A program made the translations under genes and the position numbers. This document shows positions 1 through 64,000 of a DNA stretch of 64,000 nt, piece after piece. Every line of letters starts with the position of its first letter. Within the stretch, counting starts at the first letter, position 1. The notes under the pieces are model-generated. The model did no database searches, was not told the DNA's origin, and saw only the letters and a list, made by a program, of their open reading frames with translations. Location: contig NZ_JAMXEX010000017.1 of assembly GCF_025370775.1 (NCBI RefSeq), forward strand, positions 1 to 64,000, given 5' to 3'. Source of the DNA: Ancylothrix sp. D3o. Its GTDB lineage: Bacteria; Cyanobacteriota; Cyanobacteriia; Cyanobacteriales; Oscillatoriaceae.

Positions 1-104
1 AAACTTTTCAGCGCGTCTGGATCTGTATTCTTGTAAAGAATTTCTGCGGCGGCTTTTAAGTGGGCTTTTAGCTGTTGTTCTTCCTGGGGTGTCATTTTCT
101 TCAT
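1..104 (-). CDS. partial hypothetical protein, N-terminal 34 residues
   Basis: Reading leftwards from an ATG at 102-104, an open frame runs off the window edge. It begins MKKMTPQEEQQLKAHLK and continues with a helical segment containing ILYKNTDPDALK. An AAGGAT ribosome-binding site lies just upstream (about 108-113), which supports this start over the next ATG at 93-95. The N-terminus reminds me of a cyanobacterial family of transposase-like ORFs (ISKra4 type), but 34 residues are not enough to decide, so the function is left open. Confidence 0.5.
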   Translation of the reverse strand, partial: MKKMTPQEEQQLKAHLKAAAEILYKNTDPDALKS

Positions 105-267
105 CTTATCCTTTCTTGAGGTTTTTACTGGCTTTTTCAGCTTAACATTTTTTGAACCATTTGCAAAAGTGAGATGCACCCAGCCGGTTTATTTAAAAAA
201 GCGGCTTTCTTGGGTTTCACGGATAGAGTTAAAATCTAAAAGTTGCGTGAATTTTTAGGTTGAGATA

Positions 268-384
268 ATGAGTGATTCCTTTATGACTCTTTCCGGCAGT
301 TGGCAAGAATGGTTGACGGTGATAGGCTATATCAGCTTTACTCTTTTCATCACCGCTTGCGTTTTAACCACCAAGAAAAGATAA
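268..384 (+). CDS. putative 38-residue single-pass membrane protein
   Basis: ATG at 268 opens a 38-codon frame ending in TAA at 382-384. The peptide starts MSDSFMTLSGSWQEW, has one hydrophobic stretch (about residues 16-35, rich in I, F, L and T) and ends in a basic tail TTKKR. This has the layout of the small one-helix subunits common in cyanobacterial thylakoid complexes, but it does not match PsbX, PetM, Psb30 or PsbN as I remember them. An AGGT sits about 9 bases before the start. It stands alone, in a different direction from both neighbours. It could be a real micro-protein or chance. Confidence 0.4.
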   Translation: MSDSFMTLSGSWQEWLTVIGYISFTLFITACVLTTKKR

Positions 385-401
385 ATTATTTAGCCTAAAA
401 T

Positions 402-424
402 AAAAAAAGCCGGCATTGCCGGCT
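402..424 (-). terminator. rho-independent terminator of the DUF4351 gene
   Basis: AGCCGGC (408-414), a 3-base loop and GCCGGCT (418-424) make a 7-bp GC-rich stem. On the minus strand it is followed by a run of seven T (complement of 402-408). It lies 12 bases past the stop of the minus-strand gene that ends at 436. Confidence 0.75.
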
Positions 425-435
425 GTCAATACTTA

Positions 436-1356
436 TCAAGACTGGCTCAGTCTAGCTAACAATTCATCGCGGGAACATTGCATAATCAGCAAGCTGCGTT
501 CGCGGGCTGGAAGTTTAATTAAAGGCTCAATAATTTGGGATAATTCTTCATCAATTGAACCAAATTTTATTTCCAGTAAACTTTCAACCATTTGCCGTTC
601 TCCTTGCTGAATTCCTTGCTGAATTCCTTGCTGAATTCCTTGCTGAATTCCTTGCTGAGTAGCATTTTCTAGCCGTTCCAAGTAAATCGGTGAAAGTTCC
701 ATGATCAACTCCTGATCTTCTCGATCAATATTTTGACGTATCTCTAAAATTGTCCGTAAGTTATACAGCAATTCTAGCGCGTTTTGCCGGAAAGGATTAT
801 CTTCTCGAAGAGCGACTAACTGAGCAATCGCTTGTTTTTGCACAGTTCCTTTGCCTAAAATTCTTAACCACAAAGTTTCAGGTGTCGCCGGCAATTGGTG
901 AATCGCCACAAGTGCCGTTTTTAAACCCTCCCCCATCAAATAAATACCCGCTGGTAAATTTTCATCGGGGGTGGCGCGGAATTTCTCTAACAAAGACCCA
1001 GAAATTGTTGGCGAAAGTATCCAAAGCTGAGGTAAATCAGCCTCATTTAAGCGACGGTTTTCACGGTTAGCAACTCGCTCTTGATCGGCAAACAAATCAA
1101 AGACTTTGCTCATACAACTGCGGATATCCGCCGCATTTATCGCATTGCGAAACGGCTCAAATACGGCACTTTTTGCCGCCAAAATTGCCAAAAGTCCCAG
1201 ATCAGTTGTATCCACCGGCTCTGCTGAAGGCGAAAATAATACATCAATTTGTCTCACTTCTCCTGCCAAATTCTTGCCGGTTTGAACCGTTCCAAAAGGT
1301 TTTAAAAGTTCCGTCAGTAGATCCTTGGCAAATTGGTCATAAAGAAAGCGTGTCAT
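436..1356 (-). CDS. DUF4351-containing cyanobacterial protein
   Basis: 306 residues. The C-terminal ~60 residues (MVESLLEIKFGSIDEELSQI and onwards) look like the DUF4351 domain that ends many cyanobacterial Rpn/PD-(D/E)XK-like proteins. The N-terminal two thirds resemble the nuclease-like body, but I cannot point to a clear PD-(D/E)XK catalytic set. Just before DUF4351 is a tandem QGIQ repeat encoded by five 12-bp units, a typical linker in this family. The ATG at 1356 begins MTRFLYDQFAKDLL, as usual for the family. A terminator follows at 402-424. The biological role is unknown; such proteins are multi-copy in cyanobacterial genomes and another nuclease-like member lies at 19138-19917. Confidence 0.75.
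   Translation of the reverse strand: MTRFLYDQFAKDLLTELLKPFGTVQTGKNLAGEVRQIDVLFSPSAEPVDTTDLGLLAILAAKSAVFEPFRNAINAADIRSCMSKVFDLFADQERVANRENRRLNEADLPQLWILSPTISGSLLEKFRATPDENLPAGIYLMGEGLKTALVAIHQLPATPETLWLRILGKGTVQKQAIAQLVALREDNPFRQNALELLYNLRTILEIRQNIDREDQELIMELSPIYLERLENATQQGIQQGIQQGIQQGIQQGERQMVESLLEIKFGSIDEELSQIIEPLIKLPARERSLLIMQCSRDELLARLSQS
601..658. repeat. 12-bp tandem repeat inside the DUF4351 gene
   Basis: The unit CTTGCTGAATTC repeats about five times, in frame, and encodes QGIQ repeats on the minus strand. Copies are almost identical, so the number probably varies between strains by slippage. Confidence 0.85.
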
Positions 1357-1440
1357 TGAGGCTTTCCTAACTATATTTTCTTAAGAATTAATTATACACC
1401 AATTGGGCTTTTAATTGTTATCTAAACCTCCACAATTGAA

Positions 1441-1470
1441 AACCCAGTTTATTTAATAAACCGGGTTTTT
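1441..1470. repeat. dispersed AACCC(G)GTTT-type hairpin
   Basis: AACCC-A-GTTTATT pairs with AATAAAC-C-GGGTT with a single mismatch, followed by T5 on the plus strand. It lies 60 bases beyond the hisH stop. The same hairpin core is seen at 13921, 25060, 35130 and 45852. It probably doubles as a transcription terminator. Confidence 0.65.
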
Positions 1471-1527
1471 CGGGCCTCACTGGCATAATCAAACCGCTAA
1501 AATTAACGGTCTACCGGCAAAGGTTTA

Positions 1528-2157
1528 TTATTCGGGTTTATTCAATTGGTGAACAAAATTTGCCAGCATTTGTAACCCTGCACTCGATGATTTTTCTGGG
1601 TGAAATTGCACCGCCATTACATTATCTCGCGCAATTGCTGCCGTAACCGTTTGGCTGCCGTGTGTCACCGTTGCCGCTTTCACCGCTGGGTCTGCCGGCT
1701 CTACATAGTATGAATGCACAAAATATACCCAAGGCTCAATCCCTAAATTCTCCCAAAGCTTGATATCAGGCTGTTTTAGCTCCAATTGATTCCAGCCCAT
1801 GTGAGGTATTGTGAGATTCGGTTCAGGCTTAAACCGGCGAACCTCACCCGGAATAATACCTAAGCCCGGTTCCTTGCCTTCCTCACTACCATCAAACAAA
1901 ATTTGCATCCCTAAACAAATTCCTAAAAACGGTTTTCCCGAAGCAATAGCATCTTTAACCGGCCCAATTAAATCCCGCGATCTCAAATGTTGAATTGCCG
2001 GATCAAAAGCCCCCACCCCAGGCAAAACCACCGCATCCGCTTGCTCAATTTCTGCCGGCACATCCGTAATTTTTGGAGTTCCCCCCGCATTTTCCAAACC
2101 CTTACACGCCGAGTGCAAATTTCCCATATCGTAATCAATCACCGCAATCACAGGCAT
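1528..2157 (-). CDS. hisH: imidazole glycerol phosphate synthase, glutaminase subunit HisH
   Basis: 209 residues, the normal length for HisH. It is a class I glutamine amidotransferase that hydrolyses glutamine and channels ammonia to HisF, forming imidazole glycerol phosphate and AICAR in histidine synthesis. The triad is visible: Cys81 in FLGICLGMQ, and His186 and Glu188 in VQFHPEKSSSAG. The oxyanion motif PGVGAFDPA and the HisH-specific HSYYVEP segment are present. The start MPVIAVIDYDMGN is typical of the family. No other his gene is nearby, as usual in cyanobacteria where his genes are scattered. The plus-strand gene at 2222 diverges from it with only 64 bp between. Confidence 0.95.
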   Translation of the reverse strand: MPVIAVIDYDMGNLHSACKGLENAGGTPKITDVPAEIEQADAVVLPGVGAFDPAIQHLRSRDLIGPVKDAIASGKPFLGICLGMQILFDGSEEGKEPGLGIIPGEVRRFKPEPNLTIPHMGWNQLELKQPDIKLWENLGIEPWVYFVHSYYVEPADPAVKAATVTHGSQTVTAAIARDNVMAVQFHPEKSSSAGLQMLANFVHQLNKPE

Positions 2158-2221
2158 AGCCTTTTTTCCCTTATACTATTACTAGAACCTCCAACTATTA
2201 TACTACCTAATCAGCCTTCTT

Positions 2222-2752
2222 ATGAACCCCAAGCTTTTGTTAACCTCCTTTGATATTTGGCTTACACATCATAAATCTAACGCCTCCGATGATTTATTAG
2301 AATTAATTTCCCAACACCCCGATTTTATCAAAGCCATTTTCTTAAGAAAATTACCCGTTGATTTTGACCTAGCCCCCGCTAAACTTATCGCCAAACTTAA
2401 ACAAACCACCCCCGATATAGTAGTCTGTTGCGGCATGGCAGAAAGTCGCACCAAACTAACCGTAGAATCGCGTGCTACCAACGAAAACAACGTGCTGTTA
2501 ACCGCCGTCAATCTTGAACAATTAGTAGCAGATTTACCCTCCACAGAAATTAGCCACGAAGCCGGAAAATTTGTTTGTGAAGCCCTTTATTATTCAGCCT
2601 TAAACGAACTGCAAAAACACCCATCTACCCCCTGTATCTTTGTCCATGTGCCGGTTTTAACCAAAGAAAACACCTGCCCCATATTTGCCGACTTTGTAAC
2701 CCTCCTCCACCGGCTCAAACTTTCTTATCAACCTCCGCAAAAATACGCTTGA
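2222..2752 (+). CDS. pyroglutamyl-peptidase-like (C15 family) cysteine peptidase
   Basis: 176 residues. The pattern of peptidase family C15 (removes N-terminal pyroglutamate) is recognisable although divergent. The N-terminal TSFDIWLTHHKSNAS replaces the usual TGFEPFGG-like start. The catalytic Glu is probably Glu82 in TVESRATN, Cys119 lies in HEAGKFVCEALYYSAL and His142 in FVHVPVL, so all three triad positions are kept. The usual AGGR/GQAGGR loop is altered (GMAESRTK), which may change the substrate. It is shorter than classical Pcp (about 200-215). It is transcribed away from hisH; the next gene begins 170 bp later. Peptidase activity is likely; pyroglutamyl specificity is inferred. Confidence 0.7.
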   Translation: MNPKLLLTSFDIWLTHHKSNASDDLLELISQHPDFIKAIFLRKLPVDFDLAPAKLIAKLKQTTPDIVVCCGMAESRTKLTVESRATNENNVLLTAVNLEQLVADLPSTEISHEAGKFVCEALYYSALNELQKHPSTPCIFVHVPVLTKENTCPIFADFVTLLHRLKLSYQPPQKYA

Positions 2753-2922
2753 CTTATTTCTCCCCATTCCCCCAGCCAATTTTGTTAAAAAACTTATCCT
2801 TGTCCAACTTCTCGCGGTATTACCGGCTACAGTTATAAAATCCCCCCACACTCTATACCAGAGTAAGGAGACAATAGCCACCCTAAAGCCGGTAAAACAA
2901 CTAAAAAAATGGAGCAAAAAAA

Positions 2923-4356
2923 GTGCGTTTTGAAACTTACGATCCCGGTGACTTTTATGATGAACTATTCATCGCCAAGGGCAAACCACGCCCCGAAATT
3001 TTACCCCTCATAGAAAGAATAAACTCCCTACCTGAAGGAGAACTCAAACGCCGGCAACAAGCCGCACAAATAGCCCTATTTAAACTCGGAGTCACCTTCA
3101 ACGTTTATGGCGACAGCGAAGGCACCGAGCGCATCTTTCCTTTTGACATCATCCCCCGCATAGTTTCAGCCCAAGAATGGGCAAAACTTGAGCGCGGACT
3201 CAAACAGAGAATTTTTACCCTCAATGCCTTTATTGCAGACATTTACGGCGACCAAAAAATTATCAAAGACGGCATAATTCCCGCCGAAATCATCAACTCA
3301 GCAAAAGGCTTTTTAAAACCCTGCATCGGCTTAAAACCACCGGCCGGCATTTGGTGTCACATCACCGGCACCGATTTAGTACGCGACAAAGACGGAACCT
3401 GGTATGTTTTAGAAGATAACCTCCGCGTTCCTTCTGGCGTTTCCTATGTGCTAGAAAACCGGCGCGTAATGAAAAGCACCTTTCCCCAAGTTTTCCGCAC
3501 AATGAACGTGCAGCCGGTCGATGATTACCCCAGCCACCTGTTAGAAACCCTCCTCAATCTTGTCCCCAGCAATTTACCCGATCCAGTCGTTGTTGTTCTC
3601 AGTCCAGGTATTTACAACTCCGCCTATTTTGAGCATTCCTTCCTCGCTCAACAAATGGGAGTTCAACTCGTAGAAGGACGCGATTTAGTCATCTCCGACG
3701 GCTATGTACAAATGCGGACAACCAAAGGCTTACAACGAGTTGATGTTATTTACCGGCGCATTGATGATGACTTTATTGATCCTAAAGCATTTCGTCCCGA
3801 TTCACTATTAGGAGTACCCGGTTTAGTAGAAGTTTATCAAGCCGGTAGAGTTGGAATTGCAAACGCAATGGGCACCGGCATAGCCGATGATAAAGTCATC
3901 TATGCCTATGTACCAGAAATGATCCGCTATTACCTCTCAGAAGAACCAATTATTGCCAACGTTCCTACCTATATGTGTTGGGAAGAAAAACACCGCCAGC
4001 ACGTCCTAAAAAACCTCGATAAAATGGTATTAAAAGCCGCCAACGAAGCCGGAGGTTACGGAATGCTTGTAGGAACCCACGCCACCCCAGAACAACGTCA
4101 AGAATTTGCCGAAAAAATAAAAGCCAACCCCCGCAATTATATCGGTCAACCTACCCTATGTTTGTCACGAGTTCCTACACTCATAGACAATGAATTTGCC
4201 GGCTGTCACGTTGATTTGCGGCCTTATATTTTGTATGGCAAAGAAATCTATGTCAACCCAGGCGGATTAACCCGTGTTGCCCTTAAAAAAGGCTCCTTAG
4301 TCGTCAACTCCTCCCAAGGAGGCGGCTCAAAAGATACCTGGGTTTTAACACCTTAA
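2923..4356 (+). CDS. circularly permuted type 2 ATP-grasp protein
   Basis: 477 residues, the usual length for the CP_ATPgrasp_2 (former DUF404/DUF407) family. Visible family blocks are YDPGDFYDELF near the start, RIFPFDIIPRI, GTDLVRDKDGTWYVLEDNLR (ATP-grasp core), NRRVMKSTFPQVF and the C-terminal LKAANEAGGYGMLVG, where the glycine-rich loop sits in permuted order. These enzymes are thought to form amide bonds, possibly on peptides, but the substrate is unknown. I read a GTG start at 2923, because GGAG at 2911-2914 is well spaced and the ATG at 2909 is out of frame. The alpha-E gene follows 31 bp downstream, forming the conserved two-gene unit. Confidence 0.9.
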   Translation: MRFETYDPGDFYDELFIAKGKPRPEILPLIERINSLPEGELKRRQQAAQIALFKLGVTFNVYGDSEGTERIFPFDIIPRIVSAQEWAKLERGLKQRIFTLNAFIADIYGDQKIIKDGIIPAEIINSAKGFLKPCIGLKPPAGIWCHITGTDLVRDKDGTWYVLEDNLRVPSGVSYVLENRRVMKSTFPQVFRTMNVQPVDDYPSHLLETLLNLVPSNLPDPVVVVLSPGIYNSAYFEHSFLAQQMGVQLVEGRDLVISDGYVQMRTTKGLQRVDVIYRRIDDDFIDPKAFRPDSLLGVPGLVEVYQAGRVGIANAMGTGIADDKVIYAYVPEMIRYYLSEEPIIANVPTYMCWEEKHRQHVLKNLDKMVLKAANEAGGYGMLVGTHATPEQRQEFAEKIKANPRNYIGQPTLCLSRVPTLIDNEFAGCHVDLRPYILYGKEIYVNPGGLTRVALKKGSLVVNSSQGGGSKDTWVLTP

Positions 4357-4387
4357 TAGCCCCAAAACTTAGGAGGATAAATCAAAA

Positions 4388-5338
4388 ATGTTAAGTCGTG
4401 TCGCCAACTCAATCTATTGGTTAAACCGCTATGTCGAACGAGCCGAAAACATCGCGCGTTTTATAGATGTTAACCTCAATTTATTGCTAGATTCTCCCCC
4501 CGGTTCGCGTACTCAATGGGAGCCTTTAGTTATCACCGCTGGCGATATGCCGGCCTTTAAAGAACGCTACGGCGAAGCCACCGCAGAAAATGTAATTCAG
4601 TTTCTCACCTTCGACAGAAACTATTCCAACTCAATCCTTTCTTGCTTACAAATTGCCAGAGAAAACGCTCGCTCAATTCGAGAAATTATTTCCTCAGAAA
4701 TGTGGGAACAACTCAACTCATTTTACATGATGGTAAAAGAAGCAGCCCCCAAACAATCAGTCTTAGACTTGCATGATTTTTATAGCGAAGTAAAAATGGC
4801 AAGTCATTTATTTGCCGGCGTCATGGACGGCACAATGACACACAATGAAGGCTGGAATTTTGGGCACATGGGCCGGCTTTTAGAACGCGCCGACAAAACC
4901 GCTCGCATTTTGGATGTCAAGTATTTTATTTTGTTACCTTCCGTGCAATATGTGGGAACCACCTTTGATGAAATTCAGTGGATAGCATTACTTCGTTCCG
5001 CCAGTGCTTATGAAATGTATCGCAAATGTCAGCACCGCATCACCCCTTCAGGAGTCGCCAACTTTTTAATTTTAGACCGCGATTTTCCGCGTGCAATTCG
5101 CTTTTGTATAACGCGAGCAGAAAGCGCCTTGCACAAGATCACCGGCACCCAACCAGGAACCTGGCGAGATCCTGTAGAAAGATCATTAGGTCGCTTACGT
5201 TCCGAATTGGATTATCTCACCATTGAAGACATCATGGACAAAGGTTTACATGAATTTTTAACCGATTTTCAAATTCACCTTAACGGCACCGGCAACAAAA
5301 TTTTCCAGACATTTTTTGCCTTAGAGCCGGTAGTTTAA
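4388..5338 (+). CDS. alpha-E domain protein
   Basis: 316 residues, almost entirely helical. It has the hallmark N-terminus MLSRVANSIYWLNRYVERAENIARF and later GRLLERADKTARILDVKY of the alpha-E (former DUF403) family. A strong AGGAGG ribosome-binding site (about 4371-4376) precedes the ATG. The gene sits directly behind its usual partner, the permuted ATP-grasp enzyme. In many bacteria a transglutaminase-like protease and an N-terminal nucleophile hydrolase complete this cluster; neither is here. The role is inferred only from context: part of a peptide-modifying system of unknown product. Confidence 0.9.
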   Translation: MLSRVANSIYWLNRYVERAENIARFIDVNLNLLLDSPPGSRTQWEPLVITAGDMPAFKERYGEATAENVIQFLTFDRNYSNSILSCLQIARENARSIREIISSEMWEQLNSFYMMVKEAAPKQSVLDLHDFYSEVKMASHLFAGVMDGTMTHNEGWNFGHMGRLLERADKTARILDVKYFILLPSVQYVGTTFDEIQWIALLRSASAYEMYRKCQHRITPSGVANFLILDRDFPRAIRFCITRAESALHKITGTQPGTWRDPVERSLGRLRSELDYLTIEDIMDKGLHEFLTDFQIHLNGTGNKIFQTFFALEPVV

Positions 5339-5370
5339 TTAGCCTTTTTCTGCCTTTTTAAGGATGCAAA

Positions 5371-5389
5371 GACAGGCGTGATGCCTGTC
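5371..5389. repeat. GCCTG-type dispersed hairpin (terminator-like)
   Basis: GACAGGC, loop GTGAT, GCCTGTC form a perfect 7-bp stem 32 bases past the alpha-E gene, between two convergent genes. Similar hairpins with AAGAT or ATCTT loops lie at 28534 and 36835. Confidence 0.7.
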
Positions 5390-5470
5390 TCTCATTAAAA
5401 ATTGTTTTTTCTTTTTCCAGCAATGACAAAGTACGGGAGCGCACACCGGCCCCTACTTTGACTATGACAT

Positions 5471-6403
5471 TTACTCTTCAACTCGATATCCCAATTCACT
5501 TAACTTATTGCGAGATTGTCGCCATTTTGGTTGCACTTTTACAAACAATTCTAAATAAACTTTTCCCTCAATTAATTTTTGCATTTGTTGGCGAGCAGCC
5601 GTGCCAATTGTTTTTAACATTGTTCCCCCTTTGCCGATCAGAATTCCTTTTTGCGAATCTCGCTCAACACAAATCGTCGCCAAAACACGAGTAATATCTG
5701 TACTTTCTTCCACCCGCTCAATAATAACAGCAACCGAGTGGGGGACTTCTTCGCGGGTAAGCAGCAAAATTTGCTCACGAATTAACTCACCCATAATGAA
5801 ACGTTCCGGTTGATCTGTAACTAAATCTGGGGGATAATAATAGGGGCCCGGTTCGAGATATTCGCTCAGGGATTTTTCGAGAGTTTTGATCCCTTCGCCG
5901 GTGAGGGCAGAAAATTTCATAACAGGCCAATCTTTGCCCGCGATAATTTGCTGATAACTCTCATCAATGCCTTGAAAATCTGGAGGTTGTTGATCACATT
6001 TATTTAATCCAAAAATCACCGGCGTTTGCACATTTTTGAGAATATCAACAATGTAGCGATCACCCCCACCAGAAGGCACAGAACCATCCACTAAAAACAA
6101 AACCACATCAACTGAATGAATCGCACTTTGAGCATTTTTTACCAGCACTTCTCCGAGTTGGTGGTGAGGTTTATGAATCCCCGGAGTATCAACAAAAATA
6201 ATTTGCGCTTCTGGAGTTGTTAAAATGCCTTGCAAGCGATTACGAGTTGTTTGGGCTACGGGCGATGTAATAGCGATTTTTTGTCCGACAAGCTGGTTCA
6301 TCAGGGTAGATTTGCCAACGTTAGGACGTCCGATAATCGCGGTGAAACCCGATTTAAAGCCATCGGGAGCGGCGGGAATGAGGGCAAAATCGGAGGTGTT
6401 CAG
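5471..6403 (-). CDS. era: GTPase Era
   Basis: Era binds 16S rRNA and helps mature the 30S subunit. Seen: Walker A GRPNVGKST, G2-G3 region with VDTPGIHKPHHQLG, NKCD (G4), SALTGEG (G5), and a C-terminal KH domain ending KVQPKWRQSRNKLSELGYRV. The first ATG in frame (6301) lies after the Walker A loop and would destroy the G domain. Homologues start about 30 residues earlier, and here the frame is open to 6454 but has no ATG, GTG or TTG. The best start is CTG at 6401-6403 (or ATT at 6404-6406), placed just after a strong AAGGAG (6410-6415). That gives 310 residues, normal for Era. A sequencing error is the alternative. Confidence 0.88.
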   Translation of the reverse strand: MNTSDFALIPAAPDGFKSGFTAIIGRPNVGKSTLMNQLVGQKIAITSPVAQTTRNRLQGILTTPEAQIIFVDTPGIHKPHHQLGEVLVKNAQSAIHSVDVVLFLVDGSVPSGGGDRYIVDILKNVQTPVIFGLNKCDQQPPDFQGIDESYQQIIAGKDWPVMKFSALTGEGIKTLEKSLSEYLEPGPYYYPPDLVTDQPERFIMGELIREQILLLTREEVPHSVAVIIERVEESTDITRVLATICVERDSQKGILIGKGGTMLKTIGTAARQQMQKLIEGKVYLELFVKVQPKWRQSRNKLSELGYRVEE

Positions 6404-6571
6404 AATATTCTCCTTAAAATTTGAGCGGCTGATATCAATTTTACAAGGTAGATTTTAAATTATAAATGGGAAGCAACAGCACAAACAAGCTGGGGCTGCC
6501 AGTGGCTGTCCGTTGGGGTGAGGAAAGCTTTTCAATTTTAACTTTCGTTTCGTTACAGAAATTACAAAAAA

Positions 6572-9082
6572 ATGATAGGAATTGTTATCGTATCTCACAG
6601 TAAAAAGCTGGCTGAAGGTGTCCAAGAGCTTGCAAATCAAATGGCTCAAGGTCGTGTGCGACTGGCGGTTGCTGCCGGCATTGATGATCCTGATAATCCA
6701 TTGGGTACTGATGCTATGCAAGTTTATCAAGCAATTGAGTCAGTTTGGGATGGGGGTGGGGTGGTAGTTTTGATGGATTTAGGAAGCGCTTTAATGAGTG
6801 CGGAAATGGCGCTGGAGTTTCTATCAGAAGAAAAGCGATCAAACGTCCGGTTATGTGAGGCTCCATTGGTGGAAGGAACGATGGCGGCGGTGGTGGCTGC
6901 TTCTGCCGGTGGAGATATCGAAAAAGTTTTGCTAGAAGCACGGGGAGCAATGCTTGCTAAAGCGCAATTCTTAGGGGTTAATTTACAGAAATTTTCTGCA
7001 ATTTCCCCTTTAGAAAATAACGGGCAACTGAGAGAAACCAGAGAATTTACGATTCAAAATTTGATGGGATTACACGCTCGACCGGCAGCCCAGTTAGTAA
7101 CGATGACGAACCGTTTTGAATGTGAAATTACCCTCAAAAATATTAGCCAGAATAGCAACAGCGTCAATGCAAAAAGCATCAATCAAGTCATTACCTTGGG
7201 GGTAAGGCAAGGTGATAAAATTTTGATTTCCGCTGTCGGCGTTGATGCCGGTGAAGCTTTGAGTGCATTGCAAGCCTTAATTGCCTCAAATTTTGGGGAA
7301 GAAGTGCTTTCAATACCCACAACTTCGCCGGAGAGCAAAACAGAAGAAAAAGCAGAAGAAAAGGCATTATTAGGCAATTTACGCGGCACACCGGCCTCTC
7401 CGGGCATTGCTATTGGGCCGGTGTTTTTATACCAGCCATTTCTTCATTTTAAAATCGAGCAAAAAGCAGAAAATTCTTTAGGAGAATGGGAAAATTTACA
7501 ACAGGCGATTTCTACAGCCAAAAATGACTTAGAAAGTTTGTGGCAAAAAACTTTGGCCCCAACCGGCCAACAAGAATCGGCAATATTTGCCGCCCATTTA
7601 CTTTATTTAGAGGACCCAATTTTGTTAGAAACAACCAGGCGATTAATTTTTCAAGATAAGTATAGTGCGGCGGCGGCTTGGAAAACAGTTATCGATGAAA
7701 CAATTTACGATTATAACAGCATAAAAGACCCCTATTTTCAAGCTCGTGGCGCCGATGTGGTGGATGTCGGAGAACGAGTTTTGCGATTGTTGACAGGGGT
7801 AGAAAATCAAACGCCTCAATTAGAAGAAGCTGTTATTTTAATTGCCCCGGATCTCAGCCCTTCGGAAACCGTACAACTTGACCTCAAAAAAGTTTTGGGA
7901 ATTTGTACCTCTGCCGGTGGAGCGACTTCTCACGCGGCAATTTTAGCCCGTTCTCTTCGCATTCCCGCCGTGATGGCTGTCGGCCCAGAATTATTAAGTT
8001 TAGAACCAGGTACAATTCTTGCTTTAAATGGAGAAACCGGCGAAGTTTTTATCAATCCTGACGCGACACAGCTAGAAGAATTGCAACTTGAAAAAGATAA
8101 CGAATTGCCGCAATTGCTCTCAAATACCAGAGCCAATGAACCCACCCTTACCCGCGATGGCCGGTTAATAGAAGTCATGGCGAATATTTGCGGAATAGAA
8201 GAAGCAAAAATGGCAGGGCTGGCCGGTGCTGATGGCATAGGTTTATTGCGGAGTGAATTTCTTTATTTTAACAAACAAACGGCCCCAAAAGAAGCCGAAC
8301 AAGTCAAAATATACGAAGACATTGCTAAAGCAATTGCCCCTTATCCTTTGATTATCAGAACCTTAGATATTGGCGGAGATAAACCCTTGCCTTATGTAAA
8401 TTTCACCCCCGAAACAAATCCGTTTCTAGGATGGCGAGGAATTCGGGTTTTATTAGAGCATCCCGAATTATTTAAAACTCAGCTACGGGCAATTTTACGG
8501 GTGAGTGACCGGTATGCAGTTAAGGTCATGTTTCCCATGATTTCGCAAGTTATGGAAATTCTCGCCGCCAAAGAAATTTTAGCCGAAACAATGACCGAAT
8601 TACGGCAAGAAAAAATCGTTTTTAATGAAAAAATAGAAGTGGGGATAATGATAGAAGTGCCGGCGGCGGTGGCGATGGCCGAACGGTTAGCAGGCGAGGT
8701 TAATTTTTTTAGTATTGGCACCAATGATCTAAGCCAATATGTGATGGCAGCGGATCGAAATAATCCCAAAGTGGCGACGCTTGCAGATGGCTTTTCACCG
8801 GCAGTCTTGCGAATGATTCAACAAACCGTAAAAGCCGCAAAAGAAAGCGGAATTTGGGTCGGAGTTTGTGGAGAGTTAGCATCGTCTGCTTTAGCTATTC
8901 CAATTTTATTAGGATTAGGAGTGGATGAATTGAGCGTCAATGTGTCGATGATTTCGGAAGTGAAAAAAATAATTTCCGAGTTAAGTATGGCAGAAGCCGA
9001 GATTATTGCTCAAGATGTGTTAGAGTTGGATTCAGCAGCGGCAGTACGCGAATATGTTGGCAGTCTTTTCTGGGTCGAATGA
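6572..9082 (+). CDS. dhaM: PTS-dependent dihydroxyacetone kinase phosphotransferase subunit DhaM (EIIA-HPr-EI fusion)
   Basis: 836 residues with three phosphotransfer domains in order. Residues 1-130 are an EIIA(Man)-type DhaM domain (MIGIVIVSHSKKLAEG, phospho-His9). Residues ~155-240 are HPr (LMGLHARPAAQL, phospho-His168). Residues ~265-830 are PTS enzyme I: a helical HPr-binding part, GGATSHAAILARSL with phospho-His454, then the PEP-binding barrel with GIGLLRSEF, RTLDIGGDKPLPY and GVCGELAS. All three histidines are present, so PEP phosphate can pass along this one chain to DhaL and on to dihydroxyacetone. It heads the cluster with the Lin0512 gene, dhaK and dhaL. No strong ribosome-binding site is visible before the ATG. 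Confidence 0.93.
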   Translation: MIGIVIVSHSKKLAEGVQELANQMAQGRVRLAVAAGIDDPDNPLGTDAMQVYQAIESVWDGGGVVVLMDLGSALMSAEMALEFLSEEKRSNVRLCEAPLVEGTMAAVVAASAGGDIEKVLLEARGAMLAKAQFLGVNLQKFSAISPLENNGQLRETREFTIQNLMGLHARPAAQLVTMTNRFECEITLKNISQNSNSVNAKSINQVITLGVRQGDKILISAVGVDAGEALSALQALIASNFGEEVLSIPTTSPESKTEEKAEEKALLGNLRGTPASPGIAIGPVFLYQPFLHFKIEQKAENSLGEWENLQQAISTAKNDLESLWQKTLAPTGQQESAIFAAHLLYLEDPILLETTRRLIFQDKYSAAAAWKTVIDETIYDYNSIKDPYFQARGADVVDVGERVLRLLTGVENQTPQLEEAVILIAPDLSPSETVQLDLKKVLGICTSAGGATSHAAILARSLRIPAVMAVGPELLSLEPGTILALNGETGEVFINPDATQLEELQLEKDNELPQLLSNTRANEPTLTRDGRLIEVMANICGIEEAKMAGLAGADGIGLLRSEFLYFNKQTAPKEAEQVKIYEDIAKAIAPYPLIIRTLDIGGDKPLPYVNFTPETNPFLGWRGIRVLLEHPELFKTQLRAILRVSDRYAVKVMFPMISQVMEILAAKEILAETMTELRQEKIVFNEKIEVGIMIEVPAAVAMAERLAGEVNFFSIGTNDLSQYVMAADRNNPKVATLADGFSPAVLRMIQQTVKAAKESGIWVGVCGELASSALAIPILLGLGVDELSVNVSMISEVKKIISELSMAEAEIIAQDVLELDSAAAVREYVGSLFWVE

Positions 9083-9169
9083 CTTTTTTAAAAGCTCTAT
9101 TTGTTGCCCAAAATTGCTTATAATTTGAACTCAAACTAAACTAGAAAAATCAAAAAAAAAGAGGTGACT

Positions 9170-9535
9170 ATGGCACGCAAATGCTTTATCATTGAAATGG
9201 GAATGGGAATTGATCAGCACGGACAAGAACCGACGGTTGCAGCCGCAAGAGCCGTCCGCAATGCGATAGCAAATAACGCCTTACTTGGAATTTGGGAAGT
9301 CGCAGGATTAAGCCATCCAAATCAAATGATCGTAGAGGTACAAGTTGCAGTCCCCTATCCCGAACAAGTGCGAGAAGATGAAGTTTTGGCAGTCTTACCT
9401 TTTGGTCAAAAAACCCTAAAAGTTGAGCAAGGCGGCATGGTGGTTCAAGGGCGGGCAATTGAAGGGCTAAATGATAAAAATAATGAAATGTTAATTGCCA
9501 ATGCAGCCGTTACAGTTTGGGTGGAAAAAAATTAA
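9170..9535 (+). CDS. Lin0512 family protein of the Dha cluster
   Basis: 121 residues. MARKCFIIEMGMGIDQHGQ, an AARAVRNAIANNALLGI helix and VAVPYPEQVREDEVLAVLPFG match the Lin0512/Lin0513 family, small proteins of unknown function often found beside dihydroxyacetone kinase genes. The ATG at 9170 is preferred over the GTG two codons earlier because an AGAGGTG ribosome-binding site sits right before it. It lies 87 bp after dhaM and 56 bp before dhaK, all in one direction, so co-transcription is likely. A role as a regulator or accessory of the kinase is only inferred from the neighbours. Confidence 0.85.
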   Translation: MARKCFIIEMGMGIDQHGQEPTVAAARAVRNAIANNALLGIWEVAGLSHPNQMIVEVQVAVPYPEQVREDEVLAVLPFGQKTLKVEQGGMVVQGRAIEGLNDKNNEMLIANAAVTVWVEKN

Positions 9536-9591
9536 CTTAACTCTTACCTTTTACTGTTAACCTCCTCATCAATTATGGCGATTACTAAACC

Positions 9592-10665
9592 ATGAAAAAA
9601 CTCATCAACTCTCCCGAAAATGTCGTCCGCGAAAGCCTTGAAGGCATGGCATTAGCACACCCCGACCTCATCAAAATTAACTTTGATCCCACCTTTGTCT
9701 ACCGCAAAGATGCCCCCATTCAAAACAAAGTCGCCCTCATTTCTGGCGGCGGTAGCGGACACGAACCCATGCACACCGGCTTTGTTGGAATGGGAATGTT
9801 AGATGCCGCCTGTCCGGGTGAAATCTTCACCTCCCCCACCCCCGATCAAATGTTAGAAGCAGCCAAAAAAGTTAACAGCGGCAACGGCGTTTTAAACATC
9901 GTTAAAAACTATAGCGGCGATGTGATGAACTTCGAGATGGCAGCCGAAATTGCCTCCTCCGAAAACCTCCCCATGATCAACATTTTAATCGATGATGATT
10001 GCGCCGTAAAAGACAGTTTATATACCCAAGGCCGGCGCGGAGTTGGCACAACTGTTTTAGCAGAAAAAATCTGCGGTGCCGGTGCCGAAAAAGGCTACAA
10101 TTTACAACAACTTGCCAACCTTTGCCGCAAAGTAAACCTCAACGGACGCAGCATCGGAATTGCCCTTACATCCTGCACCGTTCCCGCCAAAGGTAGCCCC
10201 ACCTTTGAATTAGCAGACAATGAAATAGAATTTGGCATAGGCATACACGGCGAACCAGGCCGGCAACGCATGGAAATCAAAACCGCCGATCAAATAAGCG
10301 AAATGTTAACTTTTTCCATTCTCGAAGATCCCCCCTACATACGCACCATCCGCGAATTGAATTTAGAAAGCCAAGAATGGGAAGAATTAGAATTAACAAC
10401 CCCGCCTTTTCAATCGGGTGATTCTGTCTTAGCATTTGTCAACAGCATGGGTGGAACTCCCCTTTCCGAACTCTATATCATCTATCGCCAATTAGCCCAA
10501 ATTTGTGAAAAGAAAAACATCACAATTATCCGCAACTTAATCGGCCCTTACATCACTTCCTTAGAAATGCAAGGAGTCTCAATAACTTTGCTAAAATTAG
10601 ATGAAGAAATGATCAAACTTTGGGATGCGCCGGTGAAAACAGCCAGCTTGCGCTGGGGAGTTTAA
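9592..10665 (+). CDS. dhaK: dihydroxyacetone kinase, substrate-binding subunit DhaK
   Basis: 357 residues, normal for DhaK. It binds dihydroxyacetone through a hemiaminal bond to a histidine and presents it to DhaL-ADP. Seen: the N-terminal substrate loop [35 protein letters not shown], and [10 protein letters not shown] holding the covalent histidine (His219, corresponding to E. coli His218). C-terminal [16 protein letters not shown] is also typical. The stop is followed four bases later by the dhaL ATG, so the two subunits are translated together. The coding sequence is rich in C and A. Confidence 0.96.
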
Positions 10666-10669
10666 AAGC

Positions 10670-11296
10670 ATGACTACAAAACAGCAAATTCTCCAATGGT
10701 TGCAAACCTACGCAACCGTTATCGAGCAAAATAAAGACTACCTCACAGAACTCGATGCCGCCATTGGAGATGCCGATCACGGCATTAACATGAATCGCGG
10801 TTTCCAAAAAGTTTTAACTCAGCTTCCCACCCTCGCTGAAAAAGATATCAGCAACATCTTAAAAGCTGTTAGCATGACTCTTATTTCAAGCGTAGGCGGA
10901 GCAAGCGGTGCTTTGTATGGAACCTTTTTTTTACGCGCAAGTAATGCAGTCACCGGTCTCTCAGAATTAACCCCAGAAGACACAGCAAAACTCTTAGAAA
11001 CCGGCCTTTCTGGAGTCAGAGAACGCGGCAAAGCCAACTTGGGAGAGAAAACAATGTTAGATACCCTACAACCAGCCTCTCAAACCTTCACAAAAGCCAT
11101 CTCTGAAGGAAATAACACCCTTGAAGCCTTAAAAGAAGCCGTCATTGCAGCCGAACAAGGCATGAAAAATACCATCCCCTTAATCGCCAAAAAAGGACGG
11201 GCAACTTATTTAGGAGAAAGAAGTATCGGCCATCAAGATCCCGGCGCCACTTCTGCCTATTTGATGTTAAAAACTCTCCAACAAGTTTTACAATAA
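10670..11296 (+). CDS. dhaL: dihydroxyacetone kinase, ADP-binding subunit DhaL
   Basis: 208 residues, normal for DhaL. It holds a tightly bound ADP that is rephosphorylated by DhaM and then phosphorylates the substrate on DhaK. The Mg-ADP motif LDAAIGDADHGINMNRGF carries Asp29, Asp34 and Asp36. SVGGASGALYGTFF and LGERSIGHQDPGATSAYLM are also typical. It starts four bases after dhaK. DhaL with separate dhaK, together with a PTS-type DhaM, marks the PEP-dependent rather than the ATP-dependent enzyme. Confidence 0.96.
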   Translation: MTTKQQILQWLQTYATVIEQNKDYLTELDAAIGDADHGINMNRGFQKVLTQLPTLAEKDISNILKAVSMTLISSVGGASGALYGTFFLRASNAVTGLSELTPEDTAKLLETGLSGVRERGKANLGEKTMLDTLQPASQTFTKAISEGNNTLEALKEAVIAAEQGMKNTIPLIAKKGRATYLGERSIGHQDPGATSAYLMLKTLQQVLQ

Positions 11297-11327
11297 ATTC
11301 CCGAAAACCTACTCAACGGATAGGGAA

Positions 11328-11602
11328 ATGGATATTACCCGCATCGAAAAAATGCTTGAGGAATACAGCGAAAACTATAGCGCATTCAACCAAGATCCCC
11401 CAACCTGGGAAGCAAAAAACGGCCCCTAGAGAGAATACGAACACCTAGAAAAATCCCTCTTTTTTAATCTCGCATCAAAACGCTAGACTAAAAAACCAAA
11501 AATGAAACTTTTATTGTCGATGCTAAAGGCGATTTTAAATATTATTAAACCTTCTGCAAAGCCTTAGAAACCATCCGAATTTTTCTCGAAACTCACAACT
11601 AA
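11328..11602 (+). pseudogene. decayed small gene (two stops and a frameshift)
   Basis: ATG at 11328 opens MDITRIEKMLEEYSENYSAF and is stopped by TAG at 11427-11429. The same frame continues REYEHLEKSLFFNLASKR to another TAG. Coding-like sequence then resumes in a different frame from 11501 (NETFIVDAKGDFKYY, stop, TFCKALETIRIFLETHN) to 11602. Read together this is one protein of about 90 residues, interrupted. I do not recognise the family. It lies just behind dhaL in the same direction but is probably unrelated. Confidence 0.6.
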
Positions 11603-11624
11603 TTTTAGTCAGACCTAAAATCCT

Positions 11625-11690
11625 CCTGTAGGCAATTCCCCCTACAGGAAGCGAAACAAACGCTGGCTGTGGTTGCCCCTACAGGCAGGA
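11625..11690. repeat. CCTGTAGG / CCTACAGG hairpin with an extra half-copy
   Basis: CCTGTAGG at 11625-11632 pairs with CCTACAGG at 11641-11648. A further CCCCTACAGGCAGG follows near 11676-11690. This type of CTGTAGGGG palindrome is a common intergenic repeat in filamentous cyanobacteria. It separates the Dha cluster from the next gene. Confidence 0.55.
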
Positions 11691-11729
11691 GGGGAAAGCG
11701 TTAAAATAAAATTTTATTAGAAAAAAAAT

Positions 11730-12629
11730 ATGGCAACATTACAACAACGCCGGCCAGAAAATATTTCCGGCGACTTTTATGTAGATAATACCTGTATTGA
11801 CTGCGATACTTGCCGGTGGATGGCACCGGCCACTTTCCACAGAGAAAATGAACAGTCCGCAGTCTATAACCAGCCGGCCAGCCAACTTGAAAGACTGCAA
11901 GCCATGCAAGCGCTTTTATCTTGTCCCACCGCATCCATCGGCACAATTGAAAAGCCAAAAGACATCAAAAAAGCCCAAGAAACCCTCCCCCTTTTAGTCG
12001 AAGAAAATGTTTACCATTGCGGCTATCATTCCCAAGATTCCTTTGCCGCAGCCAGCTACTTAATGGTACACGATCAAGCCAATATTTTAATTGATTCCCC
12101 GCGATTTACAGCGCCATTAGTAAAACGTTTAGAAGCAATGGGAGGAGTGCGTTATATGTACCTCACCCACAGAGATGATGTAGCCGATCACGCCAAATTT
12201 AAAGCACATTTTAACTGCCAAAGAATATTGCATAAAGACGATATTACAGCCGACACCCGCGATGTCGAAATGCAATTAAGCGGAAATGAGACGGTGGAAT
12301 TTTTGCCAGATGTATTAATTATTCCCGTACCAGGACACAGCAAAGGGCACACCGTTTTGCTTTACAAAAACAAATTTCTTTTCACCGGCGATCATCTCGC
12401 TTGGTCAACTTATTTGCACCAACTTTATGCCTTTCGCCGCTATTGCTGGTATTCCTGGCCCGAACAAATTAAATCAATGCAAAAATTAGCTGAATATAAC
12501 TTTGAATGGGTACTCCCCGGACACGGACGCCGGTATCATTCAAACCCAGAAACAATGCGTCAACAAATGCAAAAATGCCTCGCTTGGATGCAAGATGATA
12601 GCGCCACATCAAGCACCCCTGATGATTAA
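11730..12629 (+). CDS. ferredoxin-domain / metallo-beta-lactamase-fold hydrolase fusion
   Basis: 299 residues. Residues ~10-75 resemble a small ferredoxin: TCIDCDTCRWMAP and a later Cys in LLSCPTASIG, the spacing of a 4Fe-4S site with one distal Cys. Residues ~95-290 are an MBL-fold hydrolase. The usual THxHxDH metal motif reads THRDDVADH, and the later metal ligands are in PVPGHSKGHT, FTGDHLAW and VLPGHGRRYH. The second His of the first motif is replaced by Asp, so metal content may differ. Redox-linked hydrolysis is inferred. It stands alone, ending 49 bp before folB, which faces it. Confidence 0.8.
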   Translation: MATLQQRRPENISGDFYVDNTCIDCDTCRWMAPATFHRENEQSAVYNQPASQLERLQAMQALLSCPTASIGTIEKPKDIKKAQETLPLLVEENVYHCGYHSQDSFAAASYLMVHDQANILIDSPRFTAPLVKRLEAMGGVRYMYLTHRDDVADHAKFKAHFNCQRILHKDDITADTRDVEMQLSGNETVEFLPDVLIIPVPGHSKGHTVLLYKNKFLFTGDHLAWSTYLHQLYAFRRYCWYSWPEQIKSMQKLAEYNFEWVLPGHGRRYHSNPETMRQQMQKCLAWMQDDSATSSTPDD

Positions 12630-12642
12630 AAATTGACCTACG

Positions 12643-12673
12643 AAAAAAGGCCGGCAACTTGTCAGCCTTTTTT
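12643..12673. terminator. bidirectional terminator between convergent genes
   Basis: AAAAAAGGC (12643-12651) and GCCTTTTTT (12665-12673) form a hairpin with A/T runs on both sides. It can stop both the MBL gene and folB. Confidence 0.7.
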
Positions 12674-12677
12674 CCCC

Positions 12678-13034
12678 TTATTTTTCTCGCAAAATTTCCA
12701 CCGTAATTTTCCCGCCAAAATCAGGAATAGGCGCAGCCGGCTTAGTCATACAAACCTGTATTTTTTCAACCTCAGCAAACTCCAAAATCGCCTCAGCAAT
12801 CGCCTCAGCCAGCCTTTCAATTAAGGCAAATTTGGAATTTTTTACTATATTTTTCGTGGTTGAAATCACCTTACGATAATCCAAAGTATCCTCAATTGCA
12901 TCACTTTTTCCAGCCGCCCTTAAATCTAACCATAAAGTCAAATCGACCTCAAACCATTGCCCTAAAACTTGTTCTTCTGGCAGATAGCCGGTGTAACCAT
13001 AACAACGAATATCGGTAAGCTTTATACAATCCAT
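12678..13034 (-). CDS. folB: dihydroneopterin aldolase FolB
   Basis: 118 residues, normal length. FolB converts dihydroneopterin to 6-hydroxymethyl-dihydropterin and glycolaldehyde in folate synthesis. MDCIKLTDIRCYGYTGYLPEE is the substrate-facing N-terminus (G-x-Y/H-G motif), EDTLDYRKV is the conserved middle, LIERLAEAIAEAIL the helix, and KPAAPIPDFGGKITVEI the C-terminus. map lies 58 bp upstream in the same direction, with a 12-bp hairpin between. Confidence 0.94.
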   Translation of the reverse strand: MDCIKLTDIRCYGYTGYLPEEQVLGQWFEVDLTLWLDLRAAGKSDAIEDTLDYRKVISTTKNIVKNSKFALIERLAEAIAEAILEFAEVEKIQVCMTKPAAPIPDFGGKITVEILREK

Positions 13035-13058
13035 AATTTTTCGCCAAACTAAACTTAT

Positions 13059-13086
13059 GTAGGTTGGGTTGCTAAACCCAACCTAC
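13059..13086. repeat. GTAGGTTGGGTT inverted repeat
   Basis: GTAGGTTGGGTT (13059-13070), a 4-base loop and AACCCAACCTAC (13075-13086) give a perfect 12-bp stem between map and folB. A shorter relative (AGGTTGGGA/TCCCAACCT) lies at 19090-19130. It is one of the small palindrome families scattered in this genome. Confidence 0.8.
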
Positions 13087-13091
13087 CAATT

Positions 13092-13859
13092 TTAAGGCAA
13101 CAAAGTCAAAATTTCCACACCATCTTCCGTCACCGCCACCGTATGCTCAAATTGAGCAGAAAGCTTGCGATCTTTTGTTAAAGCCGTCCAACCATCCGCC
13201 TGAACTTCTGCCTCCCAAGTACCCTCATTAATCATCGGTTCAATCGTAAAAACCATCCCCGCACGAAAACGTTTTCCAGTACCGCGTTTTCCAAAGTGTA
13301 AAATCTCCGGCGCGGTGTGAAAAACGCGGTGGACACCATGACCCGAAAAATCCCGCACCACAGAAAAACCCATTGCCTCAGCATACTCTTGAATTGCCGC
13401 CCCAATATCGCCGGTGCGAGCACCCGGTTTAACTTCTGCTATTCCCAACATCAAACATTTTTCCGTCACCTCTACCAATTTTTTCGCCAAAGGTGAAGGC
13501 GTACCGACAAAAAAAGTTTTTGATGTATCGCCATGATAACCATCAACTAAAGGCGTAACATCAATATTAATAATATCCCCATCTTTAAGAACTTCTTTAG
13601 CGTTTGGGATACCGTGACAAATCACTTCATTAACACTCGTACAAATCGACTTGGGATAACCTTTATAACCCAAGGGTGCGCTCGTTGCACCATGAGCTTT
13701 TGTCCAACGTTCTGCCTCGTCATTAAGTTCGAGGGTGCTAACTCCTGGTTTAACCATTGGTTCAAGATGCGCCAACAATTCCGCCGCCAATCTTCCCGCC
13801 GTCCGCATTTTGTCTAATTCGCGGCTGGATAGTATTTCTATTGTTTCGGTTCTTGCCAT
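13092..13859 (-). CDS. map: type I methionine aminopeptidase
   Basis: 255 residues. It removes the initiator methionine from nascent proteins. Family signatures are SICTSVNEVICHGIP, GDIINIDVTPLVDGYHGDTSKTF with two metal-binding Asp, DFSGHGVHRVFH with a metal His, FTIEPMINEG with Glu, and SAQFEHTVAVTEDG with the last Glu. The start MARTETIEILSSRELDKMRTAG fits the short cyanobacterial form without a zinc-finger extension. It is upstream of folB and downstream of proA, all on the minus strand. Confidence 0.96.
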   Translation of the reverse strand: MARTETIEILSSRELDKMRTAGRLAAELLAHLEPMVKPGVSTLELNDEAERWTKAHGATSAPLGYKGYPKSICTSVNEVICHGIPNAKEVLKDGDIINIDVTPLVDGYHGDTSKTFFVGTPSPLAKKLVEVTEKCLMLGIAEVKPGARTGDIGAAIQEYAEAMGFSVVRDFSGHGVHRVFHTAPEILHFGKRGTGKRFRAGMVFTIEPMINEGTWEAEVQADGWTALTKDRKLSAQFEHTVAVTEDGVEILTLLP

Positions 13860-13911
13860 TTTGTTGTTTCCTCAAGCGGGCCGGTGTTTTTTTATAGCCT
13901 TGATTATTATA

Positions 13912-13948
13912 TTACAAAAAAACCCGGTTTTTTAAAAGTAACCGGGTT
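13912..13948 (-). terminator. terminator behind proA (AACCCGGTT hairpin family)
   Basis: AACCCGGTT (13921-13929) pairs with AACCGGGTT (13940-13948). On the minus strand the stem is followed by a T-run (complement of 13915-13920). It sits 15 bases past the proA stop and belongs to the dispersed hairpin family seen also at 1441, 25060 and 45852. Confidence 0.7.
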
Positions 13949-13962
13949 AAAAAAATCGATTT

Positions 13963-15267
13963 TTACAAATCCTTATGAGTAAAAGGTTTAGCATCCTTAC
14001 CGGCATAGGTAGCGACAATATGACCGGCACCTACCACCTGATATTTATAAGTTACCAAACCTTCCAAACCCACCGGCCCCCTGGGAGGCATTTGTTGTGT
14101 ACTAATTCCCACTTCGGCACCAAAACCATAACGGAAGCCATCAGCAAAGCGCGTCGAACAATTATGATAAACCCCCGCCGCATCAACTTCGGCTAAAAAC
14201 TTCTTAGCAATTTCGGCATTTTCGGTAACAATTGCCTCTGTATGTTTTGAGCCATAAGTATTAATATGCTTAATTGCCTCCTCAACAGAATCCACCACTT
14301 TAATAGCCAAAATTAAATCGCTATATTCTGTCATCCAATCTTCCTGAGAAGCCGGCACAGCATCGATAAATTCACAAGTAGCCTCATCCCCCCGCAATTC
14401 TACCTTTTGCTCTCGCAAAGCCTCAGCAACCAAAGGCAAAAACTTCGCTGCAATTTCCCGGTTAACTAACAGCGTTTCAATAGCATTACAAGCCGCTGGA
14501 TACTGCGTTTTAGAATCCACCGTCACCGGCACAGCTTTCTCTATATCCGCCAATTTATCAACATAAAGATGACAAATTCCTTCCGCATGACCCAAAACAG
14601 GAATCCGAGTATTATCTTGAACAAACCGCACAAAAGAATTAGAACCTCTAGGAATAATCAAATCCACATACTGATCCAACTGCAACAACCCCAAAGTTTC
14701 CTCCCTTGTCGTCAACAATTGCACAGCATTTGCCGGTACATCCGTATTTTTTAACCCATCGTGAATTGCCTTCACAATTGCTTGACAAGAACGCAAAGCC
14801 TCTTTTCCGCCCTTCAAAATAACACCATTACCAGACTTAATTGCCAAACTCGTAATTTGAATCACGGCATCAGGACGCGCCTCAAAAATCACCCCCAAAA
14901 CACCCAAAGGACAAGTTACCCGTTTAAGAATTAAACCCTCATCTAACTCGCGCTTAATTTGAATTTCTCCGATAGGCTCACTTAAACGCCCTACATCGCG
15001 CACACCGGCTATCGCAGCCTTTAATTTTGTCTCATCTAATTTCAAACGATTATAAAGCGGCTTAGCAATACCTTCGGCAACAGCCGCCTCACAATCTGCC
15101 GCATTTGCTGCTAAAATCGCCTCCGCCTCAGCCTCCAAACTAGCAGCAATTGCCTCAAGCGCGGCATTTTTTGCCTCAGAAGAAAGCACCCCAAGCAGAC
15201 GTGCGCTGTCACGAGTAACTCGCCCAATTTCCACAAGAGAAGGAATAGCCAATTCAATCGCCGTCAT
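13963..15267 (-). CDS. proA: gamma-glutamyl phosphate reductase ProA
   Basis: 434 residues, normal. It reduces gamma-glutamyl phosphate with NADPH to glutamate semialdehyde in proline synthesis. Seen: [61 protein letters not shown], and [12 protein letters not shown] with the catalytic Cys, ending with [15 protein letters not shown]. It carries a [11 protein letters not shown] tail typical of cyanobacteria. The ATG at 15267 begins [13 protein letters not shown]. No proB is nearby. Confidence 0.96.
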
Positions 15268-15486
15268 AATTCAAAAACATCAGCAAAAATTAACTTATTT
15301 CCTAATTTTAAACCTTTCTGACACCAAAAAAAACCCGTTAAGCAAAGCCTTAAACATCAATCTAAAAAACTCAAACAAGCCTCTGTGGGCCTAATAGCCA
15401 ACATCTGCGTCCTTGCCTTGAAAAAAAAACCCCACACTAAAGTAGTCTAAAATATCAGCCTCAAAACAACCTTCAAAAAAAAATCC

Positions 15487-16455
15487 ATGTCCTACCAAAA
15501 AGAAAAACAAATCGCCATTGATGCCGCCATCAGCGCCGCCAAACTCTGCGAACAAGTCCGCGCCGCCATACCCCCCGCGATTGAAAAAAGCGACAAAAGC
15601 CCCGTCACAGTGGCAGACTATGGCTCACAAGCCATCATTTGCAAAGCCGTCAGCGAAGCCTTCCCAGAAGATCCCATCGTCGGAGAAGAAGACGCCGCTC
15701 AACTCCGTGAGCCGGCAATGGCAGAAAACTTGACAAAAGTAACAAACTATGTTAAAGAAATCCTACCTGATGCCACCTCGGAACAAGTGCTCGACTGGAT
15801 CGACCGAGGCAATGGCAAAGTAGCGCCGCGTTTTTGGACACTTGACCCGATTGATGGCACCAAAGGCTTTTTGCGGCAAGACCAGTATGCCGTCGCCTTG
15901 GCGCTGGTAGAGGCCGGTGATGTCAAGGTTGGAGTTTTGGCCTGTCCCGCCTTCAAGCTTGATTCCGGCGAAGTTGGGGCGTTATTTGTGGCGGTGCGTG
16001 GCGAAGGTGCAGAAATGATGCCTTTGGCCGGTGGCGAGTTGCGTCCCATCAAAGTTGTGAGTGTGGATGATGTTACAAATATGCGATTTGTTGAGAGTGT
16101 AGAAGCAGCACATGGCGATCAAGACCGGCAAAATGCAGTAGCACAAGCAGTAGGATTTACATCAGCTTCCGTGCGGATGGATTCGCAGGCAAAATATGGC
16201 GCAGTTGCCTGTGGAATGGCAGCACTTTATATGCGTTTACCTTCTCCAAAAACACCGAACTATCGAGAGAATATTTGGGATCATGCAGCGGGGGCTATTG
16301 TAGTAGAAGAAGCTGGGGGTCGCGTCACCGATATGTACGGAATTGCCCTGAATTTTTCCGAGGCTGTAAAAATGATGAATAATCAGGGAGTTATCGTCAG
16401 TAATGGCGCGATTCACGATGCAGTTTTAGAGATTTTCCGCGAGAAAATGCCTTAA
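15487..16455 (+). CDS. 3'(2'),5'-bisphosphate nucleotidase (inositol monophosphatase family)
   Basis: 322 residues. It belongs to the lithium-sensitive phosphatase family, the Hal2/CysQ-like branch that hydrolyses PAP/PAPS by-products of sulfate assimilation. Metal-binding motifs are seen: EEDAA after PIVG, the classic FWTLDPIDGTKGFLR with DPIDG, and WDHAAGAIVVEEAGGRVTD near the end. The Hal2-type opening KSPVTVADYGSQAII is also present. Base use changes inside the gene: the first third is C/A-rich on the coding strand, the rest G/T-rich. It is monocistronic, divergent from proA with 219 bp between. Confidence 0.88.
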   Translation: MSYQKEKQIAIDAAISAAKLCEQVRAAIPPAIEKSDKSPVTVADYGSQAIICKAVSEAFPEDPIVGEEDAAQLREPAMAENLTKVTNYVKEILPDATSEQVLDWIDRGNGKVAPRFWTLDPIDGTKGFLRQDQYAVALALVEAGDVKVGVLACPAFKLDSGEVGALFVAVRGEGAEMMPLAGGELRPIKVVSVDDVTNMRFVESVEAAHGDQDRQNAVAQAVGFTSASVRMDSQAKYGAVACGMAALYMRLPSPKTPNYRENIWDHAAGAIVVEEAGGRVTDMYGIALNFSEAVKMMNNQGVIVSNGAIHDAVLEIFREKMP

Positions 16456-16692
16456 CTTTTTTCTAGCAAAAGTTTATCCCCCTCACTCCCCCTATTCTCC
16501 CTTAAAATTAGGTAATTTGGGGGGATTGAGTTCAGAGCCGACAAAGGATTATTTTTTGGAGAGAGAATATTAAGAATTTTAAATTTTTGGAATCGCTGTG
16601 ATATTTAAATTCTCAAATAGGGAACTTTTATTATCGTAATCAGGAATTTTCACCTCGAAGATTCTATAAAGTTGTAAACTGAGGCAATGCTT

Positions 16693-19026
16693 ATGTCTCC
16701 CAATTCGGTCACATTGACAGCAGGAATAGAAGCTGCAAGTCAAAAACGCTATTTTGAGGCTATTGAACATCTGGAAATGTTTTGTCAGAGTTGCGCGGAT
16801 ACCCGTTCAAAAGATTACATTCAAGCGCAGATGTGGTTGGTGAAGGCGTATCAGGGCTACAAACAGCCAGAAAAGGCATTAGAAATTTGTCAGCAAATGG
16901 CAACTTATGAAAACCCACAGGTAAAAAGTTGGGTAGAAAAAATAGCAGCGGTGTTGTCAACCACAGTAAAATCGGCAACTCCAGCAAAAAAACAAGCCGG
17001 CGAACTTTTTCAGGCTGGAAATATAGCAATCAAACAGCGGCGTTATGTGGAAGCGATTCCGCTGTTGGAAGAATATTTACAGCTTTGTGAAGATAGCAAC
17101 TCTCAAGATTATTCCCAGGCCCAAATGTGGCTAGTAAAAGCTTATCAGCGCACCGGCCATTTAGAAAAAGCGCTTGCTTTGTGTGAGCAACTCCAACAAA
17201 ATCAAAATCCTTTAGTTCAAAGTTGGGTACAACAAACACTTCCCTCTTTAAAGAAACCAAAAACCGGCCTGCCGGCAGAAAATTCGCAAATATCTCAACC
17301 AGAAAACACAAATCGCTTTGCCAAGGCGGGACGGGCCGCAAAAATAAGTGTCAAACTGGCAATGGTGGGGTTTGCCGGCAGTTTAGGACTAGCGAGTGGT
17401 GTTACCCTGTCGTTGCTTTTTGGCATGGTTTTGGTGCTGTTTTTGAATTTGGGTCTTATTTGGCAAAGTAATAATCCTTCAATGGGTTTAGGACTAGCAA
17501 TTATAGTTACAATTGTTTTCAATGCAGTGATGTTTTTCTTATCGCCGATTTTGATGGATTTAGCGCAAAATTGGCTTTATGGAACGCGCTGGGTAAATTT
17601 ATCAGAAATTGAGCGAAAAAGCCCTGAGACGGCTAAAGTAATTCGCCAAGTTTGTCAAAACAAAAAACTCCAGCAACCGCGATTAGGAATTATTGATGAC
17701 GAAAATCCAACAGCTTTTACTTATGGGTCTTTGCCAAATACGGCTCGTCTGGTGGTTAGTAAGGGATTATTTACTTACTTAGATGATGACGAAATAGCGA
17801 CGGTTTACGCACACGAATTAGGTCATATTGTGCATTGGGATTTTGCCGTGATGACCTTGGCTGCAACGCTGGTACAGATTACTTATTTGGTGTACAGTTA
17901 TGGGCGCCGGTTGAAGAATTATATCGACAACAAAAAAATCCGAGATAGTATTGAGACGGCTGCAACAATGGCCTACTTTTTTTATTTGATAGGAACGTAT
18001 TTAACGCTGTACTTATCGCGGACACGGGAATATTTTGCAGATCGTTTTGCAGCAGAAGTCACCGGCAATCCTAATGGGTTATCGCGGGCTTTGATTAAAA
18101 TTGCTTATGGCATTGTAGAAGAAGGGCAAAAAGCAAAAGAACCGAGTCAATTAATTGAAGGAACTCGTGCTTTAGGAATTTATGATCCCAAGGCAGCAGC
18201 TACTTCGGGAACAGCTTATCGTATTGCAGCACAACCGGCCCAAATTGGTAAAGTTTTCTTGTGGGATATGTTTAATCCTTGGGGTTGGTGGGTGGAGTTA
18301 AATTCAACGCATCCCTTGACAGGAAAAAGAATTCGTGCCTTAACAACTTATGCGGAACAGTTAGGTTTAGAAACAGAATTTGACATGGCTCGCGTGGTGC
18401 GAGAAGGCAAAAAGTTGAGCAAGAAACGACTTTACGGAGATTTTGCTTTAGATTTGTTGCTGTTTAAATCGGATTTTTTGGTGGCGGTTATTGGGTTTGC
18501 ACTAGGGTTGATAATGTTGTTTGTGGCTGGCAATTTTAAGGTGTTTTTCTGGTTGTGGTTTACCGGTATTGGCTTGGGAATGATTATTAAGGCGGCGTTC
18601 ATGTTTCCGCAACCGCCGCTTGCACCAAAGTCTGATGTTTTAACTTTGATGTCTGACCCCTATGCTAGTTTATTGCGGGGCAAATTTGTACAGCTTGATG
18701 GGGAGTTAATTGGACGCGGAGATGCGGGATATATTGCCGGTTCGGATCTGAAGATTAAAGATAAAACAGGCTTGATGTATTTGCGGTATGCTTCTTGGTT
18801 AGGGCCGGTTGGTAATTTCTTTTTTGGTACTGGTCTTGCGAGTAGTTTGATTGGGGAAGAAGTGAGTGCAATTGGTTGGTTTCGGCGGGGGGTTGGCCCT
18901 TGGGTTGATTTGCTGAAAATTAAAACAGATACGGGGAAAACGTATAACAGTTATCCGCGTTTTTGGAAGTTGGTTATGGGGGTTGGGTTTATTTTTTTAG
19001 GTTTTGTAGCCCCGGCTCTTTTTTAA
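16693..19026 (+). CDS. TPR-containing M48 family membrane metalloprotease
   Basis: 777 residues. An N-terminal ~190-residue part holds two degenerate TPR-like pairs (RYFEAIEHLEMFCQSC, RYVEAIPLLEEYLQLC, each followed by AQMWLVKAYQ). Two membrane segments follow (~residues 225-290), then the HtpX-like M48 protease core with the zinc site HELGHIVHW (His374, Glu375, His378) and the distal zinc ligand region SRTREYFADRFAA. Further hydrophobic segments lie near 590-640 and at the C-terminus. I chose the ATG at 16693 because GAGG (16681-16684) is 8 bases away; the ATG at 16687 would be too close. It probably degrades membrane proteins; the substrate is unknown. Confidence 0.88.
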   Translation: MSPNSVTLTAGIEAASQKRYFEAIEHLEMFCQSCADTRSKDYIQAQMWLVKAYQGYKQPEKALEICQQMATYENPQVKSWVEKIAAVLSTTVKSATPAKKQAGELFQAGNIAIKQRRYVEAIPLLEEYLQLCEDSNSQDYSQAQMWLVKAYQRTGHLEKALALCEQLQQNQNPLVQSWVQQTLPSLKKPKTGLPAENSQISQPENTNRFAKAGRAAKISVKLAMVGFAGSLGLASGVTLSLLFGMVLVLFLNLGLIWQSNNPSMGLGLAIIVTIVFNAVMFFLSPILMDLAQNWLYGTRWVNLSEIERKSPETAKVIRQVCQNKKLQQPRLGIIDDENPTAFTYGSLPNTARLVVSKGLFTYLDDDEIATVYAHELGHIVHWDFAVMTLAATLVQITYLVYSYGRRLKNYIDNKKIRDSIETAATMAYFFYLIGTYLTLYLSRTREYFADRFAAEVTGNPNGLSRALIKIAYGIVEEGQKAKEPSQLIEGTRALGIYDPKAAATSGTAYRIAAQPAQIGKVFLWDMFNPWGWWVELNSTHPLTGKRIRALTTYAEQLGLETEFDMARVVREGKKLSKKRLYGDFALDLLLFKSDFLVAVIGFALGLIMLFVAGNFKVFFWLWFTGIGLGMIIKAAFMFPQPPLAPKSDVLTLMSDPYASLLRGKFVQLDGELIGRGDAGYIAGSDLKIKDKTGLMYLRYASWLGPVGNFFFGTGLASSLIGEEVSAIGWFRRGVGPWVDLLKIKTDTGKTYNSYPRFWKLVMGVGFIFLGFVAPALF

Positions 19027-19089
19027 GAAAAAAAATGAGTTTTTCTGAGGTATCGTAACTGTTTGGCCGGCAAGTTATGTAAAATTTAC

Positions 19090-19130
19090 AGGTTGGGAAA
19101 TGCTCTTAATAGTTAAGCTACTCCCAACCT
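19090..19130. repeat. AGGTTGGGA inverted repeat between convergent genes
   Basis: AGGTTGGGA (19090-19098) and TCCCAACCT (19122-19130) flank a 23-base loop. It is related to the 13059 palindrome and may act as a terminator for both neighbours. Confidence 0.5.
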
Positions 19131-19137
19131 AAACAAG

Positions 19138-19917
19138 CTAAGATTGAGATTGTTCAGCGATTTTTCTTACTTCTTCAATTGGCAAATCTAATCCTAGAGC
19201 AATTTGGTCTAAACTCAGGCCAATCTGAAGCAAACGCTGCACATTTTCTACCTGGACTTCGGCCCGGACTTCCTGGTAAACCCTGGTCTTTTTTAAGTCT
19301 TCTAAAGTGAACATTTGCTCAAGCTCCTGTGTGCTTAACTGTGGCAATTTATAGACAAGAACCCTTTCTAACAATTCTAAGACATCCCGCTGGATATCTT
19401 CACCGGCTAACTGTTGTCTTGTCTGGTCAATTAATTGTCGTGCTTGTTCTGTTGTGTTTTCTGCCGGTGTCATCACTAATTTTACAATTCCCAAACCTAT
19501 CGAATTTTCTGGCAATTCTTCTAACTCATCCAAATACACCCGCCTTACACGCTGACTTTCTAAAAGAATGCCATATTGTAAGGTTTCTTCTGCTTCCATA
19601 TCCCTTGTGGGATAAATGACAACAGCGTACCAAGGATTTCTTTTTGGTTTGTATTGCGCCAGATAGAGAAAAATTTCTCCAAAAAAGCGAAAGTAGAAGT
19701 CATTTTCTTTGTAAAATTGCACTTCTACAAAATAGATGGGAAATTCTGGGCTTTCTGTGGCCGGCAAAAATAATCCATCCAAACGAAAGGCAAGCTGTTT
19801 GACTTCTACAGAGGTAAATTCATAAACGTTTGCTTCTGCCGGATCTCGCCCTATCAATTCTAATAAGGCGCTGGGGAAAAGTTGAAATAGCCGGTAGAAG
19901 ATTGGATCGGTTTTCAC
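19138..19917 (-). CDS. DUF2887 / Rpn-like putative nuclease
   Basis: 259 residues. MKTDPIFYRLFQLFPSALLELIG is the stereotyped start of cyanobacterial DUF2887 proteins, which belong to the PD-(D/E)XK superfamily near the Rpn (recombination-promoting nuclease) group. A likely catalytic strand pair is LDGLFLP and IYFVEVQFYK (Asp, then Glu-x-Gln). The C-terminus is a coiled helix region ending LSLDQIALGLDLPIEEVRKI, a common tail in this group. Such genes are numerous and mobile-looking in cyanobacteria. The cellular role is unknown. Confidence 0.8.
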   Translation of the reverse strand: MKTDPIFYRLFQLFPSALLELIGRDPAEANVYEFTSVEVKQLAFRLDGLFLPATESPEFPIYFVEVQFYKENDFYFRFFGEIFLYLAQYKPKRNPWYAVVIYPTRDMEAEETLQYGILLESQRVRRVYLDELEELPENSIGLGIVKLVMTPAENTTEQARQLIDQTRQQLAGEDIQRDVLELLERVLVYKLPQLSTQELEQMFTLEDLKKTRVYQEVRAEVQVENVQRLLQIGLSLDQIALGLDLPIEEVRKIAEQSQS

Positions 19918-19957
19918 AAATTGAAAATTGTATTTAGCAATGTTTATATCGATTTTA

Positions 19958-20791
19958 TCATATTTGCTTTTCTTTCATTTGTTTTTGTTGAGCGATTAAC
20001 TTTTTGGCTTTCCTCCACAATTCCTCTAATTCTTCGATGCTGTACTCTGTGAGGGGCCGGTCTGCAAAAGTTTCAACTTGGGAAAAGCGAGCAATAAATT
20101 TTTGATTGGTGTCTTGTAAGGCAGCACTTGGGTCTAAATTATGCCACCGGCCTAAGTTGATCAAAGAAAACAAAATATCGCCTAATTCCGATTGTTGTTG
20201 TTCTTTTGTTTCATGTTCAACCGCATATTTAAACTCTTCTAGTTCTTCATGCAGTTTTGCCCAAACTCCCTCGACATTATCCCATTCAAACCCAACAGCG
20301 GCGGCTTTTTCAGAAATTTTCATGCCGGCCATTAACGGGGGGAATGTGCGAGCATACTTGCTAAATTTAGCACTCAAAGGAGGTAAAGCAGGCTCGCTTT
20401 TTTCTGAGGCTTTAATTTCTTCCCAATTTTGCCGCACTTCTTCCACAGAGTTGACAGTTACATCGCCAAAAACATGAGGGTGCCGGCGGATAAGTTTTTC
20501 GGAGATCCCATTGGCGATTTCTGCTAACGTAAAATCGCCATATTCGCTGAAAATTTGGGCTTGTAATACCACTTGTAAGAGTAAATCTCCTAATTCTTCG
20601 GTAATGGCTTTTTTATCTTTGCTGCGGATAGCTTCGACGGTTTCGTAGGCTTCTTCGATAATATAAGGAATGAGGGTTTCTGGGGTTTGTTCTAAATCCC
20701 AGGGACAACCGCCTTCGGGAGAACGCAATTGTGCTACAACTTCAATTAATTTTTGCAAAGCTTCGAGGGTGCCGGTGTGAGGATTAGACAT
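19958..20791 (-). CDS. mazG: nucleoside triphosphate pyrophosphohydrolase MazG
   Basis: 277 residues with two MazG folds. The first carries LRSPEGGCPWDLEQTPETLIPY, then EEAYETVEAI (EExxE) and EELGDLLLQVVLQ (ExxD). The second has EELEEFKYAVEHETKEQQQSELGDILFSL. It converts (d)NTPs to NMPs and pyrophosphate and is thought to clean out aberrant nucleotides. The start MSNPHTGTLEALQKL fits the family. It lies downstream of the DUF2227 gene (57 bp apart) in the same direction. Confidence 0.95.
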   Translation of the reverse strand: MSNPHTGTLEALQKLIEVVAQLRSPEGGCPWDLEQTPETLIPYIIEEAYETVEAIRSKDKKAITEELGDLLLQVVLQAQIFSEYGDFTLAEIANGISEKLIRRHPHVFGDVTVNSVEEVRQNWEEIKASEKSEPALPPLSAKFSKYARTFPPLMAGMKISEKAAAVGFEWDNVEGVWAKLHEELEEFKYAVEHETKEQQQSELGDILFSLINLGRWHNLDPSAALQDTNQKFIARFSQVETFADRPLTEYSIEELEELWRKAKKLIAQQKQMKEKQI

Positions 20792-20848
20792 TGTAATTAC
20801 TGAATCACTATTTGATAATTGTTAACTTTATTGGCAATTTTTGCCACT

Positions 20849-21430
20849 TTATTTATTATGTTTTTGAGATTTCTTTTTGCGAACCGGCCGGCGTTTTTTG
20901 CGTTTGGGAGAAAGTAAGCCTTGGACGCCTTGGCGTTGGAAGCGTTTATAAGCTGAACCAGTTACATCACTTAAAGAATGACTCATTGCACCCAGTTCTA
21001 AGCCTATGAAAAGGGCGAGGCATTCCGGCCAGTATTGTTGCAACGTTTCGAGGAGAGTTTGGGAGGTTTCTCGCCAATTCCAGGGCGATCCTGCAAATTG
21101 ACCGGCCACCCAAACAAATAAAGCAAAGACTGCCAGCCAGCCGGCCAGGTAGATGACGCGCAAAACAGTGCCGATAATGGGGCCGTGCGAGAAGACTGAG
21201 CGGTGACGCAGAGTTTGTTGATAGGGTATCCAGATCCAACGGAACAAGCCCCAGCGAGTGAAGGGGCGGGAGTGGAGATCCAAGTCGGGGCCAAACATCA
21301 GACCGCTGAACAGGAAGCCACCGGCCACGAGTAAGGTGTGGGTGGGGCTGCGAGTGACTGCGAAAGAGAGTGCGGTGATGGCCGGTAATGTCCAGAGGGT
21401 AATGCGGTCATGGGTGCGACCAGAGGGCAT
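20849..21430 (-). CDS. DUF2227 membrane protein with metal-binding histidines
   Basis: 193 residues. MPSGRTHDRITLW, GPDLDLHSRPFTRWG and LRHRSVFSHGPIIGTVLR are the signature blocks of the DUF2227 family (often called putative metal-binding proteins). The His and Asp residues lie in an arrangement like membrane-bound hydrolases of the YdjM/DUF457 type. Three or four hydrophobic segments are visible. The C-terminus is strongly basic (SPKRKKRRPVRKKKSQKH). A catalytic role is plausible but not shown. Confidence 0.82.
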   Translation of the reverse strand: MPSGRTHDRITLWTLPAITALSFAVTRSPTHTLLVAGGFLFSGLMFGPDLDLHSRPFTRWGLFRWIWIPYQQTLRHRSVFSHGPIIGTVLRVIYLAGWLAVFALFVWVAGQFAGSPWNWRETSQTLLETLQQYWPECLALFIGLELGAMSHSLSDVTGSAYKRFQRQGVQGLLSPKRKKRRPVRKKKSQKHNK

Positions 21431-21524
21431 TTTCGGGTGGGGTGAAATTTCTTTTTAAAGTTAGCAAAATAGGGCTTGCTTTTTTTTGAGACTCTGCTAC
21501 AATAAATTTCTGTGATAAAAAAAC

Positions 21525-21596
21525 GGGCGATTAGCTCAGCGGTAGAGCTCCTGCCTTACAAGCAGGCTGTCGGGGGTTCAAATCCCTCATCTCCCA
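21525..21596 (+). tRNA. tRNA-Val (anticodon UAC)
   Basis: 72 bases fold as a full cloverleaf: acceptor GGGCGAT, D-stem GCTC/GAGC, anticodon stem CCTGC/GCAGG with loop CTTACAA (anticodon TAC), a 5-base variable loop, T-stem GGGGG/CCCTC and 3' strand ATCTCCC plus discriminator A. CCA is not encoded. One acceptor pair is a C-T mismatch (4:69): the 3' strand reads ATCTCCC where the cyanobacterial tRNA-Val I remember has ATCGCCC. An integrase remnant lies 78 bases downstream, so the mismatch could be a recombination scar. Confidence 0.93.
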
Positions 21597-21674
21597 TATT
21601 TTTAAGGCGATTAGCGGTCAATCAGGGCGGGCACATTCGTATATCCTAGGGAATGTGATCGGAAATGTGAGCGG

Positions 21675-21808
21675 ATGCCAAAAAGACCAAAAGTAACAAT
21701 TTTGTGTGACAGAGGATTGCTTAGGCTGGCTTGGACTGCCAACAAAAAAAGATACTTCTCTCTACTGGTCTAGCAGTTCCACCGGCACGAGCATCAAAAA
21801 AAAGCGGC
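21675..21808 (+). pseudogene. remnant of a tyrosine integrase N-terminus
   Basis: From ATG 21675 the frame reads MPKRPKVTILCDRGLLRLAW and continues TANKKRYF. After a 2-base slip at 21759-21760 it continues STGLAVPPARASKK. This pattern (LRLxW...KRYxLSTGL...) is the start of the arm-binding region of cyanobacterial phage-type integrases. Stops follow soon after. A stretch at about 21918-21980 reads FTAFAEEFKRFSSHFGRFPP and may be a further fragment. Its place directly behind a tRNA gene fits tRNA-directed integration. Nothing else of an element is left. Confidence 0.55.
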
Positions 21809-22006
21809 TTAAGTCCCTTGGGGAAAGGGTGATGTCGGAAAAGGGAAACGGTAATTGGGGAACTGCTAAAAATGAGGAGCTAGATGGGATTTGTCTAAAG
21901 AATCAAAAAATTAGGCATTTTTACGGCTTTTGCTGAAGAGTTTAAGCGGTTTTCCAGTCATTTTGGCCGCTTTCCCCCTTAAGAGTCAAATTTCCCCATT
22001 TGTGAT

Positions 22007-22387
22007 TTAATCACGGCTGAGGAGTTTACGATAAAAGCCAATGGGAAAATCTACTGTTCTCGAACGGCGGAAGTTGTCGAGCAGTTCAATTAAAAAGTCC
22101 ACAAAAACATGGTTTTCCATGCGTACTTCATAACTTAGCTGTTCGCCGCTGTTGTCAAATTGCATTCGACAGAGGGTTTGGTCTGCCGGTAACACAGAGG
22201 TTGTCCAGGTGGCTACAAAAGGGATAGGATCGCCGCCTTGTATTTTGCGGGTGCCTTCTAAACTTTTGTGCTGGTAAAGGGTGAGGGCTTTCGGCAGCAT
22301 CGTGCGCTTGTTATCGCGGTAGTAGGGGTTATAGATATTGACGAGTTTGGGATCTGCCGGTGCGAGTTGGTCGAGTTGGGCTGTCAT
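22007..22387 (-). CDS. EbsA-like conserved cyanobacterial protein (type IV pilus/biofilm)
   Basis: 126 residues from the ATG at 22387; a GTG at 22417 would add 10. The core reads NIYNPYYRDNKRTMLPKAL, GGDPIPFVATWTTSVLPAD, LSYEVRMENHVFVDFLIEL and DFPIGFYRKLL. I associate this pattern with EbsA, the small cyanobacterial protein that, with the pilus machinery, is needed for biofilm self-suppression in Synechococcus elongatus. The match is from memory. The gene is alone, between the integrase remnant and a divergent radical SAM gene. Confidence 0.6.
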   Translation of the reverse strand: MTAQLDQLAPADPKLVNIYNPYYRDNKRTMLPKALTLYQHKSLEGTRKIQGGDPIPFVATWTTSVLPADQTLCRMQFDNSGEQLSYEVRMENHVFVDFLIELLDNFRRSRTVDFPIGFYRKLLSRD

Positions 22388-22677
22388 AAATTTTTGCGGG
22401 TTCGGACTTTGTATCACTCAATTATCTAGTTTAACCATAAGAATTTTTAGGGGGTTGGGGGAGAGATTTTTTGTTGTGGGAGTGGCCTAACTTTACGTCT
22501 ATCTTAGTTTTTCAAGGTTTTGATCTCGTGTGGTGTTTTTGTTGATGGGGTGAGGAGTGAGGGTGGTTTGGGGGGAGATGGCGTTTGGCAGAGGCAATTA
22601 AATTGTTGACTGTTTGGCATCACCGGCTCAATATGGATCAATAACTTGATCTGTACAGCACAACTCTATAGAAACCT

Positions 22678-23658
22678 ATGGCTCCTCTGGTTGCAAATTA
22701 TTACTTGACTTACCGCTGTAATGCCCGCTGTCACTTCTGTAACATTTGGGCTTTGGAACCGAATAATGAGGCTGATTTTGCTACTATCCAGCAAAATCTT
22801 ACAGATTTACGTCGGTTGGGTGTTAAATATATCGATTTTACTGGTGGTGAACCGCTGCTGCGTCAGGATGTAGGCCAAATTTACACCGAGGCTAAACGTC
22901 AGGGCTTTGTTACTAGCATGACGACAAACACGATTTTATATCCGAAAAAAGCGAAAGAAATTCAAGGGTTGGTAGATTTTTTGAATTTCTCTTTGGATGG
23001 CCCGGATGCAGATACCCATGACCAATCGAGAGGGGTGAAGATTTTTGATACTTTGGTAGAGTCTGTGAAACTTGCTCAGTCTTTGGGTGAGTATCCGGTA
23101 CTCAATCATACGGTAACGGCCCAAAACTATAACCGTATTGATGAAGTTGGCGAACTGGGCAAGCAGTTGGGTGTTCGGGTTTGGCTGAATCCGGCTTTTA
23201 CGGCCCACGAAAATTACAATTCTAAGAAAAATCCTACCCCGGATATGGTGGCTGCGATTGAGGCGGGGGCGCGTAAATACTCTGGTTTGGGTTATAACAA
23301 GGCAGCGCTGGCGTTTATTGAGGCGGGGGGAAATGATACGAAAAATCCTCGCTGTAAGGCTGTGGATGCGGTGATTGCCATTTCACCGGATAATAAGTTG
23401 CTGTTGCCTTGCTATCATTTTGCCCAACAAGGTGTGCCTATTGATGGCAAGTTATATGAACTTTACCGGGAGTCGGAAGAAGTGGAAAAATTCCGCCAAT
23501 CTCAAGGGAAGTTATCCGTTTGTGAGGGTTGTACGGTATGGTGTTACTTGATCCCTAGTTTCTTCAAGGGTGTTGATAAGTATTGGTTTTTAAATCAAGT
23601 AACCTATGCCGGCGAATTCCTGGCCCGAAAACGATTCCTACAAGGAAGTTTGGTCTGA
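22678..23658 (+). CDS. radical SAM enzyme with C-terminal cysteine cluster
   Basis: 326 residues. The SAM iron-sulfur site is CNARCHFC (CxxxCxxC) near residue 14, followed by IDFTGGEPLLRQDV (GGEP motif) and FLNFSLDGPDADTHD. The C-terminal part has extra cysteines: one in NPRCKAV, one in LLPCYHF, and CEGCTVWC, which could hold an auxiliary cluster as in SPASM/Twitch proteins. The substrate cannot be read from sequence. The next gene, a glycosyltransferase, overlaps or directly follows, so the pair probably makes or modifies one lipid or polysaccharide. Loosely similar to hopanoid-type radical SAM enzymes (HpnH), but I do not assign it. Confidence 0.85.
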   Translation: MAPLVANYYLTYRCNARCHFCNIWALEPNNEADFATIQQNLTDLRRLGVKYIDFTGGEPLLRQDVGQIYTEAKRQGFVTSMTTNTILYPKKAKEIQGLVDFLNFSLDGPDADTHDQSRGVKIFDTLVESVKLAQSLGEYPVLNHTVTAQNYNRIDEVGELGKQLGVRVWLNPAFTAHENYNSKKNPTPDMVAAIEAGARKYSGLGYNKAALAFIEAGGNDTKNPRCKAVDAVIAISPDNKLLLPCYHFAQQGVPIDGKLYELYRESEEVEKFRQSQGKLSVCEGCTVWCYLIPSFFKGVDKYWFLNQVTYAGEFLARKRFLQGSLV

Positions 23659-25021
23659 TCTGGCGTCTGAGGATGAGGGGGAAAACTTGGTACCTAACCC
23701 TGGTAATGCCCCTCAGTCTTTTTATCAAGGGCGCAGACGCAAGGCTGCTATAGTTTTGACGGTGGTTTGGAGTGGGACTATTGCACTCCATTTGTTATCT
23801 TGGGGTACCTGGTTGGTACTCGGTTTCACCGGCATTATGGTGATTCATGCGGTGCGCGTTTTGCGTGCTTTACCTGCTTCGGTTCCGGTGCCTTTGTCGG
23901 ATGATACCCGCGATTTTTGGCCTTCTGTTTCGCTCTTGGTATCTGCCAAAAATGAAGAGGCGGTAATTGGTAAACTTGTTGAGGGTTTATGCAATTTAGA
24001 TTACCCGCCTGATCTCTATGAGTTATGGGTAATCGATGATGCTAGTACCGATTCAACCCCTGAATTGCTAGATAAACTGCAAAAAGATTATCCTCAGCTT
24101 AAGGTGTTACACCGCAATGCGGGTTCTAGTGGTGGGAAGTCTGGGGCTTTAAACCAGGTGATTCCACTTACTAAGGGTGAGTTTTTGGCGATTTTTGATG
24201 CGGATGCTTCGGTGAATCCTGATCTTTTACGTCTGGTTATTCCTTTGTTTGAACGTCCCCAGGTGGGGGCTGTGCAGGTACGAAAGGCGGTTTCTAATCC
24301 GGGTGTGAATTTCTGGACGCGGGGACAGGTGGCGGAAATGGCGCTTGATTCGTTTTTCCAGCAACAACGCACGGCTTTAGGTGGGATTGGTGAGTTGCGT
24401 GGAAATGGTGAATTTATCCGCCGGTCGGCTTTGTTGCGCTGTGGTGGGTTTAATGAGGAGACGATTACGGATGATTTAGATTTGACGGTGCGTTTGCATC
24501 TCGATGGTTGGGATATTGATTTTACGCTTGTGCCGGTTTATGAGGAGGGCGTTACGAATGTCCGGGCTTTATGGCATCAGCGTAATCGTTGGGCTGAGGG
24601 AGGTCATCAGCGTTATTTGGATTATTGGCCTTTGCTTTTTCGGAATCGTTTAGGGTTTCGCAAGAGTTGGGATATGTTGATGTTTTGGATTATCCAATAT
24701 TTTTTGCCGATGGCTGCTGTTCCTGATTCTTTGATGGCTGTTATTAATTCAAGGTTGCCGGTTTATAGCCCTATTAGTACGCTGATGTTGGGGATGTCTT
24801 TGTTTGCGATGTTCTCTGGTCTTCGTCGTATTGCTAAGAGTGAAAGGGCAATAGGTGATGAGGATTTGCGTTTTAATGTGCTTTCTGGTGTGATGCAAAC
24901 TGTGCGGGGTATGATTTATATGCTGCATTGGATTGTGGTGATGGCGAGTGTGACGGCTCGGATGTCGGTTCGTCAAAAGCGTTTGAAGTGGGTTAAGACG
25001 GTTCACCAAGGAAAGGTTTAA
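23606..25021 (+). CDS. family 2 membrane glycosyltransferase
   Basis: 471 residues if started at ATG 23606, which overlaps the radical SAM gene by 53 bases. A TTG at 23687 after GAGGGGG would remove the overlap (444 residues) and is a real alternative. Two N-terminal membrane segments come first, then a GT-A domain: VSLLVSAKNEEAVIGKL, VIDDASTDST, FDADASV (DxD), TDDLDLTVRL (ED-like) and QRNRWAEG (QxxRW), the processive-type signature. Two to three membrane segments end the protein. The closest known kinds are cellulose synthase-like or glucosyl-lipid synthases. Function beyond glycosyl transfer is open. Confidence 0.87.
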   Translation: MPANSWPENDSYKEVWSDLASEDEGENLVPNPGNAPQSFYQGRRRKAAIVLTVVWSGTIALHLLSWGTWLVLGFTGIMVIHAVRVLRALPASVPVPLSDDTRDFWPSVSLLVSAKNEEAVIGKLVEGLCNLDYPPDLYELWVIDDASTDSTPELLDKLQKDYPQLKVLHRNAGSSGGKSGALNQVIPLTKGEFLAIFDADASVNPDLLRLVIPLFERPQVGAVQVRKAVSNPGVNFWTRGQVAEMALDSFFQQQRTALGGIGELRGNGEFIRRSALLRCGGFNEETITDDLDLTVRLHLDGWDIDFTLVPVYEEGVTNVRALWHQRNRWAEGGHQRYLDYWPLLFRNRLGFRKSWDMLMFWIIQYFLPMAAVPDSLMAVINSRLPVYSPISTLMLGMSLFAMFSGLRRIAKSERAIGDEDLRFNVLSGVMQTVRGMIYMLHWIVVMASVTARMSVRQKRLKWVKTVHQGKV

Positions 25022-25059
25022 TTGGTAGATATAGTTAAATCTAAAACTTAGAGATAAGA

Positions 25060-25090
25060 AACCCGGTTGGTATTAGGAACCGGGTTTTTT
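25060..25090. terminator. terminator between glycosyltransferase and dnaX (AACCCGGTT family)
   Basis: AACCCGGTT (25060-25068) pairs with AACCGGGTT (25078-25086), followed by T4 on the plus strand. It lies between two convergent genes. Confidence 0.75.
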
Positions 25091-25092
25091 AA

Positions 25093-26979
25093 TTAAAAAT
25101 CTAATTCAAAGTTATTGTCTGTTTCGTCGTTGTCTTCTCCATCATCAAGAAAGTTATTTTCTAGGTCGGTGGGCTTATAGTCGGTTGTGGTTGTGTATTG
25201 GATGGGTGTAGTTACGGCTGCTACTTTGGGGAGGGGGTTGCTAATTTCTCTGCCGTTGAAGGTTTGGATTAGGGTTTGTATGGCGGTTTCTAGGGTTGGT
25301 TTTTCGCTGGGGATGTTGTTGGCAACTGCGGAGTTACTGGTTGTTTGGTTTTGAGGGGGGGCTGTGTTTACGGGGTTTGGTTGGGGTGTGGGTGGGCTTT
25401 GCGGGGGCGGTTGGTTGTTTTCGGGTGGGGGGGTTGGTTCCTTTGTGGTGGTGGTGGAGGCGCGGGCGACGCTGAGGCGGATGGTGATTTTTTGTTGGAA
25501 GATTTGCGAGAAGGCTTGTTCGAGGTTGGGGATTCCTGGCTGAACCATACTGAGTAATGTTTGGTTTTTGATGGTGATACAAGCAATATTTTGATCAAGG
25601 CTGATTAGGCATCCGTGATCTTTAAGGAGGGATCTTTTTGGTATGTCTAGTTGAGCGAGTACACGATGCCATACTTCATCGAGGTTGCTGTTTGTTGGTA
25701 TGGGTTGGGGTGTGGGTGTGGGTTGGGGTTGGGGTGTGGGTGTGGGTTGGGGTGTAGGTGGTTGAGAGGTTGCGTCGGAACGTTTGTACTCTGTGGGTTG
25801 GGGTTGGGGTGTGTAGGTAGGTTGGGGTTGGGGTGTGTAGGTAGGTTGGGGTTGGGGTTGGGGTTGGGGTGTGTAGGTGGGTGGGGGTGTGGGGGTTTGG
25901 AGGAGTCCCAGGAGGGTGAGTTCTAACCAGAGACGGGGTTGGGTGGTGTTTTTGATTTGGGTTTCGCTTTGGCGGAGGTGTTGTTGGCCGGCGATGATTT
26001 TGTCAAGTGTCCAGTTTTGGACAAGTTGACAGATTTCTTGCCAGGTGGGTGGTGTGACGGCTACGAGGTCGTTGCGGTTGGGGGCGGTTTTGGCGATGAG
26101 GAGGTCGCGGTAAAAGCCGGCTAGGTTTTGTAAGAGGATGAGGGGTTCTCTTCCTCGGTTCATTATGTTTCTGGCTTGGGTGAGAATGTCTTCGGGTTTT
26201 TGGCTGTTGATGGCTTGTAGGAGGGTGATGAGGTCTCTTTCGGGGACGGCGCCGACGAGATCCCAGACTTTTTCTGGGGTGATGGGGGGGATGAGGAGGC
26301 TGAGTTGATCGAGGAGGCTTTCGGCGTCTCGGAGTCCACCTTGGGCTATTTGGGCGATGAGGGTGAGGGCTTCGTTTTGAATTTCTATGTTTTCTTTTTG
26401 GGCGATGTCTTTGAGATGGTTTGTCATGGCGTCTAGGGGGATGCGCCGAAAGTCAAATCTTTGACAGCGGGAGATGATGGTGGGAAGGACTCTTTGGGGG
26501 TCGGTGGTGGCTAGTATAAATACGACGTGAGATGGTGGTTCTTCTAAGGTTTTTAGTAGTGAGTTGAAGGCTGCCGTACTCAACATATGGCATTCGTCCA
26601 CTATATATACTTTTGTTCTACATTGTACGGGTGCGAATTGGGCTTTTTCGATGAGTTCTCTGATGTTGTCTACGCCGGTGTTGCTGGCGGCGTCGATTTC
26701 GATTATGTCTAGGGAGTTGCCGAGGGTGACGGTTCGGCAAACTTCGCAGGTTCCGCAGGGGGTGTCTGTTGGGTTGGGGCTGTTTTGGCAGTTTAGGGAT
26801 TTGGCGAGGATTCGGGCGCTGGAGGTTTTGCCGGTTCCTCTTGGGCCGGTGAATAGGTAGGCTGGGGCGATTCTGCCGGTGTGGATGGCGTTGATTAGGG
26901 TTGTGGATATGGCGTCTTGTCCGATTAGGTCGGCGAAGGTTTGGGGCCGGTATTTGTGGTGTAGGGGTTCGTAGGTCAT
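25093..26979 (-). CDS. dnaX: DNA polymerase III subunits gamma/tau
   Basis: 628 residues. It is the clamp-loader ATPase of the replisome. Seen: Walker A FTGPRGTGKTSSA, a Cys4 zinc module (Cys64, 75, 78, 81), VYIVDECHMLS (Walker B), the SRC sensor QRFDFRRI, and LRDAESLLDQL. After ~residue 365 comes a long low-complexity linker of PQPQPT and TYTPQPQP repeats, then a conserved patch (DEVWHRVLAQLDIPKRSLLKDHG) and a second Pro/Thr/Asn-rich region ending in an acidic tail. The linker DNA forms a G-rich repeat on the other strand. No intein is present. The start MTYEPLHHKYRPQTFADLIGQ is canonical. Confidence 0.95.
   Translation of the reverse strand: MTYEPLHHKYRPQTFADLIGQDAISTTLINAIHTGRIAPAYLFTGPRGTGKTSSARILAKSLNCQNSPNPTDTPCGTCEVCRTVTLGNSLDIIEIDAASNTGVDNIRELIEKAQFAPVQCRTKVYIVDECHMLSTAAFNSLLKTLEEPPSHVVFILATTDPQRVLPTIISRCQRFDFRRIPLDAMTNHLKDIAQKENIEIQNEALTLIAQIAQGGLRDAESLLDQLSLLIPPITPEKVWDLVGAVPERDLITLLQAINSQKPEDILTQARNIMNRGREPLILLQNLAGFYRDLLIAKTAPNRNDLVAVTPPTWQEICQLVQNWTLDKIIAGQQHLRQSETQIKNTTQPRLWLELTLLGLLQTPTPPPTYTPQPQPQPQPTYTPQPQPTYTPQPQPTEYKRSDATSQPPTPQPTPTPQPQPTPTPQPIPTNSNLDEVWHRVLAQLDIPKRSLLKDHGCLISLDQNIACITIKNQTLLSMVQPGIPNLEQAFSQIFQQKITIRLSVARASTTTTKEPTPPPENNQPPPQSPPTPQPNPVNTAPPQNQTTSNSAVANNIPSEKPTLETAIQTLIQTFNGREISNPLPKVAAVTTPIQYTTTTDYKPTDLENNFLDDGEDNDETDNNFELDF
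25690..25890. repeat. G-rich TTGGGG/TGTGGG repeat tract inside dnaX
   Basis: The plus strand reads as irregular repeats of GGTTGGGG and GGTGTGGG, including several consecutive TTGGGG units at about 25845-25870. It encodes the PQPQPT linker of DnaX on the minus strand. Four or more runs of G4 within a short distance are the pattern of a G-quadruplex. Confidence 0.85.
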
Positions 26980-27308
26980 GGGGATGTTGGCTGTTTTTGG
27001 GTTGGGTTTTTGATTGTAGGTTATTGACCGGCCTTATTTTATTTTAGTTTTTGGATGGGTGGATAAAGTATGTTTTATTTTTGTTTTGCTGTTGGTTGGT
27101 TTCTTTGGGGGTAAGGTTTTGAAGGTTTTATAAGCTGCTTTTTTAAGGTGAATATTTTTTTTGCTGGTTGGGGGTTTTTTGTGGTAATGCTTTTCTCGAA
27201 GGTGTGGGGTGGGAAAGGAGGGGTGGAGGGGAAGATGTTGGGTTTGGCTTTGTTTAAGTGATCCTGTGGGTGTCTAAAATTTAGATGTTGTGTTCGCGGG
27301 TGCGAAAA
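26980..27308. other. intergenic region between dnaX and a TPR gene
   Basis: 329 bases, strongly G/T-rich on the plus strand, between divergent genes. It must hold promoters for both. I see no clear hairpin, repeat or RNA gene. Confidence 0.5.
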
Positions 27309-28466
27309 ATGATTAAAGATTTGTTTCGGCGGTTGTTTGGTGGGGATGAGAAGGTGGTGGTGAGGCCGGTGGCTTCGGCTGGCCCTGTTCCGCCTTTGGA
27401 GGATGCTGATTATCAGTTGTTGTTTAAGCAGTTGTTGGAGGGGGTTCAACGGGGTTGGGATGCGGTGCGGGTTCAGCGTTTTTTTGAGGATTTGGGGGAG
27501 AGGGGAAGTTATGATCTTTGGGCTGGGTGGTTGCGCCGGTATGGGGATCGGTTTTTGGTTTCACCGGCCCCTAATCCTGAGTTGGCTCGGCAGTTGTTAG
27601 GTTTGGGTCAGATGGGTTGTGGTGTTTTGTCGGATGTGGCTTATGAGATTGGTTCTCAGCTTTATGCGCGGGAGTTACCGCCGCCGCCTCCACAACCGCA
27701 GGATGCTCAGGGTTGGTGGGAGCAGGGTAATCAGCAGTTGGGTTCTGGGGATGTGGGGGGGGCGATTGCTTCTTATGATCGGGCTCTGGAGTTAGATCCT
27801 CAGTTTGCTGGGGCTTGGTTGAATCGGGGGGCTGGGTTGTTTTATTTGAGCCGGTTTGAGGAGGCGATTAGTTGTTTTGATGTGGCTCTTGGGCTTGAGT
27901 CTCATAATGCTAATGCTTGGTATATTCGGGGTTTGTGTTTGTCTGCTTTGGAGCGGCGGGATGAGGAGTTGGATTCTTATGAGAAGGCTATTGAGTTGCA
28001 GCCTGATTTTTCTGCGGCTTGGCATAATCGGGGGGTTGCTTTGATGAAGGTGGGCCGGTTGAATGAGGCTTTGAGTTGTTATGATCGGGCGCTGCTTATT
28101 GAGCCTGGTTTTGTTTTGAGTTGGATGAATAAGGGGGATGTTTTTGTTGGTTTGGGCCGGTATGATGAGGCTTTGGATTGTTATGATAAGGCTCTTGAGT
28201 TTGAGAAGGGGGATGCGGATATTTGGTTTAATAAGGGTCAGGTTTTGGGGCTTTTGGGGAGATATGAGGAGGCTTTGGGTTGTTATGATCAGGCTTTGTC
28301 TTTGAGTGCTGCTCATTTTCCTTCTTGGTTGGGTAGGGGTGCTATTTTGAATAATTTGGGTCGTTATGAGGAGGCGATTACGGCTTTTGAGGTGGCTTTG
28401 ACTTTGGATTCTGAGAATGAGATGGCTTTGGCTGGGTTGGCTGAGGCTCGTTCTAGTTTGGGTTGA
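27309..28466 (+). CDS. TPR protein sharing its N-terminal domain with the CHAT protease
   Basis: 385 residues from the ATG at 27309 (an in-frame TTG/ATG-less extension upstream is unlikely). The N-terminus is a basic amphipathic helix (MIKDLFRRLFGG). A ~90-residue domain follows (PPLEDADYQLLFKQLLEGV, WLRRYGDRFLVSP, ARQLLGLG, VAYEIGSQL) that matches the same region of the TPR-CHAT protein at 31266-34241. After a poly-Pro linker come seven TPR repeats of 34 residues, e.g. GRYEEALGCYDQALSL. There is no enzymatic domain. It is presumably an adaptor or decoy partner of the CHAT system. Extremely G/T-rich coding strand. Confidence 0.82.
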   Translation: MIKDLFRRLFGGDEKVVVRPVASAGPVPPLEDADYQLLFKQLLEGVQRGWDAVRVQRFFEDLGERGSYDLWAGWLRRYGDRFLVSPAPNPELARQLLGLGQMGCGVLSDVAYEIGSQLYARELPPPPPQPQDAQGWWEQGNQQLGSGDVGGAIASYDRALELDPQFAGAWLNRGAGLFYLSRFEEAISCFDVALGLESHNANAWYIRGLCLSALERRDEELDSYEKAIELQPDFSAAWHNRGVALMKVGRLNEALSCYDRALLIEPGFVLSWMNKGDVFVGLGRYDEALDCYDKALEFEKGDADIWFNKGQVLGLLGRYEEALGCYDQALSLSAAHFPSWLGRGAILNNLGRYEEAITAFEVALTLDSENEMALAGLAEARSSLG

Positions 28467-28533
28467 TTTTTTGCCTGGTTTCTGATGGGAATTGGGCTTT
28501 TTTTGGGGGGGTTTCTAGGGGGTGATGATGTAT

Positions 28534-28552
28534 GGCAGGCAAGATGCCTGCC
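28534..28552. repeat. GGCAGGC-AAGAT-GCCTGCC hairpin
   Basis: A perfect 7-bp stem with loop AAGAT, of the same family as those at 5371 and 36835. It lies between the TPR gene and the DUF202 gene. Confidence 0.75.
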
Positions 28553-28653
28553 CCACAGATAGGTTATTTTTTAAATGGAGTTTGGTATTAGGATGTTATT
28601 GTGGCAAGATGTGGGTGCAAAGATGTTGTGGTTAGCCGGTGGGGTTTTTGGGG

Positions 28654-29139
28654 ATGAGTAATAATGAGGAAATTGGGAGGAAGAAGGTAGACCGGCAGCA
28701 GCAACATCAGGCGAATGAAAGGACGTTTTTGGCTTGGTTGAGGACTTCTATTGCTTTGATTGGTTTTGGGTTTGCTACTGCTCGTTTTGGGTTGTTTTTG
28801 CGTCAGTTACAGGCGAGTGTGACGGGGGAAAGTTTGCCGGATCGTTCGTTTTTGAGTTCGCAGACTTTGGGGGTGGGTTTGGTTGTGGTTGGGGTGAGTT
28901 TAATTGCTTTGGGGGCGTTGCGATATAATCAGGTTTTTTGGCAGATTGAAAGGGACGATTACCGGCCTAATCGTTTGTTTGTTTGGGTGACTGCTTGTTT
29001 TGTTATGGTTTTGGGTTTGTTGAGTGTTCCTTTGCTTTTGTTGCGTGAGTCTGGGAGGCCGGTTAGAAAGGGGGGTGATGTGGGTTCTAAGGTGTTTCGA
29101 GGGGCCGGTTTTGATGGGGTGAATAAGGCTAGAAAATAA
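28654..29139 (+). CDS. DUF202 (YidH-type) membrane protein
   Basis: 161 residues from ATG 28654; a GTG at 28639 would add five residues. LANERTFLAWLRTSIALIGFGF-like sequence (here HQANERTFLAWLRTSIALIG) is the DUF202 hallmark. Three membrane segments are visible, at ~30-50, ~75-95 and ~108-128, and the tail is basic. Function is unknown; relatives include E. coli YidH/YidG and the YccF/VTC-linked DUF202. It lies between the TPR gene and a hicB-like gene in the same direction but spaced too widely to call an operon. Confidence 0.85.
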   Translation: MSNNEEIGRKKVDRQQQHQANERTFLAWLRTSIALIGFGFATARFGLFLRQLQASVTGESLPDRSFLSSQTLGVGLVVVGVSLIALGALRYNQVFWQIERDDYRPNRLFVWVTACFVMVLGLLSVPLLLLRESGRPVRKGGDVGSKVFRGAGFDGVNKARK

Positions 29140-29185
29140 GTTAATGTTAAGGTAATTTTTGAAGTGTTTTTTGGGATGTAGGAAG

Positions 29186-29383
29186 ATGCGGCAACAGTTC
29201 ACTGGCATTATTGAAAAGGAAGGGGATGGTTATGTGGCGCTTTGTCCTGAACTTGATATCGCAAGTCAGGGTGAGACTGTGGAGGAGGCGCGGCGGAATC
29301 TTATTGAGGCTTTGGAGTTGTTTTTTGAATGTGCGGATGCTTCGGAAATTGAACGCCGGTTAGTTGCCGATTTTTTGGGGTGA
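29186..29383 (+). CDS. HicB-like antitoxin domain protein, no HicA partner
   Basis: 65 residues. MRQQFTGIIEKEGDGYVALCPELDIASQGETVEEA is the partial RNase H-like fold of HicB/UPF0150. AGGAAG immediately before the ATG supports this start over an upstream in-frame TTG at 29159. It lacks the C-terminal DNA-binding domain of full HicB. No HicA-sized toxin with a double-stranded-RNA-binding fold is visible within several hundred bases on either side, so it is an orphan. It could be the antitoxin of a distant toxin. Confidence 0.8.
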   Translation: MRQQFTGIIEKEGDGYVALCPELDIASQGETVEEARRNLIEALELFFECADASEIERRLVADFLG

Positions 29384-29440
29384 GCCGGTGTCTAAAACCC
29401 CCCCAACCGTCTAAAAATGAGCGAGGAGAGGGCTTTAGAT

Positions 29441-30844
29441 TTAGGAGCGGTTTTTTGGTTTTTTTGGAGTTGATGGACGCCTCCAAGCTAAAATTCCTCC
29501 TATTACAAAGGCGAACAATATTACCAAGCTAAAGCTTCCGAAGAAGGCAGAGGTTAAGGAAATGCCTTCTTTTGTGTGTGGTTGAGGGTTAGGGATTTGC
29601 GTTGAAATTAGGGTGGCGGTGACTCCGCTGGCGGCTAATGCGGCGCCGGTGATTCCGATGGTTAGGGTGAGGTTTTGTTCGGTTCGCGTTTGCTCTATTT
29701 GGTTGAATCCTTCGATGGTTTTAATCAGGTTTTCTAAAAGGGTCATTCCTGGGCTTAAACTGGTGTAGTCTGATTCGATTTGTCGGAGATATTTTTCCTT
29801 GGCTAATTTGCTGAATTGTTGGAAGTTTTCGAGGTGAGGCTGCGGCGATCCTTCGGGCAGTTCTTTGATCAGTTTTTGTAGTTGTTCTTTGTAGCTTTCT
29901 AGGTTAATTTCTACGGTTCTTTTTTGCAGGAATAATTGATTTAGTCTTACCGCAAAAGTGGCTAAAATGTCAAGGGTTGTGGTGAGGTTTTGTTGCATTT
30001 TTTGCGGCTTGTTTTTGTCAGCGATGAAGGTGGCGATGATTTTTTCTATTTGGGTGTAGCTTTGTTTGAGGTTGTCTTTAAGTTGCCGGCTTTGATAATA
30101 TGCCCAGATGATTTTGTGCCGGTGACACAACAGGCGGATGAGATATTGATTAATGTCGGTAATGTCCTTTGTGGGGATGTCGTTGGGAAATAGCCAGATC
30201 AGATAATGGTGGTTTTCTAAAGTGTGGAGTTGTGCTTTTTCTTTAAGGATTTCTGTTTGTTTTCGGGCGGTTTCTTTATCAAGGGATAGCCAGTTTTGGG
30301 GCGGACGCCAATATTCAACAAGATAGCCGCCTAAAAGTTGATTGGGTTTTGCGGTTTTTACTTTGTCGTTTTCTGAGTAGTTTGGCTGAATTTTTGTGTA
30401 ACAATCTTTAGCAATTTCTTCGATTGAGAAATTCGCTGGCAATTGCCGTAAAATTAACCAGGTTTTTCCAAGGGTGGGTTTTTCTATGTCAAATTTGTTG
30501 GTGATTTGTTGTTTAATTTTTTCCAGGGAGTTTTCTTTTTTTTCATCTCCACAATTAGAGATAACTAAAATGTAATTATCGCCAAATTGAAAGGGGGCAT
30601 ACCAACCATCAAGGAGGTTATTTTCAAAAGATTTCCGTGTTTCGCCACCGAGGCTAACTAAGTTTGTTGATTCTGGTTTTTCGTAGGCTTGGTAGTTTTC
30701 AATGTCTTTGATGGTGATGTCTTTGTTGATTCTTTGCCAAAATTTGAGGCGGTTTTGATTAATAGCCTCGTTATCTTGCCCTAAGCCTTCTTGTAAGTCA
30801 TAGAGAAATATTTGAATTGTGGGTTTGTTTATGGGTGGAGTCAT
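29441..30844 (-). CDS. putative two-TM membrane effector, third gene of the CHAT operon
   Basis: 467 residues, no family recognised. The N-terminal ~230 residues look globular (IQIFLYDLQEGLG; GGYLVEYWRPPQNW; HHYLIWLFPND). A long helical/coiled-coil part follows (~240-385, with LCHRHKIIWAYYQSRQLKDN), then two C-terminal membrane segments (~395-418 and ~432-455) joined by a short loop, and a basic tail RRPSTPKKPKNRS. Helix bundle plus two terminal membrane helices recalls CorA-like channels and other pore-type effectors. A clear paralogue lies at 42100-43518. The gene starts 16 bases after the 129-residue gene, so it is co-transcribed with the CHAT protease. A protease-triggered membrane effector is the inference. 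Confidence 0.75.
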   Translation of the reverse strand: MTPPINKPTIQIFLYDLQEGLGQDNEAINQNRLKFWQRINKDITIKDIENYQAYEKPESTNLVSLGGETRKSFENNLLDGWYAPFQFGDNYILVISNCGDEKKENSLEKIKQQITNKFDIEKPTLGKTWLILRQLPANFSIEEIAKDCYTKIQPNYSENDKVKTAKPNQLLGGYLVEYWRPPQNWLSLDKETARKQTEILKEKAQLHTLENHHYLIWLFPNDIPTKDITDINQYLIRLLCHRHKIIWAYYQSRQLKDNLKQSYTQIEKIIATFIADKNKPQKMQQNLTTTLDILATFAVRLNQLFLQKRTVEINLESYKEQLQKLIKELPEGSPQPHLENFQQFSKLAKEKYLRQIESDYTSLSPGMTLLENLIKTIEGFNQIEQTRTEQNLTLTIGITGAALAASGVTATLISTQIPNPQPHTKEGISLTSAFFGSFSLVILFAFVIGGILAWRRPSTPKKPKNRS

Positions 30845-30860
30845 GGAAAATTTTTAGGAA

Positions 30861-31250
30861 TTATTGGCGGTTAAAAATACCGAGAAATTTTTGCAGGATG
30901 TTTTTTTGTTCGGGGGCTTTTGCAGCATTTACCGAGTCGGTGGCTTGACAAATGGAGGCTAGGTTTATGAGGGTTTTATCAAAATTATCCTCGGTAATCT
31001 TAATACCAATTTCTCGGTTTTTTTGGCGTTCGGCGGCGGCGTTTTGAAGGTTGGCGCATTCGTTTCTATAGATAACTTGCAGCACTGAAGATTTACGGGC
31101 AAATTTATCGAGTTCTTCTAAACCAAGATCGATGTTTTCCCGTAAAATGTTGCCGATTTGGTTGAGTTTGCTTTGCTCTTCCGGGGGGAGAGGGTTTTGC
31201 TGTTGTTTTATGGAGGTGAGGAAGGCTTGGATGATGTCTTTGTTATTCAT
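30861..31250 (-). CDS. 129-residue helical protein, middle gene of the CHAT operon
   Basis: No recognised family. It begins MNNKDIIQAFLTSIKQQQN, is predicted mostly helical from its hydrophobic spacing, has two Cys (ECANLQN and SICQATD) and ends with a basic KFLGIFNRQ. It lies 15 bases after the CHAT gene and 16 before the two-TM gene, the spacing of one operon. By analogy with CHAT-type systems it could be a substrate or an inhibitor of the protease; that is inference only. Confidence 0.72.
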   Translation of the reverse strand: MNNKDIIQAFLTSIKQQQNPLPPEEQSKLNQIGNILRENIDLGLEELDKFARKSSVLQVIYRNECANLQNAAAERQKNREIGIKITEDNFDKTLINLASICQATDSVNAAKAPEQKNILQKFLGIFNRQ

Positions 31251-31265
31251 CTTTTTGGAAAATTT

Positions 31266-34241
31266 CTAGGCGGTAGGATGACAACCGTTGATGATAAAAG
31301 CTGCCCAATAATAGGGGTTTGCGTAAGGTTGAATGTTTGCCGGTTGTTTGCTAGTTCTATTTATAGCATCTTCTACGGCTTTCTGAGTACGGTAGGGTTC
31401 GGTTTTTAATTCGGTTTCTAGGCTTTGATAAAATTGGTGGATGTCTTGCCAAGTTTGATTTTGCAGCCAGGTTTTTGCTTGGGCTAAGGCGATGGTTTCG
31501 GGTTGGGTTTCCCGCAGTTCATAAAATTTAACCATCATTAGCATTGAGGCTTCTTCGGGGACTCGCCAAAGGGTGGTGAGAATGTAGGGGATGCGGTGTT
31601 TTAAAAAGGCGCTGACTAAGCCTACATAGTCAATTTTAATTTCTTCTTTGGTGATGGCGGTTTCGCAGGCGGAAAGGGTAACAAGATGGGTGGTTTCTAG
31701 GGGAATTTTGCTGATTTGTTCCAGGGTGAGTTCGTCGTTTTCTGCGAGATATAAGCAGGATTTTTTGGGTTGATAAAAGTCGTGTCCTGCGTGGCAAGTG
31801 AAGTGTAAAATATCGTGGTTTTTTTGCAGTTCTGGGATGATGTTATTTGCGGTGGCATTGGCTTCGGAAATGCGTTTTGAGGTGGGAAATTTTCGGCAAA
31901 TGCTTGCGGACTCAATGGGGGCAAAACGGAGGTCTTTTGTGGGGTTTTCTATACAGAGGATATGGTTGGGGTTTGGGTTGGGGGTGCGGAGGTTTTTGCC
32001 GGTTTGGAGGCTGGGAAGTCGGGTAAGGTGGTAGGGGGTGGGAAAGAGAGTTTCTAGGGGGAGGTTGTGTAAGTCTCGGTGGGGAATGAGGATGAGGTTG
32101 GAGATGTTTTGTAGGTGGTTGAGGAGGGTGGGGATGTTGAGGAGGTTGGCGAGTTGGCTGATTTTTTCTGGCATTTGTTGTCGCCAGGGATGGTTTTTGT
32201 TTTCTTCTTCGGTTGTGTCTTGTTGTTTAGTTTTGGGTAGGTTGCAATAGTTTTGATATTCGGTTTTCCAGTTTTTTATCCAGGTTTCGAGGGTGTCAAT
32301 TTCTGGGGTTGTTTCTAATAGGATGGGTTCGGGTTGGTTGGCTTTGAGGATAAAGGTGGTGAGGCTGTATTGGCTTTGGTGCCAATAGATAATGGCGGTG
32401 GTTTCTGTCAGCATTTGCTGCATTTGTTGCCATGTGGGACTGAGGGTGGTTTCTTGGTAGGTGTCGAGTATCCAAGTCAGGTAAATATTTTTGTCGGTTT
32501 CGGCGGTTTGGATGGCTTCGATGGGGAGGTTTTTTTGGATGAGAATATCAACGCGGAGTTGACGTATTGACCAGAATTTTTCGTAGAGTTGTTGTTTTTT
32601 GTAGGAGGAAATTGGTTGATTGAGTAAGGTTTGCAAAACTTGTAGTCCTTGGAGTTGGTATTTTTCGGCTTGGGTGGTTTCTTGGAGTTGCAATAAGAGG
32701 GGAATTAATTCTTGGAGGACTTTTAAATGTTCTTCGGGATAGCCGGTTTCTGTAAGGGTTTGTAAGGCAGTTTCATAACTGTTTTTGGCTTGATGAATGT
32801 AGGTTTTTTGTTGCAGTTCGCGTCCCCGATTAAATTGAGCAATACCCATTGCGTAATGTAGCATTCCCCAGCCGAGGGGGTGGGTGTCTTGGGGACAGTT
32901 TTTTATGCCTTGTTGATAGTTGGCTATTTCTCCCTCATAGCCGGCTTTGTTGAGGTGGGAGTAATGGGTATAAAAGAGTGCGTTTGATCCAATATTTGTG
33001 GTGAAAGTTAATAGGGTTTCTCGGTTTATAAGGCCGACAACTTGACCTCGCATTAGCCAGGCTTCGTGAAAGTCAGGTTGAATAGCAATGGCTTGGTTAA
33101 AAGAGTCGATGGCTTCTTCATACCGGCCTAATTTTGCTTGCGAAACACCCCGGTTATTAAAGGGTTGGTGAAAGTCAGGTTGAATAGCAATGGCTTGGTT
33201 AAAAGAGTCGATGGCTTCTTCATACCGGCCTAAATTATTTTGCAAATTACCCCGGTTATTAAAGGCTTCGTGTTTGTCAGGTTGAATAGCAATGGCTTGG
33301 TTATAAGAGTCGATGGCTTCTTCATATCGGCCTAAATTATTTTGCGAAATACCCCGGTTATAAAAGGCTTCGTGTTTGTCAGGTTTAATAGTAATGGCTT
33401 GGTTAAAAGAGTCGATGGCTTCTTCATACCGGCCTAATTTTGCTTGCGAAACACCCCGGTTATAAAAGGCTTCGTGAAAGTCAGGTTGAATAGCAATGGC
33501 TTGGTTATAAGAGTCGATGGCTTCTTCATACCGGCCTAAATTAGCTTGCAAAATAGCCCGGTTATAAAAGGCTTCGTGATCGTCAGGTTGAATAGCAATG
33601 GCTTGGTTTAAAGACTCGATGGCTTCTTCATATCGGCCTAACTTATCTTGCGAAACAGCCCGCAAAGAAAAGGCTAAGTAATTGTCAGGTTGAATAGCAA
33701 TGGCTTGGTTTAAAGACTCGATGGCTTCTTCATACTCTCCCCGCCTAAATTCATCATAACCTCGCACTAACCACGCTTTAACCTCAGCATTTTTTCCGCC
33801 AGTTTCTAACCCATTTCCTCTAAATTCTGCATCAATCACCGGCCACTCTTCCTCCGGCGGCGGGGGTAATTGTCCCGTAATTTTCTGGCCAATTTTTAGG
33901 GCAATTTGTCCAATTTCATCATCACAAAGATTGCCAAATTTTAGCAACCGGCCCGCAATTTCTGCATGATTTTCTGGGGTTTCTAATAATCTTTCGCCAA
34001 AGCGTTGTAACCAGGCGGTTAAATGTTGTTTGTTGACGGTTGTTAAATAGGCTTTAATATACCCGCGTCCCATTCCTCGGTTTACGCCGTCGAGTGTTTC
34101 TAAAAATTGGGTTTCGTATTCGATGTCGGTGAGGGGTGGTAGTTCGGTTTTGGGTTTGGCTGGGGGTGGCGGTGGGGTTTGGTTTTTGCCGAAAAGGTTG
34201 CGGATGAATGTGAGGATTTTTTGCCAAATTTTGCGAAACAT
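31266..34241 (-). CDS. TPR-CHAT caspase-like protease
   Basis: 991 residues. In order: a basic amphipathic N-terminus (MFRKIWQKILTFIRNLFGK), a Pro linker, a ~90-residue domain shared with the TPR protein at 27309, seven nearly identical TPRs (~150-390, unit HEAFYNRGVSQAKLGRYEEA), a degenerate helical repeat region (~400-620), and a C-terminal CHAT domain (~670-990). The Cys-His dyad is present: His817 in HFTCHAGHD and Cys859 in VTLSACETAI. CHAT proteins are separase/caspase-like proteases; TPR-CHAT members act in conflict systems (e.g. Csx29 of Craspase). It is the first gene of a three-gene operon. The TPR array probably senses a trigger or holds a partner. Confidence 0.92.
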   Translation of the reverse strand: MFRKIWQKILTFIRNLFGKNQTPPPPPAKPKTELPPLTDIEYETQFLETLDGVNRGMGRGYIKAYLTTVNKQHLTAWLQRFGERLLETPENHAEIAGRLLKFGNLCDDEIGQIALKIGQKITGQLPPPPEEEWPVIDAEFRGNGLETGGKNAEVKAWLVRGYDEFRRGEYEEAIESLNQAIAIQPDNYLAFSLRAVSQDKLGRYEEAIESLNQAIAIQPDDHEAFYNRAILQANLGRYEEAIDSYNQAIAIQPDFHEAFYNRGVSQAKLGRYEEAIDSFNQAITIKPDKHEAFYNRGISQNNLGRYEEAIDSYNQAIAIQPDKHEAFNNRGNLQNNLGRYEEAIDSFNQAIAIQPDFHQPFNNRGVSQAKLGRYEEAIDSFNQAIAIQPDFHEAWLMRGQVVGLINRETLLTFTTNIGSNALFYTHYSHLNKAGYEGEIANYQQGIKNCPQDTHPLGWGMLHYAMGIAQFNRGRELQQKTYIHQAKNSYETALQTLTETGYPEEHLKVLQELIPLLLQLQETTQAEKYQLQGLQVLQTLLNQPISSYKKQQLYEKFWSIRQLRVDILIQKNLPIEAIQTAETDKNIYLTWILDTYQETTLSPTWQQMQQMLTETTAIIYWHQSQYSLTTFILKANQPEPILLETTPEIDTLETWIKNWKTEYQNYCNLPKTKQQDTTEEENKNHPWRQQMPEKISQLANLLNIPTLLNHLQNISNLILIPHRDLHNLPLETLFPTPYHLTRLPSLQTGKNLRTPNPNPNHILCIENPTKDLRFAPIESASICRKFPTSKRISEANATANNIIPELQKNHDILHFTCHAGHDFYQPKKSCLYLAENDELTLEQISKIPLETTHLVTLSACETAITKEEIKIDYVGLVSAFLKHRIPYILTTLWRVPEEASMLMMVKFYELRETQPETIALAQAKTWLQNQTWQDIHQFYQSLETELKTEPYRTQKAVEDAINRTSKQPANIQPYANPYYWAAFIINGCHPTA
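33060..33750. repeat. 102-bp coding repeats (TPR array of the CHAT protein)
   Basis: About seven 102-bp units (34 codons) stand in tandem. Blocks such as AGGTTGAATAGCAATGGCTT and GGCTTCTTCATA recur almost unchanged in each. Units differ by only a few bases, which points to recent amplification or gene conversion. Confidence 0.85.
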
Positions 34242-34279
34242 TGCGGGGGTTTGGGGGGTGGTTTTTTGGATGATTATAG

Positions 34280-34456
34280 CACCGATTAAAATCGGTGATT
34301 ACATGAAGAAAACCCCTCCGGGGTTAGGAGGGTTGCCGGTTTTGTGTGGGGTTGGGATGGTTGGGGTTTTTTGTTAAAGTTTCATAACCCCCGGAGTTTC
34401 GACAAGCTCAACTACCAAGGGGGTTTATTTCGTGTAGACGCCGGTTTTAACCGGTG
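34280..34456. repeat. cluster of short intergenic hairpins
   Basis: Within 180 bases upstream of the CHAT gene lie ACCGAT-TAAA-ATCGGT (34281-34296), AACCCC-TCC-GGGGTT (about 34311-34325), CCCCC...GGGGG around 34388-34425 and GCCGGTT-TT-AACCGGT (about 34441-34455). The region has no gene of its own. It must also hold the CHAT promoter. Confidence 0.6.
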
Positions 34457-34474
34457 ACGGCGGGGGTTAAGAAT

Positions 34475-34592
34475 GCCGGTGGTTGTGGGTGCCGGTGGTT
34501 GTGGATGCCGGTGGTTGTGGGTGCCGGTGGTTGTCGGTGCCGGTGGTTGTGGGTGCCGGTGGTTGTGGGTGCCGGTGGTTGTCGGTGCCGGC
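34475..34592. repeat. 16-bp tandem repeat, about eight copies
   Basis: GCCGGT recurs at exactly 16-base spacing (34475, 34491, 34507, 34523, 34539, 34555, 34571, 34587) within the unit GCCGGTGGTTGTGGGT and close variants. Since 16 is not a multiple of three, the frame rotates and gives a 16-residue protein repeat. It runs straight into the pentapeptide gene. Confidence 0.95.
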
Positions 34593-34998
34593 ATTGGCAG
34601 AAAATCCTGCTGATGTCAAAAGGTTGCTAGAAACGAATCTTTGCGCTGGGTGTAATTTGGCCGGTGCTAATTTGAAAGGCACTCATATTATTGGGGCTGA
34701 TCTGCGGGGTGCAAATTTGGCAGGGGCTAATCTGGAATCTGCAAATTTAGAAGGTGCGGATCTGCGCGGGGCTAATTTAGAGAGCGCAAATTTACGCAAT
34801 AGTTATTTAAATAGTGCAGAATTGACGAATGCAAATTTAGCATTTAGTTTGTTAAGTGGCGCAGATTTACGCGGAGCAAGTTTGGTAAATGCTAATTTGT
34901 TGCGAGCAGATTTACGGGGGGCGGATGTGGTGCGAGAAACGTTGGCTGGGGCAAATTTGGAGCGGACTATGTTGCCGACGTCTGTGCGTTTGCAATAG
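34483..34998 (+). CDS. pentapeptide-repeat protein with repeat-derived N-terminus
   Basis: The conserved part begins at VPALAENPADVKRLLETN, which looks like the end of a signal peptide (ALA) and the mature start of a common cyanobacterial secreted pentapeptide protein with a Cys pair (LCAGCNL). About 20 A(D/N)Lxx repeats follow, forming a right-handed beta helix (GADLRGANLAGANLESANLE). Upstream of ALA no normal signal peptide exists; the frame instead runs through the 16-bp repeat (VPVVVDAGGCGCRWLS), with only GTG or TTG as starts. The true start is uncertain. Either the export signal was overwritten and the gene is dying, or a repeat-encoded hydrophobic leader replaced it. Confidence 0.75.
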   Translation: MWVPVVVDAGGCGCRWLSVPVVVGAGGCGCRWLSVPALAENPADVKRLLETNLCAGCNLAGANLKGTHIIGADLRGANLAGANLESANLEGADLRGANLESANLRNSYLNSAELTNANLAFSLLSGADLRGASLVNANLLRADLRGADVVRETLAGANLERTMLPTSVRLQ

Positions 34999-35129
34999 GG
35001 CTTTAGGGTTTGGGTTTTTTCTGCTTTTTCTAATTTTTGCCTGAAGCTTAGATATTTTTTAATGGGAGTTTTTTAGCAATTTTAATATTAAAAAATAGGT
35101 TGGGTATTTCAGGACAAAAGGAGAGGTTA

Positions 35130-35189
35130 GAAACGGGGTTTTTCATGGCTAAATCCTATTGGGCGGTAATAGGGAAAAACCCGGTTTCT
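35130..35189. repeat. long inverted repeat of the AACCCGGTTTC family
   Basis: AGAAACGGGGTTTTTC (from 35130) pairs with GAAAAACCCGGTTTCT (ending about 35189), with one mismatch and a ~28-base loop. It lies between the pentapeptide gene and the minus-strand DUF2442 gene, and may terminate both. Confidence 0.6.
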
Positions 35190-35213
35190 GGTCTCATAAT
35201 CTTTCTTGTTAGA

Positions 35214-35657
35214 TTACATGAGCATTTTTTTAGGTCTTCCCCCTTTTTTACCATTTTCCCGCGCCGCCTTTGCTTTAGCAGGAGAAGTTATTTCTCCTCC
35301 CTTTTTCCCTAGCTCACTCATCCAAACTTTTGTTCCAAAAATGCCGGCTACCAATTCAGGAATACCGAAATCAACATCTAAACTTTCCCAGTGAATGCTA
35401 CTCCCAGAAGCCGATATCCAAATATCAGCTAATTGCTCAGGAGTCGCATCTCTTAAACCCTGTCCAAGTCGAGGTGGAAAGCTGAAAATAGCTCCATTTT
35501 TTAGGCGAATAACGATTAAATCATTCGCCACATCATAACCGGCAGACTCGGCGCGAATTTCCGTAGCATCGACTTCTTTGCCGGCTTTTTTAGCTCTAGC
35601 AATTTCTGAAGCTAAATTTTCCTCAGTAAACTCAAATTCCCAGTTAGGATGTGCCAT
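35214..35657 (-). CDS. DUF2442 protein
   Basis: 147 residues. The core DVANDLIVIRLKNGAIFSFPPRLGQGLRDAT and HWESLDVDFGIPELVAGIFG is the DUF2442 fold. N-terminal charged helix, C-terminal basic tail (AARENGKKGGRPKKMLM) that looks nucleic-acid binding. Its start overlaps the end of the DUF4160 gene by 14 bases, so the two are translationally coupled. DUF4160-DUF2442 pairs are common and mobile in bacteria and look like toxin-antitoxin modules, though I know of no firm activity for this one. Confidence 0.82.
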   Translation of the reverse strand: MAHPNWEFEFTEENLASEIARAKKAGKEVDATEIRAESAGYDVANDLIVIRLKNGAIFSFPPRLGQGLRDATPEQLADIWISASGSSIHWESLDVDFGIPELVAGIFGTKVWMSELGKKGGEITSPAKAKAARENGKKGGRPKKMLM

Positions 35658-35922
35658 GTATTTTTTGCCATTTCCTCAATAAAGTTTCTCGATGTGCCGT
35701 TACTAACTTGAGTGCCGCCGGTATGATATGTTTATTTTCCATATCGTCCCTGTCATTCACTACAGAAGGTATTTCCATTTGATTGCCGATATTTATCTTC
35801 ACCTCCTTTTGATTGCTATCATTTTTCCTACCTTTAAAAACATGAACATGAGCCGGTACATGGTCATTTGTGTAAATATATACAAAAAGATTGTTTTCCA
35901 AATCTTCGAGAACTTTGGGCAT
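35644..35922 (-). CDS. DUF4160 protein
   Basis: 92 residues. NNLFVYIYTNDHVPAHVHVFKG is the stereotyped start of DUF4160 (H-x-PAHVHV), followed by KEVKINIG and a C-terminal helix (AALKLVTAHRETLLRKWQKIH). It is the first gene of a two-gene unit with DUF2442. The His-rich motif could bind metal. Toxin-antitoxin function is inferred from gene pairing only. Confidence 0.82.
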   Translation of the reverse strand: MPKVLEDLENNLFVYIYTNDHVPAHVHVFKGRKNDSNQKEVKINIGNQMEIPSVVNDRDDMENKHIIPAALKLVTAHRETLLRKWQKIHGTS

Positions 35923-35989
35923 ATTTGTTAGGTTTTAATTATAGGGCTTTATATATAAAAATAAAAAAAACGGCAAATTTTTAAGAGAT

Positions 35990-36076
35990 TTATCTAGTAG
36001 TAGGGCGATAAATCGCTTTACGCCGGCTCCTCTTACGGGCCAGCGAATTTCGCAAAACCTTTTTGAATCGCACCAT
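35990..36076 (-). CDS. putative 28-residue Arg/Lys-rich micro-protein
   Basis: ATG at 36074-36076 opens 28 codons ending with TAA at 35990-35992: MVRFKKVLRNSLARKRSRRK then AIYRPTTR. Twelve of the 28 residues are Arg or Lys, in a pattern resembling small ribosome-associated proteins. No clear ribosome-binding site is seen. It is not a family I can name. Chance ORFs this short are frequent, but such basic bias on this strand is unusual. Confidence 0.35.
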   Translation of the reverse strand: MVRFKKVLRNSLARKRSRRKAIYRPTTR

Positions 36077-36396
36077 AGTGTCTATTCGGTTACTGCCGAT
36101 TAATATTTTTACTTCTTTTAGTCTAACCCAAGCGTTGGGTTTTGTCAACAGTTTTTTGAGGCCGGTGGACTAAGGGGGCGAGGTGGTTTGCGATGTTTAC
36201 CTGTAGAGGGTGCTCTGGATAGGTGGCCGGTTTGTAACAAATCCGGTCGGGGGGATTGGACAATAAAGACTACCCTAATTTAGTGAAATGCAAGCATGAC
36301 AAAGACTCGCTGAAGTCAGAGGTTGTTAGGGAGTAATAGGGAGTAATTTGTTTAAAAAACTCTCGCAATTTATTTGACTAATCCTTCTAGGTTATA
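36077..36396. other. intergenic region before cdd
   Basis: No gene seen. It holds an AACCCA/TGGGTT hairpin with T-run (36125-36143). At about 36.36 kb the plus strand changes abruptly from G/T-rich to C/A-rich, and GGGAGTAATAGGGAGTAAT (about 36330-36348) is a 9-base direct repeat. Confidence 0.5.
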
Positions 36397-36810
36397 TCAA
36401 CACCCATCCCTCAACTCAAACCCAGCCGGCAAAAACTCAGAAACCAACCGTTCCTCAACCCCATCTTTCCCCAAAAAAAACACCACAGCATCCTTACCAA
36501 ACTCAAACAAAACCTGCCGGCAAGCCCCACAAGGAGAACAAGCAACCCCCCGCTCATTAACAACAGCAACCCCCCGCAAACGTAACCCCTCACCCTCAAC
36601 AGCAACCCCAGCACAAATAGCAGCACGTTCCGCACAAATAGTCAACCCATAAGAAGCATTCTCAACATTACAACCCACAAAAAAATTACCAGCCTCAGTC
36701 AAAATAGCAGCCCCCACCCGAAACCCAGAATACCGAGCATAAGCCTTACCCAAAACATCCCTAGCCAACCCCAACAAAACCTCACGCTCACCATCCGAAA
36801 CACCACTCAT
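36397..36810 (-). CDS. cdd: cytidine deaminase
   Basis: 137 residues, the tetrameric short form. It deaminates cytidine and deoxycytidine in pyrimidine salvage. YSGFRVGAAILTEAGNFFVGCNVENASYGLTICAERAA carries the CAE motif (zinc Cys and proton-shuttle Glu), and SPCGACRQVLFEF carries the PCxxC zinc pair. The start MSGVSDGEREVLLGLA is acceptable. The coding sequence lies opposite a C/A-rich plus strand. It is alone, 62 bp upstream of the CNNM-type gene. Confidence 0.93.
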   Translation of the reverse strand: MSGVSDGEREVLLGLARDVLGKAYARYSGFRVGAAILTEAGNFFVGCNVENASYGLTICAERAAICAGVAVEGEGLRLRGVAVVNERGVACSPCGACRQVLFEFGKDAVVFFLGKDGVEERLVSEFLPAGFELRDGC

Positions 36811-36834
36811 AAACCCATCCTATTCATCTGTGGA

Positions 36835-36851
36835 GCAGGCATCTTGCCTGC
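36835..36851. repeat. GCAGGC-ATCTT-GCCTGC hairpin
   Basis: A perfect 6-bp stem between cdd and the following gene; same family as 5371 and 28534. Confidence 0.75.
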
Positions 36852-36872
36852 TTTATATCTGCGGTTAAAAAA

Positions 36873-38198
36873 TCACTCACCCTTAACATCCTCAACAGAA
36901 TCATCAGGCAACCGGCTAACCATCACCTTATCCACCCGATTACCATCCATATCCATCACCTCCAACCGTAACCCATTCCACTCAAAATTATCAGCAGCAG
37001 TAGGAATTCTACCCAACTGCGTAATCACAAAACCACCCATCGTATTATAATTCCGCTCGTGTGCCTCACCAATTTTTGACCTATCAAACAACTCAAAAAA
37101 ATCCTCAACCGGCAACATCCCATCAAGCAACCAAGAACCATCATCCCGCTGAACAGCCATCGGTTCCTCCGGCTCATAAATCGAAGGAATATCCCCCACC
37201 AACTCAATCAAAATATCATTAACCGTAACCAAACCTTGAATTACCCCATACTCATCAACCACCAAAACAATATGCGTACTCGACTGCTTAAAAGACTCCA
37301 AAACCTTCAAACCCCGCGTACTTTCTGGCACAAACAAAGGCCGACGCAAAAGAGTAGTTAAATCCAAAGAATCCCCAGACAAAGCCCGCGATAACAAATC
37401 CGTCACCTGCACCACACCCAAAACATTATCCAACTCACCCTGACAAACCAGCAAACGCGAATGAGCACTCGTAATCATCTTTTGCCGGTTTGCTTCCGCC
37501 GAATCCTCCAAATCTAACCAGACAATTTCCGGGCGGGGCGTCATCAAAGCACTCACCGGCCTATCACCCAAACGCAACACCCGCTCAAACATATCCTGTT
37601 CCGCCTCCTCAAAGGTACCCGCCTCCGTACCTTGCTCAATCAAAACCTTAATTTCCTCCTCAGTAACCTGCGGTTCCGTAGAAGGTTTAATCCCCATCAA
37701 CTTCACCACCACATCCGTCGAATAACCCAAAAATTTCACCACCGGCGAAGTAATTTTTGCCAACATTCGCATCGGGAAAGCCACCACAGAAGCAATCGGT
37801 TCAGCATTATTCAAAGCCAAACGTTTTGGCACCAACTCCCCAACAATCAACGTTAAATAAGTAATCAATAAAACCGCAATAATCGTCGCAATTGTCTCAC
37901 TATACTTTTCCAGAGCCGGAATCCGCTTCAACACCGGCAAAACCATTTTTGAAAACGTCGATTCCCCAAACGCACCCGACAAAATCGCCAACAAAGTAAT
38001 CCCGACCTGAACCGTCGGCAAAAACATATTCGGAGCATTGGCCAACTCCAAAGCCCAACGAGCCTTTCTATCCCCTTGATTCGCCAATTGTTGTAGGCGG
38101 GCCTTCCGCGCCGAAACAATCGCCATCTCGGACATCACAAACACACCATTTGCCAAAATCAGCAGAAAAACTATTAAAATTTCAACAGGTGGAGACAT
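36873..38198 (-). CDS. CNNM/CorC-type membrane protein (hemolysin-family)
   Basis: 441 residues. DUF21 membrane domain with three to four helices (residues ~1-185; NGVFVMSEMAIVSARKARLQ), then a CBS pair (~205-330; VSALMTPRPEIVWLD, STHIVLVVDEYGVIQGLVT) and a C-terminal CorC_HlyC domain (~350-430; NYNTMGGFVITQLGRIPTA). The family exports or regulates Mg2+ and other divalent ions; the old name hemolysin is misleading. The gene is alone on the minus strand. A stretch of short direct repeats lies just upstream. Confidence 0.9.
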   Translation of the reverse strand: MSPPVEILIVFLLILANGVFVMSEMAIVSARKARLQQLANQGDRKARWALELANAPNMFLPTVQVGITLLAILSGAFGESTFSKMVLPVLKRIPALEKYSETIATIIAVLLITYLTLIVGELVPKRLALNNAEPIASVVAFPMRMLAKITSPVVKFLGYSTDVVVKLMGIKPSTEPQVTEEEIKVLIEQGTEAGTFEEAEQDMFERVLRLGDRPVSALMTPRPEIVWLDLEDSAEANRQKMITSAHSRLLVCQGELDNVLGVVQVTDLLSRALSGDSLDLTTLLRRPLFVPESTRGLKVLESFKQSSTHIVLVVDEYGVIQGLVTVNDILIELVGDIPSIYEPEEPMAVQRDDGSWLLDGMLPVEDFFELFDRSKIGEAHERNYNTMGGFVITQLGRIPTAADNFEWNGLRLEVMDMDGNRVDKVMVSRLPDDSVEDVKGE

Positions 38199-38556
38199 TA
38201 GAAATTAGGAATTAGGAATTAGGAATTTGCCATTTGTCATTTGTCATTTGTCATCTGTCATTTGCCACAGACAAAAAACAGGCAGACCAAAGAAAAAGGA
38301 CAATCGTACAAAGGACAATTGACACTAAATTAACATTTTTTCTCAAAAATTGAATATCTCAACTTATGGCCCCTACCGGCCACAACCACCCAAGAGCAAC
38401 CATGAGTATAATCTAAAAAAAAAGCCCCAAATCAAAGCAGACAAACGAATACAATCTCTCCACCTCATCTAAAAATAAACGCCGATTCAGCAAAATCTAT
38501 GATAAAAGCGTAAATATGGGAGAACCCGCCCCTACATCCAAAATCAACAAAGTCTC
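38199..38556. other. intergenic region with short direct repeats
   Basis: ATTAGGA-type units (GAATTAGGAATTAGGAATT) and then CATTTGT units repeat several times at 38203-38262, a pattern typical of cyanobacterial intergenic heptamer repeats. The rest, up to the mfd start, shows no gene. Promoters for two divergent genes must lie here. Confidence 0.65.
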
Positions 38557-41500
38557 ATGTCTTTTTCTGCCATTACACGCGCCATCGGACGAACCCAGCT
38601 TGCCAGCGAACTGCTCACCAAACTTCACCGGCACCGCCAACTGACCCTCACCGGCATCCCCCGCCTACCCAAAGGCTTAGTCTCCACCGCCCTCGCCCAA
38701 ACCGAAAACCGGAACATTCTCGTCATCACCGCCACCCTTGAAGAAGCCGGTCGCTGGGCAGCCCAACTCGAAGCAATGGGCTGGCCCACAGTCCACTTTT
38801 ACCCCACCTCCGAAGCCTCCCCCTACGAACCCTTCGACTCAGAAGCCGAAACCACCTGGGGACAAATGCAAGCCCTAGCAGACCTCTTACAAAACCAAAA
38901 CTCCAGCCAAAAAAACATCGCCATCGTCGCCACCGAACGAGCCCTTCAACCCCATTTACCCCCCCTCGAAACCTTCAAACCCTATTGCCTCACCATCAAC
39001 AAGCAAAATCATAGCCAAGAGCAAACACAAACCAACCAGACCTGGAACTTAGAACAACTCAGCCAAAAACTCGCCAAAATGGGGTATGAGCGCGTCCCCC
39101 AAGTAGAAATGGAAGGCCAATGGAGCCGGCGCGGCGATATCGTAGACATCTTTGCAGTCTCCGCAGAATTGCCAGTGCGCCTCAATTGGTTTGGAGACGA
39201 ACTCGAAGACATCCGCGAATTCGATCCAGCCACCCAACGCTCCCTCGAAAAAACCGATCACGTCATCTTAACCCCCACAGACTTCGGCCACTTAATCCGC
39301 GAAGCCCTCCAAGACAACCTCCCCCTCCAAGAAGACGAACCAAAGACAGGAGTAAAAAGATATCTAGGACTTGCCTTTGAAAAACCGGCCTCCCTATTAG
39401 ACTACCTCGCCGAAAACACCTTAATTGTTATTGATGAACCCGAACAATGCAAAGCCCACAGTCAAAGATGGTTGGAGCAAGTAGAGCAACACTGGCAAAC
39501 CGTAGGAAAACAACAAAACTTAATTAAAATTCACCGGCCCTTTAACCAATCTTTTATAGACATTCAAAAATTTGAATACCTCGCTGTTTCCGAACTCACC
39601 GATAGCACAGAAAACACCCATCAAAAAAGCGAACAAAGCGCTACCTCCCCATCCCTAAACTTAGCCAGTCGCAGCGTGCCGGTCACACCCCATCAATTCG
39701 CCAAACTTGCCGAAATTACCCGCTCAGAAAAAGACCGAGGCTTTGCCGTTTTTCTCATTTCTGCACAGCCATCTCGCTCCGTTTCCTTATTACAAGAACA
39801 CGACTGTCCTGCACAATTTGTCGCCAACCCCAGAGACTTCAAAACCATCGATAAACTCGCCATTTCTCATACCCCAGTTGCCTTAAGATATAACGGTTTA
39901 GCAGAACTCGAAGGCTTTATTTTGCCAACTTTTCGGCTCATGGTTGTCACAGACCGAGAATTTTTTGGTCAGCACACCTTAGCCACACCGAGTTATGTCC
40001 GCAAACGCCGCTCATCTGCCTTCAAACAAATTGACCCCAACAAACTGCAAGCCGGCGATTTTGTCGTACACCGGCATCACGGAGTCGGCAAATTCACCAA
40101 ACTTGAACCATTTCAAAACCGCGAATATTTAGTTGTGCAATATGCCGATGGCGTCTTACGAGTGCCGGCAGATCAACTAAGCTCCTTATCCCGTTATCGC
40201 ACCACCGACGGCCAACCGCCAGAACTTCATAAACTCACCGGCAAATCTTGGGAATCAGTTAAAAACAAAGTCCGCAAAAGCGTTAAAAAACTCGCCCTCG
40301 ACCTTCTCAAACTCTACGCAAAACGTACCCAACAACAAGGTTTTGCTTATCCCCCAGATTCTCCCTGGCAGCAAGAAATGGAAGATTCTTTCCCCTATAA
40401 ACCAACCGCTGACCAGCTAAAAGCAACCCAAGATATTAAACGCGACATGGAAAGCGAAAGACCAATGGATCGTTTAGTTTGTGGGGATGTAGGATTTGGC
40501 AAAACCGAAGTAGCAATTAGGGCAATTTTTAAAGCCGTAACTGCCGGTAAACAAGTAGCTTTTATGGCTCCGACTACAATTTTAACTCAACAGCATTATC
40601 ACACTTTAAAAGAACGTTTTGCCCCTTATCCCATTCAAATTGGTTTGCTTAACCGTTTCCGTAGTGCTGAAGAACGCCGCGATATTCAACGCCGGCTTGC
40701 TACCGGAGAATTAGATATCGTTGTGGGTACGCAGGCACTTTTAAGCAAAAATATGGAAATTCGGAATTTAGGATTATTGGTGGTTGATGAAGAACAGCGT
40801 TTTGGCGTCAATCAAAAAGAAAAAATTAAAGCCATGAAAACTCTGGTTGATGTCCTAACTCTGAGTGCTACTCCTATTCCTAGAACTTTATATATGTCCC
40901 TTTCTGGGGTGCGAGAAATGAGTTTAATTTCTACACCTCCGGCGTCTCGGAGACCGATTCAAACTCACTTAGCGGCATACAATACAGAAACAATAAGAAG
41001 TGCGATTCGGCAAGAATTGGATCGTGGCGGACAGGTGTTTTATGTAGTGCGTTTGGTGGAGGGAATTGAGGAAACGGCAGAAATGTTACGGCTGTTAATT
41101 CCGGGGGCAAGAATTGCGGTGGCACATGGGCAAATGGATGATTCGGAATTGGAATCAACGATGTTATCTTTTAGTAGCGGTGAGGCGGATATTTTATTGT
41201 GTACGACTATTATTGAGTCGGGGTTGGATATCCCCAGGGTGAATACGATTTTGATAGAAGATGCACACCGGTTTGGTTTGGCGCAGTTGTATCAATTGCG
41301 TGGACGGGTGGGCCGGTCGGGAATTCAAGCTCATGCTTGGATGTTTTATAGCAAGCAAAATATGCTTTCAGAGGCGGCGCGTCAGCGGTTGCGAGCAATT
41401 CAAGAATTTACGCAGTTGGGTTCGGGCTATCAATTGGCGGTGCGAGATATGGAAATTCGCGGCGTCGGCAATCTTTTGGGCGCCGAACAATCGGGGCAAA

Positions 41501-42048
41501 TGGAAGCAATTGGCTTTGATTTATATATGGAGATGTTGGAGGAAGCGATTCGGGAAATTAAGGGCCAAGAAATTCCCAAAGTTGAGGATACGCAAATTGA
41601 TTTACATTTGGTGGCGTTTATCCCTGCTGATTATATTCCCGATTTAGATCAAAAAATGAGTGCTTATCGGGCTGTGGCAACGGCGCAGTCTAAGCAGGAA
41701 TTGTTACAAATTGAGCTAGACTGGCGAGATCGTTATGGGCTCATACCCGTATCAGCGCATCAGTTATTGCGGGTGATGGAACTTAAACAACTTGGTAAAA
41801 AGTTGGGTTTTTCTCGTATTAAACCAGAAGGTAAACAGCACATTGTTTTAGAGACTCCAATGGAGGAGCCGGCTTGGAATTTGCTTATGGGTAATTTGCC
41901 TGATCATTTACATTCCAAGTTTGCTTACAGTCGCGGTCGGGTAACAGTTCGCGGTTTGGGGGTTTTGAAGTCAAATCAGCAGTTAGATTATTTGATTGAT
42001 TGGTTTACCAAGATGCAGGGTGCGGTGCCGGAGGTAAGTTTGGTTTAG
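38557..42048 (+). CDS. mfd: transcription-repair coupling factor Mfd
   Basis: 1163 residues, normal. It displaces stalled RNA polymerase and recruits UvrA. In order: UvrB-like damage module (~1-350), the RNA-polymerase-binding CarD-like domain (~495-560; [14 protein letters not shown]), the RecG-like translocase (~600-960) with [11 protein letters not shown] (Walker A, ~residue 645), DEEQRF (~743), [15 protein letters not shown] and QLRGRVGRS, then the TRCF C-terminal domain. Base use shifts inside the gene: the first half is C/A-rich, the last third G/T-rich on the same strand. It converges with the gene at 42100. Confidence 0.97.
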
Positions 42049-42057
42049 ATGGGGTTA

Positions 42058-42097
42058 ATTGTCAATTGTTAATTTTCAATTTTCATTGACAATTTTC
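42058..42097. terminator. hairpin between convergent mfd and membrane-effector paralogue
   Basis: AATTGTCAAT (42058-42067) and ATTGACAATT (42085-42094) form a 10-bp AT-rich stem directly after the mfd stop. The same TTGTCAATT motif is a common intergenic repeat in filamentous cyanobacteria. Confidence 0.55.
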
Positions 42098-42099
42098 CT

Positions 42100-43518
42100 T
42101 TAATCTCGGCTCCTTTGCAACAACCAACGAGCCGTTAAGGCCGCCAAAATTCCTACCAAAATACTCGTAAAAACTGCTATCGTAAACGGATGCAAAGATT
42201 TGGTACTCAAAGGCGGACGAAGTGGATTTGTCGGCGTAATATGTGCCGAACTCGAAGCTGTGAGAACGGCTGTCCCTAAGCCAATTCCTAACCATTTAAT
42301 TGTCTGTTGCCGGTCGCCATATCGTTCTGCTTGTTCAATTTCAACCATGCCTCTAATCGCACTCAGCATTTTTTCCAGCAACTTTGAGCCATGCCCCAAG
42401 TATCTCAAATCTGCCTGAATTTCTTCTTGAAGATAAACACAATTTTTTTGGCTAAAAGTCTCTAAAAAAACTAAATTATCCGATTGCAGTTTGGCTTGGA
42501 TTCTGGCGACTTTTTCTTCATAATTTTGGGTATTCAGCCTAATTGTATGCTGGCATTGATCTAAATCTCTCATCAACCGGGAATACTCAAGGGCTGTTTT
42601 TGGAAGACGTTTGAGGAGTTTTTTAAATTTCCTCATATCGCTTAAATTTAAATTGCTACCTTCCGACAAATCCTCAATGCTGTGAACTTCTTGCTCAACT
42701 TTTGTGTATTCTTCATAAAGAAAATTGTACACATCCCGGCTGGTTTTATAAGCTTGGATAATTTTGTTACGATAATAAAATAAATCCATTAATTCTTTAT
42801 AACATTTTTCAAACTTGGTATCTGTGACACTGTGAGAAAATAACCAAACAAGGATATGCTGATAGGGCGGCGGCTGGTTGATAATGCCATATTCAAAAAT
42901 TGGACTGCCGAATAATAAACCCTCTCTGTTGAACTTTGGCCGGCAGTTTGGGTCAGAAATAAAATGATTAATACATTGGTCAGATAGCTCTTTTAAAAAG
43001 TGTTTATCTTGGTAATTTTGCCCTTCTGTTAGCCACAGCGTAATCAACAGCGTTTGACCCAGAGAAGATTCTACAAAAGCCGGCAATAAACAGTTTTCGG
43101 GGTTCAGTTTTCCCAGCAGAGAAATATCTACATAATCGGTTCTTTTGCCATTTTCCCGTTCAGGCCGGCGTAAATTTAACCACAGTGCATAACTATCGTG
43201 AGTTTGCAGCGGGTAAACAAAACCAGCAATTTTCAATGCTTGGCTTTCTGTCAGAGAAATATGGCTATCAAAAGGCAGAGAAAACTTATTCTCCTTCATT
43301 TCTTCAAACAGCAAATCAACACGCGGACTATCTGAGGGATTTTGCGATAATTTATCAGTGAGATTGAGATTGTCGATGTGAAGTTTATCAAAAATTTGAT
43401 CGCATTTTTGCCACAACAGATTGTCTGCCGGCTCATCCCGATAAAGGCTTGTAGCTAAAGGAGTCCGCAGATGAAAAGCAAACAAGTGAACATTGGGAGC
43501 GTAGACTTTATAAGTCAT
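42100..43518 (-). CDS. stand-alone paralogue of the CHAT-operon two-TM membrane protein
   Basis: 472 residues, no named family. It has the same plan as the protein at 29441-30844: globular N-terminus (VHLFAFHLRTPL), a central HILVWLFSHSVT / YYRNKIIQAYKTSRD block matching HYLIWLFPND / HRHKIIWAYYQSRQ in the other, a long helical part, LLEKMLSAIRGMVEIEQAER matching LLENLIKTIEGFNQIEQTRT, and two C-terminal membrane segments (~404-425 and ~445-467) with a basic tail. Here no CHAT gene or small helical gene is adjacent. An 810-base region without genes precedes it. Confidence 0.72.
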   Translation of the reverse strand: MTYKVYAPNVHLFAFHLRTPLATSLYRDEPADNLLWQKCDQIFDKLHIDNLNLTDKLSQNPSDSPRVDLLFEEMKENKFSLPFDSHISLTESQALKIAGFVYPLQTHDSYALWLNLRRPERENGKRTDYVDISLLGKLNPENCLLPAFVESSLGQTLLITLWLTEGQNYQDKHFLKELSDQCINHFISDPNCRPKFNREGLLFGSPIFEYGIINQPPPYQHILVWLFSHSVTDTKFEKCYKELMDLFYYRNKIIQAYKTSRDVYNFLYEEYTKVEQEVHSIEDLSEGSNLNLSDMRKFKKLLKRLPKTALEYSRLMRDLDQCQHTIRLNTQNYEEKVARIQAKLQSDNLVFLETFSQKNCVYLQEEIQADLRYLGHGSKLLEKMLSAIRGMVEIEQAERYGDRQQTIKWLGIGLGTAVLTASSSAHITPTNPLRPPLSTKSLHPFTIAVFTSILVGILAALTARWLLQRSRD

Positions 43519-44328
43519 AATTAGACAAGGGATTATACAGTGATAGGGGGGTGGTTAAGTGCCGGCGCTAATATTGGCAACAGAAACTTTAAAATAAATC
43601 CTTCTCCTGATGGTTCGTCTCAAACAAGTCGATAGGCGTTTTCTCTATCATAACCACCGAAAAGCAACAGGGGGAGAGGGTTATCAGTCCTAACATCTCC
43701 ACACGCATCTCCGTTGAATGACGTTAGCGCCTCTGGCAACGCTATGCCCCTCACAGCGGTCTCTTCAGGCTTTTATCGAGAAAAAAGAAATTTTCTACTT
43801 TTTTCTACAATGATGACAAAGATTTTACCATCCCGACCTTATAAAAACCGGCAATTACCTGTTCACCATTGCATTTCCTTTTCCTAACCCAAGCAACTCT
43901 CATCAATTATTATCGTCAAAGTCTTTATTGTAACTGTTGATAGTTCAAACCCAGCTTCCTTAAAACTCAACCTATCGCTTAAGATATAATTTGCCATTCA
44001 TCAAAAAAAAATCCCTCAAGAGAATCTCCCCGCTGGGTGATAACTTTTCTGGCTTCCAGTATTTATCCTACAAATCATTACCCACTCATGCGACGCTCGC
44101 CTGAATAAAGATTATGAAAACTGAGGTTAGCTTTATTCCGCCCTCAAAATTTATGATTGAAAAGTCTTGTCACGCCAAAATAAACACCGCCTAAAATCGC
44201 CCCTTTAAAAATTTATCTCTGGTAAAAGCCTTATCCTCCAAGACTTTTAGCTTTTAAACTTGTGACAAATAACCGATTCTTCCCAACCGCCTTGCAACCA
44301 AAAAAACTCAACAACATCCCTTTGGAAT
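43519..44328. other. 810-base region without a recognised gene
   Basis: I see no convincing ORF. An AGAAAAAAG/CTTTTTTCT inverted repeat lies at 43779-43806. Several stop-dense A/T-rich stretches suggest decayed sequence. Promoters of the minus-strand effector paralogue and the plus-strand MFS gene must be in it. Confidence 0.5.
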
Positions 44329-45774
44329 ATGTTTAAACCTGTGCTAGATTTTCCCTCCACCGTCAGAGTTTCCCCGCCATCAATAAAAATTCAAGAAAAT
44401 ATCCCTTCCGAAGCATCGCTTGCCCCGATAGCTGTTAACAAACTATCCAAACAATCGATCCGCAGCAGTCTAAAAGCCTCAACTATAGATAGCATTTTTT
44501 CCAGCATTTTTGGTTGCGTCACCGGCGGAGTCTTACTCACCGATTTCTTACTTCATATAGGTGCCACGAATGTTGAAATCGGTCTTTTGTCAGCCTTGCC
44601 GATGATGATGAATTTTCTTCAGCCGGTCGGAGCCTACATTGCTGATCAGCAAACCAGCCGCAAATCTTACAACCTTTTGATGTTTGGTTGTTCCCGACTG
44701 TTATGGCTGTTATTGGTGGCCGGTATCGCCCTTGCCAGTTGGTTTGGCACCAACTCCCACCAGCTTATTTTTTGGACAGTTGGCATTGTCTTCGCCGCCA
44801 ACCTACTCTCAGCACTCGGATGCGCCTCCTGGCTGAGTTGGATGATGCTTATTGTCCCCCACCGGCTGCGCGGACGTTACTTTGGCTTTCGCAACAGCGC
44901 CGCCAGTTTAACAAGCTTACTCTGTGTGCCCCTCATGGGGTTAGCCGTCAGCCGCGCCGGTGCCGACCTCAAAGGCTATGCCATTGTTTTATTTGTGGGC
45001 GTATTTGCCGGCATTATGGGTTTAGTTTGTCAAAGCTTCCAAGCTGATGTTAACCCCCAAACACCAGACGAACACTCTCCCGAAGATGACTCGCCTCCCC
45101 AACCGAAAAATTTTATGTCTGTCTTCCAAGACGAGAATTTTTTAAGGTTTCTTCTTTACTTTGGTTTTTGGACATTTGCTGTCAATCTTAGCAGCCCTTA
45201 TTTTAATATTTATTTATTAAAAAACTTAGACGTTAATATTAGCTCAGTTACGGTGTACAACAGTCTCAGCGCCGCCGCCAACCTTGTCGCTTTACTTTTT
45301 TGGGGCAAATTAGCAGACCGAATTGGCAATCGCCCTCTATTGCTTTTAGTGGGGATTTTAGTTGCTATTACTCCTTTATTTTGGTTAGGCACCGGCAATT
45401 ACTCTCTTTCTGTGTGGTTATTACTGCCTTTAATTCATATTTTCACCGGCAGCACTTGGGCTGCTATTGATTTGTGCAACAATAATATCCAAATGGAAAT
45501 TGCGGCCAAACAACAACCTTCTACTTACTTTGGAGTTGCTGCTGCTGTTGCCGGTTTAACAGGTGCTCTGGGAACCACCGCCGGCGGTTTCCTAGCAGAA
45601 ATTCCTCTCACCGGCGGAATTAGCGGACTTTTTGCTCTCTCTGCAATGATGCGATTGCTGGCTCTTTTTCCTTTGATTTTTGTTAAAGAACCTCGCGGAT
45701 CTTCTCTCTCTCATCTCTTAGCATTTTTCCGCTTCTCTAAAAATGAAACGCCAGAAGCTTTACTAAAAGAATAA
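44329..45774 (+). CDS. MFS transporter
   Basis: 481 residues with a ~45-residue soluble N-terminus and about twelve hydrophobic segments. Typical MFS marks are the loop after TM2 (LQPVGAYIADQQTSRK), PHRLRGRYFGFRNSAASL in the middle of the first half, and GKLADRIGNRPLLLLVG (the GxLaDrxGrr motif) in the second half. An acidic loop (DEHSPEDDSPPQPKN) joins the two halves. The substrate cannot be predicted. The gene stands alone; a terminator-like hairpin follows 78 bases on. Confidence 0.85.
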   Translation: MFKPVLDFPSTVRVSPPSIKIQENIPSEASLAPIAVNKLSKQSIRSSLKASTIDSIFSSIFGCVTGGVLLTDFLLHIGATNVEIGLLSALPMMMNFLQPVGAYIADQQTSRKSYNLLMFGCSRLLWLLLVAGIALASWFGTNSHQLIFWTVGIVFAANLLSALGCASWLSWMMLIVPHRLRGRYFGFRNSAASLTSLLCVPLMGLAVSRAGADLKGYAIVLFVGVFAGIMGLVCQSFQADVNPQTPDEHSPEDDSPPQPKNFMSVFQDENFLRFLLYFGFWTFAVNLSSPYFNIYLLKNLDVNISSVTVYNSLSAAANLVALLFWGKLADRIGNRPLLLLVGILVAITPLFWLGTGNYSLSVWLLLPLIHIFTGSTWAAIDLCNNNIQMEIAAKQQPSTYFGVAAAVAGLTGALGTTAGGFLAEIPLTGGISGLFALSAMMRLLALFPLIFVKEPRGSSLSHLLAFFRFSKNETPEALLKE

Positions 45775-45851
45775 TTTACATTATTGGGGCCGGTTTCGAG
45801 CGCTTTTCGATTAGCTGAAATACACAGCCTCAACTTTAAAAACTTTCTTAA

Positions 45852-45880
45852 AAACCCGATTCCTTAAAGAAACCGGGTTT
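45852..45880. repeat. AAACCCG..CGGGTTT hairpin (terminator-like)
   Basis: AAACCCGATTC pairs with GAAACCGGGTTT with a single mismatch. It is a member of the AACCCGGTT hairpin family and separates convergent genes. Confidence 0.65.
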
Positions 45881-45930
45881 GAGGTTTTAAGAGTACCAAG
45901 CGATCAGAAAAACGCTATCATTTAGATGAT

Positions 45931-46230
45931 TTAAACACCGCACTTGAGCAGTAAAGCTTGCATAGTTTCCCAACTTAATCCGCGTTCAATATATTGGGGA
46001 TTAGCAGGATTATAGGGGCCGGTGAGCCGGTCGATGCTAATAATCTTAGCCGTATCTGGTAACACCGGCACATCAGGATCAAAAGCAGTTGAACGCATCA
46101 AAGAACTCGAAAAACCCTTAAAAATGGCGATTTCGTCTTCTTCCCCATTAATTTCTGCCGTAACGAGTAAAACTTCTTTAGGATATTTTTCGGTATATTT
46201 TTCCAGACGTTTTGTTATTAATTCTGTCAT
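45931..46230 (-). CDS. conserved small cyanobacterial protein
   Basis: 99 residues from ATG 46230 (an in-frame TTG lies five codons upstream). It begins MTELITKRLEKYTEKYPKEV, continues VLLVTAEINGEEDEIAIFKGFSSSLMRSTAFDPDVP and ends with ERGLSWETMQALLLKCGV. I recognise the pattern as conserved in cyanobacteria and plant plastids but cannot give a function. The upstream DUF3177 gene is 43 bp away in the same direction, so the two probably form a unit. Confidence 0.7.
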   Translation of the reverse strand: MTELITKRLEKYTEKYPKEVLLVTAEINGEEDEIAIFKGFSSSLMRSTAFDPDVPVLPDTAKIISIDRLTGPYNPANPQYIERGLSWETMQALLLKCGV

Positions 46231-46273
46231 AGATTTTATTGCCAACTCAACAATTCCCCGTCCTAAAATACCC

Positions 46274-46864
46274 CTAATGGCCGGTGGCAGAGCGTCCTTG
46301 TTTGCCTAGACGGAAAAAGGTAAAATAGCCGATGCAAAGAACATAAGCAATTAAACCAACAACTCCCAAAAAACCCAGTAAAGCAATACTCGTATTAGCG
46401 TGGAAATATTGCTTATAAAGCAGAGCCGGATCAAACCAAACCTGACAAAACCGGCTTGCTAACAATTGCGAATCTAGGGCACAGCGTAGGAAAGGAACGA
46501 ACAATATTGCCCCTAAAAGATTGTAAATCGTTACTGCCCAGCGCCAAGATGTTAAACTATACTTAAGAGGAGTGGGCGACATATCATCGATTTCTTCATT
46601 AATATCCACCCAAAACCATAAGCAGAGCGGTATTAAAACCCGCGCCATCAAACTAGAAATAAAACTAATGGGCAATGCTGCTATCATTAAATAAAGCGTA
46701 ACAGCAAGCAAACTAGCCACTCGCCAATAAATAATTAATAAACGTTGGATCGGCTCATTTTTTTGAACAAAGGCCCAAATCAACAAAATCAGGGGAATAA
46801 TAACAGTAAACAACACTGCCAAGCGGTAGTCTAACCAAACAAGAGATTTAAACCAAGGTTCCAC
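46274..46864 (-). CDS. DUF3177 membrane protein
   Basis: 196 residues. I use a GTG start at 46864 (MEPWFKSLVWLDYRLAVLF) because a TGAGGAT box sits about 8 bases upstream; a longer frame begins with TTG at 46891. About five membrane segments are visible. The family is cyanobacterial and of unknown function; SLVWLDYRLAV, LKYSLTSWRWAV and CRxxxFxxxx near CALDSQLL are conserved features as I remember them. It is upstream of the small gene at 45931. Confidence 0.82.
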   Translation of the reverse strand: MEPWFKSLVWLDYRLAVLFTVIIPLILLIWAFVQKNEPIQRLLIIYWRVASLLAVTLYLMIAALPISFISSLMARVLIPLCLWFWVDINEEIDDMSPTPLKYSLTSWRWAVTIYNLLGAILFVPFLRCALDSQLLASRFCQVWFDPALLYKQYFHANTSIALLGFLGVVGLIAYVLCIGYFTFFRLGKQGRSATGH

Positions 46865-46919
46865 AAAAAATATCCTCAATAAACACAACAATACTTAAAT
46901 AGAAGCCGGTGCTGCCAAG

Positions 46920-47011
46920 CAAAAAACGGCAAAATTGCTTTGCCATCCCCTAAATATAATAGAAAAAATACAAGCAACTGGAAAACTTAATAATTAGCAT
47001 TCCAGTTGCTT
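46920..47011 (-). terminator. tandem terminators behind cp12
   Basis: Two stems lie past the cp12 stop. The first is AAGCAACTGGAA (46972-46983) with TTCCAGTTGCTT (47000-47011), a perfect 12 bp followed on the minus strand by a T-rich run. The second is GGCAAA (46928-46933) with TTTGCC (46939-46944), followed by T6. Confidence 0.7.
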
Positions 47012-47109
47012 GCCGGTGCGGTTGACACACTTGAGATAGAGAAGCGAAATAGCTGGTTTTGATCTCGATACAATCTCAAACCGGAAATTTCATGCCTACT
47101 CGACCGGCC

Positions 47110-47331
47110 TTATTCATCATAGATCCGGCACTCAGCGGCATCAGGGTTATCATCGCAGTATTTTTCAAAAGAATTCTTAGGCTTAACAGAGCGTTGGTGG
47201 GAAGCTTCTGCTTGCAATTCTTCGACCGCATCCCACGCAGCCGCACACTCAGGAGAAGTAGCGCCCTGGATATCACAGACAGCGCGTGCTTCGTCACGTT
47301 CAACTTCAATTTGCTTTTGGATGTCGCTCAT
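47110..47331 (-). CDS. cp12: Calvin-cycle regulatory protein CP12
   Basis: 73 residues. CP12 is a small, mostly disordered protein that in the dark forms disulfides and ties up GAPDH and phosphoribulokinase. The central AWDAVEELQAE motif is present, as are both redox Cys pairs: AVCDIQGATSPEC and KYCDDNPDAAECRIYDE. The C-terminal pair is the GAPDH-binding one. The start MSDIQKQIEVERDEARAVC is the canonical cyanobacterial form. The gene is monocistronic, with its own terminators. Confidence 0.96.
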   Translation of the reverse strand: MSDIQKQIEVERDEARAVCDIQGATSPECAAAWDAVEELQAEASHQRSVKPKNSFEKYCDDNPDAAECRIYDE

Positions 47332-47954
47332 GGATTTTCTGGTTTGAACAACGTTTTTTTTAGTAGCGGCTCTTTTTCAACTTTAAAAAGTTTGGAAAGT
47401 TCACTCAGGTGTTTACCCAACATTTGTTAAAAAAATCAGATAAGTTTGCCACCAAGAACGCTGACATTTTTTAAACGCTCACGTCCTACAAACTCACCGG
47501 CATTTCAACTAACGTTTGAGTGGGTGCTTATCTATAATTAAGGCACCAAGCTACAGCATACAGACGCTCATCACCCTGGATATTTAAAGGTTTTGTCGTT
47601 CGTCAGCACGCACGCCGCTGGCCCACACCTGAGCGTTGAGTCTCGCTACCATGTTAACTCATGTTAAGCGATTTATACCGCCTAGGAAACTGTAATGTCA
47701 CAGTGCAGCAAGATTGTACCATTCAAACAGCATCGGGGAATGCACCGGCAAGGTAGACTAAAGCTAAACAGCAGCAAAGTAGAGACTCAGACAAAAAGCG
47801 TCAAAGCCGAAAAAAGCAATCAATCGGCCAAAACCACTCAGTTGACTAATAAAGGAGGAACAATTGTCAAAATAAAAGCAACAAGAAACTGACCTCAACC
47901 AGTACCAGTAAAGACTTTAAACTATTTAATCTAAAATATAAAATCTAAAAAACG
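47332..47954. other. intergenic region upstream of cp12 and the FIST gene
   Basis: ACGCTCA (47564-47570) and TGAGCGT (47630-47636) could form a long-range stem. A 65-codon open frame at 47695-47892 is Lys/Ser/Gln-rich with no ribosome-binding site and is not convincing. An isolated AAAGGAGG lies near 47851 but only a short non-standard frame follows it. The cp12 promoter must be at the left end. Confidence 0.5.
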
Positions 47955-49187
47955 ATGATGGCAAAGCAATGGAAGTGGACAAACGCCATATCAAAACGCG
48001 CTTCCCTAGAAGCCGCCGTTAAAGAAGTTGTAGAGCAAGCCCACTGCGGGCTAGACGAACCGGCAGACCTAGCAATGGTATTCATCTCATCAGCCTTTGC
48101 CAGCGAATATAGCCGATTAATGCCCCTATTGCGAGAACAACTAAAAGCCAGAGCCATAATTGGGTGTAGCGGTGGAGGCATCACCGGCACCAACTCCGGA
48201 GAAGCCACAGAAGAAATTGAAGGAGAACCCGCCCTCAGCCTCACAGTCGCGCAACTCCCCGGAGTCAACATCCAAACCTTCCACATCAACGGCCAAGGCT
48301 TACCAGACCTCGATGGGCCACCCGGCCCCTGGGTAGAAATGCTACAAGTCAACCCAGCAGAAAATCCCCAATTTATCTTACTAGCAGACCCCTTTAGCAC
48401 CGCCATAAACGACCTGCTGCAAGGACTAGACTACGCCTACCCAGGCTCACCGAAAGTCGGTGGTTTAGCATCCACCCTTGGCGGCAGCCCCACCGGCCTA
48501 TTTTGCAACTATCAACTGTACCGAGAAGGAAGCGTCGGAGTAGCCCTCAGCGGCAACATCATCTTAGAAACCATAGTCGCCCAAGGATGCCGGCCCATAG
48601 GAGAACCTTACCGCATCAGTGAAGGAGAGAGAAACATCGTCATCGGGCTTGAAGAACCCAACAAACCCATCGGCACATCCCGTCCCCCCCTCGAAGTATT
48701 AAGAGAACTCATTCAAACCCTCAGCGAAAAAGACCGGCAGCTTGCTCAACATTCACTTTTTGTAGGCATTGCCAGAGACGAATTCCAACAAACCCTCAAC
48801 CAAGGAGACTTTCTGATCCGCCAACTCTTAGGAGTAGACCCCAAAGCCGGAGCCATCGCCATCGGCGACCGCGTGAGGACAGGCCAGCGCATCCAATTTC
48901 ACCTTCGAGATGCCAACACCTCAGCCGAAGACCTAGAAATGCTTTTGCAACGCTATCAAAACGAAACCGACATCTCCACACCGCCAATGGGCGCCTTAAT
49001 GTTCTCTTGTCTGGGACGAGGACAAGGACTCTACGAGCAAGCCAACTTTGACTCAGCCTTATTTAGAAGCTACCTAGGAAACATCCCCCTCAGTGGATTC
49101 TTCTGTAACGGAGAAATTGGCCCAGTCGGCGGCACAACATTTTTACACGGATACACCTCTGTTTTTGCCATTTGCCGGCAACCCTAA
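47955..49187 (+). CDS. FIST domain sensory protein
   Basis: 410 residues. FIST N domain (~30-230; IIGCSGGGITG, VGGLASTLGG, YREGSVGVALSG) and FIST C domain (~235-395; FSCLGRGQGLY, PLSGFFCNGEIGPVGG, FLHGYTSVFAI). FIST modules are thought to bind small ligands such as amino acids and feed signalling pathways. There is no kinase or receiver domain in the same chain. Two ATGs (47955 and 47958) are possible. The CheC-like gene follows 168 bp later in the same direction, which fits a signalling role. Confidence 0.9.
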   Translation: MMAKQWKWTNAISKRASLEAAVKEVVEQAHCGLDEPADLAMVFISSAFASEYSRLMPLLREQLKARAIIGCSGGGITGTNSGEATEEIEGEPALSLTVAQLPGVNIQTFHINGQGLPDLDGPPGPWVEMLQVNPAENPQFILLADPFSTAINDLLQGLDYAYPGSPKVGGLASTLGGSPTGLFCNYQLYREGSVGVALSGNIILETIVAQGCRPIGEPYRISEGERNIVIGLEEPNKPIGTSRPPLEVLRELIQTLSEKDRQLAQHSLFVGIARDEFQQTLNQGDFLIRQLLGVDPKAGAIAIGDRVRTGQRIQFHLRDANTSAEDLEMLLQRYQNETDISTPPMGALMFSCLGRGQGLYEQANFDSALFRSYLGNIPLSGFFCNGEIGPVGGTTFLHGYTSVFAICRQP

Positions 49188-49355
49188 ACGGAGACTTTTA
49201 ACTAAGAAAGCGGGACAAATTGAGAAAACTTTTTCATCCTTAAACCCGCTTCATACCATCCCCAAAACATCAAAACACCCCATCAAACAAACATCCTAAA
49301 TTATTAAAAATAATTCCCAACCCCAAACCGAAAAAAAACAAACTTCAACAACCCC

Positions 49356-49970
49356 ATGACAATGACTATTCAGCCAACATCCGAACAAAAAGAAGCCTTA
49401 CAAACCCTCTTTGACACAGGGGTAGACCGAGCCAATACCATGTTAAATTACCTCACGGAATGGCCGGTTTATGTCCAAATGGCCCCCATAGAACTGCTAA
49501 CGCCTCGACAACTACACAAAAAAATGGAAGAACCCGTCGGAAGCGTCAAAGTAGCAGCAATGGAACTTATTTATCGAGGAGAATTTGAAGGAATTGCCCT
49601 CTTAGTATTCCCCGCCAAAACCGCCGCCACCCTCGTAGAAACCCTCGCCGACGAACAACGCAGAACCCTAGACCAAGACAGCGTAAAAATGAAAACCCTA
49701 AGCGAAGTCGGAAACATCTTTTTAAACGGCTTAATGGGTTCCCTCAGTAACATCATTAAAGGCGGTATAACCTACATGGCTCCTAGCTATAAAGAAGGCC
49801 CACTTAAAGACCTAATATACGCCAACGAAATCAACCCAAACAGCACTGTTTTATTTGGCAAAGCCGAATTTCACATTGAACAACTCCAATCAAAAGCAAG
49901 CCTGATCTTATTTTTCATGGTTGACCCCCTAGAAATTTTACTCACAGAAGTTGAGCGAATCAACCATTAA
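49356..49970 (+). CDS. CheC-like phosphatase/adaptor
   Basis: 204 residues. The CheC/FliY helix SEVGNIFLNGLMGSLSNI with E-x3-N is present (CheC phosphatase motif D/S-x3-E-x2-N), but only one clear copy is seen, while CheC usually has two. The flanking sheet VKVAAMELIYRGEFEG and LFFMVDPLEIL fit the CheC fold. CheC proteins dephosphorylate CheY-like receivers. Together with the upstream FIST protein it suggests a chemotaxis-like or phototaxis-linked pathway. Partners are not in the window. Confidence 0.82.
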   Translation: MTMTIQPTSEQKEALQTLFDTGVDRANTMLNYLTEWPVYVQMAPIELLTPRQLHKKMEEPVGSVKVAAMELIYRGEFEGIALLVFPAKTAATLVETLADEQRRTLDQDSVKMKTLSEVGNIFLNGLMGSLSNIIKGGITYMAPSYKEGPLKDLIYANEINPNSTVLFGKAEFHIEQLQSKASLILFFMVDPLEILLTEVERINH

Positions 49971-50108
49971 TTTAAAACAAACTTCTCTTATAAAAAAATG
50001 CTTTTTTAAACCCAGAGGAAACACAGAAAAAACCCCCTGTGTCCCTCTGAGCATACTGTGGAGCCTCGCCTTGAAAAAAAATCACTCCTCTGTTAATCAT
50101 CTGCTTAG

Positions 50109-51215
50109 CTAAAAAAACAAAGTCGCCTGATTATCAATTAACTCCTGAGCCTCCTTTGTATCTCCACAACCAAACGCCTCAAAATATCGGCGAGCCTCCG
50201 GGGGAAAATCAGGAAAATTAAACCGAGCATCCCCCCCCGCAATATCTGCCCAAAAATAACGTAAACTTCCCACTAATTCCTCGGCTTTCGAGGCTGATAA
50301 ACTTAAAGGCGGTTCCGTTAAAAGTTTCATCATAAAAGGATAACTTCGTTCGCCAATCCACTCGCGGGAATGTTCGTGAAGCTGCGAAAAATTAGAAACA
50401 GATTTGATTTGATGGGATTCTATTTTGAGGCTAGTTTTGCCTTCTTTTTGACGAGAAAATTCACAAATGCGGTAGGGGTGAGGATAGCTAACAAGTGAGC
50501 CGGTGGTGATTTCATAAATGTTGTCTTGATAGGCGATATCTTGAACGTGCAAATGGCCGGTGAAAATTAACTGCACTCCGGCTTCTCGCAGCATTTTTAA
50601 TAAAATGGGTGCGTTTTCTAGCATATAGCGCCGGCCTAAACTGTGCTTTGATTGATTGGGTAAATGTTCTAAAACATTATGATGCACCATCACAAAAGTT
50701 AATTCATTTTTGCTGCTATTTAATACATCCTCTAACCAAGTTAATTGTTTTTCATCCAACCGGCCAAAAGGTAATTGTTTTCCAGCATTGTCAAATTGGT
50801 TAGAGTTTAAAGCAATAAGTCTAACATTGGGGAAAATTTCACAAGTGTAATACGGTTGGCTGCTGTCGTTATATCCTTGGCGGTGATAATATTTGGGAAA
50901 GTCGGCAAATCCAATTGATTGCGCGTTTGGCAAAACCACCGGCACATCATGGTTGCCCGGAATAACGTAAGCAGGAAAAGGCAATTTTGTCAAGCGTTCT
51001 GCCAACCAAGCGTGATTAACCGGCTCTCCGTGCTGCGTTAAGTCTCCGGGTAGCAGTAAAAAATCCAGATCGAGCGTAGCTAAGTGTTCAAAAACTTTCT
51101 CAAGGGCTTCGATACTGACTTCTACTAAGTGAAATCTTGTCGGATGATCCCAGATGGTTTGAGGCAAGGCAATGTGCGGATCGCTGACTACTGCAAAACG
51201 AAAATTTAATGTCAT
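50109..51215 (-). CDS. calcineurin-like metallophosphoesterase
   Basis: 368 residues from ATG 51215, which begins MTLNFRFAVVSDPHIALPQ; the longer frame from 51293 adds an unlikely leader. Metal motifs are FAVVSDPH (DxH), LLLPGDLTQHG (GDxxxxG), VIPGNHDVP (GNHD), MVHHN and FTGHLHVQD (GHxH). All ligands are present, so the enzyme is probably active. The C-terminal ~100 residues have no recognised domain. Substrate unknown; phosphodiesterase activity on cyclic nucleotides or nucleic acids is possible. Confidence 0.9.
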   Translation of the reverse strand: MTLNFRFAVVSDPHIALPQTIWDHPTRFHLVEVSIEALEKVFEHLATLDLDFLLLPGDLTQHGEPVNHAWLAERLTKLPFPAYVIPGNHDVPVVLPNAQSIGFADFPKYYHRQGYNDSSQPYYTCEIFPNVRLIALNSNQFDNAGKQLPFGRLDEKQLTWLEDVLNSSKNELTFVMVHHNVLEHLPNQSKHSLGRRYMLENAPILLKMLREAGVQLIFTGHLHVQDIAYQDNIYEITTGSLVSYPHPYRICEFSRQKEGKTSLKIESHQIKSVSNFSQLHEHSREWIGERSYPFMMKLLTEPPLSLSASKAEELVGSLRYFWADIAGGDARFNFPDFPPEARRYFEAFGCGDTKEAQELIDNQATLFF

Positions 51216-51416
51216 AACAATTAAGAAAATGATGTAAATTGTTCCTAAGCCTTCAAGGCGAGGCCGGCACATAAGCGGCATAGCCAGTAACAATTGTTAC
51301 TGTATCCTATAAAATTTTTTGTTTTGATAGCCTTTCTCAATAACAACGATAACTTGAGAAAGTTCACAAAATTTAAAAAACCTTTAGATAAATTTGTAAC
51401 GTTCCCCATTAAAGCA

Positions 51417-52649
51417 ATGAGCGAAGCGGACATGGACAAAAACCGGCCCCTTGAAAACCCTAACCAACCAACAGCCCAAAATCCATCCTCCCATAAGCCT
51501 GAGCCTGGAGAAAAAAGAGAAAACTCTGCCCTCACTGGCAAACAGCCATCAGAGTTTGATGAGGATGAATGGGAAACAGTCAATTTTCCTAATGCCCTAA
51601 GCATAAAAGAACTTGAGGCTGCGGCATCAGCCCCAGACACCCAAGCGCCGCTGACGCCAACACAACCTCCCCAACCCTCCCCAACCTCAGCCCCAGGAAA
51701 TAATGCAGGAATTTCGCAAATAGCCGAACTAATTGCCTTAATCCAGCAAGTTCGCCAGCGCAATAACGAATTAACTCACCGGGTTGCAACCCTAGAAAAC
51801 GCTCTGCACGAATGTCAAATTGCCCTGGATATTACCCAAAACCGCAGCCAAACACAAGAAGAACTTTTAGCGGAACGGACGCAAGAATTAGAAACGGTAC
51901 AAACTAAAAACCAGCGCCTCACCCACGAACTGGAAGCCACCAGCCAAAACGCTCAAAGACAGCAAATTTTAATTCAAACTTTAAGCGAAGAGTTAGAAAC
52001 AAGCCAACACCGGCTCGCGCAGATGGAGAGGGAATGCACTCTTACCCAACAACGCTACAGCGAACAAACTCAGCAACTCTTACAAGTAGAAAACACTTGT
52101 CGAGACTTGCGTTCTCGTCTACACCGGCAACAGCGTCACACCTTACAATTTAAAGCGGCGCTCGAAAAATGTCTGGAAATCCCAGATACTATGAGAGATA
52201 AAAAATTAGATGTGATTGAAAATACTCTGGTAGCAACAGAGGTTTCCGAAAGCTCTGGAATAGGGGCAACAAATGCCGACACAACAAGCCTAACTCCCAA
52301 AACAGAGCCGATCAAGCCTTGGGGAGCACCGGCACAGACAAGCGCAGAAACCGCCACCACAAACGCGCTGGAGATTTTCGCCGAGTCTAACAATGAGATG
52401 ACAAGTGCCGACAGCAGCACGGTGCCATCAGGGGATGCTGTTTTGTGGGATAACATTACCCATCTTATTGATGCAACTCAAACAGCCAGAACAGCAGAAC
52501 CGGCCCCCTCGCTCAACTCTGAAAACATAGAAAGCCCAACGCCTAAGCCTAACTGGCCGGCGCCTGTAGTTTACCCCCAGCAGCTTGCTAAAAAACGCTC
52601 TTCTCTGGCGGCGATTGATTTACCCTCTTTTCCTCGTCTGTCTGAGTAA
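51417..52649 (+). CDS. coiled-coil protein of unknown function
   Basis: 410 residues from ATG 51417; the frame stays open upstream to 51294 but that stretch looks like promoter DNA. Residues ~1-95 are disordered and Pro-rich. Residues ~100-250 form a long coiled coil (AELIALIQQVRQRNNELTHRV and heptads onward). The C-terminal ~150 residues are again low complexity, ending WPAPVVYPQQLAKKRSSLAA. No enzymatic motif. It could be a cytoskeletal or cell-division adaptor; no evidence beyond structure. Adjacent to cruA, which faces it. Confidence 0.7.
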   Translation: MSEADMDKNRPLENPNQPTAQNPSSHKPEPGEKRENSALTGKQPSEFDEDEWETVNFPNALSIKELEAAASAPDTQAPLTPTQPPQPSPTSAPGNNAGISQIAELIALIQQVRQRNNELTHRVATLENALHECQIALDITQNRSQTQEELLAERTQELETVQTKNQRLTHELEATSQNAQRQQILIQTLSEELETSQHRLAQMERECTLTQQRYSEQTQQLLQVENTCRDLRSRLHRQQRHTLQFKAALEKCLEIPDTMRDKKLDVIENTLVATEVSESSGIGATNADTTSLTPKTEPIKPWGAPAQTSAETATTNALEIFAESNNEMTSADSSTVPSGDAVLWDNITHLIDATQTARTAEPAPSLNSENIESPTPKPNWPAPVVYPQQLAKKRSSLAAIDLPSFPRLSE

Positions 52650-52745
52650 GCCGGTAGTAAACCCTTCAGAGCTTATTCCTAATAAAATAGCCCTGAAAGG
52701 CTTACTACAAATCAGAGAATTAACCCTAATTAAACACCCTTGATC

Positions 52746-54836
52746 TTAGGAGCTTTGTTGAGGTTTTCCAACTCCATCTGTTAAGTCATAGGAGGTGGCT
52801 AAAAGCTTAAACCAAAGAGCCGGATAGCGGGTTTCTAGCCAAGGTTGAAGCTTGCGAGTTAGGGAGGGTATCCATCCCCAAAGCAGACTGTTAAGAGAGG
52901 CAATGGTAAAGGTTAGGTAGCTTCCCAGCCAGTTGATCATATCTGTCAGATTGACAAATTCTAAAATCCATACTAGAAGTGAGGGGTTTTTCCAGGCTGC
53001 TTCAAGGGCCAATCGGTTGAATGTTAGCCAGTCTACTCGGTCTTTGATAAATGTTTCGGCAATGCCTCGATCTGTTTCTGCTAAAATTCCAAAGAATGTG
53101 TTTAGGATGGCGTTTATTTTTTGGGGTTCAATAAACCGGCCCGTTGGTACCATCATCCCTTTAGAAAATAGCCACGTCACAGCTACATTACTTTGATAAG
53201 CGCGAATCTTGTTTAAATCTTCGGCTTTTAATAAGTCGTGTTTGAGGGCGGTATCCAAAAGTTGAGTTAAACGCGGTAAATTTCGCACCAAAGAACCAAA
53301 GCCGGTGAAGACTAAAGGCGATTGCAAGGAAGCCGCATCTCCGATACAAACCAGCCTATCAAAAGCTATTTTCCGGTCACTTTTGTTGCTGCTAAAATGC
53401 CCCGGAATATAACCAAATGTGGCTTTTTTCCACACCAATTTTTCCATATCACAGCGCCGGTATTCGGGGAGAATTGTAAAAAAATCTTCATACATTTCTA
53501 ACAAAGAACCCGGATTTTCTGGATGCACTTGATGATAGTGGAAAAGATAAATTGTTAGGTCATCATCGGCGCCGGGAAATAATTCCCAGATTAACTGCCG
53601 GCCCCGCGAAATATCGCCGTGAGAATTCAGCACATCGCCATAATTTTTATCCCAAACTTCCGGCTCAAAACCTCCAGAAATTACAGCCCCAACTGTTGGG
53701 CAAACACTGTCAAAAGCCCTGCCGCCATTGAGTTGCCATGCAATCGGAGAAGCTGTTCCCATTGCATCTACCAACAGCCTGCCGGTGGCTTGCCGCTCAG
53801 TGTTTGTTGGTAAATGTTTAAGGTCAAGGATAACTTGATTTGCTTCAATATTGACAGAATTAAATTCTGTTTCATCCCAAATTTCTCCGCCGGCTGCTTT
53901 TAGCTTTTCGCCGCAAACTCGCAAAAGTTTATCAGCATCTATGGCAATATTTAACACGGTTGGGGTGTGAAGAATTGCTGCTTTGGCATAAGGGGGGTTA
54001 TTGCTATCAAAAAATTTGTGAAAGCCATCTTTGTATTCTCTGGCAATCAGGCTGTCTACTTCTTGTTGGGAACTGAATAAACCCAAATCTATTAAGCTTT
54101 GGAGTTCGGTGCGGGAAATGTTCCATTCGCGGTTCATTCGGCCAAAGGGTAAGCGTTCAATGAGCAAAACACGATAGCCTAATTTGGCCATGACAGCCGC
54201 ATGAATGACTCCTAAGGCGCCACCAATGTAAATTAAATCATAGGTGGGTTTGGTGGTTGAAGAAGGGGGCCCGTCTGTGCGAGAAAAAACAACTGGGTTT
54301 GGTTGTGTGGGGTTGCGAACAGAGGAACGCCAGCGCTTTTCCCACCAGTAAGCGCGTGTTAGATCGTATTCGCCGTTGGGAAATTTTTTAAAAAATTCGA
54401 CGGTGCGGGGGTATGATGAATGCAACGCTTCAAAAATTGATTGTTTGGATAAATCAATTTCTGGGGGTTCAGGATATTGATAAGGGAACCTGCTTCTCAG
54501 GCCGGTGGTCAGTTGGTCGAGGATTTGTTTTTCCGCAACAACCGGTTTAGAGGAGCAGCGAAAAACTTTGATGTAGGTGGTTCGCTGTAGTGACCACAAA
54601 AATATGGAAAGTTCGTTTTCTCCTGGTGCCGGTGTCGCAGTTCCACTGTCTGGGTTAGTTGGGTTTTTCAGTTCGGTTTGCTTGCTCAGGCAAAGGCGAA
54701 TTCCCTCTGGGGTGAGGATTTTATGGCCGACGCTCGGTTGGAATTGTTGGTGCAGCCAGGTTCGGACTGCATCTTTATCTGGGGTGGGTATTTCCAGATA
54801 TAACAGTTCTTTGATCTCGGTTGGGTTGTCTTTCAT
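52746..54836 (-). CDS. cruA: lycopene cyclase CruA type (FAD-binding)
   Basis: 696 residues. It cyclises lycopene to beta-carotene or gamma-carotene. The FAD-binding motif is DLIYIGGALGVIHAAVMAKL, followed by YRVLLIERLPFGRMNREWNI, and later the flavin site FDRLVCIGDAASLQSPLVFTG. The length and the ~200-residue N-terminal extension fit CruA rather than the shorter CruP. CruA is one of two cyclase families in cyanobacteria without CrtL. It is alone on the minus strand; carotenoid genes are not adjacent. A membrane-associated C-terminus (WGSYLTF..., SLLWGWIPSL) is visible. Confidence 0.88.
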   Translation of the reverse strand: MKDNPTEIKELLYLEIPTPDKDAVRTWLHQQFQPSVGHKILTPEGIRLCLSKQTELKNPTNPDSGTATPAPGENELSIFLWSLQRTTYIKVFRCSSKPVVAEKQILDQLTTGLRSRFPYQYPEPPEIDLSKQSIFEALHSSYPRTVEFFKKFPNGEYDLTRAYWWEKRWRSSVRNPTQPNPVVFSRTDGPPSSTTKPTYDLIYIGGALGVIHAAVMAKLGYRVLLIERLPFGRMNREWNISRTELQSLIDLGLFSSQQEVDSLIAREYKDGFHKFFDSNNPPYAKAAILHTPTVLNIAIDADKLLRVCGEKLKAAGGEIWDETEFNSVNIEANQVILDLKHLPTNTERQATGRLLVDAMGTASPIAWQLNGGRAFDSVCPTVGAVISGGFEPEVWDKNYGDVLNSHGDISRGRQLIWELFPGADDDLTIYLFHYHQVHPENPGSLLEMYEDFFTILPEYRRCDMEKLVWKKATFGYIPGHFSSNKSDRKIAFDRLVCIGDAASLQSPLVFTGFGSLVRNLPRLTQLLDTALKHDLLKAEDLNKIRAYQSNVAVTWLFSKGMMVPTGRFIEPQKINAILNTFFGILAETDRGIAETFIKDRVDWLTFNRLALEAAWKNPSLLVWILEFVNLTDMINWLGSYLTFTIASLNSLLWGWIPSLTRKLQPWLETRYPALWFKLLATSYDLTDGVGKPQQSS

Positions 54837-54962
54837 AAATTCCCTAAAAACAGAGTTTTTGTAGTTATCCTCTGATTTATACTGCCTTAAAAAGCTAAAA
54901 AAAAGTTGCCAACAGCTTTTTTATGCCTAATCTCCTATTTATTCTATTGGTGTAAAGTCGTG

Positions 54963-55214
54963 ATGAATTATCCCATCCCAAATAAGCCTCAAGAGTTTGT
55001 GGCCCTGCGAGAGCAGGCGGTGAGTGAAGAGTTGGTGGCGGCTGTGATCGTCGGTGTGGTAATGGTGACTCGTCAGCAGGGCCGGTCGCTTGAGGATCTC
55101 AAAGCGGAGGTGCTGGCTGATGATCAGTTGTTGGATAAGTCGAAGCGCCGGTGGTTGAGTGAGGTTGTTAGTGATGCTTGGCAGCGTTTGGAAACCCAGA
55201 AAGCTGATTTTTAA
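54963..55214 (+). CDS. conserved small cyanobacterial protein
   Basis: 83 residues from ATG 54963. MNYPIPNKPQEFVALREQAV is followed by a helix VIVGVVMVTRQQG and RSLEDLKAEVLADDQLLDKSK. No family name is known to me, but I believe the pattern recurs in cyanobacteria. Its stop shares the palindrome TTAA (55211-55214) with the stop of the convergent M23 gene, so the two genes overlap by four bases. Confidence 0.65.
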   Translation: MNYPIPNKPQEFVALREQAVSEELVAAVIVGVVMVTRQQGRSLEDLKAEVLADDQLLDKSKRRWLSEVVSDAWQRLETQKADF

Positions 55215-56239
55215 CGCAGTTCTATTTGTTGCTGAATGTCGATGAGAATTTTTTCGCCGCGTCTGAGTTGATATTCTCCGCGCCAGGTGCCGGCGGTGAG
55301 GGGTTTGTCGGCGGTGTTGCGTTTGCCAATGAAGCTAAAGCCGTTAATGCGGTTGGGGCTTTTGAGTTCGTTTTTGTTTTCGACGGCGATGGTGCCGTCA
55401 GGGGCGATCAGCCGGTGCTGTTCCATGTCTCCTTTGAGGATGCCAAAGGGATGTACCCAAAAAATTAAGGCGGGACTTTGGGTGGTTGGTTGGCTGTCTG
55501 TGAGGCTTCCTTGCCAGATGGTGTTGATGTCTGGTTTTTCGCTGGTAAAGCCGGCTTTGATCAGGCCGGTGGGTGTGTAGCTGATTGCTTGTTCCCAGAG
55601 GGGCCGGCCTTTGATGTTGCAGCCTTTTTCGACGTCCGGGCCCAGAAAGGGGTCGATTTCTTTGCCTTTGTAGAGGACTCCTAGGTGGACGTGGGGAAAG
55701 GAGGCTAAACCGGAGGAGCCAACCATGCCGAGAGTTGTGCCTTTTTCGACTTGCATTCCTGGTTTGACGGTGACGCTGCCGTTTCGCAAATGGCAATAGT
55801 AGGTTCGCCAGCCGTTGGGGTGGTCGATGACGACGGCGTTTCCGCAGCCAATGTTTGAGATGGCTTCGGCTTGTTGGGGGTTTTCGATGCGTTTGTCTGG
55901 TACGCCGTCTCGGATGTTTTGAATTTTGCCGGCGGCGGCTGCTTTGACGGCTACTCCTTTTTTCATGGTTTTTTCGTCGGGTATGCCGAAGTCTGTGCCG
56001 TCGTGTCCGTCGTAGGTTTGCCTTCCGCAGCCAAAGTCTATAAATTGTTTGCTGGGATCTCTGTCTGTGTAGGAGAGGATATGGCAGTCTTTGCCTAGGG
56101 TGCAGTCTATGGGAAGGCTGAGGCGCAGGCCGGTGTCTGTTGTGGCGGGGGTTGAGGTTTGGCTTAGGCAGCTTGGCAGGCTGGCTAGGGCTAGGGTAAG
56201 CAGGAATGTTAAAAGATGTTTTTTAGTAAAAATTTTCAT
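55211..56239 (-). CDS. secreted M23 (LytM) peptidase lipoprotein
   Basis: 342 residues from ATG 56239. A lipoprotein signal peptide is visible (MKIFTKKHLLTFLLTLALAS, lipobox LPSC with Cys24). The M23 core has H-x3-D in YDGHDGTDFGIP and the second zinc motif in FPHVHLGV, both intact, so it should be an active endopeptidase on cell-wall or other peptides. The C-terminal ~130 residues form a beta-rich domain (HPFGILKGDMEQHRLIAPDG). It overlaps the convergent gene by four bases. Targets unknown. Confidence 0.9.
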   Translation of the reverse strand: MKIFTKKHLLTFLLTLALASLPSCLSQTSTPATTDTGLRLSLPIDCTLGKDCHILSYTDRDPSKQFIDFGCGRQTYDGHDGTDFGIPDEKTMKKGVAVKAAAAGKIQNIRDGVPDKRIENPQQAEAISNIGCGNAVVIDHPNGWRTYYCHLRNGSVTVKPGMQVEKGTTLGMVGSSGLASFPHVHLGVLYKGKEIDPFLGPDVEKGCNIKGRPLWEQAISYTPTGLIKAGFTSEKPDINTIWQGSLTDSQPTTQSPALIFWVHPFGILKGDMEQHRLIAPDGTIAVENKNELKSPNRINGFSFIGKRNTADKPLTAGTWRGEYQLRRGEKILIDIQQQIELR

Positions 56240-56372
56240 ATTTTTGGGTGGCTTTTTTAAAACGCAGAGGTTCCAGAGGGTTCTTTTTGTCTGGGTTTGC
56301 CAGAATAGGGCGGCTTTTGTTTTATGGTACTTTGACCTCCGGCCCCTTGTCGTACCCCCCGAAAACAAAAAA

Positions 56373-56389
56373 CGCCCAAAACTTGGGCG
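56373..56389 (-). terminator. terminator behind the radical SAM gene
   Basis: CGCCCAA (56373-56379), AAC, TTGGGCG (56383-56389) form a 7-bp stem, followed on the minus strand by TTTTTTG. It lies ~100 bases past the stop of the gene ending at 56491; a second GGGGGTG/CACCCCC palindrome is nearer to the stop. Confidence 0.7.
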
Positions 56390-56490
56390 CGTCCATCAGG
56401 GTGCATCTACATGAAATTAATATAGCACGGTGGGGGGTGACACCCCCTATCTTGCTTAACAAAAATTTACAATTGGGGAGGGGCTGATAT

Positions 56491-57282
56491 CTATAAGGGG
56501 GCACAGCGTACTAAGATGCCGGTTTCTTGAGTGATTTCTTGGGCAAAGGCTTTCAAAACTTCGACCGGCACGCATTTGAGTTGTTGCACTGGATAGTCTC
56601 GGCAGTCTGGGCTGTGGTTTCCGCGTCCGTCTAGTTGGTGTTTTAGGGGTTTGGGACGGGTGGGGGTGTTGAGTTGAATTTCTGCCGGCATAATGGCTTT
56701 GATTGCGCGAATATATTCGGCTTTGGTTGTTTCGTCCCAGGCGCTTAAAATCATCGTTTGAATGCCTAATTCTCCTTCGTATTCGCTGCGAAAGTCTTGT
56801 AAGCCTTCCCAAATTCCTAGGAATTCGATGCTGTCTAGGGGTCTATTAATTCGCTTAATTTTATCTTGAGTAATTCCATCGAGTTTGACAGAAACTTTAT
56901 CGGCACAAGCTAAGGCTGCCCTGACTGCGGATAAATTTAATAATGAGCCGTTGGTTAATACTAATATGGGCCGGTTTGTTAGGGCTTTAACTGATGTTAT
57001 GATTTCTCCTAAGTTGGCTGCTTGGGTGGGTTCTCCGCTACCGCTTAGGGTGATGATGTCTACTTTCTCTGGGGCAAAGTTTTCTAGGTTTTGCAAAATG
57101 TGGCCGGTGGGAATATATACTTTTCTCTCTTGCGTTTGGTGTTTAATTTCTCCTAGCTGGCAGTAAACACAATTAAAGCTACAGGTAGAAACCGGCCCGA
57201 TGGGGTCAATTCCTAAAGATGTGCCGTATCTCCATGAGATCACCGGCCCATAAACTGAGGAAAAAGCGGTTGCTGTTTTCAT
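56491..57282 (-). CDS. radical SAM protein (COG0731-like)
   Basis: 263 residues. SAM cluster CSFNCVYC at ~residue 34 (CxxxCxxC), GSGEPTQAANLGE (GGE-like motif), then VLTNGSLLNL and KVSVKLDG. This layout matches the small radical SAM proteins of the COG0731/Mja TYW1-like branch, sometimes linked to tRNA wybutosine synthesis in archaea, but the bacterial members are of unknown substrate. Final Cys residues near the C-terminus (CRDYPVQQLKC) might hold a second cluster. The gene is alone. Confidence 0.85.
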   Translation of the reverse strand: MKTATAFSSVYGPVISWRYGTSLGIDPIGPVSTCSFNCVYCQLGEIKHQTQERKVYIPTGHILQNLENFAPEKVDIITLSGSGEPTQAANLGEIITSVKALTNRPILVLTNGSLLNLSAVRAALACADKVSVKLDGITQDKIKRINRPLDSIEFLGIWEGLQDFRSEYEGELGIQTMILSAWDETTKAEYIRAIKAIMPAEIQLNTPTRPKPLKHQLDGRGNHSPDCRDYPVQQLKCVPVEVLKAFAQEITQETGILVRCAPL

Positions 57283-57360
57283 GGTGGGTTATTTCCTAGG
57301 GGTAAAAATTAAAGTTGGTTTGATTGTTGTGTCTGCTGCAAAGTTCCCTTCTTTTCTGTT

Positions 57361-57894
57361 TTAATTTGGCTGGGTTGTGGCTATTTTCTGCCAATCTTCA
57401 ACGACAAATGGCGGTATTCTTAGGTGCACTGAGCCTTTTTTCAGGGGAATGGAAAAAGTAACAAAATCACTGGGGAGATCGGGTAAAATTTCGCTGAGTC
57501 TATATTGTCCGACATTGGGGGCGGGGGATTTTTCCGCAAATAAATCTGACAAGCTCAAATTTTTTCCTTGATGGGTGGTAATGATCAAGGGTTGCGGATG
57601 AACAAACTCGACAGCATCGGGATATCCAACTAAGCGCAGTGTAGTGTCAGAAGGCTGACCGTTTGTTATTTCTTTAAAAACGATAACTTGCCATGAGTAG
57701 CCAAGGGGATCTCGCAGGGTTTGCCGTGTTTTGTACAATTCTATGGCGGGTGATATTTGCTCTTTGATGACGACTCCGACTGCCGGTAGTTGATAGCCGA
57801 AACTTAAATATAATATTAACCCACACAAAACCAACAACCACATCAAAATTCGGCGATAAGCAACAGGCTTTCTGGGTGATATAGAGTCTTTCAT
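57361..57894 (-). CDS. DUF3122 family protein
   Basis: 177 residues. An N-terminal membrane anchor or signal segment (LMWLLVLCGLILYLSFGYQL) precedes a compact beta-rich domain (SWQVIVFKEI, LRLVGYPDAVEFVHPQPLI, VGQYRLSEILPDLP) typical of DUF3122. The family is cyanobacterial and of unknown function. An AGAGGT precedes the ATG. The upstream 700 bases hold no gene. Confidence 0.82.
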   Translation of the reverse strand: MKDSISPRKPVAYRRILMWLLVLCGLILYLSFGYQLPAVGVVIKEQISPAIELYKTRQTLRDPLGYSWQVIVFKEITNGQPSDTTLRLVGYPDAVEFVHPQPLIITTHQGKNLSLSDLFAEKSPAPNVGQYRLSEILPDLPSDFVTFSIPLKKGSVHLRIPPFVVEDWQKIATTQPN

Positions 57895-58595
57895 GGTGAT
57901 TAACCTCTGGGTTTGATTAAGATTTACAAAGAAAGTTTTAATAATGTGTATTTTTGTTTTTTTTAGTTGCTTTATGGTGCTGTTTATCTATTCTCTTAAA
58001 GTAGCTTAAAAGATAAATTGACGGCAATTGTTACTAAGTTTAACCAAATAATAAAAGTCATGTCTGAGAAAATTCAGTAAAAAATTGAGAGCTTGGAATG
58101 ACCGGCTTCTACAACATTTTTGGCAATTTATGGAGAGATTTGCGGTTTTTTTGAAGTTAAAAAAATGTGGCTTTGATGTTATGGTTTTAGTCTAAGCTTT
58201 TAAGCAGTTGTAGCGCCTGGGTGCTGCTAAGGGGAGGGGGTTGGGGGAAAAGATACCTGTTGGGGCTTGGGAGTTTCGACAAGGGCGGTAGTTTGAGGGG
58301 TGCCGGTGAGGAATAGGCGGGTAGTGAGGAGCCATCTCAAACAGCGCTGCGGGGTAACGGCTTTGGGCAATATTATATCTACACAGATCAGCCTGTGGAT
58401 GGTAAAGCTGTGGCCGGCTGTGGGGATTTTCTATAAAAAAATGCCCTTACTAGGATAGAATAGGTAGAAATAACTCAAGAGTCCTGTTAGCCAAGAAACC
58501 CAGCTTTTTTAGACGAACCTAGAAAACTTTGGTAGAGCCTAGTAGACACACTCTAGCGTTAAGTATCAAACACCATTCGTTATTAAGGAGAAGGA
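57895..58595. other. 700-base region upstream of rpsU
   Basis: No convincing ORF was found. The region holds promoter sequence for the DUF3122 gene on the left and a ~150-base leader for rpsU on the right (from about 58440). A GGAGTTTCGACAAGG motif near 58270 also occurs at about 34394 (GGAGTTTCGACAAGC). Confidence 0.5.
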
Positions 58596-58775
58596 ATGAC
58601 TCAAGTTGTAATAGGCGAAAATGAAGGTATTGATTCGGCTCTACGCCGGTTTAAACGGCAAGTCTCTCGCGCTGGAATTTTAGCTGATGTTAAGAGTCGC
58701 CGGCACTTTGAAACCCCCCTCGAAAAGCGTAAACGTAAGGCTGTTGCGGCTCGTCGTAAAAGACGGTTTCGGTAA
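58596..58775 (+). CDS. rpsU: 30S ribosomal protein bS21
   Basis: 59 residues (too short for most ORF screens). [20 protein letters not shown] followed by [20 protein letters not shown] and a poly-basic AARRKRRFR tail is unmistakably bS21 of the cyanobacterial type. The protein binds the 3' end of 16S rRNA in the small subunit and affects initiation. A strong AAGGAG precedes the ATG. Monocistronic, unlike the rpsU-dnaG-rpoD macromolecular operon of E. coli. Confidence 0.97.
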
Positions 58776-58933
58776 AAAGTTAATGTCAGGACTAACTGCA
58801 TAACATTGATTTAAATTCACGGTTCATGGTTCATCGTTAATGGTTTTTTGTTTTCTCTGATGAGATGTTGAGCCATTGCTAATTTCCTAGGCTTTCCTAT
58901 GCAGCGAGAACCATGAACTGTGAAGTCGCTGGG

Positions 58934-59284
58934 TTATTTGTTTTCGCCTAAAAGTGATTCAAATGTTGCTTGTAAAGATGCTATATCCCCTACACGCCCG
59001 ACTAGCAAGTTTTCTTTACCGGCATCCTTGAGTCGCTCCCGCCAATAGTCTACGGTGTCGGAGTTTTTCATCCAAAAGTCGATTACGGTATTGATCACTT
59101 CATCGGCTTGCCAGCCGCGAGATGTCGAGGCTTTTTCTACGGAGTCAAGAAAGGCATCAAGGGTACATTTATGGCTACCGAGATATTCTACACGCCGGCT
59201 GTGCTGCTGTTCTAAAATTTCTTGTTGTTTGTTGAAAAAGGATAAAATTGGCGAGATTCCTAGAAGGTTGAAGGTATAATTCAT
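58934..59284 (-). CDS. conserved hypothetical protein
   Basis: 116 residues from ATG 59284, which follows GGAGGGG directly (a TTG at 59296 gives four more residues). It begins MNYTFNLLGISPILSFFNKQ, contains RRVEYLGSHKCTLDAFL and VDYWRERLKDAGKENLLVGR, and appears helical. No family recognised and no motif of an enzyme. It lies between rpsU and the EamA transporter, which both point rightwards. Confidence 0.7.
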   Translation of the reverse strand: MNYTFNLLGISPILSFFNKQQEILEQQHSRRVEYLGSHKCTLDAFLDSVEKASTSRGWQADEVINTVIDFWMKNSDTVDYWRERLKDAGKENLLVGRVGDIASLQATFESLLGENK

Positions 59285-59545
59285 TGTCCCCTCCAAAAAC
59301 TGTTTGATTTATAATTTTAGTAGATAGCAGGTTGGCAAGAATTCAACAGTGATTTTTAATACATTTTAAGATTAATTTTTGTAAAATCCTGATGATTTGC
59401 CGGTTCTGGCTTCTCAGCTAAGTGGATGATTTAAGGATGGCTGAAGATAGTTTTAATAGGCTCAATAGAGCGATAGATTTTTAGAAAAAAAACTATCCAA
59501 CTTTAGGTAGAATTGAGGGAGGTAAAACCCCCAATCCTAAATTAT

Positions 59546-60445
59546 ATGGTAATTTTAGAAACATTTAAAGGTGAGTTGGCGGCTTTGAGCGCGGCTTTTT
59601 TGTGGGCTCTTTCATCGATTGTTTATACGCGGTTGGGCGACAGGGTGGCACCTTTACAACTGAATTTAATTAAGGGTGTTATCGCTATTGTTTTAATTTT
59701 GCTGACGCTGGTGATACGGGGGGAACTGCTGGTTTCAACAGATGCTGGCCGGTTTTTTATGCTGGCGCTTAGCGGAGTTTTAGGGATTGGAATTGGGGAT
59801 ACAGCTTATTTTGCTGCTTTAAATTCTATAGGCCCACGCCGCACTTTATTAATGGAAACTTTGTCACCGGCATTTGTAGCAGTTTTGGCGGGTTTGTTTT
59901 TACAAGAAAAGCTGGTATCAACTGCTTGGATGGGGATTTTGTTAACGTTGTTTGGGGTTGTCTGGGTAATAGGAGAAAGAGTGCCAGAAAGTGGGGGTAA
60001 AATTTTGAATTGGGGGGCCGGTGTTCGCTGGGGTTTGGTTGCTGCAATGGCGCAGGCTGTGGGTGCTGTTTTGTCTCGTGCGGCGCTTTTTGAAACGGAT
60101 ATTCAACCGCTTTGGAGTACGCTGGTGCGGTTGACTGGGGGAGTTTTGGTAATCTTATTTTGGGGGGTGTTTCGTCAACAATTTGATGGGATGGGGATGG
60201 GGCCGGTGCGTTCTCTGCGGGTGTTTGGGATTATTGCTTTAACGGCTGTTTTTAGCACTTATTTAGGTATTTGGTTACAGCAAATTTCTCTGAAGTTTGC
60301 GGCTGCCGGTATTGCTCAAACTCTTAGCAGTACGAGTCCTTTGTTTGTTCTTCCTTTGGCAACTCTGCTGGGAGATCGCATTAGTTGGCGGGCAATTTTC
60401 GGGGTGTTTATTTCTTTGGCTGGGGTGGCTTTATTATTTCGTTAA
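59546..60445 (+). CDS. EamA/DMT superfamily transporter
   Basis: 299 residues with ten hydrophobic segments in two EamA halves. Markers are GELAALSAAFLWALSSIVYTRL at the start, GIGIGDTAYFAALNSIG in the first half, RTLLMETLSPAFVAVLAG and LTLFGVVWVIGE at its end, then TYLGIWLQQISLKFAAAGIAQTLSSTSPLFVLP in the second. The ATG at 59546 starts the first helix cleanly; the longer TTG frame does not. Exports or imports small metabolites; substrate unknown. A truncated acetyltransferase is fused to its 3' flank. Confidence 0.85.
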   Translation: MVILETFKGELAALSAAFLWALSSIVYTRLGDRVAPLQLNLIKGVIAIVLILLTLVIRGELLVSTDAGRFFMLALSGVLGIGIGDTAYFAALNSIGPRRTLLMETLSPAFVAVLAGLFLQEKLVSTAWMGILLTLFGVVWVIGERVPESGGKILNWGAGVRWGLVAAMAQAVGAVLSRAALFETDIQPLWSTLVRLTGGVLVILFWGVFRQQFDGMGMGPVRSLRVFGIIALTAVFSTYLGIWLQQISLKFAAAGIAQTLSSTSPLFVLPLATLLGDRISWRAIFGVFISLAGVALLFR

Positions 60446-60484
60446 TTGGGTTGAAAGTTTGGGCTATTTCAGGTTTTTAAGGGT

Positions 60485-60727
60485 ATGGGCTGCCGGTTGG
60501 TGGAAACCGGCTTGTTAAAATGTCAAGAATTAGGCTATTTAATTGTAGTAGTTTTGGGAGAGCCCGTGTTTTATCAACGCTTTGGCTTTAAACCGGCCAG
60601 CCTATGGAAAATTAAAGCACCGTTTCCGGCTTTTGATGAGGCGTTTATGGTCTTAGAACTGCAACCGGGTTCTCTGGAAAATTCCCCCGGCACAGTTAGT
60701 TATCCAGCCTATTTTAATGAGGTTTAA
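60485..60727 (+). pseudogene. 5'-truncated GNAT N-acetyltransferase
   Basis: The reading frame GMGCRLVETGLLKCQELGYL, VLGEPVFYQRFGFKPASLW and AFMVLELQPGSL is the C-terminal half of a COG3153-type GNAT acetyltransferase: the remains of the acetyl-CoA loop, then the YQRFGF motif and the last strand. The N-terminal ~80 residues are missing and the upstream DNA belongs to the EamA gene, so a deletion has fused the two. No start codon with a ribosome-binding site is visible. Almost certainly non-functional. Confidence 0.7.
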
Positions 60728-60731
60728 TTGT

Positions 60732-61394
60732 TTAAAGTTTTCTTGCCAAACTTAAACCATCTGCAATGGGAATCATGCTAAGGGTGATGCGTTCATCTTG
60801 ATGAAGTTTTTTATTGAAAGCGCGAATGGCTTCGGTGCTTTTGTCTTGAATTTGGGGATCGGCGACTTGACCAGACCACAAAACATTATCAATGGCAATT
60901 AAACCGCCTGAACGAATTAATTTTAGGGAACGTTCATAATAGTTTTGATAGTTTTCTTTATCGGCGTCAATGAAGGCAAAATCAAAGGTTTCTGCTTCAC
61001 CGGCAGCTAAAAGTTGATCTAAGGTTTGGATGGCCGGTTGAATGCGGAGATTGATTTTATCTGAGACACCGGCTGCTTGCCAATAGCGCCGCGCAATGGC
61101 AGTATATTCTTCACTAACATCACAGGCAACGATTTTACCATCCTTGGGCAAGGCGAGGGCAACGCTGAGGGAACTGTAGCCGGTGAATACTCCAATTTCT
61201 AGGGTTTTTTTTGCGCCGATAAGCTGAATAAGCAACGCCAGAAATTGACCTTGATCCGGTGCGATCTGCATCATGGATCGCGGGTGAGAGGCGGTTTCTT
61301 CTCGCAGTTGTTGCAAAATAGCCGGTTCGCGTAAGGAAACTGATAAAAAATAATCATACACTTGGTCGTTAAGGGCAATGCTTTTGTTTGACAT
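60732..61394 (-). CDS. class I SAM-dependent O-methyltransferase
   Basis: 220 residues from ATG 61394 (longest frame from 61460). The family-3 O-methyltransferase motifs are clear: KTLEIGVFTGYSSLSVALAL (SAM site), VACDVSEEYTAIARRYWQAAG, FDFAFIDADKENYQNYYE (metal and catalytic Asp region) and GGLIAIDNVLWSG. Relatives methylate catechols, caffeoyl-CoA or the cyanobacterial gadusol/mycosporine precursors; here no such pathway genes are near, so the substrate stays open. Divergent from the lipoprotein gene by 64 bp. Confidence 0.88.
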   Translation of the reverse strand: MSNKSIALNDQVYDYFLSVSLREPAILQQLREETASHPRSMMQIAPDQGQFLALLIQLIGAKKTLEIGVFTGYSSLSVALALPKDGKIVACDVSEEYTAIARRYWQAAGVSDKINLRIQPAIQTLDQLLAAGEAETFDFAFIDADKENYQNYYERSLKLIRSGGLIAIDNVLWSGQVADPQIQDKSTEAIRAFNKKLHQDERITLSMIPIADGLSLARKL

Positions 61395-61458
61395 GATTTG
61401 CTCTCGAATGTTGTAGCATTTTTTATTATGCTGGTTTTTTATAAGTTTGGAGGAAAAC

Positions 61459-61890
61459 ATGACTAAGTTGCCATCAAAATTAATAGTTACGCGGGTTTTT
61501 GCCCTAATGTTTTTAGTTTTGCTGAGTGCTTGTACAGCGATTGGCCCAGGGCCGTCGCGGAGTGTGGTTCAGGAAGCGCTGAGGATACAAATAAGCCAAA
61601 CTCAAGCGCAATTGGCACCGCAATTAAATCTTTCTTCCCGGCCAGAATTAGAAATTACTCGGGTGACAATTTCTGCTGAGAAACCTCTGCTGATTGAAGA
61701 TTTACAAGGGTTTAAAGTTCAAGGTTTTTATGATTTGACGGTGACGTTTCCAAATCAAGTTATTAAGCAAAATAAGAAATTTTTTGAATTATATCTGCAA
61801 CGGCAAAAACGAGCGCAAACTTGGCGTTTAGCACGTCCGCTTAAAGAGGCCGGTGAGCAAACAGAGAAATGGGCAACCTATGCAATTTGA
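61459..61890 (+). CDS. small lipoprotein of unknown function
   Basis: 143 residues from ATG 61459, preceded by GGAGG. N-terminal membrane segment ALMFLVLLSACT ends in a lipobox (LLSAC), so Cys is lipidated. The rest (ELEITRVTISAEKPLLIEDL, VTFPNQVIKQNKKFFELYLQ) is a small beta-rich domain with a basic C-terminus; I do not know the family. Probably outer-membrane or periplasm anchored. Confidence 0.78.
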   Translation: MTKLPSKLIVTRVFALMFLVLLSACTAIGPGPSRSVVQEALRIQISQTQAQLAPQLNLSSRPELEITRVTISAEKPLLIEDLQGFKVQGFYDLTVTFPNQVIKQNKKFFELYLQRQKRAQTWRLARPLKEAGEQTEKWATYAI

Positions 61891-62172
61891 GAGTTGAGAT
61901 TTTAGCTAAAATTTGGGGTGTTAGGTGAATTGGGATGCTCGGTTTTAGGATAGCCGGATTTTAAATTGAAAAGTCTTTTCTAGGCGTTGTCTAGGAGAAC
62001 ATTGTAGGGCTGGCGCGAACGGGTTATTCCTAAATGATTCTCGATTCTCTCTACTTATCTATCTAGGGGAAGAATCTCTCTAAGGTGCGTTTAATTTGAG
62101 ATTATTACAACTATCTAAAGAAATGTGTGATTAGGTTGAGGGATTTACCGGCCCCAAGAGGAGGAATGTAGT

Positions 62173-62223
62173 ATGGATAACAAAAAAGGGCAAATTTTTA
62201 AGCCGGTGAAAAGAGGGAAATAG
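62173..62223 (+). CDS. possible 16-codon leader peptide
   Basis: ATG at 62173, read MDNKKGQIFKPVKRGK then TAG. It follows a nearly perfect AGAGGAGG ribosome-binding site (about 62155-62162). That strong a site before so short a frame is unusual, but the frame itself may be chance. Recorded as a candidate. Confidence 0.2.
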   Translation: MDNKKGQIFKPVKRGK

Positions 62224-62381
62224 GGATTTGCTACCAGCATATTTCTAGTTTAACAAGATACTCCTCAAGAATGTGGGCGATACTTGAACAATAGTTTTAA
62301 TCTGAACATATACAAAACAAGCCTGTTCCGGCAGGTAAAAAAAAGGGTGTTTCTTGTGCGTGGCGGTGAGTCACCAATCTG

Positions 62382-62430
62382 GCAGTAAGGGCGTTTTAAA
62401 TTAAATTTCTCTTACTGCTTCTCCTCACAC
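62382..62430 (+). ncRNA. candidate small RNA or structured leader with a CUCCUCACAC loop
   Basis: GCAGTAAG (62382-62389) pairs with CTTACTGC (62411-62418) over a 21-base loop. Immediately after comes CTCCTCACAC (62421-62430). In the cyanobacterial sRNA Yfr1 a hairpin is followed by an unpaired ACUCCUCACAC that sequesters ribosome-binding sites; ten of those eleven bases occur here. A 3' terminator hairpin with a T-run, as in Yfr1, is not seen, so this could equally be a regulatory leader of the gene at 62593. Confidence 0.35.
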
Positions 62431-62592
62431 ACTGTGTTAGAGGGTTGTTCATTCGTCAGGTGCAGGTAAAAAATTGGAAGCTCCCCCAAAAAACTCTGAA
62501 AACTGCAACTCGTAATAGTTGCTCAAAAAATTATGTCACCAGTTTCTAAATTCAAAGAATTTACTGGGAGCAAAATAAGAGGATTGGTTACT

Positions 62593-63609
62593 ATGAAACG
62601 TTCTCATCTATCAAAAACTGTTTGGGCCGGCGCTTTTGCCTTAAGTTTGGGTATTGCATCCTTCACAATGCCTGCTAGTTCTCAAACCGGCGGCACCGGC
62701 GGCGGTACAAGCGGCGGTGCGGCAGGCACAACCGGCTCTGGCGTAACAGGCGGCACCGGCACGGGTACTGGTACAGGCACGGGTACAGGTGCAGGCACAA
62801 CCGGCGCTGGCGTAACAGGCGGCACCGGCACTGGATACGGCACCGGCACAGGTACAACCGGCACGGGTGCAGGCACAGGTACAACCGGCACTGGATACGG
62901 CACAGGTACAGGTACAACCGGCACTGGATACGGCACCGGCACAGGTACAGGTACAACCGGCACGGGATTAGGCACCGGCACGGGATTAGGTACCGGCACT
63001 GGATTAGGTACTGACACGGGTGCAGGCACAACCGGCACAGGTACAGATACGGGTACAGGCACAACCGGCACCGACTTCGAGACTGACACGGGTGCAGGCA
63101 CAACCGGCACGGGTACTTCTGGGGTTAACTCCACAGGTTCCTATACCACAACCCCAACAACGCCGGGGGGTACAGGCACTACGACAACAACTCCAAGCGG
63201 CATAGATTCTACGACGACAACGCCGGAGATCACGGGCACTACCACAACAACTCCAAGTGGCATAGATTCTACGACGATAACGCCGGGGAGCACTACCACA
63301 ACAACTCCAAGCGGCATAGATTCTACGACGATAACGCCGGGGAGCACTACCACAACAACGCCCAGCGACGCCGGTTCTACGACGATCATTGAGCGGACAA
63401 CAACAACTACAACAACTCCCGCCACCGTAACGCCGGTGCCAAGCAGCACAACAACTGTGGCGCCTTATGAAAGTACAAGAGGCGTGACAAGGAATCGTCA
63501 TTCCAATTGGGGATCGTTGGGTTTATTGGGCTTAATTGGGTTGGCTAATTTGTTCCGTCAGCCGAAAACCACAGTCCGCCCGGCGAAAACAACAGTCCAC
63601 CATCATTAA
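62593..63609 (+). CDS. Gly/Thr-repeat surface protein with WGxxGxxG C-terminus
   Basis: 338 residues from ATG 62593 (signal peptide [20 protein letters not shown]... to ASSQ). The mature part is a long run of [18 protein letters not shown] units, then [13 protein letters not shown] units, both encoded by near-perfect DNA repeats. It ends with [17 protein letters not shown] and a basic tail [11 protein letters not shown], the WGxxGxxG-type C-terminal anchor found on secreted cyanobacterial proteins. Function as an outer-surface or sheath component is inferred from the repeats and anchor. Confidence 0.85.
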
Positions 63610-63630
63610 ATTTTTGCGGGCAAAAAGGGC

Positions 63631-63659
63631 GAGTTTTGCTGGGAATGCGGGCAAAACTC
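63631..63659 (+). terminator. terminator-like hairpin after the surface-protein gene
   Basis: GAGTTTTGC (63631-63639) pairs with GCAAAACTC (63651-63659). No strong T-run follows, so it may also be a transcript-stability element. Confidence 0.5.
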
Positions 63660-63749
63660 CCCTCTGTTGTCGCCAGCGAGATGGGGATTTTCTGAAAGTA
63701 AACAAGTGCGAATTTTTTTGTCAGGTAAACAATAGAGGATTCTAAGACT

Positions 63750-64000
63750 ATGACTAACAACAGCCAGAAACGTTTAACGAAAAAAATTGCTGGAATTTTG
63801 GGATTGGCAAGTATCAGTTCTTTGATTGGGTTGCCGGTGTTTGCGATGACTGCCAATGAGCCGGTTTTGAGCAAAAATTCTAACAATCAAACACTTTTAG
63901 CTCAACAGGATAATAATAATTCTGCCGACCCCACCACCAGCACCCAAGAATGTTTTGTAACTCCCGCTAGAGGTGAGCAACTTCCCGAATATTGCTCTCA
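63750..64000 (+). CDS. start of a second secreted protein (truncated by the window)
   Basis: Only 83 codons are present. A signal peptide is clear: MTNNSQKRLTKKIAGILGLA then SSLIGLPVFA. After it the sequence is polar and low complexity (NSNNQTLLAQQDNNN) with ECFVTPARGEQLPEYCS, a possible Cys pair. The upstream context is the same as for the previous gene: AGAGGATT 12-17 bases before the ATG, so the two are probably regulated together. The family is not recognised; the rest lies outside the window. Confidence 0.75.
   Translation, partial: MTNNSQKRLTKKIAGILGLASISSLIGLPVFAMTANEPVLSKNSNNQTLLAQQDNNNSADPTTSTQECFVTPARGEQLPEYCS

Follow-up and report, generated by a model that had tools for sequence, protein, structure and literature searches.

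A second copy of an apparently exported pentapeptide-repeat protein gene in Ancylothrix sp. D3o carries a 16-bp tandem repeat at the place where its relatives encode a signal peptide. This copy lies in the 64,000-nucleotide stretch of contig NZ_JAMXEX010000017.1 analyzed here (the window), and we read it as a duplicate that probably lost its start, the core of its signal peptide and its upstream sequence, so that the final four residues of its signal peptide now adjoin a 16-bp minisatellite bordering a palindromic element. As far as sequence comparison can tell, the locus is confirmed as an unusual case of repeat DNA standing in for the signal peptide of a duplicate under constraint.

The array occupies positions 34474–34591 of the forward strand and consists of seven full units of TGCCGGTGGTTGT(G/C)G(G/A) (34474–34585) followed by the six bases TGCCGG (34586–34591); Tandem Repeats Finder reported a period of 16, 7.4 copies, 95% matches, and a score of 215. 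The initial annotation, which had described a 16-bp repeat running straight into the end of a signal peptide, was thus right about the feature (the array runs into PALA/ENPADV), while its count of eight copies and its first base, 34475, each needed a small correction. It had also assigned all the residues quoted at the junction to the signal peptide: judged by the paralogue and the relatives, PALA does belong there, and ENPADVKRLLETN is already mature protein. Identity at a lag of 16 was 0.948 over 96 bp, against maxima of 0.417–0.479 in five mononucleotide-shuffled windows, which excludes a chance origin. Units vary at just two positions, their last bases being, in order, GGG, GGA, GGG, CGG, GGG, GGG, and CGG, and units 2–4 are one base apart from units 5–7, which suggests that the simplest last step may have been a 48-bp in-frame duplication. 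All three frames of the array are open, each a rotation of one 16-residue repeat except at variant bases, as had been proposed. The gene frame is open over 34471–34998, reading ...RWLSVPALAENPADVKRLLETN..., and the body frame on leaving the array reads RWLSVPALAENPADV. Two-tier G-quadruplex motifs were found five times in the array and three-tier ones not at all.

The array was missing from the 59 other relatives searched. Allowing one mismatch, the 16-mer occurs at 17 places in the genome, seven in the array and ten outside; the ten carry one mismatch each and include no second array of the doubled unit, all six genomic matches of which lie inside 34474–34591. Kinship with G-rich repeats on contigs C2, C18, C27, C7, and C3 was considered and rejected: their periods are mainly divisible by 3, so these arrays look like coding repeats and not like copies of the unit. 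The window holds several other repeats, namely a perfect 12-bp repeat, TCCTTGCTGAAT, at 601–658 (4.8 copies), dense G-rich or C-rich repeats at 25693–25891 (inside the minus-strand ORF 25093–26979) and at 62722–63419, and, at 38197–38264, heptamer arrays of ATTAGGA (4.4 copies) and ATTTGTC (5.7 copies) that abut the start codon of the minus-strand ORF 36873–38198.

Downstream of the array, the mature protein and stop codon span 34603–34998 (+), on the evidence of a Pfam match and of alignment with the paralogue. The body matches the pentapeptide-repeat family PF00805 (E 3.1e-28, 97.4 bits, cut-off 20.2) and, by sequence, PDB 2F3L (E 5.7e-9), i.e., Rfr32 of Cyanothece 51142 (PDB 2F3L, 2G0Y), for which the available part of the source gives an N-terminal signal peptide of 29 residues (PMC8145042). 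Rfr32 shares the PF00805 body with the window copy, and the relatives of the window copy bear a signal peptide as Rfr32 does, unlike the window copy itself, where the repeat stands in its place. A paralogue encoded on contig C13 of this genome (C13:73985–74419) starts normally and has MKSLILKAAVVALTTLGAMPALA as its signal peptide; the two copies are sisters in a tree of 40 proteins (support 0.994). A HAD-type gene lies ~0.7 kb before the C13 copy and, at ~67% identity, beside the orthologues in three other genomes (G002, G007, and G005), which makes C13 the site of the positional orthologue and leaves the window copy as the extra one.

A recognizable signal peptide was present in 63/63 of the other relatives examined, the C13 paralogue included. 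In a first set it was found at 39 of 40 loci, with the window copy as the exception, and in a second set at all 24; as some organisms may recur under different collections, the two sets are not strictly separate. These calls come from simple rules on hydropathy, Lys/Arg, and start codon rather than from a trained predictor, and in the first set the rules flagged 38/40 loci, the unflagged ones being L049, which has a signal peptide beginning with GTG, and the window copy. The second set came from a search of 388 genomes of the order, 93 of which had a match at E ≤ 1e-28; among the 24 new loci read, no second copy without a signal peptide was seen. Alignment with relatives bearing a normal signal peptide, the check put forward in the initial annotation, therefore bears out its claim that the repeat replaced the signal peptide region, as does the homology with C13 at the DNA level, which starts inside the last partial repeat. 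We take the window copy to derive from an exported Rfr32-like type, and do not file it as an exported member.

The junction itself is sharp. Homology with the C13 copy starts exactly at 34586, with the TGCCGG of the last partial unit, and the stretch 34586–34602 (+) encodes the retained signal-peptide end (P)ALA and the first mature residue; the C13 counterpart of the junction, aTGCCGGca, encodes M-P-A of its signal peptide. No homology was detected between the sequence upstream of the array and the 600 bp upstream of C13 (score 27, shuffled mean 28.2; 184/300 shuffles as high), nor past the stop codons of the two copies (26 vs a shuffled mean of 27.4; 189/300 as high), as expected at their divergence. 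Nor did a search of the sequence before the array detect any trace of the original signal peptide. The window contains 156 occurrences of the word TGCCGG where 19.4 are expected, an 8-fold excess (both strands, array counted), so direct repeats of it would be common seeds for slippage. The shorter GCCGG occurs 417 times against 69.9 expected (both strands).

On the other side, the array is separated by a 17-bp spacer (34457–34473), which contains an in-frame stop for the gene frame (TAA, 34468–34470), from a dispersed palindromic element at 34280–34456. This element consists of inverted GTAG-type palindromes (34280–34297 and 34434–34456) that face each other; the right one, GTAGACGCCGGTTTTAACCGGTG, has an intact GTAG tag, which the left arm does not. 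At ≤2 mismatches, the right arm matches 33 sites across this genome but no site in any of 59 others, paired arms recur at several genomic loci, and the stretch folds better than 200/200 dinucleotide shuffles (z −3.0). Within the limits that Table 1 of PMC3733652 gives for GTAG-tagged palindromic repeats (REPs; stem 5–13 bp, loop 2–20), of which 24 families have been published, the element carries the tag at a single end of its short palindrome, and its many dispersed copies, often dimers, are as expected of this class. In the parts of that source available, such REPs occur in cyanobacteria, and the element shares with them the one-end tag, the short palindrome, the tag-inside inverted dimers, and the many copies. 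It differs in its tandem arrays of unrelated units on the outer edge and in the lack of a Y1 transposase (PF01797: 0 matches in the 95.7% complete draft; the control was positive in 5/14 named genomes). Since some host species of GTAG-tagged repeats are without a Y1 transposase (PMC3733652), this lack is compatible with membership.

Tandem arrays were found ≤110 bp outside element ends at 8 of 31 sampled ends compared to 5 of 276 control pieces (Fisher p 4e-6; 7/30, p 2e-5, when the window locus is left out), a contrast that may be inflated because the control pieces, taken from the same loci, were chosen without regard to intergenic position; the loci for the 31 ends were picked for their resemblance to the window element. 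Of the eight arrays, two are weak, with scores of 43 and 54, CCGG occurs in the unit of 4/8, and one other element copy, L137, bears GAATGCCGGTGG on its outer edge. The window array is best read as one of several that may have grown at the edges of this palindromic element. In the available text on BrickBuilt of Porphyromonas gingivalis, a minisatellite is similarly tied to a dispersed inverted-repeat element; its 23-bp repeat sits inside the element and is always intergenic (PMC4596501), whereas the window array lies beyond its element and extends into a gene. As a separate observation, the same element at locus L165 (G000:C9, ~184258) has a 23-bp array, TTAACCGGTGGCTATTTAACTGT (4.9 copies), on its outer edge, and this array repeats part of the element's own arm. 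The minus-strand gene beside the element in the window (31266–34241) encodes a TPR-CHAT protein (CHAT domain E 2.4e-35), with a 102-bp tandem repeat (6.6 copies, 89% matches) specifying the TPRs, and on the far side of the pentapeptide-repeat gene the overlapping minus-strand DUF2442 and DUF4160 genes (35214–35922) form a putative toxin–antitoxin-like pair.

Taken together, these features point to the following course, in which the order of events is our inference, the genus being represented by one genome, Ancylothrix sp. D3o. The gene would have arisen by duplication of one encoding an exported cyanobacterial pentapeptide-repeat protein, and its original start, signal peptide core, and upstream region would since have gone, leaving the minisatellite on the outer edge of the GTAG-tagged element adjoining the retained PALA. 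The array may have grown via slippage or unequal recombination between copies of TGCCGG, one seed presumably being the TGCCGG of the M-P-A codons, and this growth may have deleted the signal peptide, recently relative to the duplication. Translation, if any, would begin at a GTG or TTG inside the array, and the predicted product would have a repeat-coded hydrophobic leader before the retained ALA/EN site, with export probably weakened or lost. Alternatively, the junction could have arisen when a truncated duplication landed beside a pre-existing array.

That the gene is newly dead, i.e., that with the loss of its start, signal peptide, and upstream sequence its expression ended recently and decay is too young to show, is a serious possibility, which we hold to fall somewhat short of probable. 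It agrees with the complete loss of upstream homology with C13 and with the promoter scan, in which no sigma-70-type promoter was found on the gene strand over 34150–35120 (one on the other strand, 1.2 expected), the scan working by consensus and covering cyanobacterial promoters only partly. It also agrees with the leader itself, which offers no in-frame ATG ahead of the mature part and, unlike in relatives, no array start with Lys/Arg within five residues. Against it stand an array that is open in every frame and a body that shows constraint. Over 132 shared codons, the window and C13 copies differ by 56 synonymous and 15 non-synonymous changes (dS 1.133, dN 0.052, omega 0.046, a rough estimate as dS is near saturation). 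Polarized with six outgroups, the changes (synonymous/non-synonymous) fall 24/7 on the window branch and 21/7 on the C13 branch, with 12/0 unassigned, and the window copy body contains no stop or frameshift. A single in-frame 30-bp gap, absent from the nearest outgroups, makes the window copy 10 residues shorter than C13. Had the whole branch been unconstrained, ~170 non-synonymous changes would be expected, compared to 7 observed (upper 95% limit 13.1); even if all seven are taken as neutral, the unconstrained share would be, as a rough estimate, at most ~8%. As visible decay, the earlier suggestion of a dying gene is thus not supported, given the low omega, the equal numbers of amino acid changes on the two branches, and the intact frame, while a very recent death is possible. 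Either the signal was lost recently or the window gene may still be working.

If the gene still works, its start would probably lie in the array or at its edges. The longest ORF by first listed start, a TTG, has 171 aa (34483–34998, +), and 11 in-frame GTG/TTG codons are available (34483, 34489, 34495, 34501, 34531, 34537, 34543, 34549, 34579, 34585, and 34594). Their anti-Shine-Dalgarno energies range from −2.7 to −7.0, compared to −7.0 for the C13 start and −9.8 for an ATG at 34473. As random positions in the window often reach such energies (5% reach −8.2 and 1% reach −11.3), no candidate start is compelling.

One possibility is that the repeat has taken over as a functional signal peptide, with the hydrophobic segment VPVVVGAGG, an Arg, and the old AXA cleavage site; we consider this unlikely, an export function of the array leader being possible but not supported. 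The leader reaches a peak hydropathy of 1.71 over 11 residues, above the cut of 1.6, and the ALA/EN cleavage site survives, differing from that of C13 only synonymously. Yet the relatives listed reach 1.89–2.95, no start has Lys/Arg in residues 2–6, and the Arg lies 9 residues before the cleavage site; no array start passes the combined hydropathy and Lys/Arg test that 24/24 relatives pass. Hydropathy of the leader was also rejected as a sign of selection: 44% of 5000 shuffled stop-free units of the same composition were equally hydrophobic, so that it is best seen as a by-product of G + T richness.

A cytoplasmic version, starting at GTG 34585 (MPALAEN...) or TTG 34594, is about equally doubtful. 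GTG 34585 sits at the position of the C13 ATG (the M of AMPALA) and has the same anti-Shine-Dalgarno energy, −7.0, as the C13 start; against this, G-rich sequence often yields such energies, a level of −8.2 being reached at one in twenty random positions, and all 63 relatives are of exported types.

Less likely again, in our estimate, is that the REP-edge minisatellite has become the new N-terminus of a selected gene, supplying a start and a leader at any copy number and reusing the old cleavage site. In each 16-bp unit, GGTGG resembles a ribosome-binding site, GTG/TTG codons are available, and all three frames yield a hydrophobic segment.

We regard as very unlikely that the array is a phase-variable switch, in which 16-bp slippage would move the ATG at 34473–34475 (+) in and out of frame. 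The comparison that suggests itself is with the opa genes of Neisseria, which in the available parts of the sources have CTCTT repeats in the leader (PMC3960869, PMC3899988), i.e., a tandem repeat at the signal-peptide end whose length is no multiple of 3, so that copy number can shift the frame. The opa repeat is 5 bp long, whereas the window array is a 16-bp minisatellite with its own GTG/TTG codons, known from one assembly. An opa-like frame-shifting repeat between start and mature protein would fit ATG 34473, which has a G-rich stretch upstream (GCGGGGG, 34460–34466), the strongest anti-Shine-Dalgarno pairing among the candidates, and a unit length not divisible by 3 behind it. At the assembled seven units, however, this ATG is out of frame and its reading ends at TGA 34611 after 46 codons; it enters the gene frame only at unit multiples of 3, i.e., at 0, 3, 6, or 9 units, the best-supported past change was of three units and thus in-frame, and its pairing energy is reached by ~1–5% of random positions. 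The proposal that each change of one unit shifts the frame is thus only partly supported. It holds for a start outside the array, but GTG/TTG codons inside it serve all frames, and as long as any unit is present an in-frame one is available, which makes an on/off switch less plausible.

Finally, although the draft assembly is split into 142 contigs, an artefact joining two places at the repeat is likewise very unlikely, since the confinement of the doubled unit to this locus leaves no second array as a joining partner and 118 bp fits an ordinary read length.

Overall, a probable loss of start, signal peptide core, and upstream sequence next to an element-edge minisatellite remains our preferred reading, and the titles and abstract beginnings listed by searches of an open-licence library contained no description of such a case. 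Here, the export signal of a conserved gene appears to have been replaced by intergenic repeat DNA, and the intact C13 paralogue offers an internal control within one genome. Should the repeat-led copy be produced, it would illustrate how repeat DNA can furnish a gene with a start and a leader, and the retargeting of a duplicate would become directly testable; if it is not produced, the locus would document gene breakage by arrays at REP edges.
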